Source: Bathymodiolus heckerae thiotrophic gill symbiont (lineage in GTDB: Bacteria > Pseudomonadota > Gammaproteobacteria > PS1 > Pseudothioglobaceae). Taken from it: 47,874 nt of DNA. Location of the stretch: the NCBI RefSeq assembly GCF_900180345.1, contig NZ_FXLV01000003.1, positions 1 through 47,874 on the forward strand, given 5' to 3'. Positions 1-47,874 of the stretch are shown piece after piece. A model generated the notes under the pieces. It saw only the letters and a program-made list of their open reading frames with translations, was not told the DNA's origin and ran no database searches. The position numbers and the translations under genes are program-made. Position 1 is the first letter of the stretch. Each line of letters starts with the position of its first letter.

Positions 1-1
1 C

Positions 2-157
2 ATTCGTTATATCGTAGAACGCACTTTTGGCTTGCTAAAACTTCATCACGGTTTAGGCAAGGCAAGATACCTTGGACTAGAGAGAAACAAAACCAGAGTA
101 CAACTGATTGCCATGAGTCATAACCTTTTGAGCAAGAAAAATCAATCTCACAACTAA
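2..157 (+). pseudogene. IS5-type transposase, C-terminal fragment cut by window edge
   Basis: The reading frame is open from the left edge and ends in TAA. It encodes the end of a DDE transposase of the IS5 type, including RYIVERTFGLLKLHHG followed by KARYLGLERNKTRVQLIA. The fragment at 6915-7096 encodes almost the same residues. The two match up to MSHNL (about base 127) and then diverge, so this copy lacks the true C-terminus and the terminal inverted repeat. The catalytic glutamate region of IS5 enzymes is expected near this segment, but the first two acidic residues would lie outside the window. This is a relic, not an active element, unless an intact copy lies to the left, which cannot be seen. 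Confidence 0.8.
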
Positions 158-242
158 TGCAAGCCTCTTGATTGACAAACTATCAATACAGGGAAGTGAA
201 TAAACAATTTAACGACATTTATCATTTAATCGATACAAAATT

Positions 243-498
243 ATGCCAGGTAAAAACGATGTATCCGTATGGAAAGTAAAAAAGTAAAAATACACTAATT
301 AATTTAGAAAAATCAGCAACTAGCCAAAATAGCCCAGCTTGACGAAAACCCAAGCCAAAGGCTGAAAAACAATCTGAGCTTATTGGTTTGCGTTTTACGC
401 TCAGTGAATATGAGCAAATCAAAACAAGGGCTGGGATTATTCCTATAGCCACTTATTTGAAAGATATTTTGGGTAAAACCGAAGTTTTTGAAAAATAA
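243..498 (+). pseudogene. Degraded ribbon-helix-helix / mobilisation-accessory-like gene
   Basis: The frame ending at 496-498 encodes SELIGLRFTLSEYEQIKTRA then GIIPIATYLKDIL. This pattern of a short strand followed by two helices is seen in ribbon-helix-helix proteins such as MobC-type mobilisation accessories. The frame is closed upstream by a TGA at 340-342. A possible original start at 243 (MPGKNDVSVWKVKK) lies in another frame, separated by A-rich runs where a slip could have occurred. No intact start or ribosome-binding site fits the C-terminal part. The family assignment is weak. That the gene is broken is better supported. It sits beside other mobile-type genes. Confidence 0.35.
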
Positions 499-559
499 AC
501 TTTATTTTTTAGCCACTTATGACATAATACTAACAAATTACTTGTTAAAATACATCATT

Positions 560-1103
560 ATGACTAGATTAGATTTACTCAAAAGAGTACAAAAAAGAAA
601 AAGACAAATCGGTTTAACGATTGACAATATCGCCAAACTATCAAATCTTGGGAATAGAACCATCACTCGTTTTTTAGCAGGTGAAGATGTAAAAATGTCT
701 ACTGTAGAAAGTGTAACCCACTTATTGGGGCTTGATTTTGCTGGTAATGAAATACTTAGTGAGACCTTTGCATAAATATGAATAATCATCAAAAATCCAC
801 TTTTCACCCGCTTGGCAATTTTTTAAACCCAGCCTTAGCCCTGCTAGGACAAGGTTTAAGAAAATCACCAATCTGGCAAAAATTGAATTTTGCTAATCAT
901 CCCTATTTATGCAAAGGTCTCTTAGTATAAATGAGTTGGAACAAAATAGAGCCAAAGAAAAAGCTCTTTATATGGTTTCTCTTGTGCAAGATACCTCATC
1001 ACTTGAACAACAAGGTTTGGATAATGAGCAGTTGAATTTATTGATAGAGCAGGCTAAAAATAGCTTTCTACACCAGCATCAAAAAAGCCTGTGGATCAGC
1101 TAG
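560..1103 (+). pseudogene. XRE-type helix-turn-helix regulator, split by a 161-bp element
   Basis: The N-terminal part (560-760) reads MTRLDLLKRVQKRKRQIGL then IDNIAKLSNLGNRTITRFL, a helix-turn-helix domain of the XRE type. The 161-bp element lies at 761-921 with TTAGT duplicated, and the rest of the gene is 927-1103. Removing the element and one TTAGT joins the parts in one frame (...GNEILS-INELEQNR...) into a protein of about 125 residues. As it stands, the first part ends in element-encoded ETFA-stop, and the second can begin at an element-encoded ATG at 909 (MQRSL). The gene lies 32 bp upstream of the Fic gene, as in 'mobile mystery protein A/B' pairs, so it was probably the regulator or antitoxin of that pair. 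An upstream in-frame start at 488 exists, but 560 fits the domain start better. Confidence 0.75.
761..921 (+). mobile_element. MITE copy 1 (161 bp)
   Basis: This non-autonomous element has perfect 18-bp terminal inverted repeats GAGACCTTTGCATAAATA and is flanked by a TTAGT duplication (756-760 and 922-926). It has no transposase. It interrupts the XRE-type gene at a codon boundary. The right-end TATTTATGCAAAGGTCTC supplies an ATG in frame with the remaining half of the gene. Confidence 0.95.
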
Positions 1104-1135
1104 TCTAATTTTTAACGCTTAATTATATTTGACCA

Positions 1136-1997
1136 ATGGATGGTAAAACTAAAATTGCCGATGCTACTTATGAAAGTGATTTATCAGGTTTAAAACTGGA
1201 TAAAAACAAAACTTATAGTGCCAATGAAATTTATTTTTTTGAGGCTCAAAATATCCTAAAAGCCAGCCTTGATTATTTAGGAGGTATGCCTGATAAAAAA
1301 CCAGACTCTTTTGATGCTGATTTTTTCTTGAAACTACATAAAGAGACCTTTGCATAAATATGAATAATCATCAAAAATCCACTTTTCACCCGCTTGGCAA
1401 TTTTTTAAACCCAGCCTTAGCCCTGCTAGGACAAGGTTTAAGAAAATCACCAATCTGGCAAAAATTGAATTTTGCTAATCATCCCTATTTATGCAAAGGT
1501 CTCATAAAGAAATGTTTGATGATGTGTGGAATTGGGCTGGAAAAATAAGAACAGTTGAGCTTAATTTTGGCGTTAAAGCTTACCTTGTTAGCACTGAACT
1601 GAGAAAATTAGTAGATGATCTGAATTTTTGGCATAAAAATAAAAACTTTGATGTTGTTGAAATTGCAGCAAGATTACACCATAGGGCAGTGGTTATTCAT
1701 CCATTTATAAATGGAAATGGTAGATGGTCTAGAATGCTTGCTAATATTTATCTAAAGCAAAACAGCCTAACACCAACCAAGTGGAATGAAGATTTACTTG
1801 CTAAAGAAAATGTCCATAGAGGTGATTATATTCGAGCTTTAAAGCAGGCTGATAATGGTGATTATGCTCCACTAATTAAATTGCAAAGTAATTTAACAAA
1901 TCCCGATACTTTATACGGAAAAGTAGCCAAACTTGCCATTGAAGAGGGTTTAGCCTCTGAAAGCGAAACCAAAGATCTGCTTGATAGTATTGACTAA
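1136..1997 (+). pseudogene. Fic-domain protein (mobile mystery protein B-like), split by a 161-bp element
   Basis: Excising the element (1343-1503) and one copy of the ATAAA duplication restores one frame, ...FFLKLHK-EMFDDVWNWAGKIR..., giving a protein of about 230 residues. The C-terminal half carries the Fic motif HPFINGNGRW: the catalytic histidine, the phosphate-binding GNGR loop and the flanking helices. Fic enzymes transfer AMP or related nucleotide moieties to target proteins. The EMFDDVWNWAGKIRT segment resembles the 'mobile mystery protein B' subgroup, which travels beside an XRE-type partner, as here. Today the N-terminal half ends in ETFA-stop. The catalytic half (1491-1997, 168 residues) begins at the element-supplied ATG (MQRSHKEMF) and keeps the whole motif. 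Whether it is made is unknown, because no Shine-Dalgarno precedes that ATG. Confidence 0.85.
1343..1503 (+). mobile_element. MITE copy 2 (161 bp)
   Basis: Apparently identical to copy 1 over most of its length, with the same 18-bp ends and an ATAAA target duplication (1338-1342 and 1504-1508). It sits inside the fic gene at a codon boundary. Near-identity of copies 1, 2, 3, 4 and 7 suggests recent spread. Confidence 0.95.
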
Positions 1998-2010
1998 TCA
2001 AAAAAATAAC

Positions 2011-2036
2011 AAAAACTCCCAGCTAAGGGAGTTTTT
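2011..2036. terminator. Bidirectional intrinsic terminator
   Basis: A perfect hairpin AAAAACTCCC-agctaa-GGGAGTTTTT lies just after the fic stop codon. It has A-run and T-run on opposite sides, so it can end transcription of fic from the left and of the convergent methylase pseudogene from the right. Confidence 0.85.
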
Positions 2037-2056
2037 AAATTTCAAAACCAACAGCA

Positions 2057-2918
2057 CTAAAAATCAAACCCAAGCTGAATATCTGCACTTTTACTAATAT
2101 CTTTGATATTGTCATCTGGCAGTTCAAGCTCGTCAATTTTTGGCTCATTAGTTTCATCTTGCGCTTGCTGTTGTTCAGTGATTAAATTCTCAGATTTTCT
2201 AAGATTTAATCGTACATCCTACAAGCCCATATAATGGGCTGGAGTATAAAACACCTCACGAGTTTCAAGCGTTAGTGAATTACCCACAACAACCTGTGCT
2301 GGCACATGCCATAAACTCAACTGCACATAACACATCAGGGCAGTAAGTCTATCAATATCAGTACACTGCACCCAAAGTTTACGAGCAGGGTTATGACCAT
2401 GAGCAATCATGACTTTAACAAAAGCTAAAACCATGCCACCAGCACCACAAGTAGGCTCGGACAAAGTGATGAACGGCTGTTCAATATCTTCTAGAGACCT
2501 TTGCATAAATATGAATAATCATCAAAAATCCACTTTTCACCCGCTTGGCAATTTTTTAAACCCAGCCTTAGCCCTGCTAGGACAAGGTTTAATAAAATCA
2601 CCAATCTGGCAAAAATTGAATTTTGCTAATCATCCCTATTTATGCAAAGGTCTCTTCTAATTGATCACCATAAACCAACTGCGCCATTAGCTCAGATATA
2701 TGTGCTGGAGTAAAAAACTGCCCAGCATTTTTATTGCCAAGGTTTAGCTCCATATACAGATCACCCAATACATCGTGAGGCGAGGGTTCAAGCATCATCA
2801 CTAAATCAGCAAACAACTTAGCAAAAGCGTTAACTTCATCCTTTGCATAAGGTTTGATAATTTGCATATATTCATCTTCTAACGATTCAACCTTATTCAC
2901 TGCATATTGTGTATACAT
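2057..2918 (-). pseudogene. N6-adenine DNA methylase-like gene, broken by MITE and an amber codon
   Basis: Read leftwards, the first part (2918-2655) contains NKNAGQFFTPAHISELMAQL, typical of the start of an N6-methylase domain. The second part contains the SAM-binding motif SEPTCGAGGMV and a CTDID segment. Removing the element at 2494-2654 and one TTCTA joins them in frame (...GDQLE-DIEQPF...). The frame then meets TAG at 2221-2219, where related proteins have tryptophan in a 'GLWDVRL' context, and continues 54 more codons to a stop at 2057 (ending IQLGFDF). There are thus two independent lesions. I do not see the catalytic NPPY/F motif in the remaining sequence. The N-terminus may also be truncated, because the ORF starts shortly after a terminator. 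It resembles methylases carried on plasmids and integrative elements rather than a full restriction system; no restriction subunit is visible. Confidence 0.75.
2494..2654 (+). mobile_element. MITE copy 3 (161 bp)
   Basis: Full copy with 18-bp inverted ends and a TTCTA duplication (2489-2493 and 2655-2659). It lies inside the leftward methylase pseudogene, in the opposite orientation relative to the gene compared with copies 1 and 2. Because both ends are alike, it still gives ETFA-stop to the front half and an in-frame ATG (MQRSLEDIEQPF) to the back half. Confidence 0.95.
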
Positions 2919-2946
2919 ACGGTATACATTTTTAAATTAGAAAAAT

Positions 2947-2982
2947 AAAAACCCTAAAAAATGTTGATTTTAAAGGGTTTTT
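2947..2982 (-). terminator. Intrinsic terminator of tRNA-Ser
   Basis: AAAAACCCT and AGGGTTTTT pair across an A/T-rich loop, 12 bp past the 3' end of the leftward tRNA-Ser. The U-tract on the minus strand fits termination of that transcript. Confidence 0.7.
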
Positions 2983-2993
2983 GTGTAAAATAA

Positions 2994-3081
2994 TGGCGGA
3001 GAGAGAGGGATTTGAACCCTCGGTACCGCAAGGTACACCCGCTTTCCAAGCGAGCAAAATAAACCGCTCTGACATCTCTCC
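2994..3081 (-). tRNA. tRNA-Ser (anticodon GGA)
   Basis: On the minus strand the gene starts GGAGAGA and ends TCTCTCC-G-CCA, so the acceptor stem pairs fully and the CCA end is encoded. The anticodon stem CTCGC/GCGGG holds the loop TTGGAAA with anticodon GGA, reading UCC and UCU. The variable arm (GTGTACCTTGCGGTACC) is long, as expected for serine tRNA, and the T-arm contains GGTTCAAATCC. The 88-nt length fits the class. The degraded accessory region begins just beyond its 3' end, a classic integration position, but I found no repeat of the tRNA 3' end in 1-2940. Confidence 0.97.
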
Positions 3082-3095
3082 AATAAGAGGGTATT

Positions 3096-5099
3096 TTAAC
3101 TGATTTTCATCCCTGCTTGTGCGCCAGAATCAGGGGATAAAATATGCAAAGATTTTCCATCGCTTGCAGCCAAAACCATGCCTTCCGAGACACCAAATTT
3201 CATCTTTCTAGGCGCTAGGTTAGCGACCATGACAGTAAGTCGCCCTTCTAGGTCTTCTGGGTTGTAGTGTGCCTTAATGCCAGCAAAAACATTTCTGGTG
3301 GATTCTTCGCCAATATCCAGCGTAAGTTGCAAAAGTTTATCCGCACCATCAACGGCTTGTGCCTTTACAATTTTGGCAATGCGTAGGTCAATTTTAGTAA
3401 AATCATCAATTTGAATCATGCTGTCGTCCTCTTCTTTTTCTAGTTCGGTTGCTTGTATGCTTTGCTTAGAATTCTCAACTACTTGACTAATTTGCGCATC
3501 TTCAATGCGTAACATTAGCGGCTTAAACTTATTAATTTGATGCTTAGTAAGTGGGTGCTTGATGTCGTCCCAGTTTAGCGAATCAATATTTAAAAAAGCC
3601 TCAGCTTGTTCTGCCATCACTGGCAATACTGGCTTCAGATAAGTCATTAGCACTCTAAACAAATTAATCGCCAAAGAGGCAACATCATGCACTTGCGCCT
3701 TTTTGCCCTCTTCTTTAATTAACTGCCAAGGTTTATGTTCGTCAATGTATTGATTAGCCTTGTCTGCAAGTTTCATAATTTTACGCATCGCTTGATTGTA
3801 ATTGCGTGCCTCATAAAGCTTGGAAATCTGCTCGCCTTGGTCAACAAACTCTTGATACAGCTGCGGTTCAACGGCATACGCTGATAAAGTTTTATTGAAT
3901 TTTTTAACCACAAAGCCCGCACTGCGTGAGGCAATATTAACTACTTTACCCACCAAATCAGAGTTTACCCGTTGTTTAAAGTCCTCTAAATTAAGGTCAA
4001 TATCATCAATCTTGGCAGAGAGCTTATAGGCGTAATAATAACGCAAATACTCGGGGTTTAAGCTCTCTAGGTAAGTTCTTGCTTGAATGAATGTGCCACG
4101 AGATTTACTCATTTTCTGCCCATTAACGGTTAAAAACCCGTGTGCAAAAATGGCATTTGGTGTGCGGTAATCCGCCCCCATTAACATTGCTGGCCAAAAC
4201 AACGCATGAAAATAAACAATGTCTTTGCCGATAAAGTGATACAACTCAGTAGCCGAATCTTTATTAAAGTATTCGTCAAAATCCAGTCCTGTGTCGATAC
4301 ATAATTTTTTAAAACTCGCCATATAACCAATCGGCGCATCCAGCCAAACATAAAAGTATTTACCCTTCACCCCAGGAATTTGAAAGCCAAAATATGGTGC
4401 ATCACGAGAAATATCCCATTGTTGTAAACCTTGCTCAAACCATTCTGCCAGTTTGTTGCTAACTTCATCCTGTAAATGCCCTGCTTTCGTCCATTCTTTC
4501 AGTTGTGTCTCAAACTGCGGCAAATCAAAGAAATAATGCTGTGAATCCTTAGTTACAGGCGTTGCGCCTGAAATAGCGGATTTGGCATTTTTTAATTCAG
4601 TTGGCGAATAAGTTGCACCACAAACTTCGCAATTATCGCCATATTGGTCGCTTGCACCACATTTAGGGCAATCGCCTTTGATAAAACGGTCGGGTAAAAA
4701 CATTTGCTTTTCAGGGTCAAATGCCTGAGAGATAATGCGTTTTTTAATAAACCCAGCGTCGTTTAATTTGTTATAAATACCCGCAGAAATTTCCTTATTT
4801 TCTTGGCTATGGGTCGAATGATACTGACTAAAGCCAATCGAAAATTCCCTAAAATCTGCTTGATGCCTCTCACTCACACTTTGAATTAATTCTTCGGGAG
4901 TAATACCAAGTTCGTTGGCTTTGAGCATAATTGGCGTGCCGTGTGCATCATCTGCACAGACGAAATGACACTCATTACCCATCATTTTTTGAAAACGCAC
5001 CCAAATATCGGTTTGGATATATTCTAATAAATGCCCTAGATGGATTTCGCCATTGGCATAGGGTAATGCCGAGGTAACAAGGATTTTACGATTTGACAT
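3096..5099 (-). CDS. metG: Methionyl-tRNA synthetase
   Basis: Class I aminoacyl-tRNA synthetase that charges tRNA-Met in the cytoplasm, needed for initiation and elongation. The N-terminal HIGH-type motif is HLGH (residues 22-25) and the KMSKS loop is present as [10 protein letters not shown] zinc knuckle with two Cys-x2-Cys pairs lies near residues 145-162 (CPKC...CEVC). The last ~100 residues form the Trbp111-like tRNA-binding and dimerisation domain (from [14 protein letters not shown]). The length of 667 residues is normal for the long bacterial form. It is divergent from mrp with 69 bp between starts, the same arrangement as in enterobacteria. Its stop is 14 bp from tRNA-Ser. Confidence 0.98.
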
Positions 5100-5168
5100 A
5101 ATAATATTAAGGGCTTAGTAGTAAGCAACTACGATAAAATAGCACATTTTACTTAATCGGATGAAGTG

Positions 5169-6251
5169 ATGGCAGATTTAACTCAAGACAAAATTGAAAA
5201 AATTCTTGAAGGTGTGGTAGATATTTATACCAAGCAAGATATTGTTTCTTCAAACTCATTAGACAGTATTGAGATTGACAAAGACAAAGTTACCATCAAT
5301 ATTGTATTAAGTTATCCAGCACAAAGCTACCATCAAACCCTATCTGACGCAATAACCACGGCACTCTCAGAGGCAGGTATTAGTAATGTAGAAGTTGATA
5401 TTAAAACAGAAATCGCCAAATATGCCACCCAAAAAGGCGTGGAAATGTTGTCAGAAGTTAAAAACATCATTGCCATTGCTTCAGGCAAAGGTGGCGTTGG
5501 CAAATCAACCACTGCCGTTAATTTGGCACTTGCACTACAAGCAGAAGGCGCAAAAGTGGCTATTTTAGATGCCGATATTTATGGACCTTCTCAGCCCAAA
5601 ATGCTAGGCGTTTCCAAACTTAAACCTGAGCAAACAGGCGAAGGCAAATTATTACCTATCTTAGGTCACGGTATGCAATCTATGTCTATCGGTTATTTGG
5701 TTGATGAAGAAAACCCAATGATTTGGCGTGGTCCTATGGTAACGCAAGCGTTAGAGCAAATGTTGCGTGACACTTTGTGGCGTGGCGTGGATTATATGAT
5801 TATTGACTTGCCACCTGGCACAGGCGATACTCAGCTCACACTGTCACAAAAGATTCCAGTCAGTGGCTCAATCATCGTTACCACGCCGCAAGACATCGCC
5901 CTACTGGATGCTAAAAAAGGTCTGAAAATGTTTGAAAAGGTTAATATTCCAATTTTAGGTATTGTTGAGAATATGTCATTACATATTTGTTCAAAATGTG
6001 GTCATGAAGAGGCGATTTTTGGCACCGGTGGTGGAGAAACAATGGCCAAAGACGCTAATGTCAATTTCTTAGGCGCGCTACCTTTAGAAATAGACATTAG
6101 AACAGATGTTGATGAAGGCACACCAACTGTGGTCAAAAACCCAGATGGAAAAGTGGCACAAATCTACAAAGAAATTGCCAAGAAAATATCCGCCAAACTC
6201 ACTCAACAAGACAAAGCACTGAGTGCATTTCCAAGTATTACTATTGAGTAA
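5169..6251 (+). CDS. apbC: Iron-sulphur cluster carrier, Mrp/ApbC P-loop ATPase
   Basis: Cytoplasmic MinD-type ATPase that binds and hands over [4Fe-4S] clusters. Residues ~1-90 form the MIP18/DUF59-like N-terminal domain. The deviant Walker A motif GKGGVGKSTT follows near residue 107, then the DADIYGPSQPKML segment. A C-terminal Cys-x2-Cys (CSKCGHEE) is where the bridging cluster binds in the dimer. The length of 360 residues is normal. I chose ATG 5169; a GTG codon directly upstream at 5166 is the alternative. Divergence from metG is a conserved gammaproteobacterial arrangement. Confidence 0.95.
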   Translation: MADLTQDKIEKILEGVVDIYTKQDIVSSNSLDSIEIDKDKVTINIVLSYPAQSYHQTLSDAITTALSEAGISNVEVDIKTEIAKYATQKGVEMLSEVKNIIAIASGKGGVGKSTTAVNLALALQAEGAKVAILDADIYGPSQPKMLGVSKLKPEQTGEGKLLPILGHGMQSMSIGYLVDEENPMIWRGPMVTQALEQMLRDTLWRGVDYMIIDLPPGTGDTQLTLSQKIPVSGSIIVTTPQDIALLDAKKGLKMFEKVNIPILGIVENMSLHICSKCGHEEAIFGTGGGETMAKDANVNFLGALPLEIDIRTDVDEGTPTVVKNPDGKVAQIYKEIAKKISAKLTQQDKALSAFPSITIE

Positions 6252-6262
6252 ACTCGTTTAGC

Positions 6263-6685
6263 ATGGACTATTTAGCACACTTTCAAGGTCGCTTTATTGG
6301 TATTATGCAATGGGAGGATTGTCACGCATTGTTTGAAAAACTTAGCAACAATCCAAACGACTGGTATCTATACAATACCTCAAAAGTTGCGCCAAAAACA
6401 GTTGTTAATGCTAACGATTTTCTTGATGCTATCAATAACATTAAGAAGGTTATTAAAAGTGAGCACCAAGAAAGGTATTGTGGTATTGTTTATACTAACA
6501 ACTTAAACAACCCTGATTTTGTGAAAATATTTCACCCAAACAATCTAGGAAAATCTTGTGGCAGCAGTGAAAATCCACTAATACCACAATGGTTGTTATC
6601 TAAAATAAAACCAATTGATATAATAAAAAGATTTTATCTTCCACCTAAAAAGAAAGGGTTTATTTCTAAATATTTTAAACTGTGA
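6263..6685 (+). CDS. Conserved hypothetical protein
   Basis: A 140-residue protein starting 11 bp after mrp and probably co-transcribed. It begins MDYLAHFQGRFIGIMQWEDC. There is no signal peptide and no membrane segment. The C-terminus is basic (LPPKKKGFISKYFKL). It has two cysteines in the middle but no recognisable metal-binding spacing. I do not recognise the family and assign no function. Codon usage and position suggest a real gene. Confidence 0.6.
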   Translation: MDYLAHFQGRFIGIMQWEDCHALFEKLSNNPNDWYLYNTSKVAPKTVVNANDFLDAINNIKKVIKSEHQERYCGIVYTNNLNNPDFVKIFHPNNLGKSCGSSENPLIPQWLLSKIKPIDIIKRFYLPPKKKGFISKYFKL

Positions 6686-6754
6686 AAAACTTGAAGTATT
6701 CAATGAGTGTTTTCATTGTAAAAAATTAGCATTTTGTTGGTTTTATGTCCTTAG

Positions 6755-7096
6755 GAGACCTTTACATAATTCATAATTCCCCATCCTATTTTCAACCCTT
6801 GCAATTTTTCAAAAAAAATAGCTCAAAATTTCCGTATTTTTCCATAGAAATCTAAAAAACACCTTGTTTGTCTGATTTTTTTAGCCTTATTTCTCTCTTT
6901 TTAGCCTTTTTTACTCACTGGATGTAATAATCCCTTAGGCTTTTTAATCGCTGCATTTCTTTAAAAATATTCATGCCAGTTTTAAGGTTATGACTCATGG
7001 CAATCAGTTGTACTCTGGTTTTGTTTCTCTCTAGTCCAAGGTATCTTGCCTTGCCTAAACCGTGATGAAGTCTTAGCAAGCCAAAAGTGCGTTCTA
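6755..7096 (-). mobile_element. Truncated IS5-type insertion sequence
   Basis: The element end at 6755 reads GAGACCTTTACATAATTCAT, close to the MITE end GAGACCTTTGCATAAATA. About 160 bp inside lies the transposase stop codon. Homology with the window-start transposase runs to about 7096 (AAAAGTGCGTTCTA) and then stops, so the left two thirds of the element are missing. The gene-free stretch 6686-7293 consists of this relic plus about 200 bp in which I see nothing further except a small perfect hairpin GGACTTG-gaa-CAAGTCC at 7097-7113. Confidence 0.8.
6915..7096 (-). pseudogene. IS5-type transposase, C-terminal fragment
   Basis: Encodes ERTFGLLRLHHGLGKARYLG through SHNLKTGMNIFKEMQRLKSL to the natural stop at 6915. 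It matches the fragment at 2-157 over the shared part and preserves the C-terminus that copy lacks. The open frame extends to 7133, but the residues upstream of ERTFG have no match to the other copy and are non-element sequence. It cannot be functional. It is the best local candidate for the autonomous parent of the MITE family, since both share the GAGACCTTT-CATAA end. Confidence 0.8.
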
Positions 7097-7293
7097 GGAC
7101 TTGGAACAAGTCCAAGTTGGGGCTTTGCTTCAAACCTCAAAAAAGATTATTGATACAGAAAAAATAATGCGTAAACTATTAATTTTGTGTCCAGTCAAGT
7201 GGGGGGAGGAGTTTTAGCCTGTCCTCATTATTTCTTTTTCTTTTAGTGTTAACGCTTGAATTTACCTACTGCGTTAGCAGTCGGCTGGTAGGA

Positions 7294-7764
7294 TTATATT
7301 GGCTTAAATACCATCCAATATAAATTAGCCAATGGCAACAAAGTTGCTAATACGCCAAAAACTATCCATAACTTCCCTAATTTCCAATATTGTTTTGGTA
7401 TCGGCTCTTCTTCAGAAAATTGTTTAGCTATTCTTGCTTGTTTAATTTGTACTGGCAGTAATATTGCCACCCAAATAATACCAGATGCTACAAACAACCA
7501 GTATCCCCAAGCCAGCCACTTTATCATGAAATAGTCTAGTTCGTGTAGCATTGTATTACCTATCCCTGTAACTAAAACAAGTAAAACACCACCTAGAGTG
7601 AAAACATAGTCAGTAAGTGTTACTTGGCGTTGAGCGAAAGCAATGATGTGTTTGTTTTTTGTGCGATCAGCCATTACTTTCCACCAGCCAGTGATAATAA
7701 TATTGCCAAGAAATAAAACCACGCCAAGTATGTGTAAACTTTTTAATAATAAATAAGTATTCAT
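7294..7764 (-). CDS. DUF2269-type integral membrane protein
   Basis: A 156-residue protein with four predicted membrane helices. It begins MNTYLLLKSLHILGVVLFLG, which matches the KxxHILG-type start of the DUF2269 family of predicted inner-membrane proteins. The central QRQVTLTDYVFTLGGVLLV segment is also characteristic. The biochemical role of this family is unknown. The gene lies 15 bp after the DUF2141 gene, so the two are likely co-transcribed. Confidence 0.7.
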   Translation of the reverse strand: MNTYLLLKSLHILGVVLFLGNIIITGWWKVMADRTKNKHIIAFAQRQVTLTDYVFTLGGVLLVLVTGIGNTMLHELDYFMIKWLAWGYWLFVASGIIWVAILLPVQIKQARIAKQFSEEEPIPKQYWKLGKLWIVFGVLATLLPLANLYWMVFKPI

Positions 7765-7779
7765 TGTTTTATCCTTTTT

Positions 7780-8178
7780 TTAGTCTATTTTAATTGATAT
7801 TGTTTGGTCGCCATTAATTATAATTTTTGCCTCATCAAAAGTAGGCTCTCCAAAAACATCTGCACCACTAAAGCCGTATTTTTCTATTGGTATGCCAAAG
7901 AAATTTTTATCTAATACTTTGTTGTTATTCGTGTCTTGGAAAATTGCTATGGCGTAACTTCCAGATAGAATTTGTAAAGTTTTACTAAGTTTATTTTTAT
8001 CACTATTAACAATAACGCCTTCAAACTGATTTCCATTTGGAAATTCTTGGCGATTAAAAATACCAATACGAATATTGCCCTGATTTAAAGTAATGCCATG
8101 AATGTTAATCTTTAGCGAATCGGCAATAGTATTTGTACTTAATAAAATGAGTGAAAAATAATAAATTATGTACTTCAT
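7780..8178 (-). CDS. DUF2141 secreted protein
   Basis: A 132-residue protein with an N-terminal signal peptide (cleavage near ADS at about residue 20). It has the DUF2141 signature GSYAIAIFQDTNNNKVLD followed by FFGIPIEKYGFSG. The acidic D-x-N-x-N-x-x-L-D stretch looks like a calcium-binding loop. It is likely exported to the periplasm or surface. Function is not known for the family. It is the first gene of a two-gene unit with the DUF2269 membrane protein. A truncated MITE relic lies 46 bp upstream of its start. Confidence 0.75.
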   Translation of the reverse strand: MKYIIYYFSLILLSTNTIADSLKINIHGITLNQGNIRIGIFNRQEFPNGNQFEGVIVNSDKNKLSKTLQILSGSYAIAIFQDTNNNKVLDKNFFGIPIEKYGFSGADVFGEPTFDEAKIIINGDQTISIKID

Positions 8179-8224
8179 AGTACTCCTGTTGATAATACTA
8201 ACTATTTATCATTGCCACTATTAT

Positions 8225-8266
8225 GAGATCTTTGTATAAATATGAATAATCATCAAAAATCCACTT
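8225..8266 (+). mobile_element. Truncated MITE relic (42 bp)
   Basis: The first 42 bp match the left end of the MITE (GAGATCTTTGTATAAATA, then TGAATAATCATC and AAAAATCCACTT), with two changes in the terminal repeat. The rest of the element is gone. The sequence then runs into unrelated DNA before the rpsT terminator. It is an older, decayed insertion. Confidence 0.85.
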
Positions 8267-8318
8267 AACGCAAAATAAAAACCTACTAAGCACAACAATT
8301 AACCACTTGCCACTAACA

Positions 8319-8346
8319 AATAAAGTCCTAAAAAGAGGGCTTTATT
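8319..8346 (-). terminator. rpsT terminator
   Basis: An inverted repeat AATAAAG-CCT / AGG-CTTTATT sits about 20 bp downstream of the leftward rpsT stop codon. It has a short A-rich loop and T-rich flank on the minus strand. Confidence 0.6.
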
Positions 8347-8366
8347 GTGGAAAATATGATATTGGT

Positions 8367-8627
8367 TTATAGTGCTTTAATCTGTGCGTTGAGGCGAGAT
8401 TTTTTTCTGGCTGCTTGGTTTTTGTTCATTAAGCCTTTGCTAACTGCTTGGTCAATCTCTTTTTGCATTTTAGCAAAACCGCCTTGTGCGTCTTTTTTGT
8501 TGCCATCTGCTAAAGCGTAGGCGACTTTCTTGATAAAGGTACGAACTTTGGCACGAATTTGAGAATTGTGTTTGTTGCGTTTAACTGCTTGTCTTGCGCG
8601 CTTCTTAGAGCCTGCTGAATTAGCCAT
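8367..8627 (-). CDS. rpsT: 30S ribosomal protein S20
   Basis: A small basic protein of 86 residues that binds 16S rRNA early in 30S assembly. It begins MANSAGSKKRARQAVKRNK and ends in KNQAARKKSRLNAQIKAL, both typical of S20, and is lysine/arginine-rich throughout. It is an isolated gene with its own terminator and 50 bp to hflD upstream. Confidence 0.97.
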   Translation of the reverse strand: MANSAGSKKRARQAVKRNKHNSQIRAKVRTFIKKVAYALADGNKKDAQGGFAKMQKEIDQAVSKGLMNKNQAARKKSRLNAQIKAL

Positions 8628-8677
8628 TGTATAAATTATGAAATGAATAAAAAGGCGTAATTATAAAGTCTAAAGCG

Positions 8678-9283
8678 TTAAAAGTCCATAGTGTTTATTA
8701 ATTTAAGTGCTTGTTTTTTATTAAACAACAAATGCCAGACTTTACCACCTTGTGATTTCCACAAAGATACTGCACGAATACCTGCCAGTAATAACGCTCT
8801 AATGTGGTTGGCAGTGTGCTTATTAGACAGATAAATTTGCTCGCCACTGACCATAATAGTGGGGTTTAGTTCACCCAAAGTTGATTTGTATAATTCGGCT
8901 AAACGCGCTAATGAGTTGGTATGAGAGATTTCAAAAAACTCTTGTTGTTTAATGTATTCAATTTCACTCAATATTTGTGATAAAAGTTTTTTATTTTTCA
9001 TGAGTTTCTTTTCAAGATTTATCAACGCCAAAGAATAAAAAATAATATTTTGTATGTTTTTTGTTTTTTTACTAAAGGCGATTTTGAGCGAATTAAGCCC
9101 AACAGATAAGTCTTTTGGCGAGTGAAATATGTCCTCAATATTGGTACTGTTGGTAACAATACTTTTTAGGCTAACTTCGTCGCCTTTGCTATCGCAAACG
9201 CCCGTGCGTGCTAATTGGTCAACCAGAGTTGCGCTTTGTAGTAGGGAGGCAAGTGCTAGAGTGCGTTGTTTTAGGTTGTTCAT
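8678..9283 (-). CDS. hflD: HflD-like protein
   Basis: A 201-residue, mostly helical protein. The N-terminus (LKQRTLALASLLQSATLVDQ then LARTG) and the C-terminus (IRALLLAGIRAVSLWKSQGG) match HflD. In E. coli HflD affects phage lambda lysogenisation and is peripherally membrane-associated; its cellular role is unclear. It lies 12 bp downstream of mnmA, the conserved gammaproteobacterial pair, and the two are very likely one operon. The middle (about residues 65-125) is lysine- and isoleucine-rich and more divergent. Confidence 0.85.
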   Translation of the reverse strand: MNNLKQRTLALASLLQSATLVDQLARTGVCDSKGDEVSLKSIVTNSTNIEDIFHSPKDLSVGLNSLKIAFSKKTKNIQNIIFYSLALINLEKKLMKNKKLLSQILSEIEYIKQQEFFEISHTNSLARLAELYKSTLGELNPTIMVSGEQIYLSNKHTANHIRALLLAGIRAVSLWKSQGGKVWHLLFNKKQALKLINTMDF

Positions 9284-9295
9284 TTTTTTGTAGTA

Positions 9296-10363
9296 TTAAT
9301 TCCTAGTTTCTATAATAGCACCACCCAGACAAGCGTCTTGTGCATAAAAAACCACTGATTGTCCGGGTGTAATGGCGCGTTGTGGTTGTTCAAAATTAAC
9401 TTCAATCTCTCCATTTTTCTCGCTAATTGTGCAGTTTTGTGATGCTTGGCGGTAGCGTATTTTAGCACTACATTTTAATGGGAATATTGGTGGTGGTGTA
9501 ATCCAATGTGGATTTGAGGCATTTAAAGATTGGTGGTAAAGCAGCGGATTATCGCCCTGCACCACGACTAATTCATTGCTATCCAGTCGTTTATCAGCCA
9601 CAAACCAAGGCTCGCCTGATGTGCCAAAGCCACCACCGATTTCCAAGCCTTTACGCTGACCAATGGTGTAGAAAGCCAAACCTTGATGGTGTTTGATAAA
9701 TTGCCCATTTTCATCAACAATATCCCCTTGTTGTTTGGGTAAATAAGTTTGCAAAAACTCAGAAAAATTGCGCTCACCAATAAAACAAATACCCGTGGAG
9801 TCTTTTTTATCGGCAGTGATAAAGCCATTCTCTGCGGCAATTTTCCTTACCTCGTCTTTGTTGATTTCACCTAAGGGAAACAGACTTTTTGACAGTTGCT
9901 GCTGGTTTAAAAGGTGTAGAAAGTAACTCTGGTCTTTATTGTCGTCCAGCCCTGTTTTGAGTTGATAAACGCCATTTTGCTCTTCAATACGAGCATAATG
10001 CCCTGTGGCAATTTTGTCTGCACCTAGTGCCAGTGCGTGATCTAAAAATGCCCTGAATTTTATCTTTTGATTACACAATACATCAGGATTAGGCGTGCGA
10101 CCTTGTTTATGTTCTTGCAAAAAATGCGCAAATACATCCTCCCAATAATCCGCCGAAAAATTAACCGTATGTAATTTTATCCCCAACTTATCAGCCACCT
10201 TTTTCGCATCAGATAAATCTTGCTCTGCCGTGCAATGTCCATCCTTGTCATCCTCTTCCCAGTTTTTCATAAACAAAGCCTCAACCTCAAAACCTTGCTC
10301 AAGAAGAATATGAGCCGCCACAGAAGAATCCACTCCGCCTGATAGTCCGATAATTATTTTCAT
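9296..10363 (-). CDS. mnmA: tRNA 2-thiouridylase
   Basis: Catalyses 2-thiolation of the wobble uridine in Lys, Glu and Gln tRNAs, taking sulphur from the Tus/IscS relay. The PP-loop SGGVDSS is at residues 8-14 (GLSGGVDSSVAA). The two catalytic cysteines are in NPDVLCNQKIKF and DSTGICFIGER. The length of 355 residues is typical. Its start overlaps the upstream small ORF by 4 bp and it is followed by hflD. Confidence 0.97.
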   Translation of the reverse strand: MKIIIGLSGGVDSSVAAHILLEQGFEVEALFMKNWEEDDKDGHCTAEQDLSDAKKVADKLGIKLHTVNFSADYWEDVFAHFLQEHKQGRTPNPDVLCNQKIKFRAFLDHALALGADKIATGHYARIEEQNGVYQLKTGLDDNKDQSYFLHLLNQQQLSKSLFPLGEINKDEVRKIAAENGFITADKKDSTGICFIGERNFSEFLQTYLPKQQGDIVDENGQFIKHHQGLAFYTIGQRKGLEIGGGFGTSGEPWFVADKRLDSNELVVVQGDNPLLYHQSLNASNPHWITPPPIFPLKCSAKIRYRQASQNCTISEKNGEIEVNFEQPQRAITPGQSVVFYAQDACLGGAIIETRN

Positions 10364-10635
10364 TGGTTGATAAAGTTTTGTAAGTCTAACTTGAATTTAT
10401 CAACACCCGCTTTATCGATCTTAGTCACAAATTCAAAGATTTCATCTTCTGAATACTTTTCTTTCATTTTCTCATAGACACCTCTGCCTTTTGGATCGGG
10501 CTTAGGGATTACAACCTTTTGAAAAAAATTAAACCTTTCTCCATGAGGCAGTGGCAGCTTAATAAACTCTTCAAAAGAGTGTTTACCATGGAAGTAAAGG
10601 TTAAATATTTCTTGAAATGATTTTTTTTTGATCAT
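10360..10635 (-). CDS. Hypothetical protein upstream of mnmA
   Basis: A 91-residue basic, soluble protein beginning MIKKKSFQEIFNLYFHGKHS and containing PLPHGERFNFFQKVVIPKPD. The frame is open to 10710, but the upstream part runs through a strong hairpin (10658-10690). I therefore place the start at the ATG at 10635-10633. It overlaps mnmA by an ATGA, implying translational coupling. Family not recognised. A link to tRNA modification is only a context guess. Confidence 0.55.
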   Translation of the reverse strand: MIKKKSFQEIFNLYFHGKHSFEEFIKLPLPHGERFNFFQKVVIPKPDPKGRGVYEKMKEKYSEDEIFEFVTKIDKAGVDKFKLDLQNFINQ

Positions 10636-10654
10636 AAATTGGTTGGCGTTTTTT

Positions 10655-10693
10655 AAAATGCCCAATGTTGACTTCATCAACATTGGGCATTTA
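10655..10693 (-). terminator. Long perfect hairpin after phoH, probable terminator
   Basis: A 14-bp perfect stem ATGCCCAATGTTGA / TCAACATTGGGCAT (10658-10671 and 10677-10690) with a 5-base loop, flanked by A/T runs. On the minus strand it is followed by ATTTTAAAA. It lies between phoH and the small ORF before mnmA, so it may end the phoH transcript or attenuate expression of the mnmA group. Confidence 0.65.
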
Positions 10694-10829
10694 AAATTAA
10701 TAATAACCACTTAAAAGTTAAATTTTTATAGACTGAAGATACTTCTAGTCATTCAACTTAAGAGAAATTATATCAAAGAAGTAATTATATTACAACTAAC
10801 GAATGCAGTTTAATGATAACTCAAGACCT

Positions 10830-11747
10830 CTATTTAAATTTTTCGTAGGCAGAAACGATGCGTTGCACGAGATTGTGGCGTACCACATCTTTGGTTTCGA
10901 AATAGCAAAAAGAAATTTTATCTTCGTGTGCTAATACTTTGGCGACGTGAATGAGTCCAGATTGCTTTGGATTGGCTAAGTCGATTTGCGTTACATCGCC
11001 TGTGATGACCATTTTTGAACCAAAGCCTAAGCGGGTTAAAAACATTTTCATTTGGGGGATGGTGGTGTTTTGTGCTTCGTCTAAAATAATAAATGATTCA
11101 TTTAAAGTGCGACCACGCATAAAGGCAAGTGGGGCGACTTCGATGATGTTTTTATTGAGTAATTTTTCTACTTTATCGAAGCCTAGCATTTCATACAAAG
11201 CATCGTAAATAGGGCGTAAGTAAGGGTCGACTTTTTCATTCATATCACCAGGCAAAAACCCTAACTTTTCTCCCGCTTCAACGGCAGGACGAACCAAAAC
11301 AATTCTGCGTACATCAGAACGCTCTAACGCCTCAACAGCGCGTGCCACAGCGAGGTAGGTTTTTCCCGTACCAGCAGGACCAATACCAAAGGTGCAATCT
11401 TTTTTTTGAATATCTAGGGCGTATTTTTGCTGATTTTTACTTCTAATATGAATGAACTTGCGTTTGGTTTTAATATTAACCATCTGCTCTGGCAAATCCG
11501 TATGAGAACACGCCTTGATTGCCATTTCCACATCGTGGATTTCAATGGTTTGGCTATTGCCGAGTGTTGCTAAACCTTGCAATACTCTGGCAGCAATATG
11601 CTGGTTATCGCCTTGGATAACAAAATCTTCGCCTTTGTTGCTGATTTCAACCTCTAGGCTTTTGGCAATGGTTTCTAAATGCCTGTCAAACGATCCACAA
11701 ATGCTGGCTAATTGTTCTGAGCTGCTAATTTCAAGAGTAAGATTCAT
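10830..11747 (-). CDS. ybeZ: PhoH-like ATPase (YbeZ)
   Basis: A 305-residue PhoH-family NTPase. The N-terminal KH-like segment is followed by Walker A GPAGTGKT (about residue 120) and Walker B FIILDEAQN. In E. coli YbeZ is associated with YbeY in rRNA processing. Here ybeY, which usually follows, is absent: downstream come a hairpin, a small ORF and mnmA. miaB, its normal upstream neighbour, is on the same strand but 2.2 kb away, beyond a cassette facing the other way. The start is 33 bp from the divergent DUF2946 gene. Confidence 0.93.
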   Translation of the reverse strand: MNLTLEISSSEQLASICGSFDRHLETIAKSLEVEISNKGEDFVIQGDNQHIAARVLQGLATLGNSQTIEIHDVEMAIKACSHTDLPEQMVNIKTKRKFIHIRSKNQQKYALDIQKKDCTFGIGPAGTGKTYLAVARAVEALERSDVRRIVLVRPAVEAGEKLGFLPGDMNEKVDPYLRPIYDALYEMLGFDKVEKLLNKNIIEVAPLAFMRGRTLNESFIILDEAQNTTIPQMKMFLTRLGFGSKMVITGDVTQIDLANPKQSGLIHVAKVLAHEDKISFCYFETKDVVRHNLVQRIVSAYEKFK

Positions 11748-11779
11748 ATTCGGTATATTTTATAGGTAAAATGTAGCGT

Positions 11780-12160
11780 ATGAGTTTTAATAAAAATAGA
11801 GCAAAGATTATTTATGCAGTGATATTTGTATCCCTGTTTCAGTTGCTTTCTTCAACGGTTTTTGCCTTAACACTTGGCTCTGAACAAGGTGGCAAGTATC
11901 TTACCGTTTGCACAATGCAGGGCTATAAGCAGATTTGGGTTAATGCAGATAATGAACAACACGACACCAATTCCGCTGATTTAAGTTGCCCATATTGTTT
12001 GTTAAATATGGGCGCATTAGATGTTATAAATACCAATGTAGAGCATTATTTTAATTTTTCAAATGAATATACCAACAGTTTTACTACTGTTCAAAATACC
12101 CTTCAATCAGAGGTTTTATTAAAGTTTTTAGCCATTCGTGCGCCACCTATTTTAAGTTAA
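11780..12160 (+). CDS. DUF2946-family protein, copper-linked
   Basis: A 126-residue protein with an N-terminal membrane or signal segment (residues ~10-30). A cysteine sits in LTVCTMQG, a CPYC pair in LSCPYCLLN, and the C-terminus is RAPPILS. This pattern fits DUF2946, a family found beside copper-handling genes. The cysteines could bind copper at the outer face of the membrane. It is the first gene of a cassette with PCuAC and SCO proteins, so a role in copper delivery is inferred from context. Confidence 0.7.
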   Translation: MSFNKNRAKIIYAVIFVSLFQLLSSTVFALTLGSEQGGKYLTVCTMQGYKQIWVNADNEQHDTNSADLSCPYCLLNMGALDVINTNVEHYFNFSNEYTNSFTTVQNTLQSEVLLKFLAIRAPPILS

Positions 12161-12258
12161 TGTCATAACAAAATCTTTGTGCTTGCAAAGGTGTAAAGTA
12201 GTCTGTTTCTAATTTGGAGACAGAGCAACAACTTAAATTCTTAAAAAAGGAAAACACT

Positions 12259-12759
12259 ATGTTTAATAAAGCAAAAAAACTTGTGTTGGCGGCTATTACG
12301 CTAATAACGCTAAATAGCGCCATTGCAATAGAGCATCATCGCACGAACCAAACCATAGCTGAGAAGATTGTGATAAACAATCCATGGGTGCGCTCAGCAC
12401 CACCTAATACACCTATGTTGGGTGCATTTATGGAAATTCATAATAATTCTAATCAGACTGTTAAATTGTTATCTGCAGATAGCAAAGGCTACAGGCGACT
12501 TGAATTACACAAAACTCAGTATGAAGATGGCATGATGAAAATGATTAAGCAAGATTTTATGCCTATTCCAGCTCATGGAAAATTAACTTTAAAGCCAGGC
12601 AGTTGGCATATTATGTTGATTGCCCCTGAGTCAGTGCCACGCGAGGGCGGTACGGTGATGATTGACTTGGTATTTGATAATGGCTTATCAAAAACCGTGC
12701 ATGCTCCAGTCAGGAAAATGAAGAAAATAATGGGCAATCGCCATTATATGACGCACTAG
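12259..12759 (+). CDS. PCu(A)C-type periplasmic copper chaperone
   Basis: A 166-residue exported protein. I chose ATG 12259 because AAAAAGGAAAAC precedes it and a signal peptide follows (MFNKAKKLVLAAITLITLNS); the longer frame from 12214 lacks both. The mature part has the fold's copper ligands: ELHKTQYEDGMMKM and, later, SWHIM, matching the H-x-M...H-x-M pattern of PCu(A)C. Such proteins carry Cu(I) in the periplasm towards the Cu(A) or Cu(B) sites of cytochrome oxidase. The SCO gene follows. Confidence 0.88.
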   Translation: MFNKAKKLVLAAITLITLNSAIAIEHHRTNQTIAEKIVINNPWVRSAPPNTPMLGAFMEIHNNSNQTVKLLSADSKGYRRLELHKTQYEDGMMKMIKQDFMPIPAHGKLTLKPGSWHIMLIAPESVPREGGTVMIDLVFDNGLSKTVHAPVRKMKKIMGNRHYMTH

Positions 12760-12826
12760 TAAAAAAACATTTAAACAAGGTCTTTATATAATTATGAAGG
12801 CAAAAAATCTATATATTTAAGGAGAT

Positions 12827-13507
12827 ATGATGAATAATAAATTACTTAGTAGCATTGGTGTGGTTGCATTAGCGATTGCGGCGTTTTATTTTGCAACTGC
12901 TGGCAAGGACTATCAGGCATTAAAAAAACAACTAAAAGTTTCTTACATCCTACACAATCCAGACAAACCCCTACCTGAATTTTCTTTACTTGATCATAAT
13001 CGTCAATTATTTGATAATACACACTTAAAGGAGGGCTGGTCATTGCTGTTGTTTATGTATACGCATTGCCCTGATATTTGCCCAACCGAGTTGTTTGATA
13101 TGTCACGCTTAAAGAACCTAATGGAGGAGGACAAAACAGCAAGTATGCCAAGTGTTGTGGTCATTACTTTTGATTCGCTTAGAGACACGCCTGAGGTAAT
13201 GAAGGAATATATCACTCATTTTGATAAAGATTTTATCGGTGTGTCTGGTGACCAAGCGCAAATTGACCGACTTATTAAGCCTTTTGGTGCTTATTACGAA
13301 CGGGTTATTTACGACGAAAAAGGCAAGCCAGTTATCTTAAAAGCCAGTGATGAATTACCAAAAGATGCGCTTGAAAAGGGGTATATCATCAATCACACTG
13401 CTTGGATTTATCTAATCAATCCTGAGGGTGAGATTTTTGCTGGCTTTCCATCGCCACATAAACCCAGTGCTATGGTACAGGATATTAAACTCATGATGGA
13501 TTATTAA
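12827..13507 (+). CDS. SCO1/SenC copper-binding assembly protein
   Basis: A 226-residue membrane-anchored thioredoxin-fold protein: N-terminal helix at residues ~6-24, then a periplasmic domain. The copper ligands are CPDICP (the CxxxCP motif) and a conserved His in YIINHTAWIYLINPEG. SCO proteins reduce or metallate the Cu(A) site of cytochrome oxidase subunit II. The start is preceded by AAGGAGAT, with an alternative ATG one codon later. It lies between PCuAC and the membrane ORF in one operon. Confidence 0.92.
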   Translation: MMNNKLLSSIGVVALAIAAFYFATAGKDYQALKKQLKVSYILHNPDKPLPEFSLLDHNRQLFDNTHLKEGWSLLLFMYTHCPDICPTELFDMSRLKNLMEEDKTASMPSVVVITFDSLRDTPEVMKEYITHFDKDFIGVSGDQAQIDRLIKPFGAYYERVIYDEKGKPVILKASDELPKDALEKGYIINHTAWIYLINPEGEIFAGFPSPHKPSAMVQDIKLMMDY

Positions 13508-13522
13508 GTGCCTCGCAATATT

Positions 13523-13987
13523 ATGCAACACAAGCCTATTTTTATTATTGCTGCAATCTTATCGGCATTTATTGTTTTATTAGGGTATTCGGTTGTTAAT
13601 TGGAATGCTCAGGATATCGATTATTACCTTCGAGTTGATGATTGTCAAATAGACAAAACCAGCTGCCAAGTTACACTTGATAAACACAGTTCTATTAAAG
13701 TTAACATCTTACCAAGAGGTATTCCCGACACTAAAAAACTAACTGTTTATATTCAGGAAACAGGCGATGAACTTGATGAATTAAGCGTCTCTTTTGAGGC
13801 GATTGAAATTGACACCACCACGCCACAATATCGTTTATACAGGCAAACTGAAAACAGTTTTTCAGGTGGTGCTTTTTTGGCAATATGTTCATTATCAAAA
13901 CAAAGTTGGGTTACGCATCTTTTTGTTAAAAAAGGCAATGAAACTTGGGAAATAGCATTCCCATTTAGTAAGCAATTAAAGGATTAA
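13523..13987 (+). CDS. Membrane-anchored hypothetical protein in copper cassette
   Basis: About 154 residues with one N-terminal membrane helix ([20 protein letters not shown]) and a periplasmic domain containing three cysteines ([13 protein letters not shown] and AICSLSK). It starts just after the SCO stop. A GTG at 13508 in the same frame is the alternative start. It shares its final 12 bp with the convergent miaB gene. Family not recognised. Membership of an oxidase or copper-assembly operon suggests a FixH-like or copper-related helper, as inference only. Confidence 0.6.
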
Positions 13988-15301
13988 TTCTCCAATAAGT
14001 GAGTTGCCTCGTGCGTTTGTAATTTTGACATCGACAATGTGACCGATGAGAGAAGTATCGCCGTTAAAGTGGGTGTTGCGCATATTTTCAGTGCGACCGA
14101 ATAAGTTATCGTCTTTTTTTGCTTTGTTTTCCACTAGGACTTTTTGCACACTGCCAATCATCGCCTTAGAGATGATTTCCGTGGAGTCGTCAATGGTTTT
14201 TTGTAACAGCGCAAGGCGTTCTTTTTTAATTGCCATATTAACATCATCGGGATAACTGGCCGCAGGCGTGCCAGGGCGTTGAGAGTAAATAAAACTAAAA
14301 GATTTGTCAAAACCAATATCGTTAATAAGCGTCATTGTATTAGCAAAGTCTTGCTCGTTTTCCCCGGGAAAGCCAATAATAAAATCCGAAGAAATGGAAA
14401 TATCGGGGCGAATTGCACGCAAACGCCTAATTTTAGATTTGTATTCAAGTGCGGTATGTCCACGCTTCATTAGGGTTAAAATCTTGTCAGAACCACTTTG
14501 AATGGGCAGGTGCAAGTGTGAGACTAATTCAGGCACTTCGGCGTAGGCTTGAATCAGGCTATCGCTAAATTCAACGGGGTGTGAAGTGGTGTAGCGAATT
14601 CTATCAATGCCGTCAATTTGTGCCACAATATTAATCAACAGTGCCAAATCAGCCATTTCTCCATCGTCTATTTTGCCTTGATAAGCATTGACATTTTGCC
14701 CTAATAAATTTACCTCTCTAACCCCTTGTCTGGCGAGTATTTGCACCTCGTTAATAACATCGTTGAAGGGGCGAGAGACTTCTTCGCCTCGTGTGTAAGG
14801 CACTACGCAGAATGTACAGTATTTAGAGCAGCCTTCCATAATAGAGACAAAAGCGGTTACACCATTGGTCTCTGGCTCAGGTAAGTGGTCAAATTTTTCA
14901 ATTTCTGGAAAAGAAATATCAATACTCACAGACTTATCGCTTAAGGCGTTGTTAAGCATATTTGGCAATCTATGCAGCGTTTGTGGGCCAAAAATCATAT
15001 CTACATAAGGCGCTCGTTTTAGGATGAGTTCGCCTTCTTGTGAGGCGACACAGCCACCTACGCCAATAATCAAATTGGGATTTTTGTCTTTGAGTTTACG
15101 CCAACGACCGAGTTGATGAAACAGTTTTTCTTGTGCTTTTTCACGAATAGAGCAAGTGTTGAGTAATAACACATCAGCCTCAAGTGCATCATCGACGAGT
15201 TCTAAACTGTGTGAATGTTTGAGCACATCAATCATTTTTTGACTGTCGTATTCATTCATTTGACACCCAAAAGTGCGAATGTATAATTTAGACGGTGTCA
15301 T
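13976..15301 (-). CDS. miaB: tRNA methylthiotransferase MiaB
   Basis: Radical-SAM enzyme that adds a methylthio group to i6A37 in tRNAs. The N-terminal UPF0004 domain has its three cluster cysteines ([32 protein letters not shown]). The radical-SAM CxxxCxxC is [13 protein letters not shown] domain ends the protein. The length of 441 residues is normal. Its stop overlaps the convergent copper-cassette ORF by 12 bp. The start codon touches the stop of the MscS gene. Confidence 0.97.
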
Positions 15302-16323
15302 TATTTTTGAATATGTAAAGTTTGCGTTGGGAAGGCAATCTCTGCCTTGTGTTTGGTAATAATATCTGCAATACTGAGTAACATTTCTTGCTTAATCTGC
15401 TGATATTTTCCTTTATTGACGGTTTTGGTAAAGGCATAAATATTAAAATCTAACGATGAGTCGTTGAAATAATTAAAACACACACGCAGTGTTTGAGATT
15501 GGTCAATTTCTTTGTGTGCTTTTAACATAGCCTCAACTTCGGTAGTAATGGCAGACATTTGTGCTATGTCATTATAGCGAATGCCAATCGTTTCATTGAT
15601 GCGTCTGTTGGTCATTCGTGACGGGGTTTCAATTGGGATTGAGGCAAAAATTGAGTTAGGAATGTAGATTGGGTTTTTGCTAAAAGTACGAATGCGCGTC
15701 ATCCGCCAGCCAATTTTTTCAACCACACCTTCAAACTTGCTAGAGCGAATCCAATCACCGACCGAAAAAGGCCTATCCATTTGAATCATTAGTCCACCAA
15801 AGATATTTGACAGCATATCTTTGGCAGCAAAGCCCATCACAATACCACCGACACCACCAAAAGTTAGCAAACTGGAAATTGAAAAACCAAAATGCTGGGC
15901 AATGCCGAGCGCAATAGAGGCAACAATCAACAGTTTGACTAAGCGAGTAATCATTCTTACCGAGTCGTTGTCAATACTAGTATCACCCTCAATTAGGTAA
16001 AATTCAATATTGGATATTGCCCGCAATACACCCCAAGTAATAATAAAAATTGGGGTAATATCAATGTAGTCGATTACTTTCGTGAGCAGTTCGCCTTCCT
16101 CTTTAAATACATTGATAGAAAAATAAACCCAAGCGAACCAAACCAAGGCTTTAAGTGGTGCAGAGATGGATTTGATTAAATAATCATCCAATTGATTTTT
16201 GGTTTTACTGGCTTGAGTAGTGAGTTGTTTTAGCAATAGCCCTAGGGTGAGGTGCGCTACAACAGCCGTGATGAGTAAAGCGCCAACGGTTTGATAAAGA
16301 TTTAAGTTTTGTAAAAATTCCAT
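15301..16323 (-). CDS. MscS-family mechanosensitive channel
   Basis: A 340-residue protein with about four membrane helices. The pore-lining helix is followed by the MscS signature ([20 protein letters not shown] then [17 protein letters not shown]). A cytoplasmic beta domain follows. Such channels open on membrane tension to release solutes during osmotic downshock. It is tightly packed between the NlpD-like gene (1-bp gap) and miaB. Confidence 0.92.
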
Positions 16324-16324
16324 A

Positions 16325-16831
16325 TTACTTTAGATAGTTAAGTGGGTTAATCGGTGTTTTAAATTTTTTCATTTCAAAATAAAAATTATTTTTTCCAGTG
16401 AGTGCAACAATCTGCCCTTTTTTTACCTTATTGCCGCTTACTACTTTCAGCGTTTGATTCTGCGTATAAGAACTGTAAAAACCCAACGGGTGTTTGATAA
16501 TAATCATTTCGCCATGACTTTTCATTTTATTACCACTATACACTACAATGCCATCACGAATAGCACGAACCACTTGACCAGGGCTGGTGTTAAAAGTTAG
16601 GCCTTGGTGTTTTTTAGAAAAACCTTTGATGATTTCTCCAGTAACAGGAATGAATTGGGCCTTTTTAGCGGTAGGTTTGTTTGTCTGAATATTAAAGTTC
16701 ACTAAATTAATATTTTCTCGACCGCTTGACTTATCAATGATAATCACGGGTTTTTTGACCTCGTCAGAAAAACAACTGACAAGCGTCATGGAAATAAAAG
16801 CAACAATCAAATTATTTAGAGACCTTTGCAT
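16325..16831 (-). CDS. nlpD: NlpD-like lipoprotein with degenerate LytM domain; start codon supplied by MITE
   Basis: A 168-residue lipoprotein: the signal ends in the lipobox LVSC (Cys20). The C-terminal LytM/M23 domain contains QVVRAIRDGIVVYSGN, GEMIIIKHPLGFYSSYTQN and INPLNYLK, as in NlpD. The zinc ligands of active LytM enzymes are missing (SYTQN and FYFEMK replace H-x-H), so it likely activates an amidase rather than cutting peptidoglycan. The YqaA gene upstream matches the Pseudomonas-type pcm-yqaA-nlpD order. The present start (MQRSLNN) lies in a MITE end. Without the element and one ATTTA, the original start was ATG-TTA-AAT-AAT, overlapping the yqaA stop. There is no LysM domain, unlike classical NlpD. 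Confidence 0.78.
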   Translation of the reverse strand: MQRSLNNLIVAFISMTLVSCFSDEVKKPVIIIDKSSGRENINLVNFNIQTNKPTAKKAQFIPVTGEIIKGFSKKHQGLTFNTSPGQVVRAIRDGIVVYSGNKMKSHGEMIIIKHPLGFYSSYTQNQTLKVVSGNKVKKGQIVALTGKNNFYFEMKKFKTPINPLNYLK

Positions 16832-16979
16832 AAATAGGGATGATTAGCAAAATTCAATTTTTGCCAGATTGGTGATTTTATTAAACCTTGTCCTAGCAGG
16901 GCTAAGGCTGGGTTTAAAAAATCGCCAAGCGGGTGAAAAGTGGATTTTTGATGATTATTCATATTTATGCAAAGGTCTC
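16819..16979 (-). mobile_element. MITE copy 4 (161 bp) at the yqaA/nlpD junction
   Basis: Full copy in reverse orientation with perfect 18-bp ends and an ATTTA duplication (16814-16818 and 16980-16984). It is inserted in the overlap of two leftward genes. Its ends provide TGA to close yqaA and ATG to open the NlpD-like gene. Confidence 0.95.
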
Positions 16980-17556
16980 ATTTAACATACCAAATCCCTA
17001 GTGCAATAACAACAATCAAACTATAACCCAAACGGTCAATGTATTTTTTTAGCCAAACATCACAAACATTGCCGAATTTTCTAATGAAAAATGCCACCAA
17101 GAAAAATCGCATACCTCGTGCCAAAAATGAGATTAGTATAAACGGTAAAAGTGCCATATTGGCAATTCCTGCACCGATGGTAAATATTTTGTAAGGCATG
17201 GGCGAAAAACCTGCAATTGCCACAATCCAAATGCCGTATTCGGTAAACCATTGTTTAATGGTATCGAGTTTATCGATATAATGCAGTTTGACCAATAAGG
17301 GCTGGATGCTGTCTATTAATAATGCACCTAAAAAATAACCAACCACACCTCCCAGTACTGATAAAACCGTGCAAATCAAGGCAAATTGATAAGCGCTTTT
17401 TGGTTTTTTAAGTGCCATCGGTGCAAGTAAAACATCAGGTGGCGGGTAAGGCAAAATAAAAGATTCTACAAAACTTACCAACGCAAGCCAATAAATCGCA
17501 TATTTGCTCTGTGCCCAATCTAATGCTTTTTGATAAAATTTAGAGAAAATTTGCAT
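16978..17556 (-). CDS. yqaA: YqaA/DedA-family (VTT-domain) membrane protein; stop codon supplied by MITE
   Basis: A 192-residue integral membrane protein. The VTT/SNARE-associated pattern is present: FVESFILPYPPPDVLLAPMA near the N-terminus and GFSPMPYKIFTIGAG in the middle. DedA-family proteins are linked to lipid-carrier recycling and membrane homeostasis, but this subgroup is uncharacterised. The last codons are TGG-TAT-GTT-AAA-TGA. The final TGA combines one base of the target duplication with GA of the element. Before insertion the stop was TAA in the same place, so the protein is unchanged. glyQ ends 4 bp upstream. Confidence 0.85.
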   Translation of the reverse strand: MQIFSKFYQKALDWAQSKYAIYWLALVSFVESFILPYPPPDVLLAPMALKKPKSAYQFALICTVLSVLGGVVGYFLGALLIDSIQPLLVKLHYIDKLDTIKQWFTEYGIWIVAIAGFSPMPYKIFTIGAGIANMALLPFILISFLARGMRFFLVAFFIRKFGNVCDVWLKKYIDRLGYSLIVVIALGIWYVK

Positions 17557-17560
17557 ATTG

Positions 17561-18460
17561 CTAGTTTTTATTTACCATTGGAAAGCCGAGCGCTTCACGA
17601 GAATCATAATACGCCTTAGCCACTTTTTGACTCATTGAATGCACACGACGAATAAAACGCGCTCTGTCAGTAACGCTAATTGCGTGGCGTGCATCAAGTA
17701 AATTAAACAAATGCGAAGCCTTTATTACTTGCTCATAAGCGGGATAAGGTAGTGCCTCGTTAATCAACTTTTCATTCATCGCTTCGGCCTCATCAAATTG
17801 TTTGAATAAAACATCAGTATCGGCAATTTCAAAATTATATTTGGATTGCTCTACTTCGTTTTGATGAAAAACATCGCCATAACTCACACCATCAACCCAC
17901 ACCAAATCATAAACACTGTCCACACCTTGTAAATACATCGCCAGACGCTCAAGCCCGTAAGTAAGCTCGCCCGAAACAGGCTTACAAGGCAAACCGCCAA
18001 TTTGTTGAAAATAGGTAAATTGAGAAACCTCCATGCCATTGAGCCAAATCTCCCAGCCCAATCCCCAAGCACCTAGAGTGGGTGATTCCCAATTATCCTC
18101 AACAAAACGCACATCGTGTTTGGTTAAATCAATGCCAATTTGCATTAAAGATTCCAAATACAAATCTTGAATGTTTTTAGGTGAGGGCTTGAGCAATACT
18201 TGGAATTGATAATAATGCTGCAAGCGGTTCGGGTTTTCTCCATAACGCCCATCAGTAGGGCGGCGAGATGGTTGCACATACGCTGCCTTCCACGGCTCAG
18301 GACCAATGGCTCTTAAAAAAGTGGCAGGGTGAAAAGTCCCCGCACCCATTTCCATATCAAAGGGCTGCAACAAGGCACAACCCTTTGACGCCCAAAATGA
18401 TTGTAATTTTAAGATCAAGTTTTGAAACGAAGCCGTAGCATCTAAGTCTTGTAGTGACAT
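17561..18460 (-). CDS. glyQ: Glycyl-tRNA synthetase alpha subunit
   Basis: Class II catalytic subunit of the tetrameric bacterial GlyRS. Motifs include [20 protein letters not shown] near the N-terminus, then [19 protein letters not shown]. The length of 299 residues is typical. The beta subunit gene glyS is not adjacent but lies at 32844 on the other strand, 14 kb away. glyQ is followed closely by yqaA. Confidence 0.97.
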
Positions 18461-18576
18461 TTTTTATCTGTACAAAATGAAATAAATTTTACCTTTATTT
18501 TTTTGCATAATAGGCAATATTTTCTAACCCTTATTGATGATAGATATGTGGCACTATACTATAAAAATCAATAAAT

Positions 18577-19947
18577 TTAATATTTATAACTTTCAGGTTT
18601 GAAAGGACCTTGATTAGGCACATTAATATAACTGGCTTGCTCATCAGTTAGTTTGGTTATTACTCCGCCAAAACCAGCAACCATATCGGCTGCCACTTCT
18701 TCATCGAGTTTTTTTGGCAACACCTCAACATAAATCTCACCGCCTGCATTGGCAAATTCTTTTTCGTATAAATACATTTGTGCCAGCACTTGATTGGCGA
18801 ATGAGCCATCCATAATACGGCTTGGGTGCCCTGTGGCATTGCCTAAATTCACCAAACGACCTTCGGATAATAAAACAATATAATCATCTTTATCGGCACT
18901 TCTGTTGACACGGTGAACTTGAGGTTTGACCTCGTCCCAATCCCAGTTATCACGCATAAATTGAGTGTCAATTTCGTTGTCAAAGTGCCCAATATTACAG
19001 ACCACTGCGCCTTGTTTGACAGTTTGTAGCATTGCAGCATCGCAGACATTAAAATTACCTGTGGTGGTAACGATTAAATCCGTTGTGGCTAATAATCGCT
19101 TGTTAATATCATCGGTTTTTCCTGTGTTGTTGCCTTGCTTGTAAGGGGAAACAATCTCAAAACCATCCATGCAGGCTTGCATGGCACAAATTGGGTCAAT
19201 CTCACTGATTTTAACAATCATACCTTCTTGCCTGAGACTCTGCGCTGAGCCTTTGCCAACATCACCATAGCCAATTACCAGCGCTTTTTTGCCTGCCATT
19301 AGCATATCAGTGCCGCGTTTAATAGCGTCGTTGAGTGAATGGCGACAGCCATATTTGTTGTCATTTTTTGATTTGGTAACTGAGTCATTGACATTGATGG
19401 CAGGCACTTTAAGTTCATTTTTTTTCATCATTTCAATTAAACGATGAACGCCTGTGGTGGTTTCTTCGCTAATGCCGTGAATGCTTGCCAACATTGCTGG
19501 ATATTTTTCGTGCAACATTTGGGTTAAATCGCCACCATCATCAAGCACCATATTAGCATTCCAAGGCTTGCCATTGTCTAAAATGGTTTGCTCGATGCAC
19601 CATAAGAATTCCTCTTCGGTTTCGCCCTTCCAAGCAAAAGTAGGAATATCAGCGGCCACCATGGCAGCGGCAGCGTGATCTTGTGTTGAGAAAATATTAC
19701 AACTTGACCAGCGCACTTCTGCCCCTAAATCTACTAGCGTTTCCATCAAAACTGCGGTCTGAATGGTCATGTGAATACAGCCTAAAATTTTGGCATCTTT
19801 TAAAGGCTGCGTGGCACTGTATTTTGCTCGAAGTGCCATTAATGCTGGCATTTCCTTTTCCGCTAACTCGATTTCTTTACGCCCAAAATCAGCCAAAGTC
19901 ATATCAGCAACTTTGTAATCGTTGTTTGTTATTGTTGAATTACTCAT
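18577..19947 (-). CDS. ahcY: S-adenosylhomocysteine hydrolase
   Basis: Reversibly splits S-adenosylhomocysteine into adenosine and homocysteine, removing the inhibitory product of methylations. The NAD-binding glycine-rich loop [15 protein letters not shown] and the substrate region around [19 protein letters not shown] are present. The C-terminus ends in PFKPESYKY as usual. The length of 456 residues fits the family. Expression is probably controlled by the SAH riboswitch in its leader. metK lies directly upstream on the same strand, separated by a MITE. Confidence 0.98.
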
Positions 19948-19976
19948 TTTTTCTCCATTTTAAAAGTTAAAAAAAT

Positions 19977-20040
19977 GAGCGTCGTTTTGATTTTACCAAG
20001 CCTGATTGAAAACAATTTTTCAATGCAACGCTCCTTGGCG
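19977..20040 (-). promoter_or_regulatory. SAH riboswitch upstream of ahcY
   Basis: Read on the minus strand the leader has CGCCAAGGAGCGTTGCA, a hairpin with an 8-bp stem (ATTGAAAA/TTTTCAAT), CAGGCTTGG, and finally AACGACGCTC. CCAAG pairs with CTTGG. GAGCG can pair with CGCTC to make the pseudoknot. These match the conserved blocks of the SAH riboswitch (GGAGCGcUGCa, CAGGCUcGG, aaCGgCGCUC). It ends about 30 bp before the start codon. In known cases SAH binding turns ahcY on. Confidence 0.87.
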
Positions 20041-20053
20041 TGTTTGTTATTTT

Positions 20054-20215
20054 GAGACCTTTGCATAAATATGAATAATCATCAAAAATCCACTTTTTAC
20101 CAACTTGGTAATTTTTTTAAACCCAGCCTTAGCCTTGCTAGGGTAGAGTTTAAAAAAAATACCAATTTGACAAAAATTGAATTCTGCTAATCATCCATAT
20201 TTATGCAAAGGTCTC
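20054..20215 (+). mobile_element. MITE copy 5 (162 bp, diverged) between metK and ahcY
   Basis: The ends are intact (18-bp inverted repeat), with an ATTTT duplication (20049-20053 and 20216-20220). The interior carries many substitutions relative to the other copies and one extra base, so this insertion is older. It separates the metK stop (14 bp away) from the SAH riboswitch of ahcY (13 bp away). Confidence 0.95.
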
Positions 20216-20229
20216 ATTTTATTGGTTTT

Positions 20230-21354
20230 TTAAAGTGATTGCTTGATTTTTTCCCAAGTAATGTCATCTTCAGTTCTGCCAAAATGTCCGTAAGCGGCTG
20301 TTTGTTGGTAAATAGGTCGCTTTAAATCCAGCATAGCAATTAAGCCTTTGGGGCGTAAGTCGAAGTTTGTACTAACGAATTCCTTAATTTCTGTGACAGA
20401 TGCTTTTGCTGTACCAAAGGTTTCAATACTAATTGAGGTCGGCTCTGCCACGCCAATTGCATACGATACTTGGATTTCGCATCTATCTGCCAGACCAGTA
20501 GCCACGATATTTTTTGCCACATAGCGTGTAGCATACGCCGCACTTCTGTCTACTTTTGAAGGGTCTTTGCCTGAAAAAGCGCCACCACCGTGTCGCGCCA
20601 TACCGCCGTAAGTATCCACAATAATTTTACGCCCTGTTAGTCCCGCATCGCTCACAGGGCCGCCGATAATGAAAGCACCTGTTGGGTTGATGTGGTATTG
20701 GGTTTTATCATTTAGCCATTCAGCAGGTAGAATAGTTTTGATGATTTCTTCCATAATCGCTTCTTTGAGGTCTACTTGAGAGATGTCGCCATCATGCTGA
20801 GTGGACAAAACTACCGCATCAACGCCAACCACTTGCCCATCTTGATAAACACAAGAAACCTGTGCTTTTGCATCGGGGCGTAACCATGCCAATTTGCCAC
20901 TTAACATTAAATCTGCTTGTTGTTTAACTAGGCGATGTGCGTAAGTAATCGGTGCTGGCATTAAAACATCAGTCTCATTACAAGCATAACCAAACATAAG
21001 GCCTTGGTCGCCTGCACCTTGCTCGTGGTTGTCAAACTCATCAACACCCATAGCAATTTCTGGCGATTGTTCGCCAAGTAGATTGGTGATTTTGCAAGTA
21101 TCGCCTGTAAAGCCATACTCTTCTTTGGTGTAGCCGATGGCGTTAATCGTTTCACGCACAATCTTGTCGTAATCAACGACAGCATGAGTGGTAATTTCGC
21201 CTGCTAATACAACATCGTTGTCTTTAACTAAGGTTTCACAAGCCACACGGGCATTTTTATCTTGCGTTAAAATAGCGTCTAATATCGCATCAGATATTTG
21301 GTCGCAAACTTTATCAGGGTGTCCGGCAGAAACGGATTCGGAAGTAAAAATCAT
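20230..21354 (-). CDS. metK: S-adenosylmethionine synthetase
   Basis: Makes SAM from methionine and ATP. The N-terminus [19 protein letters not shown] holds the ATP-binding HPDK. The central [12 protein letters not shown] and [20 protein letters not shown] motifs are intact. The length of 374 residues is slightly shorter than the E. coli enzyme. A strong AGGAG ribosome-binding site precedes ATG. Its structured leader (21371-21478) contains a putative SAM-sensing element and terminator. With ahcY it makes a SAM-cycle locus. Confidence 0.98.
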
Positions 21355-21370
21355 TTTTTATTCTCCTAAA

Positions 21371-21394
21371 ATCAAAAACCCCACAAAGTGGGGC
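21371..21394 (-). terminator. Intrinsic terminator in the metK leader
   Basis: On the minus strand GCCCCAC-ttt-GTGGGG is followed by TTTTTGATTTT. It ends about 15 bp before the metK start, overlapping the region of the ribosome-binding site. It lies downstream of a putative promoter and structured RNA, so it may serve for premature termination. It could also simply end the ccmAB transcript. Confidence 0.8.
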
Positions 21395-21410
21395 TCTCAA
21401 CTAAGAAAAA

Positions 21411-21478
21411 CACCTACTTTAGCTTGTTTTAGTTGCATCTTGCGGGCAACAACGCTAGCAATCGGGACAAATTAGCGT
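21411..21478 (-). promoter_or_regulatory. SAM-II/SAM-V-like riboswitch candidate upstream of metK
   Basis: Read on the minus strand: ACGCTA-ATTTGTCCCGATTGC-TAGCGT (6-bp stem P1), then an extra hairpin GTTGC/GCAAC, then CAAGCTAAAGTAGG. The loop sequence ATTTGTCCCGATTGC and the downstream GCTAAA..GG resemble the conserved core of SAM-II (AUUUAACCGUAUUGC and GCUAAA..GGG), which folds as an H-type pseudoknot. The extra hairpin between the two parts is not in the minimal SAM-II structure. A downstream terminator and the gene's function (SAM synthesis) support feedback control. The class assignment comes from memory of the consensus, not from a covariance search. Confidence 0.6.
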
Positions 21479-21487
21479 GTGTAAAAA

Positions 21488-21516
21488 ATTATACAGAAGT
21501 TATTAGTCATTCTAAG
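21488..21516 (-). promoter_or_regulatory. Putative metK promoter
   Basis: A perfect -10 hexamer TATAAT (minus strand, 21493-21488) lies at the end of ccmB, with a weak -35 (TTAGAA or CTTAGA) 16-17 bp upstream. Transcription would start near 21481, just before the structured leader. Confidence 0.5.
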
Positions 21517-22172
21517 CTTATCTTTAAAGATAAGGCACTAACAAGAGGTACAAGCATTAAGCTCACCACCAAAATTGTGGCTAAAAAATATAATTGTGCG
21601 TCAATCTCTAAGCCAGATTGCGCTTGTGAAACAGCAGAAGAGGCAAAAATTAAAATAGGAATATACAAAGGCAATATTAATAATGATAATAACATCCCTG
21701 AGTTTTTAATACTCACAATCAACGACGCACCAATCGCACCAATCAGGCTTAGACTTGGCGTGGCAAGTAGCAGGGTGAGCATCAGTATTTTAATGCTCTC
21801 ATTATCAAGAAATAAAAGTACACCGAGTAATGGCGATAGTAGGATAATCGGCACACCTGTGAGTAGCCAATGTGCCACAATTTTGGATAAAATCAGAAGA
21901 GGTAGTGAGTGATGAGAAATAACCATTTGCTCTAACACACCATTGTCAAAATCATTATGGAACAAGGTATTTAATGACAGCAACACAGCCAGCATACTTG
22001 CCACCCAGATAACACCTGCAGCGATTTGTGACAGCATTGACGCTTCTGGACTAATAGCGAGTGGAAATAGTGAGATAGAAATGATAAAAAACAACAAAGG
22101 ATTAAGCACACTGGATAGATTGTGAATGGCAGAATGCAGGTCTCGTGTGAGTGTTTGCAGATAAATATTCAT
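21507..22172 (-). CDS. ccmB: Haem exporter/cytochrome c maturation permease CcmB
   Basis: A 221-residue protein with about six membrane helices. It belongs to the CcmABCD complex that releases holo-CcmE during c-type cytochrome maturation. Characteristic parts are FFIISISLFPLAISPEASML and LLLATPSLSLIGAIGASL. I start at ATG 22172, which overlaps the ccmA stop as ATGA; the longer frame to 22247 lies inside ccmA. The rest of the ccm genes are not in this window. The window's own c-type cytochromes (43515-47545) would be clients. Confidence 0.9.
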   Translation of the reverse strand: MNIYLQTLTRDLHSAIHNLSSVLNPLLFFIISISLFPLAISPEASMLSQIAAGVIWVASMLAVLLSLNTLFHNDFDNGVLEQMVISHHSLPLLILSKIVAHWLLTGVPIILLSPLLGVLLFLDNESIKILMLTLLLATPSLSLIGAIGASLIVSIKNSGMLLSLLILPLYIPILIFASSAVSQAQSGLEIDAQLYFLATILVVSLMLVPLVSALSLKISLE

Positions 22173-22765
22173 AATGCCAGCACCTGTTGATTTTTTAGCG
22201 CTGAGCTTTGATGCGTGGTGAATAAACACATCCCGCCTTGCTCGCAATGTTGTGTAATGTACTGCTCCACCATTTCTACGCCTTGCGGGTCAAGCGCAGT
22301 AAAAGGCTCATCCAATAGCCAAATTTTTGCCTTAGAAAGTATCAAGCCTGCCAAGGTTACACGGCGTTTTTGTCCTGCTGAGAGCTTGGCACAAACTTCG
22401 TCTTCATAATCCTCTAATCCCACTTGTTTGAGTGCGTCAATTAAAAGTGGCTGTTTAACCGATTGATTAAGTGTGGTCAAAAACCTAAGGTTTTCAAGGC
22501 AACTGAGTTCAGCGCTCAAAGCAGGTAAATGTCCTAAATAAAAAATTGCTCGCTGATAGTCTTCTGATTTGACGGAGTAATCTTTTAAGAAAATCGTGCC
22601 TTGTTCTTGCACATTAAGCCCAGCGAGAATTTTCAAAAGCGAAGTTTTGCCACTGCCATTAGTACCAGTAATGTGTAAAATATCACCCGAACTAACCTCA
22701 AAAGAAAGGTGGCTAAACAAAAGATTGTAGCCTTTTTGACAACTGAGATTATTTATTTTTAACAT
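22169..22765 (-). CDS. ccmA: Cytochrome c maturation ATPase CcmA
   Basis: A 198-residue ABC ATPase. Walker A is GTNGSGKTSLLK, the signature is LSAGQKRRVTLAG and Walker B is IWLLDEPFTALD. It powers the CcmB/C membrane complex in haem attachment. It overlaps ccmB by 4 bp. It is divergent from sppA with 14 bp between starts, so the two promoters must overlap or lie inside the genes. Confidence 0.94.
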   Translation of the reverse strand: MLKINNLSCQKGYNLLFSHLSFEVSSGDILHITGTNGSGKTSLLKILAGLNVQEQGTIFLKDYSVKSEDYQRAIFYLGHLPALSAELSCLENLRFLTTLNQSVKQPLLIDALKQVGLEDYEDEVCAKLSAGQKRRVTLAGLILSKAKIWLLDEPFTALDPQGVEMVEQYITQHCEQGGMCLFTTHQSSALKNQQVLAL

Positions 22766-22779
22766 AACCGAGATTATAT

Positions 22780-23727
22780 ATGAAACGCACCTCTGATGAA
22801 CAATTAGCTGATATTGCCCAAGAATTTGTCCACCAAAATAAATCCAAACGCCGCTGGCGCCTTGTATTTGGTTTGTTATTTATAGGTTATTTCGCATTTA
22901 TATCTTATATCGGCATTAGTGAAAGTGGCGTATTAGATGGGGCACTTAAAAAAGAATCCCCTTTTGTTGCCGAGGTGGTGTTGACTGGCACAATTCAAAG
23001 CTCAGGCACAATTGATGCCGATGAAGCGATTAAATTATTGCACAGTGCTTTTGAATCAGAAAACGCAAAAGCTGTTATTTTAAGAATTAATTCACCAGGC
23101 GGCTCACCCGTTCAATCCAGTAGAATTTATAAAGCCATTGTGCGTTTTAAAAAGCAGTTTGATAAAAAAATCTATGTGGTTATTGAGGATATTTGTGCCT
23201 CAGGTTGTTATTATATCGCCTCATCTGCCGATGAAATATATGCCGATGAATCTTCAATTATAGGCAGTATTGGTGTGGTTATATCGGGTTTTGGTGCGGT
23301 TGATGCGATTGAAAAACTGGGTATTAAAAGAAGGCTTTACACCGCAGGAAAATACAAAGGATTGTTGGATTCTTTCTCCCCAGAAAACGAAAAAATGATG
23401 GCGCATATTCAAAGCAACATTTTAAACAAATCACATCAAAATTTTATCAATGCAGTGAAAGTGGGCAGAGGTGATAAACTCTCAAAACACCAAGATTTAT
23501 TTACTGGTTTGATTTGGCTTGGAGAAGATGCCAAAAAACTGGGCTTGATAGACGGTATTGCAGATTCAAATTATATTGCCAAACACATTATTGGTGTGGA
23601 TTCAAGGATTTTGTTCGAGAAGGAAAAAACCTTATTGGAACAATTAACCGAAGCCAGTGCCAAAAGCATTGCACTGGTTATTGGCGAGCAGTTAACCAGT
23701 CAGAATTTTACAGGCGCTTTACAGTAA
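22780..23727 (+). CDS. sppA: Signal peptide peptidase SppA, S49 short form
   Basis: A 315-residue serine protease with one N-terminal membrane helix (residues ~28-47). It has the S49 core: RINSPGGSPVQSS, the nucleophile serine in DICASGCYYIASSADEI, and the catalytic lysine region in YTAGKYKGLLDSFSPENEK. It degrades cleaved signal peptides in the inner membrane. This short form corresponds to one half of the E. coli 67-kDa enzyme. Confidence 0.92.
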   Translation: MKRTSDEQLADIAQEFVHQNKSKRRWRLVFGLLFIGYFAFISYIGISESGVLDGALKKESPFVAEVVLTGTIQSSGTIDADEAIKLLHSAFESENAKAVILRINSPGGSPVQSSRIYKAIVRFKKQFDKKIYVVIEDICASGCYYIASSADEIYADESSIIGSIGVVISGFGAVDAIEKLGIKRRLYTAGKYKGLLDSFSPENEKMMAHIQSNILNKSHQNFINAVKVGRGDKLSKHQDLFTGLIWLGEDAKKLGLIDGIADSNYIAKHIIGVDSRILFEKEKTLLEQLTEASAKSIALVIGEQLTSQNFTGALQ

Positions 23728-23757
23728 ATAAATAATGGTTAAGACCCTAAATAATTA

Positions 23758-24492
23758 CTAGAATTTATACCAAGGCTTGTTTTTTTCTTGAATCCGTTTT
23801 TCTTCTAATGCCTTTGCTTTAGCATCGGCAATGTCTTTTGCCACTTTTTCTGCTTTAGCTTTTTTTGACGCCTCTGCTTGAGCGAGTTTTATTGCTGCTA
23901 TTTTAGCCTCTTCTGCTATTTTCTCTTGCAGAATGCGTTGGGCTTTTTCTTTTGCTACTCTAGCCTTTTCTTTAGCGAGTTTTATTGCTGCTATTTTGGC
24001 CTTCTCTTTTGCTACTCTAGCCTTTTCTGCTGCTATTTTGGCCTTCTCTTTAGCGAGTTTTATTGCTGCTATTTTGTCATTAATTCTTTTGTTTTCTTCT
24101 GCTTTTTCTTTGGCAGTCATTTGCGGCAGTGAATCAATGCCGTTAGTATTGATATTGACTAATTTTTCTTTTTCAAATGTTAGTGTTAAGCGGTAACTAA
24201 TAACTTCACCTGAGCCAAGGGTGGAGTGGTTGATATAGTCCCATTGATTGTTATGGAATGGGTCAATTATACTCGGTGGGCCGATTAAATCCTGCACTTG
24301 GTTGCTTGACATGCCGAGTTCTAACTGGTTGATGGTAAAACGCTCCAGCACCGATCCTTGATGAATATCAGCTTTGTAAGGTGTTATTAGCAGACTTGAT
24401 AGCGATAGATTTGGCGTATCGGCAATATGCTTTGAAATAACGCAGGCATTTAAAAATAGAGATAATAATACAATTAAGATTAATCGGTTCAT
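23758..24492 (-). CDS. bamE: BamE/OmlA-type lipoprotein with long Lys/Ala-rich helical tail
   Basis: The N-terminal ~120 residues form a lipoprotein of the SmpA/OmlA (BamE) family: signal peptide with lipobox LNAC, then INQLELGMSSNQVQDLIGPP and WDYINHSTLGSGEV. BamE is part of the outer-membrane protein assembly complex. Its position divergent from fur matches the conserved omlA-fur pair. Unlike the usual ~110-residue protein, this one has 244 residues. The extra part (about 125-244) is a tandemly repetitive KIAAIKLAKEKA / ARVAKEKA helix, like TolA domain II, ending NKPWYKF. The DNA repeats are imperfect copies of a ~50-bp unit. Confidence 0.85.
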   Translation of the reverse strand: MNRLILIVLLSLFLNACVISKHIADTPNLSLSSLLITPYKADIHQGSVLERFTINQLELGMSSNQVQDLIGPPSIIDPFHNNQWDYINHSTLGSGEVISYRLTLTFEKEKLVNINTNGIDSLPQMTAKEKAEENKRINDKIAAIKLAKEKAKIAAEKARVAKEKAKIAAIKLAKEKARVAKEKAQRILQEKIAEEAKIAAIKLAQAEASKKAKAEKVAKDIADAKAKALEEKRIQEKNKPWYKF

Positions 24493-24548
24493 TTTTTGGT
24501 TAAAATAATTAAAAACTAAATAAGTGATTTTACATCAAGGAAGACACA

Positions 24549-24956
24549 ATGGACGCACAAGATTTAAAAAGTGCAGGACTTAAAGTAACCCTGCCAAGGC
24601 TTAAAATTTTAGAAATTTTAGAAACCAGTGAAAACCACCATATGAGTGCTGAGGACATTTATCGTGCACTAATTATGCAAAATGCAGAAGTGGGTGTAGC
24701 GACTATTTATCGTGTCCTGACTCAGTTTGAAGAATCAGGCATGGTTAATAAACTCAATTTTGACAATGGCCAAAGTGTGTTTGAATTGTCTAATGTTGAG
24801 CATCACGACCATCTCGTATGCGTAAAGTGTGGCAAGATTGACGAGTTTTCAGATGAAGTTATCGAGCAACATCAGCACGATGTTGCTACTAAGCACGGTT
24901 ATCAATTAACTGACCACTGCCTGTATTTGTATGGACTGTGCAAAGACTGCCAATAA
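24549..24956 (+). CDS. fur: Ferric uptake regulator
   Basis: A 135-residue Fur-family repressor. It has an N-terminal winged helix (GLKVTLPRLKILEIL; VGVATIYRVLTQFEESGMV) and a metal-binding C-terminal domain with ELSNVEHHDHLVCVKCGKID and LYGLCKDC. The HHDHLVC pattern, together with two Cys-x2-Cys pairs, fits Fur better than Zur. AAGGAAG precedes the start. It probably controls the Fur-box promoters at 39829-41172. The adjacent downstream znuB leaves some room for a zinc role. Confidence 0.93.
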   Translation: MDAQDLKSAGLKVTLPRLKILEILETSENHHMSAEDIYRALIMQNAEVGVATIYRVLTQFEESGMVNKLNFDNGQSVFELSNVEHHDHLVCVKCGKIDEFSDEVIEQHQHDVATKHGYQLTDHCLYLYGLCKDCQ

Positions 24957-24968
24957 TCTAAATTTTAA

Positions 24969-25760
24969 ATGGAAGATTTTATTATTAGAGCTGCACTAGC
25001 AGCCATCGGCATCTCAATAATTGCAGGCTCATTAGGCTGTTTTGTTATTTGGAAGCGAATGAGTTATTTTTCAGAGTCAATTTCGCACTCTGCACTTTTG
25101 GGCGTGTCTTTAGGGTTGGTTAGCGGTTTAGGGTTGCATTTTGGTTTGTTGATAGTTGGGGCGATATTCTCTATACTTATCGTCGTTTTACAACAAAGAC
25201 AATTTTTATCCAACGATGCGATTTTAGGTATTTTTTCGCACATATCTTTGTCGCTGGGTATTGTTCTTTTGGCGTTGGTGGGCGGTGCGAATACCGATTA
25301 TTTTTCACTCTTATTTGGCGATATTTTGTCTATTAGCAATCAAGATATTATTTGGATTTATGCCATTCTTGTTTTGGTGAGCATTTTGCTCAGTATTTTT
25401 TGGCAACGCTTGTTATTACTCACTTTAAATGAAGAATTGGGTGTGGCAAGTGGGCTCAATAGGCTGGCGTATCAGTTATTATTTATGCTGATGATTGCAC
25501 TTACGGTGTCAGTTTCAGTGCAAATTGTCGGTGTTTTGCTCATTACTTCGTTGCTTATCATTCCACCTGCTACTGCCAGAGTTTTTGCTCGTAGCCCTGC
25601 ACAAATGGTGCTATTATCCATTGTGGTTTCAATGATTGCTGTGGTAATGGGACTTAGTGGCTCAATATATTATGATGTAGCTACAGGTCCTGCTATTGTC
25701 ATTGCACTTGGTATTTTGTTTTTATTGTCGCAGATATTACCCAAAAGAAACATTATTTAG
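24969..25760 (+). CDS. znuB: Zinc/manganese ABC transporter permease ZnuB
   Basis: A 263-residue permease with 7-8 membrane helices. Family features include GSLGCFVIWKRMSYFSESIS followed by HSALLGVSLGL, and VQIVGVLLITSLLIIPPATA. It forms the membrane channel of a metal ABC importer. It starts 12 bp after fur. The binding protein and ATPase genes (znuA, znuC) are not nearby and must be elsewhere if the transporter works. Confidence 0.9.
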   Translation: MEDFIIRAALAAIGISIIAGSLGCFVIWKRMSYFSESISHSALLGVSLGLVSGLGLHFGLLIVGAIFSILIVVLQQRQFLSNDAILGIFSHISLSLGIVLLALVGGANTDYFSLLFGDILSISNQDIIWIYAILVLVSILLSIFWQRLLLLTLNEELGVASGLNRLAYQLLFMLMIALTVSVSVQIVGVLLITSLLIIPPATARVFARSPAQMVLLSIVVSMIAVVMGLSGSIYYDVATGPAIVIALGILFLLSQILPKRNII

Positions 25761-25782
25761 TGTGTAAGGTTTAGTTTTTCTG

Positions 25783-26874
25783 CTAGCCCAAAGTGTCATT
25801 TAATTCGCTAAGCTGGCTGGTTTGTTGTTCAACAATTAACGGCTCAATTACGGATTCTAAATCGCCTTCCATCACTTCAGCTAATTTGTAAAGGGTTAAG
25901 TTAATGCGGTGATCAGTGATGCGTCCTTGGGGGTAATTATAGGTGCGAATGCGTTGTGAGCGGTCACCGCTACCGACGAGCTCTTTGCGTGTTGAGGCTT
26001 GCTGTTGCTGTTGCTGTTGCTGTTGTGCGTCTAAGATGCGTGATGCTAATACTGATAGTGCTTGTGCTTTGTTTTTGTGTTGTGAGCGACCATCTTGGCA
26101 TTCCACCACAGTGTTGGTAGGGATATGCGTTACTCGAACGGCAGAATCAGTTTTATTCACATGCTGCCCTCCAGCACCACTTGCTCGGAAAGTATCAACA
26201 CGCACATCGCTCATATTGATGTTGATTTCCTCGATATTTGTGACTTCTGGCATAATGGCAACAGTGCAAGCAGAGGTGTGAACACGACCTTGTGATTCGG
26301 TTTCTGGCACGCGTTGCACACGATGTGCGCCTGATTCGAACTTGAGTTTTGAATACACATTTTCGCCACTAATTCTGGCAATAATCTCTTTAAACCCACC
26401 GTGTTCGCCAATATTGGCGCTCATTATTTCCATTTGCCATTTTTGTTTCTCAACATAGCGAGAATACATTCTGAATAAATCACCTGAGAAGATAGAAGCC
26501 TCATCACCGCCTGTACCCGCTCGAATTTCAATAATAATATTGCGTGAATCGTTCGGGTCTTTTGGCAGCAGCGCTTTCTTTAATTCTAAATCAAGTTGCT
26601 CTAGTATTCCCTTACCTTGTATGATTTCTTCTTTTGCCATAGCACGCATTTCATTGTCATCTTCAAGCAACATTGCCTCAGCATCCTCAATGTCGTGTTG
26701 CGCACTCAAATATTGCGAAAATTGTTCATTAACGGGAGTAAGTTGGGCGTGCTCAATAGAAAGTTCACGAAATTTGTTTTGGTTTGAGGCGATTTCGGGG
26801 TCGCTCAGCATTGCACCGACTTCTTCAAGTCGCATAGAGAGTTGTTCGAGCTTGGTTATGATGGAGGCATTCAT
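25783..26874 (-). CDS. prfA: Peptide chain release factor 1, with poly-glutamine tract
   Basis: Releases finished proteins at UAA and UAG. The GGQ motif is in [20 protein letters not shown]. The codon-recognition PxT motif reads PET ([12 protein letters not shown]) rather than PAT/PVT. The length of 363 residues is normal. An unusual run of nine glutamines (alternating CAA and CAG, 25998-26024) follows RILDA, in a helix before [14 protein letters not shown]. It overlaps hemA by 4 bp, a conserved gene pair, though followed here by znuB in convergent orientation rather than prmC. Confidence 0.97.
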
Positions 26875-28130
26875 AATTTTTTATTAGAGTTTGTTGGTAC
26901 ACAACCCTTGCACTGAGCGAGTTGCTTCATATTTACTTGTTTAATATTACCAAACGGTGTGTGCAATAATTTGTTGGTAAGCTGGTCGGCTAATTGACTA
27001 ATAATCGTTGTTGCGTCGCCTCCATTGTTGAGTTTTTTAAGTGCCACTTTAACGCTTTCCTCTTTAATTTTATAGGCATTTTTTCTATAAGTTTGCACCA
27101 CTTTTTCGTTAGGCAATGTTGCCACCCAGTCTGTAAATTTTGTGTTTTGACTGGTGATAATTTCTTCAGCCAGTGTTTTCTCTCTTTGTCTATTGTTAAT
27201 GTTGTTATCCACCACTTGCTGTAAATCATCAATGGTGTATAAAAACACATCATCAAGTTGTGCAACTTCTGGCTCAATATCCCTAGGAACGGCAATATCG
27301 AGCATAAATATTGGCTTGTGTTTACGCAATTTGAGTGCGCTTTCAATTAGCCCCTTGCCGATAATTGGCACGCTGGCAGCGGTGGAAGAAATAATAATAT
27401 CCGCCTCATGTACCACCAGTGAAAATTGCTTTAAGCTGATGGATTCTGCATTATACAAATCAGCAATTTTCTTGGCATTTTCAACAGTGCGATTGGCAAC
27501 AATCATTCTATTAACGCCTTTTTGATTCAGGTGCTGGGCACATAGTTCGATCGTCTCGCCCGCACCAATTAGCATCACCGTTTGCTCAGATAAATTAGCA
27601 AAAATCTTTTCGCCGAGTTTGACTGCACAATAAGCCACCGAAACTGCTGATGAGCCGATTTCTGTATCAGTCCTGACTTTTTTAGCAGTTGAAAAAGCGT
27701 GTTGAAACAGCTTTTCTAACAATTTATTCAGTGTATTAGCCTCTTTGGCGGCGTGATAAGCATCTTTAAGTTGTCCTAAGATTTGTGGCTCACCCAGCAC
27801 TAAAGAATCCAGCCCTGTTGCCACACGGCAGATGTGATTAAGTGCATCATCGCCCTCAAAATAAAGCAGATAAGGGTCTAATTCTGCAATATCCATATTG
27901 TGGGCGTTAGCCAGATATTCTCCCAGTGTTCGTTGAGCATTGCGACTCTCGACAATGGCGTATACCTCAGAGCGATTACAAGTGGAAAGAATGGCGCAGG
28001 CTTTAACCCCTTTGGTCTTGTTGAATTGTTTCAATTCATTTGACAATTTATTCGGTGTAAACGCAACTTTTTCACGCACGGCAATGGGCGCAAGTTGATG
28101 ATTAACACTTAAAATTGCAATACAGGGCAT
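26871..28130 (-). CDS. hemA: Glutamyl-tRNA reductase
   Basis: First committed step of haem synthesis in the C5 pathway: reduces Glu-tRNA to glutamate-1-semialdehyde. The catalytic cysteine is in [13 protein letters not shown]. The NADPH-binding segment is [18 protein letters not shown]. The dimerisation domain is C-terminal. The length of 419 residues is normal. It is translationally coupled to prfA and divergent from lolB, as in many gammaproteobacteria. Confidence 0.97.
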
Positions 28131-28200
28131 TTAAAAATGGTAAAAAATTAAACGCTTGATTATACCCTAAGGGACTTGTTTGCCATTACAATAGGCGACT

Positions 28201-28710
28201 ATGAAAATACTTATATTATTGCTACTCATCTCGTTTTTATCTGCTTGTTCGACAATGCCTGAACGACCCAAACAAGTTCTTTATTCGAGTAGCGTGCCAA
28301 AGGCATGGAAGATAGAAGGGCGCATTAGTGCGACAAATAATGAGGGAACCAAAATAGCAGGTTTTGTGCTCAATCGCCAAAATGGGCATTATCAATTAAC
28401 ACTAACAGAATCGTCTGGGTTTGGACAAATGCAAGTAAGACAAACTGAGCAAGGTTTGTTGGTGGATGATGAATTAACAAAATTGTCTTTACAAGAATGG
28501 ATGATAAGTGAATTGGGCTGGTATTTTCCCATAAGTAAATTGGAAAATATTATCTTTAAACATGCAGAGGTAATTATGCAGGATTGGCAAGTTGAAGTTG
28601 ATAAATATCATATCATTAACGGGATTATTTATCCGAAAACCATTCGCCTTCAGCGCACACACCAAACAATCAAAATCAAATTACTTTTACAAGAAATTAA
28701 TCTAAAATAA
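28201..28710 (+). CDS. lolB: Outer-membrane lipoprotein receptor LolB
   Basis: A 169-residue lipoprotein (lipobox LSAC at about residues 13-16). It accepts lipoproteins from LolA and inserts them in the outer membrane. Family marks are WKIEGRISA, the SSGFGQMQVRQ segment with its exposed hydrophobic loop, and MISELGWYFPIS (usually LxGWxLP). It is shorter than the E. coli protein by about 35 residues. Divergent from hemA, 6 bp before ruvB. Confidence 0.88.
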   Translation: MKILILLLLISFLSACSTMPERPKQVLYSSSVPKAWKIEGRISATNNEGTKIAGFVLNRQNGHYQLTLTESSGFGQMQVRQTEQGLLVDDELTKLSLQEWMISELGWYFPISKLENIIFKHAEVIMQDWQVEVDKYHIINGIIYPKTIRLQRTHQTIKIKLLLQEINLK

Positions 28711-28716
28711 GCAAAT

Positions 28717-29745
28717 ATGATAGAAGAAGATTCCTTGGTTAGCGGACAAAGTCAAGACAACGAAGATATCGTTATGACATCAGTTCGCCCTGATTCTCTG
28801 TCTGAGTATATCGGGCAAAAAGATGTTAAATCTCAAATGTCATTGTTTATTAAAGCTGCCAAAAAACGAGGCGATGCACTGGATCATTGTTTGATTTATG
28901 GCCCGCCAGGATTGGGTAAAACCACATTGGCAAATGTGATTGCCAATCAAATGGGCGCAGGGTTTAAACAAAGCTCCGGTCCTGTGTTAGAACGCTCAGG
29001 CGATTTAGCGGCAATACTTACCAAGCTTGAACCGTACGATGTTTTGTTTATTGATGAAATTCATCGCCTAAATCCTGTGGTGGAAGAAATCTTGTATCCT
29101 GCGTTAGAGGATTTTAAACTCGATATTATGGTGGGTGAAGGTGTTGCTGCGCATTCTGTGCAATTGTCGTTGCCACCATTTACCCTGATTGGTGCGACCA
29201 CGCGTGCAGGTATGCTGACTTCGCCGTTAAGAGACAGGTTTGGTATTGTGCAGCGATTGCAGTTTTATGAAGTGGTAGATTTACAAAAAATTGTTAAGCG
29301 TTCTGCGGGTATTTTAGGCGTTCAAATAGAAGGTAAAGGCGCATTGGAGATTGCTAAACGCTCACGAGGTACACCTAGAATCGCCAATCGTCTATTGCGC
29401 CGAGTGCGTGATTTTGCCGATGTTAAAACCGACGGCATTGTCCATCAAGAAATTGCACAACAGGCGTTGACTGAATTAAAAGTGGATGAGTTAGGATTGG
29501 AGCAATTAGACAGGGAATATTTGTCAGTGATGACACAAAAATTTGGTGGTGGGCCGGTGGGCTTGGATACACTTTCAACAGCAATTGGTGAAGAACGAGG
29601 CACTTTGGAAGACATGGTTGAGCCGTATTTGATACAGCAAGGGTTCATTATGCGCACACCACGAGGCCGTAGTGCGACTAATTTGGCCTATGCACATTTA
29701 GGCTTAAAAAGCCCTGATTCAGCGATAGATTTATTCAATAAATAA
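28717..29745 (+). CDS. ruvB: Holliday junction helicase RuvB
   Basis: AAA+ motor of branch migration, acting with RuvA on Holliday junctions. Walker [10 protein letters not shown], Walker [10 protein letters not shown] and the sensor region [18 protein letters not shown] are intact. A C-terminal winged helix carries [10 protein letters not shown]. The length of 342 residues is typical. ruvA is not adjacent and ruvC is separate at 37127. It heads a long rightward operon with tolQRA. Confidence 0.97.
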
Positions 29746-29760
29746 TTTTGGAGAAAAGTA

Positions 29761-30408
29761 ATGGACAATAGTATTAGTATTTTAGGTTTAATCACACAGG
29801 CTGGTTTGGTGGTGCAATTGGTAATGTTAATTTTGGTGATAATGAGTATTTATTCTTGGACCCTTATTTTATCTAAAAAGAAAATTTTGTTGGATTCTAA
29901 GAGTGATATTAAAAGATTTTCTCAGATTTTTTCAGCCACTAAGACATTAGACGAACTAAAGTCTCAGCTGCCAGCCAAGGGTGCAATGGCAAGTATTTTT
30001 GCCACGGGTTGTGAAGAGTTTACCCACTCAAATACGGGCAATAATCAGGCAAACGCCGAGCGTGCTTATCGTCTAATGAATACGACGGTGAATGATGAAG
30101 TTGAGCGTTTAGACAGTAATTTGAGTATTTTGGCAATGATTGCTTCTTCCAGCCCATATATTGGTTTATTCGGCACGGTGTGGGGTATTATGCACTCTTT
30201 TATTGGCTTGGCATCTATCAAACAAGCCAGTATCGCAGTGGTTGCACCCGGTATTGCGGAGGCGCTTATTGCCACTGCTTTTGGTTTGTTTGCTGCTATT
30301 CCAGCAACTATTGCTTATAATCGTCTAATGTCTCAAGTGGGGGAAATTGGCAATCAATACAGTGCCTTTATTGAAAAGATGTTTGTTATTTTCCAAAGAC
30401 AACGCTAA
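29761..30408 (+). CDS. tolQ: Tol-Pal proton channel subunit TolQ
   Basis: A 215-residue inner-membrane protein with three helices of the MotA/TolQ/ExbB family. The SSSPYIGLFGTVWGIMHSFI signature is in the second helix region and EALIATAFGLFAAIPATIAY in the third. It uses the proton gradient with TolR to energise TolA and outer-membrane constriction at division. GGAGAAAAG precedes the start. tolR follows at 6 bp. Confidence 0.95.
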   Translation: MDNSISILGLITQAGLVVQLVMLILVIMSIYSWTLILSKKKILLDSKSDIKRFSQIFSATKTLDELKSQLPAKGAMASIFATGCEEFTHSNTGNNQANAERAYRLMNTTVNDEVERLDSNLSILAMIASSSPYIGLFGTVWGIMHSFIGLASIKQASIAVVAPGIAEALIATAFGLFAAIPATIAYNRLMSQVGEIGNQYSAFIEKMFVIFQRQR

Positions 30409-30414
30409 ACAGCA

Positions 30415-30852
30415 ATGATTACCCTGCCAAAATACGCAAGAGCAAAGATAGAAGCAAACATTAATATCGTGCCGTATATTGATGTGATGTTGGTGTTGTT
30501 GGTGATTTTTATGATGACCACGCCGATTATTGAGCAGGGTATTGAGGTGGATTTACCCAGTGGTAATGCAAAAGCAGTTGACTTTACTGAACAACAGCCC
30601 AGTATTATCACCATCAATAAAAATGGTGAATATTTTATCAATTCTTTGGTGGATGAAGGTGGTTCACTTGAGCGTTTGTCAGCAGGAAAAATTGCCGCAC
30701 GAGTACAAGCCAGATTGCAAATTTTTCCAAAGATGAAGGTTTTTGTTAGAGGTGATAGAGAAGTTGCTTATGGTGCGGTAATTGCACTGATGGTTTTTTT
30801 ACAAAAAAACGGTGTTGAGAAGGTTGGCATTGTTACCGAGTCGGCAGAATGA
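30415..30852 (+). CDS. tolR: Tol-Pal subunit TolR
   Basis: A 145-residue ExbD/TolR protein with one N-terminal helix. NIVPYIDVMLVLLVIFMMT contains the proton-conducting aspartate. The periplasmic part ends in the usual GVEKVGIVTE. It overlaps tolA by an ATGA. Confidence 0.95.
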   Translation: MITLPKYARAKIEANINIVPYIDVMLVLLVIFMMTTPIIEQGIEVDLPSGNAKAVDFTEQQPSIITINKNGEYFINSLVDEGGSLERLSAGKIAARVQARLQIFPKMKVFVRGDREVAYGAVIALMVFLQKNGVEKVGIVTESAE

Positions 30853-31742
30853 ATATAGATTTTATCAAAAGAATTAAACTGCCTGCCATTGCGAAACGCC
30901 ATCCTGTGGCTTTTTCTGTTGCAGTAGTGCTACATATTATTGTATTTTTTGGGTTGTTTTTTTCTAATGTGCAACACTGGGAAGAGGTTCAAAAAAAGCC
31001 AACGACAAAAGCCGTGCCTAAGTTTATTCCTAAAACGGTAACAATTGATTTGAACGAGATTAAGAAAGAGCAGCAACGCTTGATTGACGGTCAAAAAAAG
31101 AAACAAAAAAAACTTAAACGAGAAGAAAGACGCTTAAGAGAGTTAGAGGATAAGCGTTACCAAAAGCAAAGAAAGATTAACAAACTCAAAGCCAAGGCTA
31201 AAAAAGAAAGGCAAGCCAGAGATTTAGCCGAGAAGAAAAGAAAAACAGCTGAGGAAAAAACCAAAATTGCGGAAAAGAAAAGGAAAACAGCTGAGGAAAA
31301 AGCCAAAATTGAGGAAAAGAAAAGGCAAGAGATTGAAAAAAAACGCCTAACTGAAAGCAAAAAATTTAAAGCAGAGCAGAAAAAACGAGCATCAACCCAG
31401 CAACAACAGTTAGCGGTGGATAAAAAGAGAAAAGACGCTCAGGAAAATATTCTCAACGAACTTAAGGTAAAATATACTAACCAAATTGCTGCCAGAGTGC
31501 GTGAGAATTGGCGTTATTCAGGTGCAAAAGATGAATGGGGCTGTGTGGTGAACATCTCACAAGACAATAACGGTAATGTTAAAGATGTTAAGTTAAAATC
31601 TTGCAATGTTGATAATAAAAGTAAAGAAAAATATTTTAAAAATGCCATTATAAGGGCAGTAAGAAAGGCTTCTCCGTTGCCAAGTGCACCAGATAAAAGT
31701 GTATTTGATCATGAAATAATATTCCATTTTAAGGTAAATTAA
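30849..31742 (+). CDS. tolA: Tol-Pal spanning protein TolA
   Basis: A 297-residue protein with an N-terminal membrane anchor (about residues 20-40) and a long charged helical domain (about 80-200). The latter is rich in EKKRKTAEEKAKI-type repeats. The C-terminal globular domain contains VRENWRYSGAKDEWGCVV with two cysteines. It transmits the TolQR motion across the periplasm. tolB and pal do not follow: the next genes are an Xre/MbcA-like ORF and minC. The helical repeats resemble those in the BamE-like protein at 23758. Confidence 0.92.
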   Translation: MNIDFIKRIKLPAIAKRHPVAFSVAVVLHIIVFFGLFFSNVQHWEEVQKKPTTKAVPKFIPKTVTIDLNEIKKEQQRLIDGQKKKQKKLKREERRLRELEDKRYQKQRKINKLKAKAKKERQARDLAEKKRKTAEEKTKIAEKKRKTAEEKAKIEEKKRQEIEKKRLTESKKFKAEQKKRASTQQQQLAVDKKRKDAQENILNELKVKYTNQIAARVRENWRYSGAKDEWGCVVNISQDNNGNVKDVKLKSCNVDNKSKEKYFKNAIIRAVRKASPLPSAPDKSVFDHEIIFHFKVN

Positions 31743-31759
31743 AAGCGTGTTTGAAAAAA

Positions 31760-32128
31760 ATGACTGAAGAACAAAAAAACCAACTAACCTTTCGTTTAAC
31801 GCAAGTAATGGAGGGCTGGAAATTGACAGACCAAGACCAAATCGCCTTATTGGGATTGTCGTTAAAGCCTAGGCACTTGTATTTATACAGAAGGGGCGAC
31901 AAGTCTTTTGATTTTGATGAGGTTTCAATTGAGCGGGCCAAGATGGTTTTAGGTATTCATGAATCTTTAGGCACAACTTATCCAACCAATCGTGAATATG
32001 CCGCTATTTGGCTGAAACGAGCAGTTAAAAAATTTAATCATAAAGCGCCGCTAGAGTTGATGTTAAGTGGAAATACAGGAATGAAGCGTGTTTGGCATTT
32101 CTTGGATTGCACGCAAGGTTGGAAGTAG
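31760..32128 (+). CDS. MbcA/ParS/Xre antitoxin-like protein (DUF2384-type), no toxin partner
   Basis: About 122 residues. The N-terminus looks like a helix-turn-helix (LTDQDQIALLGLSLKPRHLY). The C-terminal PLELMLSGNTGMKRVWHFLD fits the DUF2384 toxin-binding domain of MbcA/ParS/Xre antitoxins. The usual RES-domain toxin is not next to it; the neighbours are tolA and minC. It may be a domesticated regulator. An in-frame TTG at 31751 is possible, but ATG 31760 is more likely. Confidence 0.65.
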   Translation: MTEEQKNQLTFRLTQVMEGWKLTDQDQIALLGLSLKPRHLYLYRRGDKSFDFDEVSIERAKMVLGIHESLGTTYPTNREYAAIWLKRAVKKFNHKAPLELMLSGNTGMKRVWHFLDCTQGWK

Positions 32129-32131
32129 TAG

Positions 32132-32842
32132 ATGATGAAAAAAACCGATTTAATTGAGGTGGAAGTTCAAAATGAGGCGTTTTATACGCTTAAAGTATTG
32201 AGTAAAAATACGGATGAATTGTTTGATGAGATTGCTGATTTATCAACCAGTAATAAGGGGAAGTTCCAGCACGCACCAGTTATTTTAGAGATTGAAAACA
32301 AGCATTTTCAAGCCAACGAGTTGGCAGTATTGATAGAGATATTAACCCAAAACAATATGGTAGTGATTGGTATTCGTTCACAGGTACAGGAATTGATTGA
32401 TTTTGCCAGATTTTCAGGTTTGGCAGTATTTGATAAATCAATCAGTGCCTTAAAGAACCCAGAAACAACCAAACCAAGCAAGAAAAAAGACCCTACGCCT
32501 GAGAGAGAATACCGCCTACCTAAAATTGTTGTGGGCGAGGTTGCATCGGCACAGCAGGTATTTGCCAAAGACAGTGATTTGGTGTTGTTAGGTGTAGTTA
32601 AGGTTGATGGAGAGGTTATTGCACATGGCTCTGTTTCTTCTTATAGAGAGATGCAGGGCAAGGTGTTTGCAGGCATTGATGGCGATGAAAAGGCCACGAT
32701 TTTTGTCCATTCTTTTGATGCGCAGTTGGTTTCTATTGCTGGTATTTATAAGCGGTTTGATGTTGTGCCAGCCAAACTACAATTGCATTCGGTCATGATT
32801 GACTTAAAAGAGGGAAAATTAAGGTTTCAAATCATTAAATAA
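32132..32842 (+). CDS. minC: Septum-site inhibitor MinC
   Basis: A 236-residue inhibitor of FtsZ polymerisation. The N-terminal domain (1-105) is followed by a lysine/proline linker ([20 protein letters not shown]). The C-terminal beta-helix domain contains [20 protein letters not shown] and [20 protein letters not shown]. The length is normal. minD and minE are not in the window, which is unusual because minCDE normally form one operon. It is 1 bp from glyS. Confidence 0.88.
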
Positions 32843-32843
32843 T

Positions 32844-34880
32844 ATGAATACACAAGATTTTTTATTAGAGTTAGGCACAGAAGAGTTGCCACCTAAGTTA
32901 TTAAAACAACTCTCAAATGACCTAAGTAGTAATTTGACTAAGCAATTTTCTGAGTTAAATTTATCTTTTAGTGAGGTGGAGGCTTTTGCCACCCCAAGGC
33001 GTTTGGCAGTTTTGGTGTATGATTTACAATGCCAGCAAGATGACCAAGTTATTGAACGCAAAGGTCCAGCAGTGAATGCGCCTGAGCAGGCGGTGGCAGG
33101 GTTTGCAAAATCTTGCGGTGTGGAGGCAAGCGCCTTGGAGAAAAAAGCGCTTGGCAAAATAGATTATTTCTTTTTTAGTCAAGATAAAAAAGGCTTAAAA
33201 ACGCAAGATTTATTGGCAGAAGTGGTTGATACTGCAATTAAAAAAATACCAATTACCCGAGCAATGCGTTGGAGCGATTTGGATTTTAACTTTGTGCGTC
33301 CCGTGCATTGGCTAATTATGATGCTTGGTAGTGATGTCGTAGAGGCGAACATTATGGGGCTTGCTAGTGGTAATACTACCCGAGGATTGCGTTTTACAGG
33401 TGCACAAGAATTCAGCATTAATCATGCCAAGGATTACCAAAAAACTTTACTTGATAAGGCGCAAATTGAAGTGGATTTTGAAGTGCGCAAACAAATCATT
33501 CGCCAGCAAGTTATGCAAGAAGCCAGTAAGAAAGGCGCAACTGCCGTTATTGACGAATCTTTATTAGACGAAGTGTGCGCCTTGGTTGAATATCCTTGTG
33601 CGTTCTCTGGCGTGTTCGATAAAAGATTTTTACAAGTACCAGAAGAAGCATTGATTTCAGCAATGAAATCACACCAAAAATATTTTCATATGGTGGACGA
33701 TAATGCTAAATTATTACCTGCTTTTATCTCGGTTGCGAATATTAAATCCAGTGATTTATCCGTGATTATTGATGGTAACGAGCGAGTGATTCGCCCTCGA
33801 TTAACCGATTCTGAGTTTTTTTGGGAGCAAGATAAAGCCACTTCTTTAGTATCCAGACTTGCAAAATTAGACAGCGTTTTATTTATGAAATCACTCGGTT
33901 CAATGGGCAACAAAGCCAAACGCATTGAATTACTTGCCACTTATATTGCAGGTGTTATTGGCGCAAATAAAACGCATAGTGCTCGTGCAGGGCTGCTGGC
34001 AAAAACAGATTTAATCACCGATATGGTAGGCGAGTTTGCTGATTTACAAGGGGTAATGGGTGGTTATTACGCCAAAAATGATGGCGAAGATTTGGCAGTT
34101 TCCACTGCAATTAGCGAGCATTATCACCCCAGATTTGCAGGTGACACATTGCCTTCTACAAAAGAGGGCTTGTGTGTTGCTATTGCTGATAAATTAGACA
34201 CAATTACTGGTATTTATGGCATTGGACAAGGTCCAACAGGCTCAAAAGACCCTTACGCTCTAAGAAGAATGGCGCTGGGGTTATTAAGAATGATGGTGGA
34301 GGGCGAACTTAAACTTGATTTAAAAACCCTAATTAAGCACTCGCTTGAATTACACAGTTCTGAGGTTAATATCGACAGTGCAGATGATATTTATAAATTT
34401 ATGATGGATCGTTTGCGTGCTTATTATAAGGAGAAAAAAGTTAGTGGCAAAGCCTTTGAGGCGGTATTAGCAGTGCGTCCTGAGTCGCCTTATGATTTCC
34501 ATCTTCGTGTTGAGGCGCTTAACAACTTTACTCAAGACAAGGCGTCAGAGAGTTTGATTGAGGCAAATAAACGCATTGCCAATATTTTAAAAGACCAGAG
34601 CAATCTTTCTGTTGAAGTTGATAGCTCAATATTACTTGAAGATGCCGAAAAGGCACTATATAAAGCTACCGATGCGATAGCAAAACGCCTAACTTCATCA
34701 ACGGATTACACTGGCAATATGCACGAGTTGATTGCACTCAAAGATACGATTGATACTTTTTTTAACGAAGTTATGGTTAATACAGATGATAGCCACTTAA
34801 AGCAAGCGCGCTTGAATCTTATTAACTGGGTGCGTTCATTATTTTTATCAGTAGCTGATGTGTCGTATCTAAGTTCGTGA
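32844..34880 (+). CDS. glyS: Glycyl-tRNA synthetase beta subunit
   Basis: A 678-residue beta subunit, needed with GlyQ for tRNA-Gly charging. It begins [19 protein letters not shown]. An HD-like segment and the C-terminal DALR-type anticodon-binding domain follow. The length is near the usual 690. It is unlinked from glyQ (17561, opposite strand). The end overlaps dtd by GTGA. Confidence 0.96.
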
Positions 34881-35314
34881 AAGCCTTAATCCAGCGTGTT
34901 TCCAATGCTAAAGTTGAAATTGAGGGAAAAATAACAAGTGAAATTAATCAAGGGATTTTGGTTTTTTTAGGCATTGAAAAGGCAGACGAAAAACCTCAAG
35001 TTGATAAAATGATTAAAAAATTATTGGCTTACCGGGTGTTTTACGACAGTCAAGAAAAAATGAATTTATCACTTACTGATATTAATGGCGGGATGCTTTT
35101 GGTGTCTCAATTTACACTGGCAGCTGATACTAAATCAGGCACTCGTGCTGGTTTTTCAAGCGCCAAATCGCCCGCACCTGCCAAAGATTTATACGATTAT
35201 TTTTTAACTCAAATCAAGCAAGTGCATTCGCCAATTGCCAGCGGTATTTTTGGCGCTGATATGCAGGTGTCATTGACTAACGATGGTCCCGTTACTTTTT
35301 TACTGGAGTGTTAA
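34877..35314 (+). CDS. dtd: D-aminoacyl-tRNA deacylase
   Basis: A 145-residue enzyme that removes D-amino acids (and mischarged glycine) from tRNAs. It has the [20 protein letters not shown] active-site motif and the LTNDGPVTF (NxGPVT) motif. It starts at GTG, overlapping the glyS stop, so it is translationally coupled. Pairing with GlyRS makes sense for translation quality control. Confidence 0.95.
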
Positions 35315-35319
35315 GCCAA

Positions 35320-35730
35320 ATGTTAGATTTTATTAACAGTTTACTTGTTGAATACGAGGAGTTGCTAGTAACAGTGGGTATTGTTTCGGCTGTTATTTTT
35401 GTTATCAGCCTGGTGTTAATGCCTTGGTTGTTAAGCAAAATTCCTGTTGATTATTTTATGCAAAGTAATCAACACAAGGCTGAAATTAAAGGTTTTGGTA
35501 GTTTACTGATTGCCATTATTAAAACAGGTATTGGACTGGTGCTATTATTGGCGGGTATTATTATGTTGGTTACCCCAGGTCAAGGCATTATTTCAATTTT
35601 GTTGGGTTTATTTTTAATGGAGTTTCCAGGTAAGCGTAAGCTAGAAATTAAATTTATTAATCACGACCCAACTTTTAAAACACTTAATTGGTTACGCTCT
35701 AAAACCAACCACTCTCCCTTTAATCGATAG
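35320..35730 (+). CDS. Two- to three-helix membrane protein, unknown function
   Basis: About 136 residues with membrane segments near residues 14-36 and 60-90. The second contains a glycine/proline motif (GIIMLVTPGQGIISILLGLF followed by LMEFPGKRKLE), as in PGPGW-type putative transmembrane proteins. A GTG at 35308 in the same frame would overlap dtd; I prefer ATG 35320. Function unknown. It sits in the operon between dtd and yffB. Confidence 0.6.
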   Translation: MLDFINSLLVEYEELLVTVGIVSAVIFVISLVLMPWLLSKIPVDYFMQSNQHKAEIKGFGSLLIAIIKTGIGLVLLLAGIIMLVTPGQGIISILLGLFLMEFPGKRKLEIKFINHDPTFKTLNWLRSKTNHSPFNR

Positions 35731-35737
35731 GATTCTT

Positions 35738-36067
35738 ATGATAAAAATGTATGGTATTAAAAACTGTGACAGCATTAAAAAGGCACAGAAATTTTTAACA
35801 GCACGGGGTGTTGATTTTGAATTTATTGATTTTCGTCAAACCCCAATTAGCGAGCAAACTTTGCAAAGCTTCGCTGATGGTGTGGGCTGGGATAAATTAA
35901 TTAATAAGCGCTCAACGACTTATCGAAATCTGAGTGATGACGAAAAACAAAACATCTCGTTAGCGTTGATATTAAAAAATCCAACGCTTATCAAACGCCC
36001 TGTTTTAGTAACAGAGAATGGTATTAAAATCGGGTTTAATGAAAAACTTTATCAGGATTTGATTTAG
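35738..36067 (+). CDS. yffB: ArsC/Spx-family reductase-like protein YffB
   Basis: A 109-residue thioredoxin-fold protein. MYGIKNCDSIKKAQKFL has a single cysteine (KNCDS), with the family's later NKRSTTYR and KRPVLVTENG motifs. YffB proteins look like glutathione-dependent reductases; the true substrate is uncertain. It ends by overlapping the convergent thioredoxin gene by 4 bp. Confidence 0.85.
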   Translation: MIKMYGIKNCDSIKKAQKFLTARGVDFEFIDFRQTPISEQTLQSFADGVGWDKLINKRSTTYRNLSDDEKQNISLALILKNPTLIKRPVLVTENGIKIGFNEKLYQDLI

Positions 36068-36432
36068 TCACCTGCTTTTTTTTTGGCAACTTCTTCACGC
36101 ACTTTGTTCATGTCTAATGTTTGTGCTTTTTTGATAACTGCCTCTAAATCAGCACCTGACATTGCTCCAGGTTGAGAGAAAATAGCAATCTGCTCTCTGA
36201 AAATCATCAAGGTTGGGATTGAGCGAATTTGAAAATTACCTGCTAATTCCTGCTCGTCTTCCGTGTTAATTTTTGCAAAAATGACCTTATCAAACTTTTC
36301 AGAAACTTCGTCGTAAGTAGGTGCAAACTGCTTACAAGGACCGCACCACGGCGCCCAAAAATCCAAGATAACAATGTCATTTTTTTGAATTGTGTTGTCA
36401 AAATTATCTTTGTTGAGTTCTAATACTGCCAT
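36064..36432 (-). CDS. Thioredoxin-family protein
   Basis: About 122 residues starting MAVLELNKDNFDN, with the classical active site WAPWCGPCKQF and the cis-proline in RSIPTLMIF. A charged C-terminal extension (DMNKVREEVAKKKAGD) is longer than in E. coli Trx. A general disulphide reductase role is likely. The frame is open to 36507, but the ATG at 36432 is the family start. Confidence 0.9.
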   Translation of the reverse strand: MAVLELNKDNFDNTIQKNDIVILDFWAPWCGPCKQFAPTYDEVSEKFDKVIFAKINTEDEQELAGNFQIRSIPTLMIFREQIAIFSQPGAMSGADLEAVIKKAQTLDMNKVREEVAKKKAGD

Positions 36433-36583
36433 GATTTTCTCTGATAAATAAAAAGTTATATTATATCTTAGACTTTTGTTTGCGCTAAGCAATAATATCC
36501 AATTCATCGTTTGTTATTATGGGATATTGACCCAAGACTAAAGTCGCATTATAATGAAAGCATATGAACACAATAGAACGATA

Positions 36584-36838
36584 ATGACTACAACCATGAC
36601 ACTTCGCCTTGATGACGAAACCAATAATCGCCTTGTCAATTTAGCAGAAGCTACTGAGCGTTCAAAGGCATATTTGGCAACACAGGCACTTAAATATTTT
36701 TTAGAAAGCAATGAATGGCAGGTGCAGGCTGTTGTTGCGGCTGACAAGTCCAGCCTAAATCAATTTGTTGACAATGACACTGCTATGGCATGGATGGAAG
36801 CTTGGGGAACAAGTCTTGAACATAAAATTCCCTTGTGA
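36584..36838 (+). CDS. Ribbon-helix-helix antitoxin (ParD/CopG type)
   Basis: An 84-residue protein beginning MTTTMTLRLDDETNNRLVNL, the beta strand and two helices of a ribbon-helix-helix DNA-binding fold. The C-terminal part should bind the toxin. It overlaps the following ParE-type gene by GTGA, so the two are coupled. Such antitoxins usually autorepress the pair. An in-frame start 30 bp upstream (36554) is less likely. Confidence 0.82.
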   Translation: MTTTMTLRLDDETNNRLVNLAEATERSKAYLATQALKYFLESNEWQVQAVVAADKSSLNQFVDNDTAMAWMEAWGTSLEHKIPL

Positions 36839-37122
36839 AAGTTGTTTGGTTTGCCTATGTTATGCTGGATTTAAAATTGGTAAAAGATTGTATTGCTCAA
36901 GACAATTCGAAGGCTGTTCAACAAATGGTAGAAAGCATTAAAAAAAGTGTTTTTTTATTGAGCCAACAACCAAGCAGTGGAAGATTGGGAAGAGTGCCAA
37001 ATACAAGAGAGTTGATTGCGCATAAAACTCCATTTATCCTGCCTTATCGAGTTCGTGATAATCAAATTGAAATTTTGCGTGTGTTGCACACTTCAAGGCA
37101 ACGGCCAAAAGATATTCTTTGA
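36835..37122 (+). CDS. ParE/RelE-type toxin
   Basis: A 95-residue protein from GTG. The C-terminal PFILPYRVRDNQIEILRVLH followed by TSRQRP is the typical RelE/ParE core. The N-terminus differs from the usual 'W...A..DL..I' start, reading VVWFAYVMLDLKLVKDCIAQ. ParE toxins poison gyrase and RelE toxins cut mRNA; sequence alone does not decide between them. The pair is inserted between the thioredoxin and ruvC. Confidence 0.82.
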   Translation: MKVVWFAYVMLDLKLVKDCIAQDNSKAVQQMVESIKKSVFLLSQQPSSGRLGRVPNTRELIAHKTPFILPYRVRDNQIEILRVLHTSRQRPKDIL

Positions 37123-37126
37123 GTTT

Positions 37127-37597
37127 ATGAAAATTTTAGGAATTGACCCCGGTTCAAGAGTAACAGGCTTTGGTTTGATTGAGGCCGAAAAACTCAAATT
37201 TACTTATCTTGCCAGTGGTTGCATTCGCACCAAAGGTGAATTGACTGAGCGAATTACCACAATTTTTGAAGGCATTAGTCAAATCGTTGAGCAATATCAG
37301 CCCGATGTTGTGGTTATTGAGCGTGCATTTATGCGACCTGATCGTCCCAATCCAGACGCTGCTATTAAACTAGGGCATGCACGAGGTGCGATTATTGCGG
37401 CAGTTGGCTCTCGTGGAATTGTCATGGTGGAATACAGCCCCAATCAGATTAAAAAAGTGATTGTTGGCAAGGGGCACGCTGCAAAAGATCAAGTAAGTTA
37501 TATGGTGTGCGAATCCTTAAAACTTAATAAAGCACCGCAAGAAGATGCAACAGATGCGCTGGCGGGCGCTATCTGCCATGCTTATCATTGTCTTTAA
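37127..37597 (+). CDS. ruvC: Holliday junction resolvase RuvC
   Basis: A 156-residue endonuclease that cuts Holliday junctions. Catalytic acids are visible in MKILGIDPGSRVTGFG (Asp7), VVVIERAFM (Glu) and EDATDALAGAICHAY. The ATG at 37127 starts directly before the conserved ILGIDPGS; the longer frame runs through parE. It starts 4 bp after the toxin gene and ends overlapping the convergent CDF gene by 4 bp. Confidence 0.96.
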   Translation: MKILGIDPGSRVTGFGLIEAEKLKFTYLASGCIRTKGELTERITTIFEGISQIVEQYQPDVVVIERAFMRPDRPNPDAAIKLGHARGAIIAAVGSRGIVMVEYSPNQIKKVIVGKGHAAKDQVSYMVCESLKLNKAPQEDATDALAGAICHAYHCL

Positions 37598-38727
37598 CTA
37601 AAATAGACCTTAATATTGCCAAAGGCGGGTAATACTTTTATAACTTTAGTGAGTTTGTTTAAAATGTCATTATGGCTTATATCCGCAGACAAACAACTGA
37701 GTGGCAGGTAAAAGTCTACATGAATTTTTCCGTCTAAATAGTGTAATTGAATGCGTTCAATTTCTCCATCACATTGATTATTAAACAAAGTTTTGTTTAG
37801 AATGCCTAGAGCCTCAGCACGCTCAGGCAAGTGCTCGCAAGGTGCCACTGTTTCGTCATCTTCAGGGTCAATATGCACAGTAACATCAGACAACTCTTCT
37901 AAGCATTCTTTTGCTGCTCGTTCGACACTGACGCTAATAATATGTCCCTCGCTGACACTCAGAAACGGGTCAACTTGCACATGCACATCGGCTGAAATAG
38001 CACTGCCGATTTTACGAGTGCGTAGTGAATGCACATTATTAACCCCGCTAATCATCCCAATTGCTTGTTTGAGCTGTTCAACTTGTTCTGCGTTAATGGA
38101 AGTATCAACCAACTCTTTGGTCGCATTCACCCCTAATTCCCAAGCAATATAAACAACCATTAAGCCAACCACAATGGCGGCAACCCCATCTAAGTATGGA
38201 TAGCCATTAATACTACCCAAGACCCCCACAAACACGACAACAGAGGACAACGCATCTGAACGATGATGCCAAGCGTTGGCTTTAAGCATATCCGATTTAT
38301 AAGTTTTGGCAACTTTGAGTGTGTACCAATACAAAACCTCTTTAGAGAAAATAGACAACACAGCAACACTTAAAAGTAGCGTACTGTGTGTGATCACACT
38401 TGGGTTATTTAAGCGTTCAAAAGCATCAAAAATAACCCCAACACCAACAATCGCCAGAATAATCGCTAATCCCAGCGTGGCAACGGTTTCAAAGCGTTTA
38501 TGCCCGTAAGGATGCTCCTCATCGGCCTCTTCGGCAGCGTGTTTGACGGCATACAGCACTATGCCATCGGAAAGCAAATCTGAGAATGAGTGAATGCCGT
38601 CGGCAATCAGCGCACCGGAGTTGCCCAATACACCTGCAATCACTTTAAGGATGGCGAGCAATAAATCAACAATCGCACCAATGAAGGTAACTTTTTGACT
38701 GGCTTTTGTTTTATTGTGTGAATTCAA
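37594..38727 (-). CDS. Cation diffusion facilitator (CDF) metal exporter
   Basis: A 377-residue protein with about six membrane helices. Metal-site motifs are GIHSFSDLLSDGIVL in helix 2 and NAWHHRSDALSSVVVFVG in helix 5. EEHPYGHKRFET follows helix 2, and the cytoplasmic domain has SADVHVQVDP. CDF proteins exchange Zn, Fe, Co or Mn for protons. The C-terminal region is longer than usual by about 70 residues. The metal is not decided by sequence; proximity to the iron region is suggestive only. Confidence 0.88.
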   Translation of the reverse strand: MNSHNKTKASQKVTFIGAIVDLLLAILKVIAGVLGNSGALIADGIHSFSDLLSDGIVLYAVKHAAEEADEEHPYGHKRFETVATLGLAIILAIVGVGVIFDAFERLNNPSVITHSTLLLSVAVLSIFSKEVLYWYTLKVAKTYKSDMLKANAWHHRSDALSSVVVFVGVLGSINGYPYLDGVAAIVVGLMVVYIAWELGVNATKELVDTSINAEQVEQLKQAIGMISGVNNVHSLRTRKIGSAISADVHVQVDPFLSVSEGHIISVSVERAAKECLEELSDVTVHIDPEDDETVAPCEHLPERAEALGILNKTLFNNQCDGEIERIQLHYLDGKIHVDFYLPLSCLSADISHNDILNKLTKVIKVLPAFGNIKVYFS

Positions 38728-38796
38728 AGCGCTAAAAATTATTAATAATGACTTTCTTATTTTATGTTATTTATTCACAAACAAGCGTGTTATTAA

Positions 38797-39696
38797 TCAA
38801 GTGGCGATAAAGATTTGTTTTTGGCTAACTTGTTGCGCTATATGACTGTAAATAATCGTGGATCTGGCGTATTTGTGACCGAGTAGTTTTTGTAGTGTTT
38901 TTATGTCAACTTGATTTTGCAATAAATGTAGCGCATAAGAATATCTAAAGGTTTGTGCTGTGACTTTAAAATCAATATTGATTTTTTTGGCAGCGGCGAT
39001 GATGTTGTAATTTAGGGTATTACTGATAATAGGAAATCTGGTTAATTGACCTTCTGCACTATTACACAACTGTTTCATCGGGAACAAATAAAGCGCATCA
39101 GTATTATTTTTTTGGAAAAATTTACTCTTAGAATCTTTGTTATATTGTTCGCTAACAAATGACATTTGATTGCGAATTTCGTCGGTGATTTTCAAAGGTA
39201 TTGACAATACTCTAGCGTACTTGTGATTGGATACACTCAATCGATTGTTGGTTAAATCAATATCGCCTAATTTCAAGTTCAACACTTCGTTAGAGCGCAA
39301 ACCACAACCGTATAAAAGGTAGACAATCAGTTGATAAGAGTCTTTTAAGTGATAAGCAATAGCACTAATCTGTTTTTTGGACAGTGTTTGGGGTAAATGA
39401 TTGTTGTGTTTCAGCCTTAGTGCTGAGTTTAAATTGTTATTTATAGGTACATTGAGTATTTTATTGTATAAAAAAATAATCGCATTTAACGCCTGATTGT
39501 AAGCTGATGTTTTGACTTGTTTAACAATTAAATCGGTTAAAAAATCTTGAATATCTTGCGTGGTAAATAGTGATAATGCTTTATTGTGATATTTTAAAAA
39601 ACGAACAATCCAAGATTGGTAAGCGTTGACTGTTGTTACGCTGTAATGATTGTCATTCAATGATTGGATTATTTCTTGCCTACTAATGCATCTCAT
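38797..39696 (-). CDS. Tyrosine recombinase / integrase
   Basis: A 299-residue site-specific recombinase. An N-terminal SAM-like core-binding domain (to ~90) is followed by the catalytic domain: Arg in YGCGLRSNEVLNLKLGDIDL, Arg in TAQTFRYSYALHLL, His in LLGHKYARSTIIYSHI and the nucleophile Tyr in IIYSH. The first His of the usual HxxR box is replaced by Gln (AQTFR), as happens in some active members. Overall pattern is XerC/IntI-like. No attI or attC array could be identified beside it. Its start is 133 bp from a perfect Fur box. Confidence 0.82.
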   Translation of the reverse strand: MRCISRQEIIQSLNDNHYSVTTVNAYQSWIVRFLKYHNKALSLFTTQDIQDFLTDLIVKQVKTSAYNQALNAIIFLYNKILNVPINNNLNSALRLKHNNHLPQTLSKKQISAIAYHLKDSYQLIVYLLYGCGLRSNEVLNLKLGDIDLTNNRLSVSNHKYARVLSIPLKITDEIRNQMSFVSEQYNKDSKSKFFQKNNTDALYLFPMKQLCNSAEGQLTRFPIISNTLNYNIIAAAKKINIDFKVTAQTFRYSYALHLLQNQVDIKTLQKLLGHKYARSTIIYSHIAQQVSQKQIFIAT

Positions 39697-39828
39697 TTAA
39701 TAAAAGTCTTTGCGTAATTATCTGCAAGGAGGGCTACGCGCTGGATGGTTAGTAAAATGATAACCTTCTGATGATGTTGAATGCCTTTATCGGTAACAGC
39801 GTTGCAAATACACATAGTTATAAATATA

Positions 39829-39849
39829 AATGATAATGATTATCATTAT
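39829..39849. promoter_or_regulatory. Fur box 1
   Basis: AATGATAATGATTATCATT is a 19-bp near-perfect palindrome (9-1-9) that matches the Fur consensus GATAATGATAATCATTATC closely. It lies between the divergent integrase gene (start 39696) and the short ORF at 40080. The gene-free stretch 39697-40079 also holds the palindrome at 39948 and Fur box 2. Confidence 0.88.
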
Positions 39850-39947
39850 ATATAAAGATAAATCTGGTGTCAATCTCAAATGTAGCGAAAAGTCTTTATA
39901 AACCTGATGATAGCGCGATATTTTTGTGCTATTTTTTGTCCAAATTT

Positions 39948-39961
39948 TGTGATATTTCACA
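39948..39961. promoter_or_regulatory. Palindromic operator A (TGTGA-N4-TCACA)
   Basis: TGTGATATTTCACA, extended to TTGTGATATTTCACAA, a strong inverted repeat 35 bp before Fur box 2. The half-site resembles that of CRP, but the spacer is 4 rather than 6, so the regulator is unknown. The same sequence and spacing recur at 41101. Confidence 0.6.
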
Positions 39962-39987
39962 AGAAACATAAACAATGGTTATTGTTG

Positions 39988-40019
39988 TTGACAATACAAA
40001 TGATAATCAGTATCATTTG
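39988..40019 (+). promoter_or_regulatory. Fur-controlled promoter A with Fur box 2
   Basis: A perfect -35 TTGACA (39988-39993), 17-bp spacer and -10-like TATCAT (40011-40016). The Fur box CAAATGATA...TATCATTTG (39997-40019) covers the spacer and -10, so Fur bound to iron would block RNA polymerase. Transcription would start near 40023, 57 bp before a short ORF with a strong ribosome-binding site. Confidence 0.8.
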
Positions 40020-40079
40020 CATACAAGAACTTAGGAACAAAAAAGTCTTATTGAGTTAATAAAACATTTAACAGGAGAA

Positions 40080-40169
40080 ATGAAAATGAAAATAAAGAAA
40101 GGTTACTTACTAATTAGTCGAAAAGAATTAAAAGATTATTTGGATTTTTTCTCAAAATTGGCTAATTGA
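40080..40169 (+). CDS. 29-residue peptide ORF behind Fur promoter A
   Basis: ATG preceded by AACAGGAGAA, an excellent ribosome-binding site. The product is a basic peptide beginning MKMKIKKGYLLISRKELKDY and ending FFSKLAN. No family recognised. It is the first ORF downstream of a promoter overlapped by a Fur box. It could be a small protein or a leader peptide. The following 40170-40388 holds no gene I can support. Confidence 0.45.
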   Translation: MKMKIKKGYLLISRKELKDYLDFFSKLAN

Positions 40170-40388
40170 GTATTATAAATAACAACGCCAATGCCAGATT
40201 TTTAAAAAACCTCCTTATTTTTTTTGAACTCATCAACGGTATAGTTGTTATTTTCTTTGTCCAGTAAAGAGCTTGTCGCTCACTACGCTGGATTCCATGA
40301 AAAAAGGGATATAAATTGCCGGTTTAAAGGAAAACTCTCTCATAAAAAAACTAATTTAGGCTGGCAATCTATATATCTTTTACAATTT

Positions 40389-40418
40389 GAGACCTTTGCA
40401 TAAATATGCAAAGGTCTC
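40389..40418. mobile_element. MITE end-to-end remnant (30 bp)
   Basis: Two MITE ends joined directly: GAGACCTTTGCATA-aa-TATGCAAAGGTCTC, a perfect 14-bp-arm palindrome with a 2-base centre. The element interior is missing and no 5-bp duplication flanks it (AATTT left, TATAA right). It stands 22 bp upstream of the next short ORF. Confidence 0.85.
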
Positions 40419-40440
40419 TATAAATAAAAAAGGCGGAATA

Positions 40441-40566
40441 ATGAAAAATAAACTCATCGATATACAAACTACACCTAGCGTTAATCAAGCGCATATTAAA
40501 CCACCAGCTAAGAACAAAAAGCCAAGCACTGGCTGCAATAAATGTCGTGGCTGTCATGCTAAGTAA
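40441..40566 (+). CDS. 41-residue Cys-rich small protein
   Basis: ATG preceded by AAGGCGG at 5 bp. The product begins MKNKLIDIQTTPSVNQ, has a lysine/proline-rich middle (KPPAKNKKPSTG) and ends CNKCRGCHAK. The last motif (Cys-x2-Cys-x2-Cys-His) could bind a metal or cluster. No signal peptide. Its stop overlaps the next start as TAATG, so the three short ORFs here look like one translationally coupled group. Family not recognised. Confidence 0.6.
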   Translation: MKNKLIDIQTTPSVNQAHIKPPAKNKKPSTGCNKCRGCHAK

Positions 40567-40733
40567 TGATGTTAGATTTTTGGCATAACTATAAAGTGCG
40601 TTATCTGCGCAGGCACAATACGCTTGATTTTGATTCAATGAGGGGGTTCAGTGTTCCCAGTCGAATTATTAAAGAGGTTTTGCTGAGTGAAGTTGCCAAC
40701 GAAATTGGACGGTTAAGAAATGGTAATAAATAA
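40566..40733 (+). CDS. 55-residue small protein
   Basis: The start overlaps the previous stop (TAATG) and the end overlaps the next ORF by 14 bp. The product begins MMLDFWHNYKVRYLRRHNTL, contains GFSVPSRIIKEVLLSEVANE and ends RLRNGNK. It is basic, soluble and probably helical at its C-terminus. No known family. Tight coupling with its neighbours argues for a real gene. Confidence 0.5.
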   Translation: MMLDFWHNYKVRYLRRHNTLDFDSMRGFSVPSRIIKEVLLSEVANEIGRLRNGNK

Positions 40734-40884
40734 AATCAATCTAAAAAGCGGTATGCGTTCGTGTGAAATTGATACAATTAACTGTATTGCAAAATATCTT
40801 TGGGGGTTTGATGACTCTTTGTTAGTCGAAAGGGAACTAGATTTAGATGAAATACAATTATTATATTTGTATTTTAATTATTGA
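40720..40884 (+). CDS. 54-residue small protein
   Basis: Overlaps the previous ORF by 14 bp. The product begins MVINKINLKSGMRSCEIDTI, contains two cysteines (SCEID, NCIAK), and ends in an acidic then aromatic tail (LDLDEIQLLYLYFNY). No family recognised. It is last of the short-ORF group; a MITE follows 9 bp after its stop. Confidence 0.5.
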   Translation: MVINKINLKSGMRSCEIDTINCIAKYLWGFDDSLLVERELDLDEIQLLYLYFNY

Positions 40885-40892
40885 TTTAATAA

Positions 40893-41053
40893 GAGACCTT
40901 TGCATAAATAGGGATGATTAGCAAAATTCAATTTTTGCCAGATTGGTGATTTTATTAAACCTTGTCCTAGCAGGGCTAAGGCTGGGTTTAAAAAATCGCC
41001 AAGCGGGTGAAAAGTGGATTTTTGATGATTATTCATATTTATGCAAAGGTCTC
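40893..41053 (-). mobile_element. MITE copy 6 (161 bp)
   Basis: Full copy in reverse orientation with perfect 18-bp ends and an AATAA duplication (40888-40892 and 41054-41058). It lies between the short-ORF group and the second palindrome/Fur-box promoter, upstream of the porin operon. With the regulatory block at 41101-41172 it accounts for most of the gene-free stretch 40885-41296. Confidence 0.95.
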
Positions 41054-41100
41054 AATAAGTGTAATAAAGGTTTTTAGGCGGTATTTGTAAAGTTGAGTTA

Positions 41101-41172
41101 TGTGATATATCACAATATTAGTATATTATGATAATGTTTATTATTAATGCAAATGATAACTGGTATCATTTG
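41101..41172 (+). promoter_or_regulatory. Palindrome B plus Fur box 3 before the porin operon
   Basis: TGTGATATATCACA (41101-41114), 35 bp, then the Fur box CAAATGATA...TATCATTTG (41150-41172). The geometry is identical to that at 39948-40019. The -10-like TATCAT (41164-41169) is again inside the Fur box, but the -35 position is only TTATTA here. The porin gene starts 125 bp downstream, with AAAGGAATA as its ribosome-binding site. Confidence 0.78.
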
Positions 41173-41296
41173 TATAACTAAAAAATTACTTGTTTATTCT
41201 TAACAGAATGACGCCGTGAATTTTAGGAAGGTGTAGGAAGTATCAAAAGTAAAGTGGTCGTATTTTGCGGCATTTTTTAAATAGTAAAGGAATAAT

Positions 41297-42211
41297 ATGA
41301 AAAGGAATAAAATTGTAACATTAGGTACGCTAATTGTAGGCACAACAACTGTATTTGCAGGCACTGAAATGGACGCCTTAAAAGATCGTATTACTGAACT
41401 TGAAAATAGTGCGACTAAGGTTGAAATTAGTGGTGCAATTAGTGTGAATTACGCCAAAGGCAATCAAACTGATAAAGAGATTTATGTCGATGGAGTGGAA
41501 ATAGGCATTGCGACCAGTATTGCCGATGGGTTTAATGCAAACATTGTATTTTTAGCGGAAGTTGATGATGATGCGGACAATGAGCTGAAAAACCCTGTTA
41601 TTGATGAAATTACCATTGGTGGCAGCATCAACAGTGTTGACTTTTCTATAGGTAAGCAAAGCGCACCGTTTGGCGCATATGAAAGTATGATGATTTCTAA
41701 TGCCACAGAAGGTATGGGTGATACTGGTACGAAAAGTTTAATACTTTCAACGGAAGTTGGCGGGATAACACTTTCAGCATGGAGCGGTAGTAGTAAGAAT
41801 CGTGGTTTCTCTATTGGCTATGAAGGCGAGCACTTTGCTGTTGGCGTTGACACCATTCGTGATGCTGGCGGAGATGCTCAAAAACAGTCAGATATTGTGA
41901 ATAATAAGGGCACGGCTATTCATGGGCAATTTTCAATAAATAATGTTACTTTGATTGCCGAAAAGGTTGCAGTTAAGACCCCTAGTGCGAATAAGGCACA
42001 TGTAACTTCAGTAGAAGCGCAGTATACAATGAGTGATTTTACAGTTGCGTTGAGAAAAGACAGCACTGACGACGCTACTAATGCTGATGCAACTTTGTTT
42101 GCCGTTGGTTATGAGTTTACCGAAGGCTTGGGTTTAACAATAGAAAACTTCAACCCAAAAGCGGCAGGCAAAGATACTGTAATGACCGCTAATTTAGCTT
42201 ACGAATTTTAA
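41297..42211 (+). CDS. LbtU-like outer-membrane porin
   Basis: A 304-residue exported beta-barrel protein. The signal peptide ends near VFAG. A short coiled coil follows (MDALKDRITELENSATKVEI), then alternating amphipathic strands, ending in the C-terminal aromatic signature LAYEF. The coiled coil plus barrel layout resembles LbtU, the Legionella siderophore porin, and small trimeric porins. It lies behind Fur box 3 and starts the imelysin operon, so iron or iron-chelate passage through the outer membrane is a reasonable inference. Confidence 0.78.
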   Translation: MKRNKIVTLGTLIVGTTTVFAGTEMDALKDRITELENSATKVEISGAISVNYAKGNQTDKEIYVDGVEIGIATSIADGFNANIVFLAEVDDDADNELKNPVIDEITIGGSINSVDFSIGKQSAPFGAYESMMISNATEGMGDTGTKSLILSTEVGGITLSAWSGSSKNRGFSIGYEGEHFAVGVDTIRDAGGDAQKQSDIVNNKGTAIHGQFSINNVTLIAEKVAVKTPSANKAHVTSVEAQYTMSDFTVALRKDSTDDATNADATLFAVGYEFTEGLGLTIENFNPKAAGKDTVMTANLAYEF

Positions 42212-42235
42212 TTGATTAATATTAGGAGAAATAAC

Positions 42236-43537
42236 ATGAGAACACAAAAAAGAATTATAGTTTCATCAGTGCTTACAATAGTAATGGTGGCATCTACTGC
42301 TCAAGCATTTTTGGGCGCTAAGAATGGAGTATTAACTACTTATGCAGATATTGCTACCGCTAATTATACGGATGCATTAAACGATGCTAAAACTTTACAA
42401 GTAGCATTAAAAGGCTTTACCAACAATCCCACAGCCGCAACCATGGCCAACGCAAAAGCGACTTGGCTAAATGCGCGTGAATCTTATGGACAAATAGAGG
42501 TATTTAGATTGTCAAATGGTCCGATTGATGCAGAAGAAGGCTGGCATACGGCTTATGGCGCACCAGAAGGGCAGCTTAATGCATGGCCGTTGGATGAAAA
42601 TATGATTGACTACACGACTGATACTAAAGGTAAGAGAACTTCTGGCAATATCATTGATGCAAAAGGCTCGTTTACCCCAAGTGGCAATAAATCTGTAACA
42701 GTAAATGTGAGTAATATTACCCCTGATGCACTTGCAGCGTTGAATGAAAATGGTGGTGATGCGAATGTGGCAACGGGCTATCATGCGATTGAGTTTTTGC
42801 TTTGGGGTCAAGACCAAGATTATGCCAACTTTATGAAAGATGGTGTTACCAATGGTGCATTGACTGCTGGCCAAAGACCCGTAGCTGATTACACAACAGC
42901 TAAAAACGCCAATCGTCGTAAGCAATATCTAAATGCAGCATCTGCACTTATCGTTTCAGATCTTGAAGCGATGACTGCCGCATGGGCTGATGGAGACGAT
43001 AGCAACTACAAAGCGGCGTTATTAGGTAATAATGCAGACAGCGCTAAAAATATCGATGAGAAAACAGCGCTGTCTCAAATCTTTGCAGGCATGGGCGTGT
43101 TTATTAAATCAGAATTAGCGAATGAGCGCATTGCTGTTGCTGTATTAACACCAAGTGAAGAAGACGAGCACAGTTGTTTTTCTGACAACACTCACCGTGA
43201 TATTACGCAAAATTATCAGGGTTTTAAAAACATTTTATTTGGCACTTACAACGGTGTTGATTACGGCGTAGCACCGATTGATGCACTAAAAGATAAGTCT
43301 AAGTTAATGGCATTGATTAAATCTGCGGATGCTAAAGTGAATCAAATGAATGCTTTGGCACGAACCTCTCGTCATTTTGATTACCAAATTCGTCCTAATG
43401 ATTCTCAGGCCAAGCAAATTAAAAAGCTTAAAAATGAGTTAAGAGCGATTGGCGACCAAATGATTAATGTGGCTAAAGCAAACGGTGTTAATTTGAGTAT
43501 TGGCGATGTGACGGATGGTGAAGAGACTCAACTTTAA
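42236..43537 (+). CDS. Imelysin-family periplasmic iron-regulated protein
   Basis: About 433 residues. Start at ATG 42236 after AGGAGAA, with a signal peptide ending TAQAF. It has two imelysin helical bundles. The conserved GYHAIEFLLWGQDQD (the GxHxxE motif) lies in the first half, and a second segment around SDNTHRDITQNYQGFKNILF lies later. Imelysin/IrpA proteins are surface or periplasmic and induced by iron limitation; direct iron binding is still debated. The next gene starts 23 bp before its stop, so the genes are coupled. Confidence 0.92.
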   Translation: MRTQKRIIVSSVLTIVMVASTAQAFLGAKNGVLTTYADIATANYTDALNDAKTLQVALKGFTNNPTAATMANAKATWLNARESYGQIEVFRLSNGPIDAEEGWHTAYGAPEGQLNAWPLDENMIDYTTDTKGKRTSGNIIDAKGSFTPSGNKSVTVNVSNITPDALAALNENGGDANVATGYHAIEFLLWGQDQDYANFMKDGVTNGALTAGQRPVADYTTAKNANRRKQYLNAASALIVSDLEAMTAAWADGDDSNYKAALLGNNADSAKNIDEKTALSQIFAGMGVFIKSELANERIAVAVLTPSEEDEHSCFSDNTHRDITQNYQGFKNILFGTYNGVDYGVAPIDALKDKSKLMALIKSADAKVNQMNALARTSRHFDYQIRPNDSQAKQIKKLKNELRAIGDQMINVAKANGVNLSIGDVTDGEETQL

Positions 43538-44564
43538 TAGAGCCTTATTGTTGGCATTAATCCTTGGCATTGTTTTGATGCCAAGGGTTTTTGCCGTCTC
43601 AATCAAGGCGTTTAATGAAGATAGGTTTATTTTGGGTAAAAGTTTTTTTGAAAAACCTTGGGTGGCTTTTCCTGCATCCACTACAGCGCGTGACGGATTG
43701 GGCCCTTTGTTTAATCAGAATGCTTGTGTAAATTGTCATCCAAAAGGAGGTAGGAGTAATAAATTTGTCGTTAAATTAGACAATCCTAATACTATTTACG
43801 GGGGGCAGATTAGCACACAATCTGCTGGCAATGTGCCTGCGGAGGCAAAGGTGGCAATTGATTATCAAATGTACACAGCACATTATGCAAATGGCGATAA
43901 AGTGGTATTAAAAAAGCCAGTGGTCAAGCTTAGTAATCTAGGTTATGGTAAAGTTGATAGCACTCTCTCGGTGCGTATTTCCCCTTCTTTGCATGGCTTG
44001 GGCTTGTTGGCAAGTATTCCCAATAAGCCTGTAAAGCGTTTTAATTTAAGTGCCAGCGAGCCATCTATTTTAGCGCAAGCAGCAAACGCTGCCCATAATG
44101 ATATGGGTTTGAGTAACCCACTTTATCCGCAGGAAAATTGCACCAATAAGCAGGAAAAATGCAACAACGCCCCCAAAAGTAACTCGTTGGATTTACCACA
44201 ACATCGCTTAAAGGCAATTGCTTATTTTGTTAAAAGCTTGGACAAGGTGAGTGCAGTTAAGCCGATTAAACTGTTTGCTAAAATCGGTTGTAGTCGTTGT
44301 CATACACCGAGTTATGTCTTAGAAAAACGCACTATTTATCCTTATAGTGATTTATTGGTACATAATTTAGGCGAAGGTGATTTTCGCACTGCACCGCTTT
44401 GGAGCAGCAAAAAAGCACCTAATTTTTGGCATGACGGGCGTGCCAGCACTGTTGAAGAGGCGATTTTATGGCATGGTGGCGAAGCGCAATCGGCTAAGGA
44501 AAGTTTTGTCAATTTAAGCAAAAAAGACAGAGTACAATTCATAAGATTTATTGAGAATATGTAA
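43515..44564 (+). CDS. Di-haem c-type oxidoreductase (DUF1111 family)
   Basis: A 349-residue exported protein with two c-type haem sites, CVNCH and CSRCH. The family motifs ARDGLGPLFNQNACVNCHPK, FRTAPLWSSKKAPNFWHDGR (the latter: APLWGxxxxxxFLHDGR type) and EAILWHGGEA are clear. This family is related to di-haem peroxidases and often sits beside imelysin genes. It could oxidise or reduce iron in the periplasm. Start ATG lies within the imelysin gene's end; GTG one codon later is an alternative. Confidence 0.9.
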   Translation: MVKRLNFNRALLLALILGIVLMPRVFAVSIKAFNEDRFILGKSFFEKPWVAFPASTTARDGLGPLFNQNACVNCHPKGGRSNKFVVKLDNPNTIYGGQISTQSAGNVPAEAKVAIDYQMYTAHYANGDKVVLKKPVVKLSNLGYGKVDSTLSVRISPSLHGLGLLASIPNKPVKRFNLSASEPSILAQAANAAHNDMGLSNPLYPQENCTNKQEKCNNAPKSNSLDLPQHRLKAIAYFVKSLDKVSAVKPIKLFAKIGCSRCHTPSYVLEKRTIYPYSDLLVHNLGEGDFRTAPLWSSKKAPNFWHDGRASTVEEAILWHGGEAQSAKESFVNLSKKDRVQFIRFIENM

Positions 44565-44566
44565 TT

Positions 44567-45532
44567 ATGAAAAAAGTAATCATACTAACCGCTTTACTGT
44601 TCACTTTCTGCGCCAATGCAGTAGATAAAGTCTTTTTTGAGCAAGTCATCATTGACAATGTTGAGCGCTCGATTGTTAGTATTAAGCAAATAAACGCCAG
44701 TATCAAACAAGGACAAAGCAAAAAAAGTCAAGCATTGTTTGCTCAATTAGTCAGGCATTGGAAAAAAGTAGAAGCCACTTATATGTTGGGTGATTTAAAT
44801 GAGGATTTTTTAGACACACCACGATATATTGATATTTTTCATGGCAATAATGAAGACATTAAAGCCCAATTAGATTTGATTATTAGCACTAGTGATGATT
44901 TGTCTTACGCACTTTATAAACACTCGCACAAAACCATTAACGCACTTGAATATTTGTTATTTACGCAAGATTTGTCTAATGCCAGAGTAAGTGCGATGGC
45001 TTTGATAATGGCAAAGTCTATTGAGCGTTATTTACAAGAGATTAAGTCCGCCTATCAAGCACATCAGGCTAAATTCGTGCAAGATGAGCAGTTTGCCAGT
45101 GCTATTTTGTTAAATACTTTGGTGAGCAGTGCTTATGCTTTAAAAGAATGGCGCATTGGCGATGTGGTTGGTTTGAGCAAAAAATACAAAGACCATGCAG
45201 ATGCTCAGCGCGCAGAATATGCTATAAGTCAAAATAGCACAGTGGCAATTTTGTCTATTCTGCAAGCGCATAAACAGGCGATTGATGCTCCTAACTATAA
45301 AGATTTTGGCGATGTTGCTAGAAAATTTGGTGCCAGCAAAGAAATTAATAAAACCACCGACTATCTTAATCAAGCCATCGCACAAGTTGAAAAAATGCAA
45401 GAGCAAGATTTGCTTAATGCTAAAGGAAAATCCCTATATCAATCAACTGATCGGTTAATGAATTCTTATTACTTATCGCTTATGAACAAACTGGGCTTTA
45501 TTTCAAAAGTACTTGATGCTGATGGCGATTAA
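44567..45532 (+). CDS. Second imelysin-family protein (short)
   Basis: A 321-residue exported protein with a signal peptide ending CANAV. It has one helical bundle with the imelysin-like stretch HSHKTINALEYLLFTQDLSN. The canonical GxHAIE is reduced to N-ALEY, so the His of the motif is not at its usual place. Located 2 bp after the di-haem protein. Such second imelysins are common in IrpA-type loci. The following hydroxylase gene overlaps its end. Confidence 0.85.
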   Translation: MKKVIILTALLFTFCANAVDKVFFEQVIIDNVERSIVSIKQINASIKQGQSKKSQALFAQLVRHWKKVEATYMLGDLNEDFLDTPRYIDIFHGNNEDIKAQLDLIISTSDDLSYALYKHSHKTINALEYLLFTQDLSNARVSAMALIMAKSIERYLQEIKSAYQAHQAKFVQDEQFASAILLNTLVSSAYALKEWRIGDVVGLSKKYKDHADAQRAEYAISQNSTVAILSILQAHKQAIDAPNYKDFGDVARKFGASKEINKTTDYLNQAIAQVEKMQEQDLLNAKGKSLYQSTDRLMNSYYLSLMNKLGFISKVLDADGD

Positions 45533-46418
45533 CCCACTTGAGTATTTAATCGACCCGCATAGGCGTATCTATTGGGTGTTTTTATTCAGTTCGGTGGTTA
45601 TTGCGGCAGTTTTTTTATGGTTTAATCCTAAAAAGCGCAGGCTTAATCTCTCAAAAAAACTATGGCTGCATCCCAGTGCTTTGTTGGATTATGGATATTT
45701 TATCTTCATCTCTGTTTTTAAAGTTTTGGTTATTTTGCCTGTGTTGATTGGTGCAAAAGAAGTGGCATTATGGGTGAATGATTTTTTATTAACGCAATAT
45801 GGTTTTGTTCGGATAGAGGGATTTTCTTACAGCCAAGTAATGGTATCTTTTACCCTGATTTTGTTTGTTTTAAGTGATTTGAGCCGTTATTGGCTACACC
45901 GTTTTTTACATACCGTGCCTTGGTTGTGGGCGTTTCACAAGGTGCATCACAGCGCTAAAGTTTTAACACCACTGACTTTTTATCGGGTGCATCCCATCGA
46001 GTCTTTGTTGTTTGGTTTGCGTTATTCGTTTGTTATCGGGCTAGTGAGCGGTGTGTTTATTTATGGCTTTGGTGCAATGATTGGTATCGTTGATATTTTA
46101 GGGGTAAACGCTTTGGCTTTTGTTTTTTCATTCGTAGGTTCTAACCTTCGACATTCTCATATCGGCATTAGTTTTGGTGCCATTATTGAGCACTTTTTAA
46201 TCTCTCCAAAGCAGCATCAAATTCATCATTCGAAGCAACATATTAATGTTAATTTTGGCGGATTTTTGGCAATCTGGGATTGGTTTTTTAATTCCTTAGT
46301 ACTATCTAGGGATGTTAATAGGGTAAAATTTGGCATTAAGTACAGTGAAATGAAGTACTTTAGTCGTTTTCATCAGCTTATTTTTTCTCCTTTCTTTCTA
46401 TTATTCAAATCAAAATGA
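45516..46418 (+). CDS. Fatty-acid hydroxylase superfamily membrane protein
   Basis: About 300 residues with five or six membrane helices. The di-iron histidine boxes are clear: HRFLH, HKVHHS, and QHQIHHS, in the order of the sterol desaturase/fatty acid hydroxylase superfamily. These are iron-dependent oxygenases acting on lipids. The gene overlaps the upstream imelysin (start at 45516 or 45522) and the downstream peroxidase (4 bp), so it is a true operon member. A lipid or lipid-like chelator substrate is speculation. Confidence 0.85.
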   Translation: MLMAINPLEYLIDPHRRIYWVFLFSSVVIAAVFLWFNPKKRRLNLSKKLWLHPSALLDYGYFIFISVFKVLVILPVLIGAKEVALWVNDFLLTQYGFVRIEGFSYSQVMVSFTLILFVLSDLSRYWLHRFLHTVPWLWAFHKVHHSAKVLTPLTFYRVHPIESLLFGLRYSFVIGLVSGVFIYGFGAMIGIVDILGVNALAFVFSFVGSNLRHSHIGISFGAIIEHFLISPKQHQIHHSKQHINVNFGGFLAIWDWFFNSLVLSRDVNRVKFGIKYSEMKYFSRFHQLIFSPFFLLFKSK

Positions 46419-47545
46419 AGTTATTATCCTTATTTTTTATTCTAATGTTAAGTGCCTGTGGCACAGAATCCAACCTCAATACGCAAAAACAAGCACTCGG
46501 TCAACAGCTGTTTTTTGATCCAATTTTGTCTAACAATCGCACCCAGTCTTGCAGTACTTGCCACAATCCCAGTTTAGGCTTTATTGATAATCGTGATAAT
46601 GGTGTTGGTGGCGCTGCCTCTCTTGGCGATGATGGTAAAAGTTTAGGTGATAGAAACACCCCAAGTGCAGCATATGCTATGCTTAGCCCTGACTTTCATT
46701 TTAATAAAAAAAACCAACAATGGATAGGCGGGCAATTTCTCGACGGGCGTGAACAAGATCTAAAAGGACAAGCAGGTGGTCCGCCACTTAACCCCGGTGA
46801 AATGAATTTGCCAAACAAACAAACTTTGATTAATCGTTTTAAGAATCATCCTGCTTATAACACGCAATTTAAAGATATTTATGGCGATGATGTTTTTAAC
46901 GATGCCGACAAAGCGTATACAGCAATGGCACAAAGTATTGCCGAATTTGAAAAAACCAAAATTTTTGCCCCATTTGACTCAAAATATGACCGTTATTTGG
47001 CGGGCAAATACGAGCTCACAGATTTAGAAGATTTAGGACGCTCTTTATTTTTCTCAAGTAGTAACATCAATTGTGCCACTTGCCATCAACTAAAAAAATT
47101 CGATAATGCCACAGGTGAAACATTTAGCAATTATGAATACCACAATATCGGCGTGCCAATTAACACCGCATTACGCACTAAAAACGGCGTAAAGACGATA
47201 GATGAAGGCTTGCTCAACAACCCCAAAGTAAACGACATAAAGCAAAAAGGAAAATTCAGGACTCCGAGTCTTAGAAATGTCGCCATCACCGCTCCTTATA
47301 TGCACAATGGCGTGTTTAAAGATCTAACAACTGTGATTATGTTTTATGACAAATACATTAATAAAAACCGCACTACTAATCCTGAAACTAATCTGCCTTG
47401 GGCAGCAGCAGAAGTGCCTGAAACGATAAATTTTAATGACCTTGAAAAAGGCATAAAACTTTCAGATAAAAAAGTAAATGCTTTAGTGGCTTTTCTAAAA
47501 ACTTTAACAGATAAGCGTTATGAGCATTTTCTGAAAAGCAATTAA
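46415..47545 (+). CDS. Di-haem cytochrome c peroxidase/MauG-family lipoprotein
   Basis: A 376-residue lipoprotein (lipobox LSAC at residues 12-15) with two haem sites, CSTCH and CATCH. The family segments QQLFFDPILSNNRTQSC, GQFLDGREQDLKGQ and FRTPSLRNVAITAPYMHNGV are present. This places it in the bacterial CcP/MauG family. Anchored in the periplasm, it may reduce peroxide or oxidise a substrate in the iron pathway. It is last in the operon. Maturation needs the Ccm system, of which ccmAB are at 21507-22765. Confidence 0.92.
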   Translation: MKLLSLFFILMLSACGTESNLNTQKQALGQQLFFDPILSNNRTQSCSTCHNPSLGFIDNRDNGVGGAASLGDDGKSLGDRNTPSAAYAMLSPDFHFNKKNQQWIGGQFLDGREQDLKGQAGGPPLNPGEMNLPNKQTLINRFKNHPAYNTQFKDIYGDDVFNDADKAYTAMAQSIAEFEKTKIFAPFDSKYDRYLAGKYELTDLEDLGRSLFFSSSNINCATCHQLKKFDNATGETFSNYEYHNIGVPINTALRTKNGVKTIDEGLLNNPKVNDIKQKGKFRTPSLRNVAITAPYMHNGVFKDLTTVIMFYDKYINKNRTTNPETNLPWAAAEVPETINFNDLEKGIKLSDKKVNALVAFLKTLTDKRYEHFLKSN

Positions 47546-47777
47546 CACCTGAATTGATAAGATGATTGAGAGTAGGTTACTTTTTTCATAATTTTCTCTC
47601 ATTTTTTTTGCACTTTATCTTGTCTTTTTGAAGTTTTTTAGTGACTGCATTGGTTTATATGGAGAATAGGAATTGATATTTTAGTTGCTTTTATTGGATT
47701 TTTTTTGTTAGGCTTTTATTTAAATATAGTTAGTGCTATCATTATTACTTGAATTCGCACATTAAGTGCAATTTCTC
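47546..47777. other. Intergenic region to IS30-type element
   Basis: There is no gene here that I can support. It is T-rich just after the operon, with no clear terminator hairpin. From about 47752 the sequence GAATTCGCACATTAAGTGCA looks like the terminal repeat of the IS30-type element whose transposase end follows. Confidence 0.5.
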
Positions 47778-47874
47778 CTAAGCCGTTAATAAATCAACAG
47801 CCTTTCCTAAAAATAACTCAACTGGTTGTTTCCCACCTCGTGTTTTTCGAGGTCTTGTATTGAGTCGCTTCATG
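47778..47874 (-). pseudogene. IS30-family transposase, 3' end cut by window edge
   Basis: The frame on the minus strand reads MKRLNTRPRKTRGGKQPVEL through KAVDLLTA to a TAG stop. LNTRPRK..GGKQPVELF is the conserved C-terminal signature of IS30 transposases (N-x-R-P-R-K-x-L-G-x-x-T-P). The element extends beyond the right edge, so whether it is intact cannot be judged. Confidence 0.85.

Follow-up and report, generated by a model that had tools for sequence, protein, structure and literature searches.

How do imelysins deal with iron, together with the di-haem proteins that partner them? The window analysed here, a stretch of 47,874 nucleotides that constitutes contig C3 of a 1.44-Mb SUP05/Thioglobaceae genome (G000), bears on this question, as it carries a six-gene operon in which two imelysins and a DUF1111 di-haem protein are accompanied by an outer-membrane porin, a membrane hydroxylase and a di-haem lipoprotein. 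The organism is a sulfur-oxidising deep-sea bacterium, and at this locus the closest relatives with a name are a Bathymodiolus thiotrophic gill symbiont and Candidatus Thioglobus. A first-pass annotation of this DNA suggested that the porin admits iron or a chelate that the imelysins then bind, with the haem proteins and hydroxylase changing its redox state or modifying a lipid-like ligand. From that interpretation we retain Fur control, a role in iron metabolism and the porin at the front, while the "MauG/CcP-type" label given to the last gene is revised. We propose with middling confidence that the operon encodes a Fur-repressed, TonB-independent, redox-coupled iron-uptake system.

Organization and predicted Fur control of the operon

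All six genes are on the plus strand, and the gene calls in the window place the five 3' genes in a packed or overlapping arrangement, with spacings in gene order of 24 nt, -23, +2, -17 and -4 (Table 1). This agrees with the initial description of a run of overlapping or nearly touching genes. A scan for internal promoter-like sites within the operon gave 26 against 22.9 +/- 4.9 expected, which is no excess.

Table 1. Positions of operon genes and upstream features in the window
Feature	Position	Strand	Basis
Second Fur box, 5' of four small ORFs (predicted)	39999..40017	.	AATGATAN5TATCATT pattern search
Four unannotated small ORFs (29, 41, 55, 54 aa), between the two Fur boxes	40080..40884	+	
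Weaker Fur-box candidate, just 5' of AATGATAACTGGTATCATT	41129-41143		
Fur-box palindrome AATGATAACTGGTATCATT, 5' of porin (predicted)	41152..41170	.	AATGATAN5TATCATT pattern
Outer-membrane porin, divergent LbtU family, C-terminal Phe	41297..42211	+	NCBIfam score and hhalign
Imelysin 1, canonical GxHxxE motif (GYHAIE)	42236..43537	+	PF09375 225 bits
DHOR/DUF1111 di-haem oxidoreductase, two CxxCH, short form of 349 aa	43515..44564	+	PF06537 127.5 bits; alignment
Imelysin 2, partner-type, motif His replaced by Asn (TINALE)	44567..45532	+	PF09375 52 bits; alignment
FA_hydroxylase-family membrane di-iron enzyme, His boxes complete	about 45516..46418	+	PF04116 86.6 bits (cut-off 31)
MauG-subfamily di-haem lipoprotein, lipobox LSAC	46415..47545	+	PF03150 (CCP_MauG) 157 bits; MauG structures

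Three copies of the palindrome pattern AATGATAN5TATCATT are present in the window versus 0.00 expected from 100 shuffles, and the one 5' of the porin is shared with four relatives (L003, L034, L035 and L047), in keeping with the Fur box that was first noted ahead of the operon. The pattern was not found just 5' of the operon in genomes of genus g2, which have for the most part lost the porin. The fur gene itself is located inside the same window and is the sole FUR-family gene found in the genome. The second predicted box and the small ORFs behind it may form an extended Fur-controlled locus that is tied to the operon. Three of the four small ORFs keep their order 5' of the porin in several other SUP05 genomes, with changes that are mostly synonymous, and none of the four has an above-cut-off match in Pfam or NCBIfam.

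Several additional elements were observed in this region. Another perfect Fur-type palindrome (39829-39847) precedes the box at 39999 by 170 bp and is close to where a minus-strand tyrosine recombinase gene (38797-39696) begins; this gene adjoins the operon and is also near the operon in L003. A CDF-type cation efflux gene (37594-38727) points away from the operon and is found near it in many SUP05 genomes. The operon promoter is separated from the small ORFs by a MITE-like element of ~161 bp with 44-nt inverted ends (40893-41053) that is missing from the equivalent site of L003, with related ends present at 40387-40423 and on contig C71. A CRP/FNR-like palindrome, TGTGATATATCACA, is situated 5' of the Fur box at about 41098-41113, and L003 has one as well. 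Elsewhere in the window, an SAH riboswitch (19970-20042, minus strand) precedes an adenosylhomocysteinase gene.

The MauG relative and its counterpart in clam symbionts

Judged by its sequence, the last gene of the operon encodes a true MauG relative rather than a cytochrome c peroxidase. When ten imelysin-linked homologues were combined into a profile, Paracoccus MauG structures were matched with an E value of about 1e-155, the matches to MbnH, BthA and cytochrome c peroxidases being far weaker, and the window protein is 44-48% identical to MauG. Like the MauG of methylamine dehydrogenase maturation in Paracoccus, it has two haems (two CxxCH motifs), and the haem ligands, Tyr294, Gln103, Pro107, Glu113 and, at positions 66 and 275, the calcium-site residues are retained in 18 of 18 imelysin-linked proteins. 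In contrast to Paracoccus MauG, the window homologue is a predicted lipoprotein in an iron operon rather than a mau operon, and it lacks both Trp199 and Trp93. Trp199 is present in all three MauGs from mau operons versus 0/18 imelysin-linked proteins (the window residue is Ile), while position 93 is variable among the latter and is mostly Leu, His or Tyr. We take as established the roles of such residues in MauG, including Tyr294 as a ligand and Trp199 as the electron-exit residue to the protein substrate. Two other assignments were considered and rejected: a classical cytochrome c peroxidase, as the axial ligand of the C-terminal haem is Tyr and not Met, and MbnH, as TIGR04039 gives 161 bits against a cut-off of 363. 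The general "MauG/CcP-type" peroxidase of the first-pass annotation is consequently better described as a close MauG relative with a Tyr ligand. BthA, which likewise has no inter-haem Trp, still forms a bis-Fe(IV) state (PMC6405878), and so bis-Fe(IV)-type reactivity stays possible for the window protein.

The genomic neighbourhoods of MauG relatives are diverse. Paracoccus MauGs are in mau operons and Azospirillum MauGs are beside imelysins, while further relatives in other Pseudomonadota have neither a mau operon nor an imelysin within about 7 kb. Matches to PF02975 (methylamine dehydrogenase) were absent from G000, and equally from the control genomes. Two MauG relatives from the family of G721 (L206 and L207) have Lys or Leu at the position of Tyr294 and no imelysin neighbours, and their function is perhaps shifting.

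A natural substitution is provided by genus g2, which we take to be clam-symbiont-type genomes, two of them perhaps Ruthia magnifica and Vesicomyosocius okutanii. In all nine operon-bearing g2 genomes the MauG slot is occupied by a Tat-type CueO-like multicopper oxidase with its copper motifs kept. At these loci (L038-L046) imelysin 1, DHOR, the multicopper oxidase and fbpCAB are intact in 9/9, while 8/9 have a disrupted or absent porin gene and 3/9 have lost both imelysin 2 and the hydroxylase, a pattern of stepwise decay in which the three joint losses may share ancestry and so possibly represent one event in related species. This series suggests that the core consists of imelysin 1, DHOR, the oxidase and FbpABC, and that imelysin 2 and the hydroxylase are a pair the system can do without.

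These observations bear on what MauG may be doing. MauG acts on methylamine dehydrogenase and MbnH acts on MbnP, and by analogy the window enzyme could be a protein-maturation enzyme that oxidises residues of imelysin or DHOR to create a metal site. MauG is its nearest solved relative by a wide margin, the haem ligands, Tyr294, Gln103, Pro107 and Glu113 are invariant, and it nearly always adjoins imelysins in the surveyed Gammaproteobacteria. However, the Trp199 exit residue is absent from every imelysin-linked homologue and Trp93 is mostly replaced, and the SUP05 species with a copper oxidase retain an imelysin 1 that is 72-74% identical to that of the window, all of which makes a maturation function unlikely in our estimation. 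It is quite unlikely that the di-haem proteins are instead peroxidases clearing H2O2 during passage of Fe(II) through the periplasm and thereby protecting against Fenton damage. Both the CCP_MauG and DHOR families do contain peroxidases, and H2O2 raises expression of an imelysin operon in Leptospira (PMC7567364), but the axial ligand is the Tyr of MauG where classical cytochrome c peroxidases have Met, and the enzyme that replaces MauG belongs to an O2-reducing multicopper oxidase family.

Hydroxylase and conservation of the gene block

Eleven histidines of the hydroxylase (H127, H131, H140, H143, H144, H158, H212, H233, H236, H237 and H241) are invariant in ten homologues. Its annotation as the ornithine-lipid hydroxylase OlsE was rejected, with NF052566 scoring 44.5 bits against a cut-off of 475 and most carriers having no match to an OlsB-type acyltransferase; ornithine lipid is thus an unlikely substrate on sequence grounds. 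The hydroxylase also occurs in another setting, together with DUF4856, an imelysin and a TonB receptor in G111, and with imelysin and TonB-receptor neighbours in G197.

The association of this hydroxylase subfamily with imelysins in two architectures, one of which includes a TonB receptor, would be expected if it makes or modifies a lipid-like iron-chelating ligand that the haem enzymes then oxidise to free the iron, and its joint loss with imelysin 2 in clam-type genomes points the same way. Against such ligand processing, no ligand-biosynthesis genes were seen in the locus, the ornithine-lipid hydroxylase score is low, the acyltransferase is rare, and the joint loss may be a single event, so that we give this explanation a low probability.

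The six-gene order is kept in L003, L004, L005, L035, L044 and L047, with the qualification that L004 ends before the porin and L005 carries an inserted ferritin-family gene within the block, and it is maintained in the imelysin carriers among the SUP05 genera g1 and g4. The block of imelysin 1, DHOR, imelysin 2, hydroxylase and MauG is also present in G207, G721 and G579 from three other gammaproteobacterial families. The imelysin 1 proteins of these three are 58-59% identical to that of the window, as compared with 31-38% for other imelysin operons, and their MauGs group with the SUP05 MauG (tree support 96/99), on account of which the five-gene block looks like a single inherited unit. The gene mix had initially been regarded as unfamiliar. 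The additions are indeed unusual, with no description of an imelysin combined with MauG or with a sterol desaturase in the open-licence literature searched, but the block is not unique to G000 and imelysin 2 is the known GxxxxE-type partner.

A survey of co-occurrence, which the first-pass annotation had called for, found the hydroxylase and MauG with imelysins far more often than chance would allow. The close MauG subfamily is present in 9 of 369 gammaproteobacterial genomes, all of them imelysin-positive and 8 with the genes adjacent, and the tight hydroxylase subfamily is present in 8 of the 369, every one imelysin-positive and adjacent; the subfamily profiles were built partly from imelysin loci, but a search with just the window sequences divides the genomes in the same way. 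With SUP05 excluded, the chance of all seven MauG genomes having an imelysin is ~3e-8 and that of all five hydroxylase genomes is ~5e-6, values that are approximate as the species counted are related. Co-occurrence at this level argues that the additions are functionally tied to the imelysins. That the six genes are accidental neighbours, the last two having a separate function, is highly improbable, since the absence of hydroxylase and MauG from the imelysin operons described for P. aeruginosa and V. cholerae (PMC3143127) is set against a five-gene block found in four families, adjacency far above chance and overlapping reading frames.

A proposed route for iron and its relation to known systems

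At the outer membrane, the porin has no match in Pfam and scores 29.7 bits with the LbtU model NF033652, under the cut-off of 90. A profile alignment of the SUP05 porins with above-cut-off LbtU porins nevertheless gave an hhalign probability of 99.3% (E 4e-20, 258 columns) that spans the whole barrel, which upholds the initial recognition of an LbtU-like porin at the operon front. Relative to the Legionella-type siderophore porin, the window protein therefore shares a profile-profile match across the barrel but is shorter and scores under the family cut-off. Bona fide LbtU porins are located 5' of imelysin genes in L051, L080, L102 and L191. A predicted porin structure was considered as a fold-search query and set aside (pLDDT 31 from three sequences). 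The one TonB-dependent receptor found in G000 is BtuB-like (vitamin-B12-type) and close to cobA, and neither a siderophore-type TonB receptor nor a TonB C-terminal domain (TonB_C) was detected in this genome, a divergent TonB being possible. Several complete g2 genomes have zero TonB-receptor matches. Taken together, the BtuB-like nature of the only receptor, the lack of a TonB_C match and the receptor-free g2 genomes indicate that iron probably enters through a porin.

At the inner membrane, the operon is linked to iron permeases. Genes fbpCAB are directly 3' of the block in most SUP05 relatives, while in L044 a FeoB is inserted between mauG and fbpC. In genus g1, FbpA is present in 5/5 imelysin carriers versus 1/7 non-carriers. 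G721 and G579 have FTR1 permeases alongside the block, accompanied in G579 by a cupredoxin. The fbpCAB genes of G000 are on contig C71 with a Fur-like box of their own, and not on the contig of the operon; no sequence in common that would join the end of the window to C71 was found. On the minus strand at this contig end (about 47760-47874) is the end of a transposase-like frame that by eye is IS30-like.

Fur control in combination with permease linkage makes a role in iron uptake well supported, as the first-pass annotation had anticipated. In the scheme that we favour, iron, most likely as Fe(II) or a small iron complex, would cross the outer membrane via the LbtU-like porin, after which imelysin 1 and DHOR, aided by imelysin 2 and the hydroxylase, would bind or relay it in the periplasm. 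A terminal oxidase, MauG here and the CueO-like multicopper oxidase in clam symbionts, would oxidise the metal or its ligand, and FbpA would then take Fe(III) for import by FbpBC. Fbp systems are Fe(III)-specific, and from this specificity and the occupation of the MauG slot by a multicopper oxidase we infer that MauG oxidises Fe(II) or an iron complex. The direction and substrate of the redox step and the part given to the hydroxylase are likewise our inference. Several points weigh against this scheme: exchange of MauG for a copper oxidase fits Fe(II) but also fits oxidation of copper, phenols or a chelator, the hydroxylase has no evident place in a simple ferroxidase version, fbpCAB of G000 is on a separate contig, and published thermofluor tests of two imelysins, described below, were negative. 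It had seemed puzzling that iron-requiring enzymes are induced under iron shortage. EfeB is a haem-dependent peroxidase of iron uptake, and the puzzle is eased, as catalytic amounts suffice, in the manner of EfeUOB, and as some lineages use a copper enzyme in place of MauG.

A broader possibility, which we raise tentatively and hold to be more doubtful than the uptake proposal, is that MauG-type enzymes are partly devoted to iron acquisition, with a periplasmic ferroxidase or iron-complex oxidase of the MauG subfamily serving TonB-free uptake interchangeably with a multicopper oxidase, in which case the methylamine role would be a specialised branch. The MauG/copper-oxidase exchange, the links to FbpABC, FTR1 and FeoB, and the series of losses in clam symbionts provide a testable scheme for imelysin function and suggest an iron route for sulfur-oxidising symbionts that have no detectable siderophore receptors. 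Additionally, MauG relatives gain a second biological setting in which the use of MauG chemistry beyond methylamine metabolism can be asked about.

Comparison with known systems places these proposals in context. The EfeUOB/FTR1 iron uptake system likewise combines an imelysin domain, a haem peroxidase and an iron permease. However, Pfam analysis of the six window genes reveals no EfeO cupredoxin fusion, DyP-type EfeB or FTR1 permease; di-haem c-type enzymes are present instead, and FbpABC is the permease in SUP05. An Azospirillum plasmid cluster (MauG, imelysin, DHOR, imelysin, DUF1513) has in common with the window a MauG and imelysin core and a Fur-like box, but it has no porin or hydroxylase and its imelysins are of another lineage (34% identity). 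The window imelysin 1 matches the P. aeruginosa ICMP structure 7xrx with an E value of 2e-57, and its GxHxxE motif is kept in an alignment of 20/20 homologues. The closest published relatives are the Fur-regulated operons PA4370-PA4373 of P. aeruginosa and VC1264-VC1266 of V. cholerae, which encode an imelysin, a DUF1111 protein and another imelysin whose motif lacks the His; in thermofluor tests of two imelysins, binding of Fe(III) or haem was not found (PMC3143127). Imelysin plus DUF1111 is hence the known neighbourhood it was first taken to be, and the window shares with these operons a GxHxxE imelysin, a DUF1111 di-haem protein, a His-less second imelysin and a predicted Fur box. It has a hydroxylase where many relatives have a DUF1513 gene, a common but non-essential companion that is absent from the window operon and present in L080, L084, L103 and L210. 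MauG and the LbtU-like porin are extra in the window, and fbpCAB is next in its relatives. While the imelysin-DHOR-imelysin core was already known, the window shows a new form of this iron-uptake operon, one with an orphan MauG.
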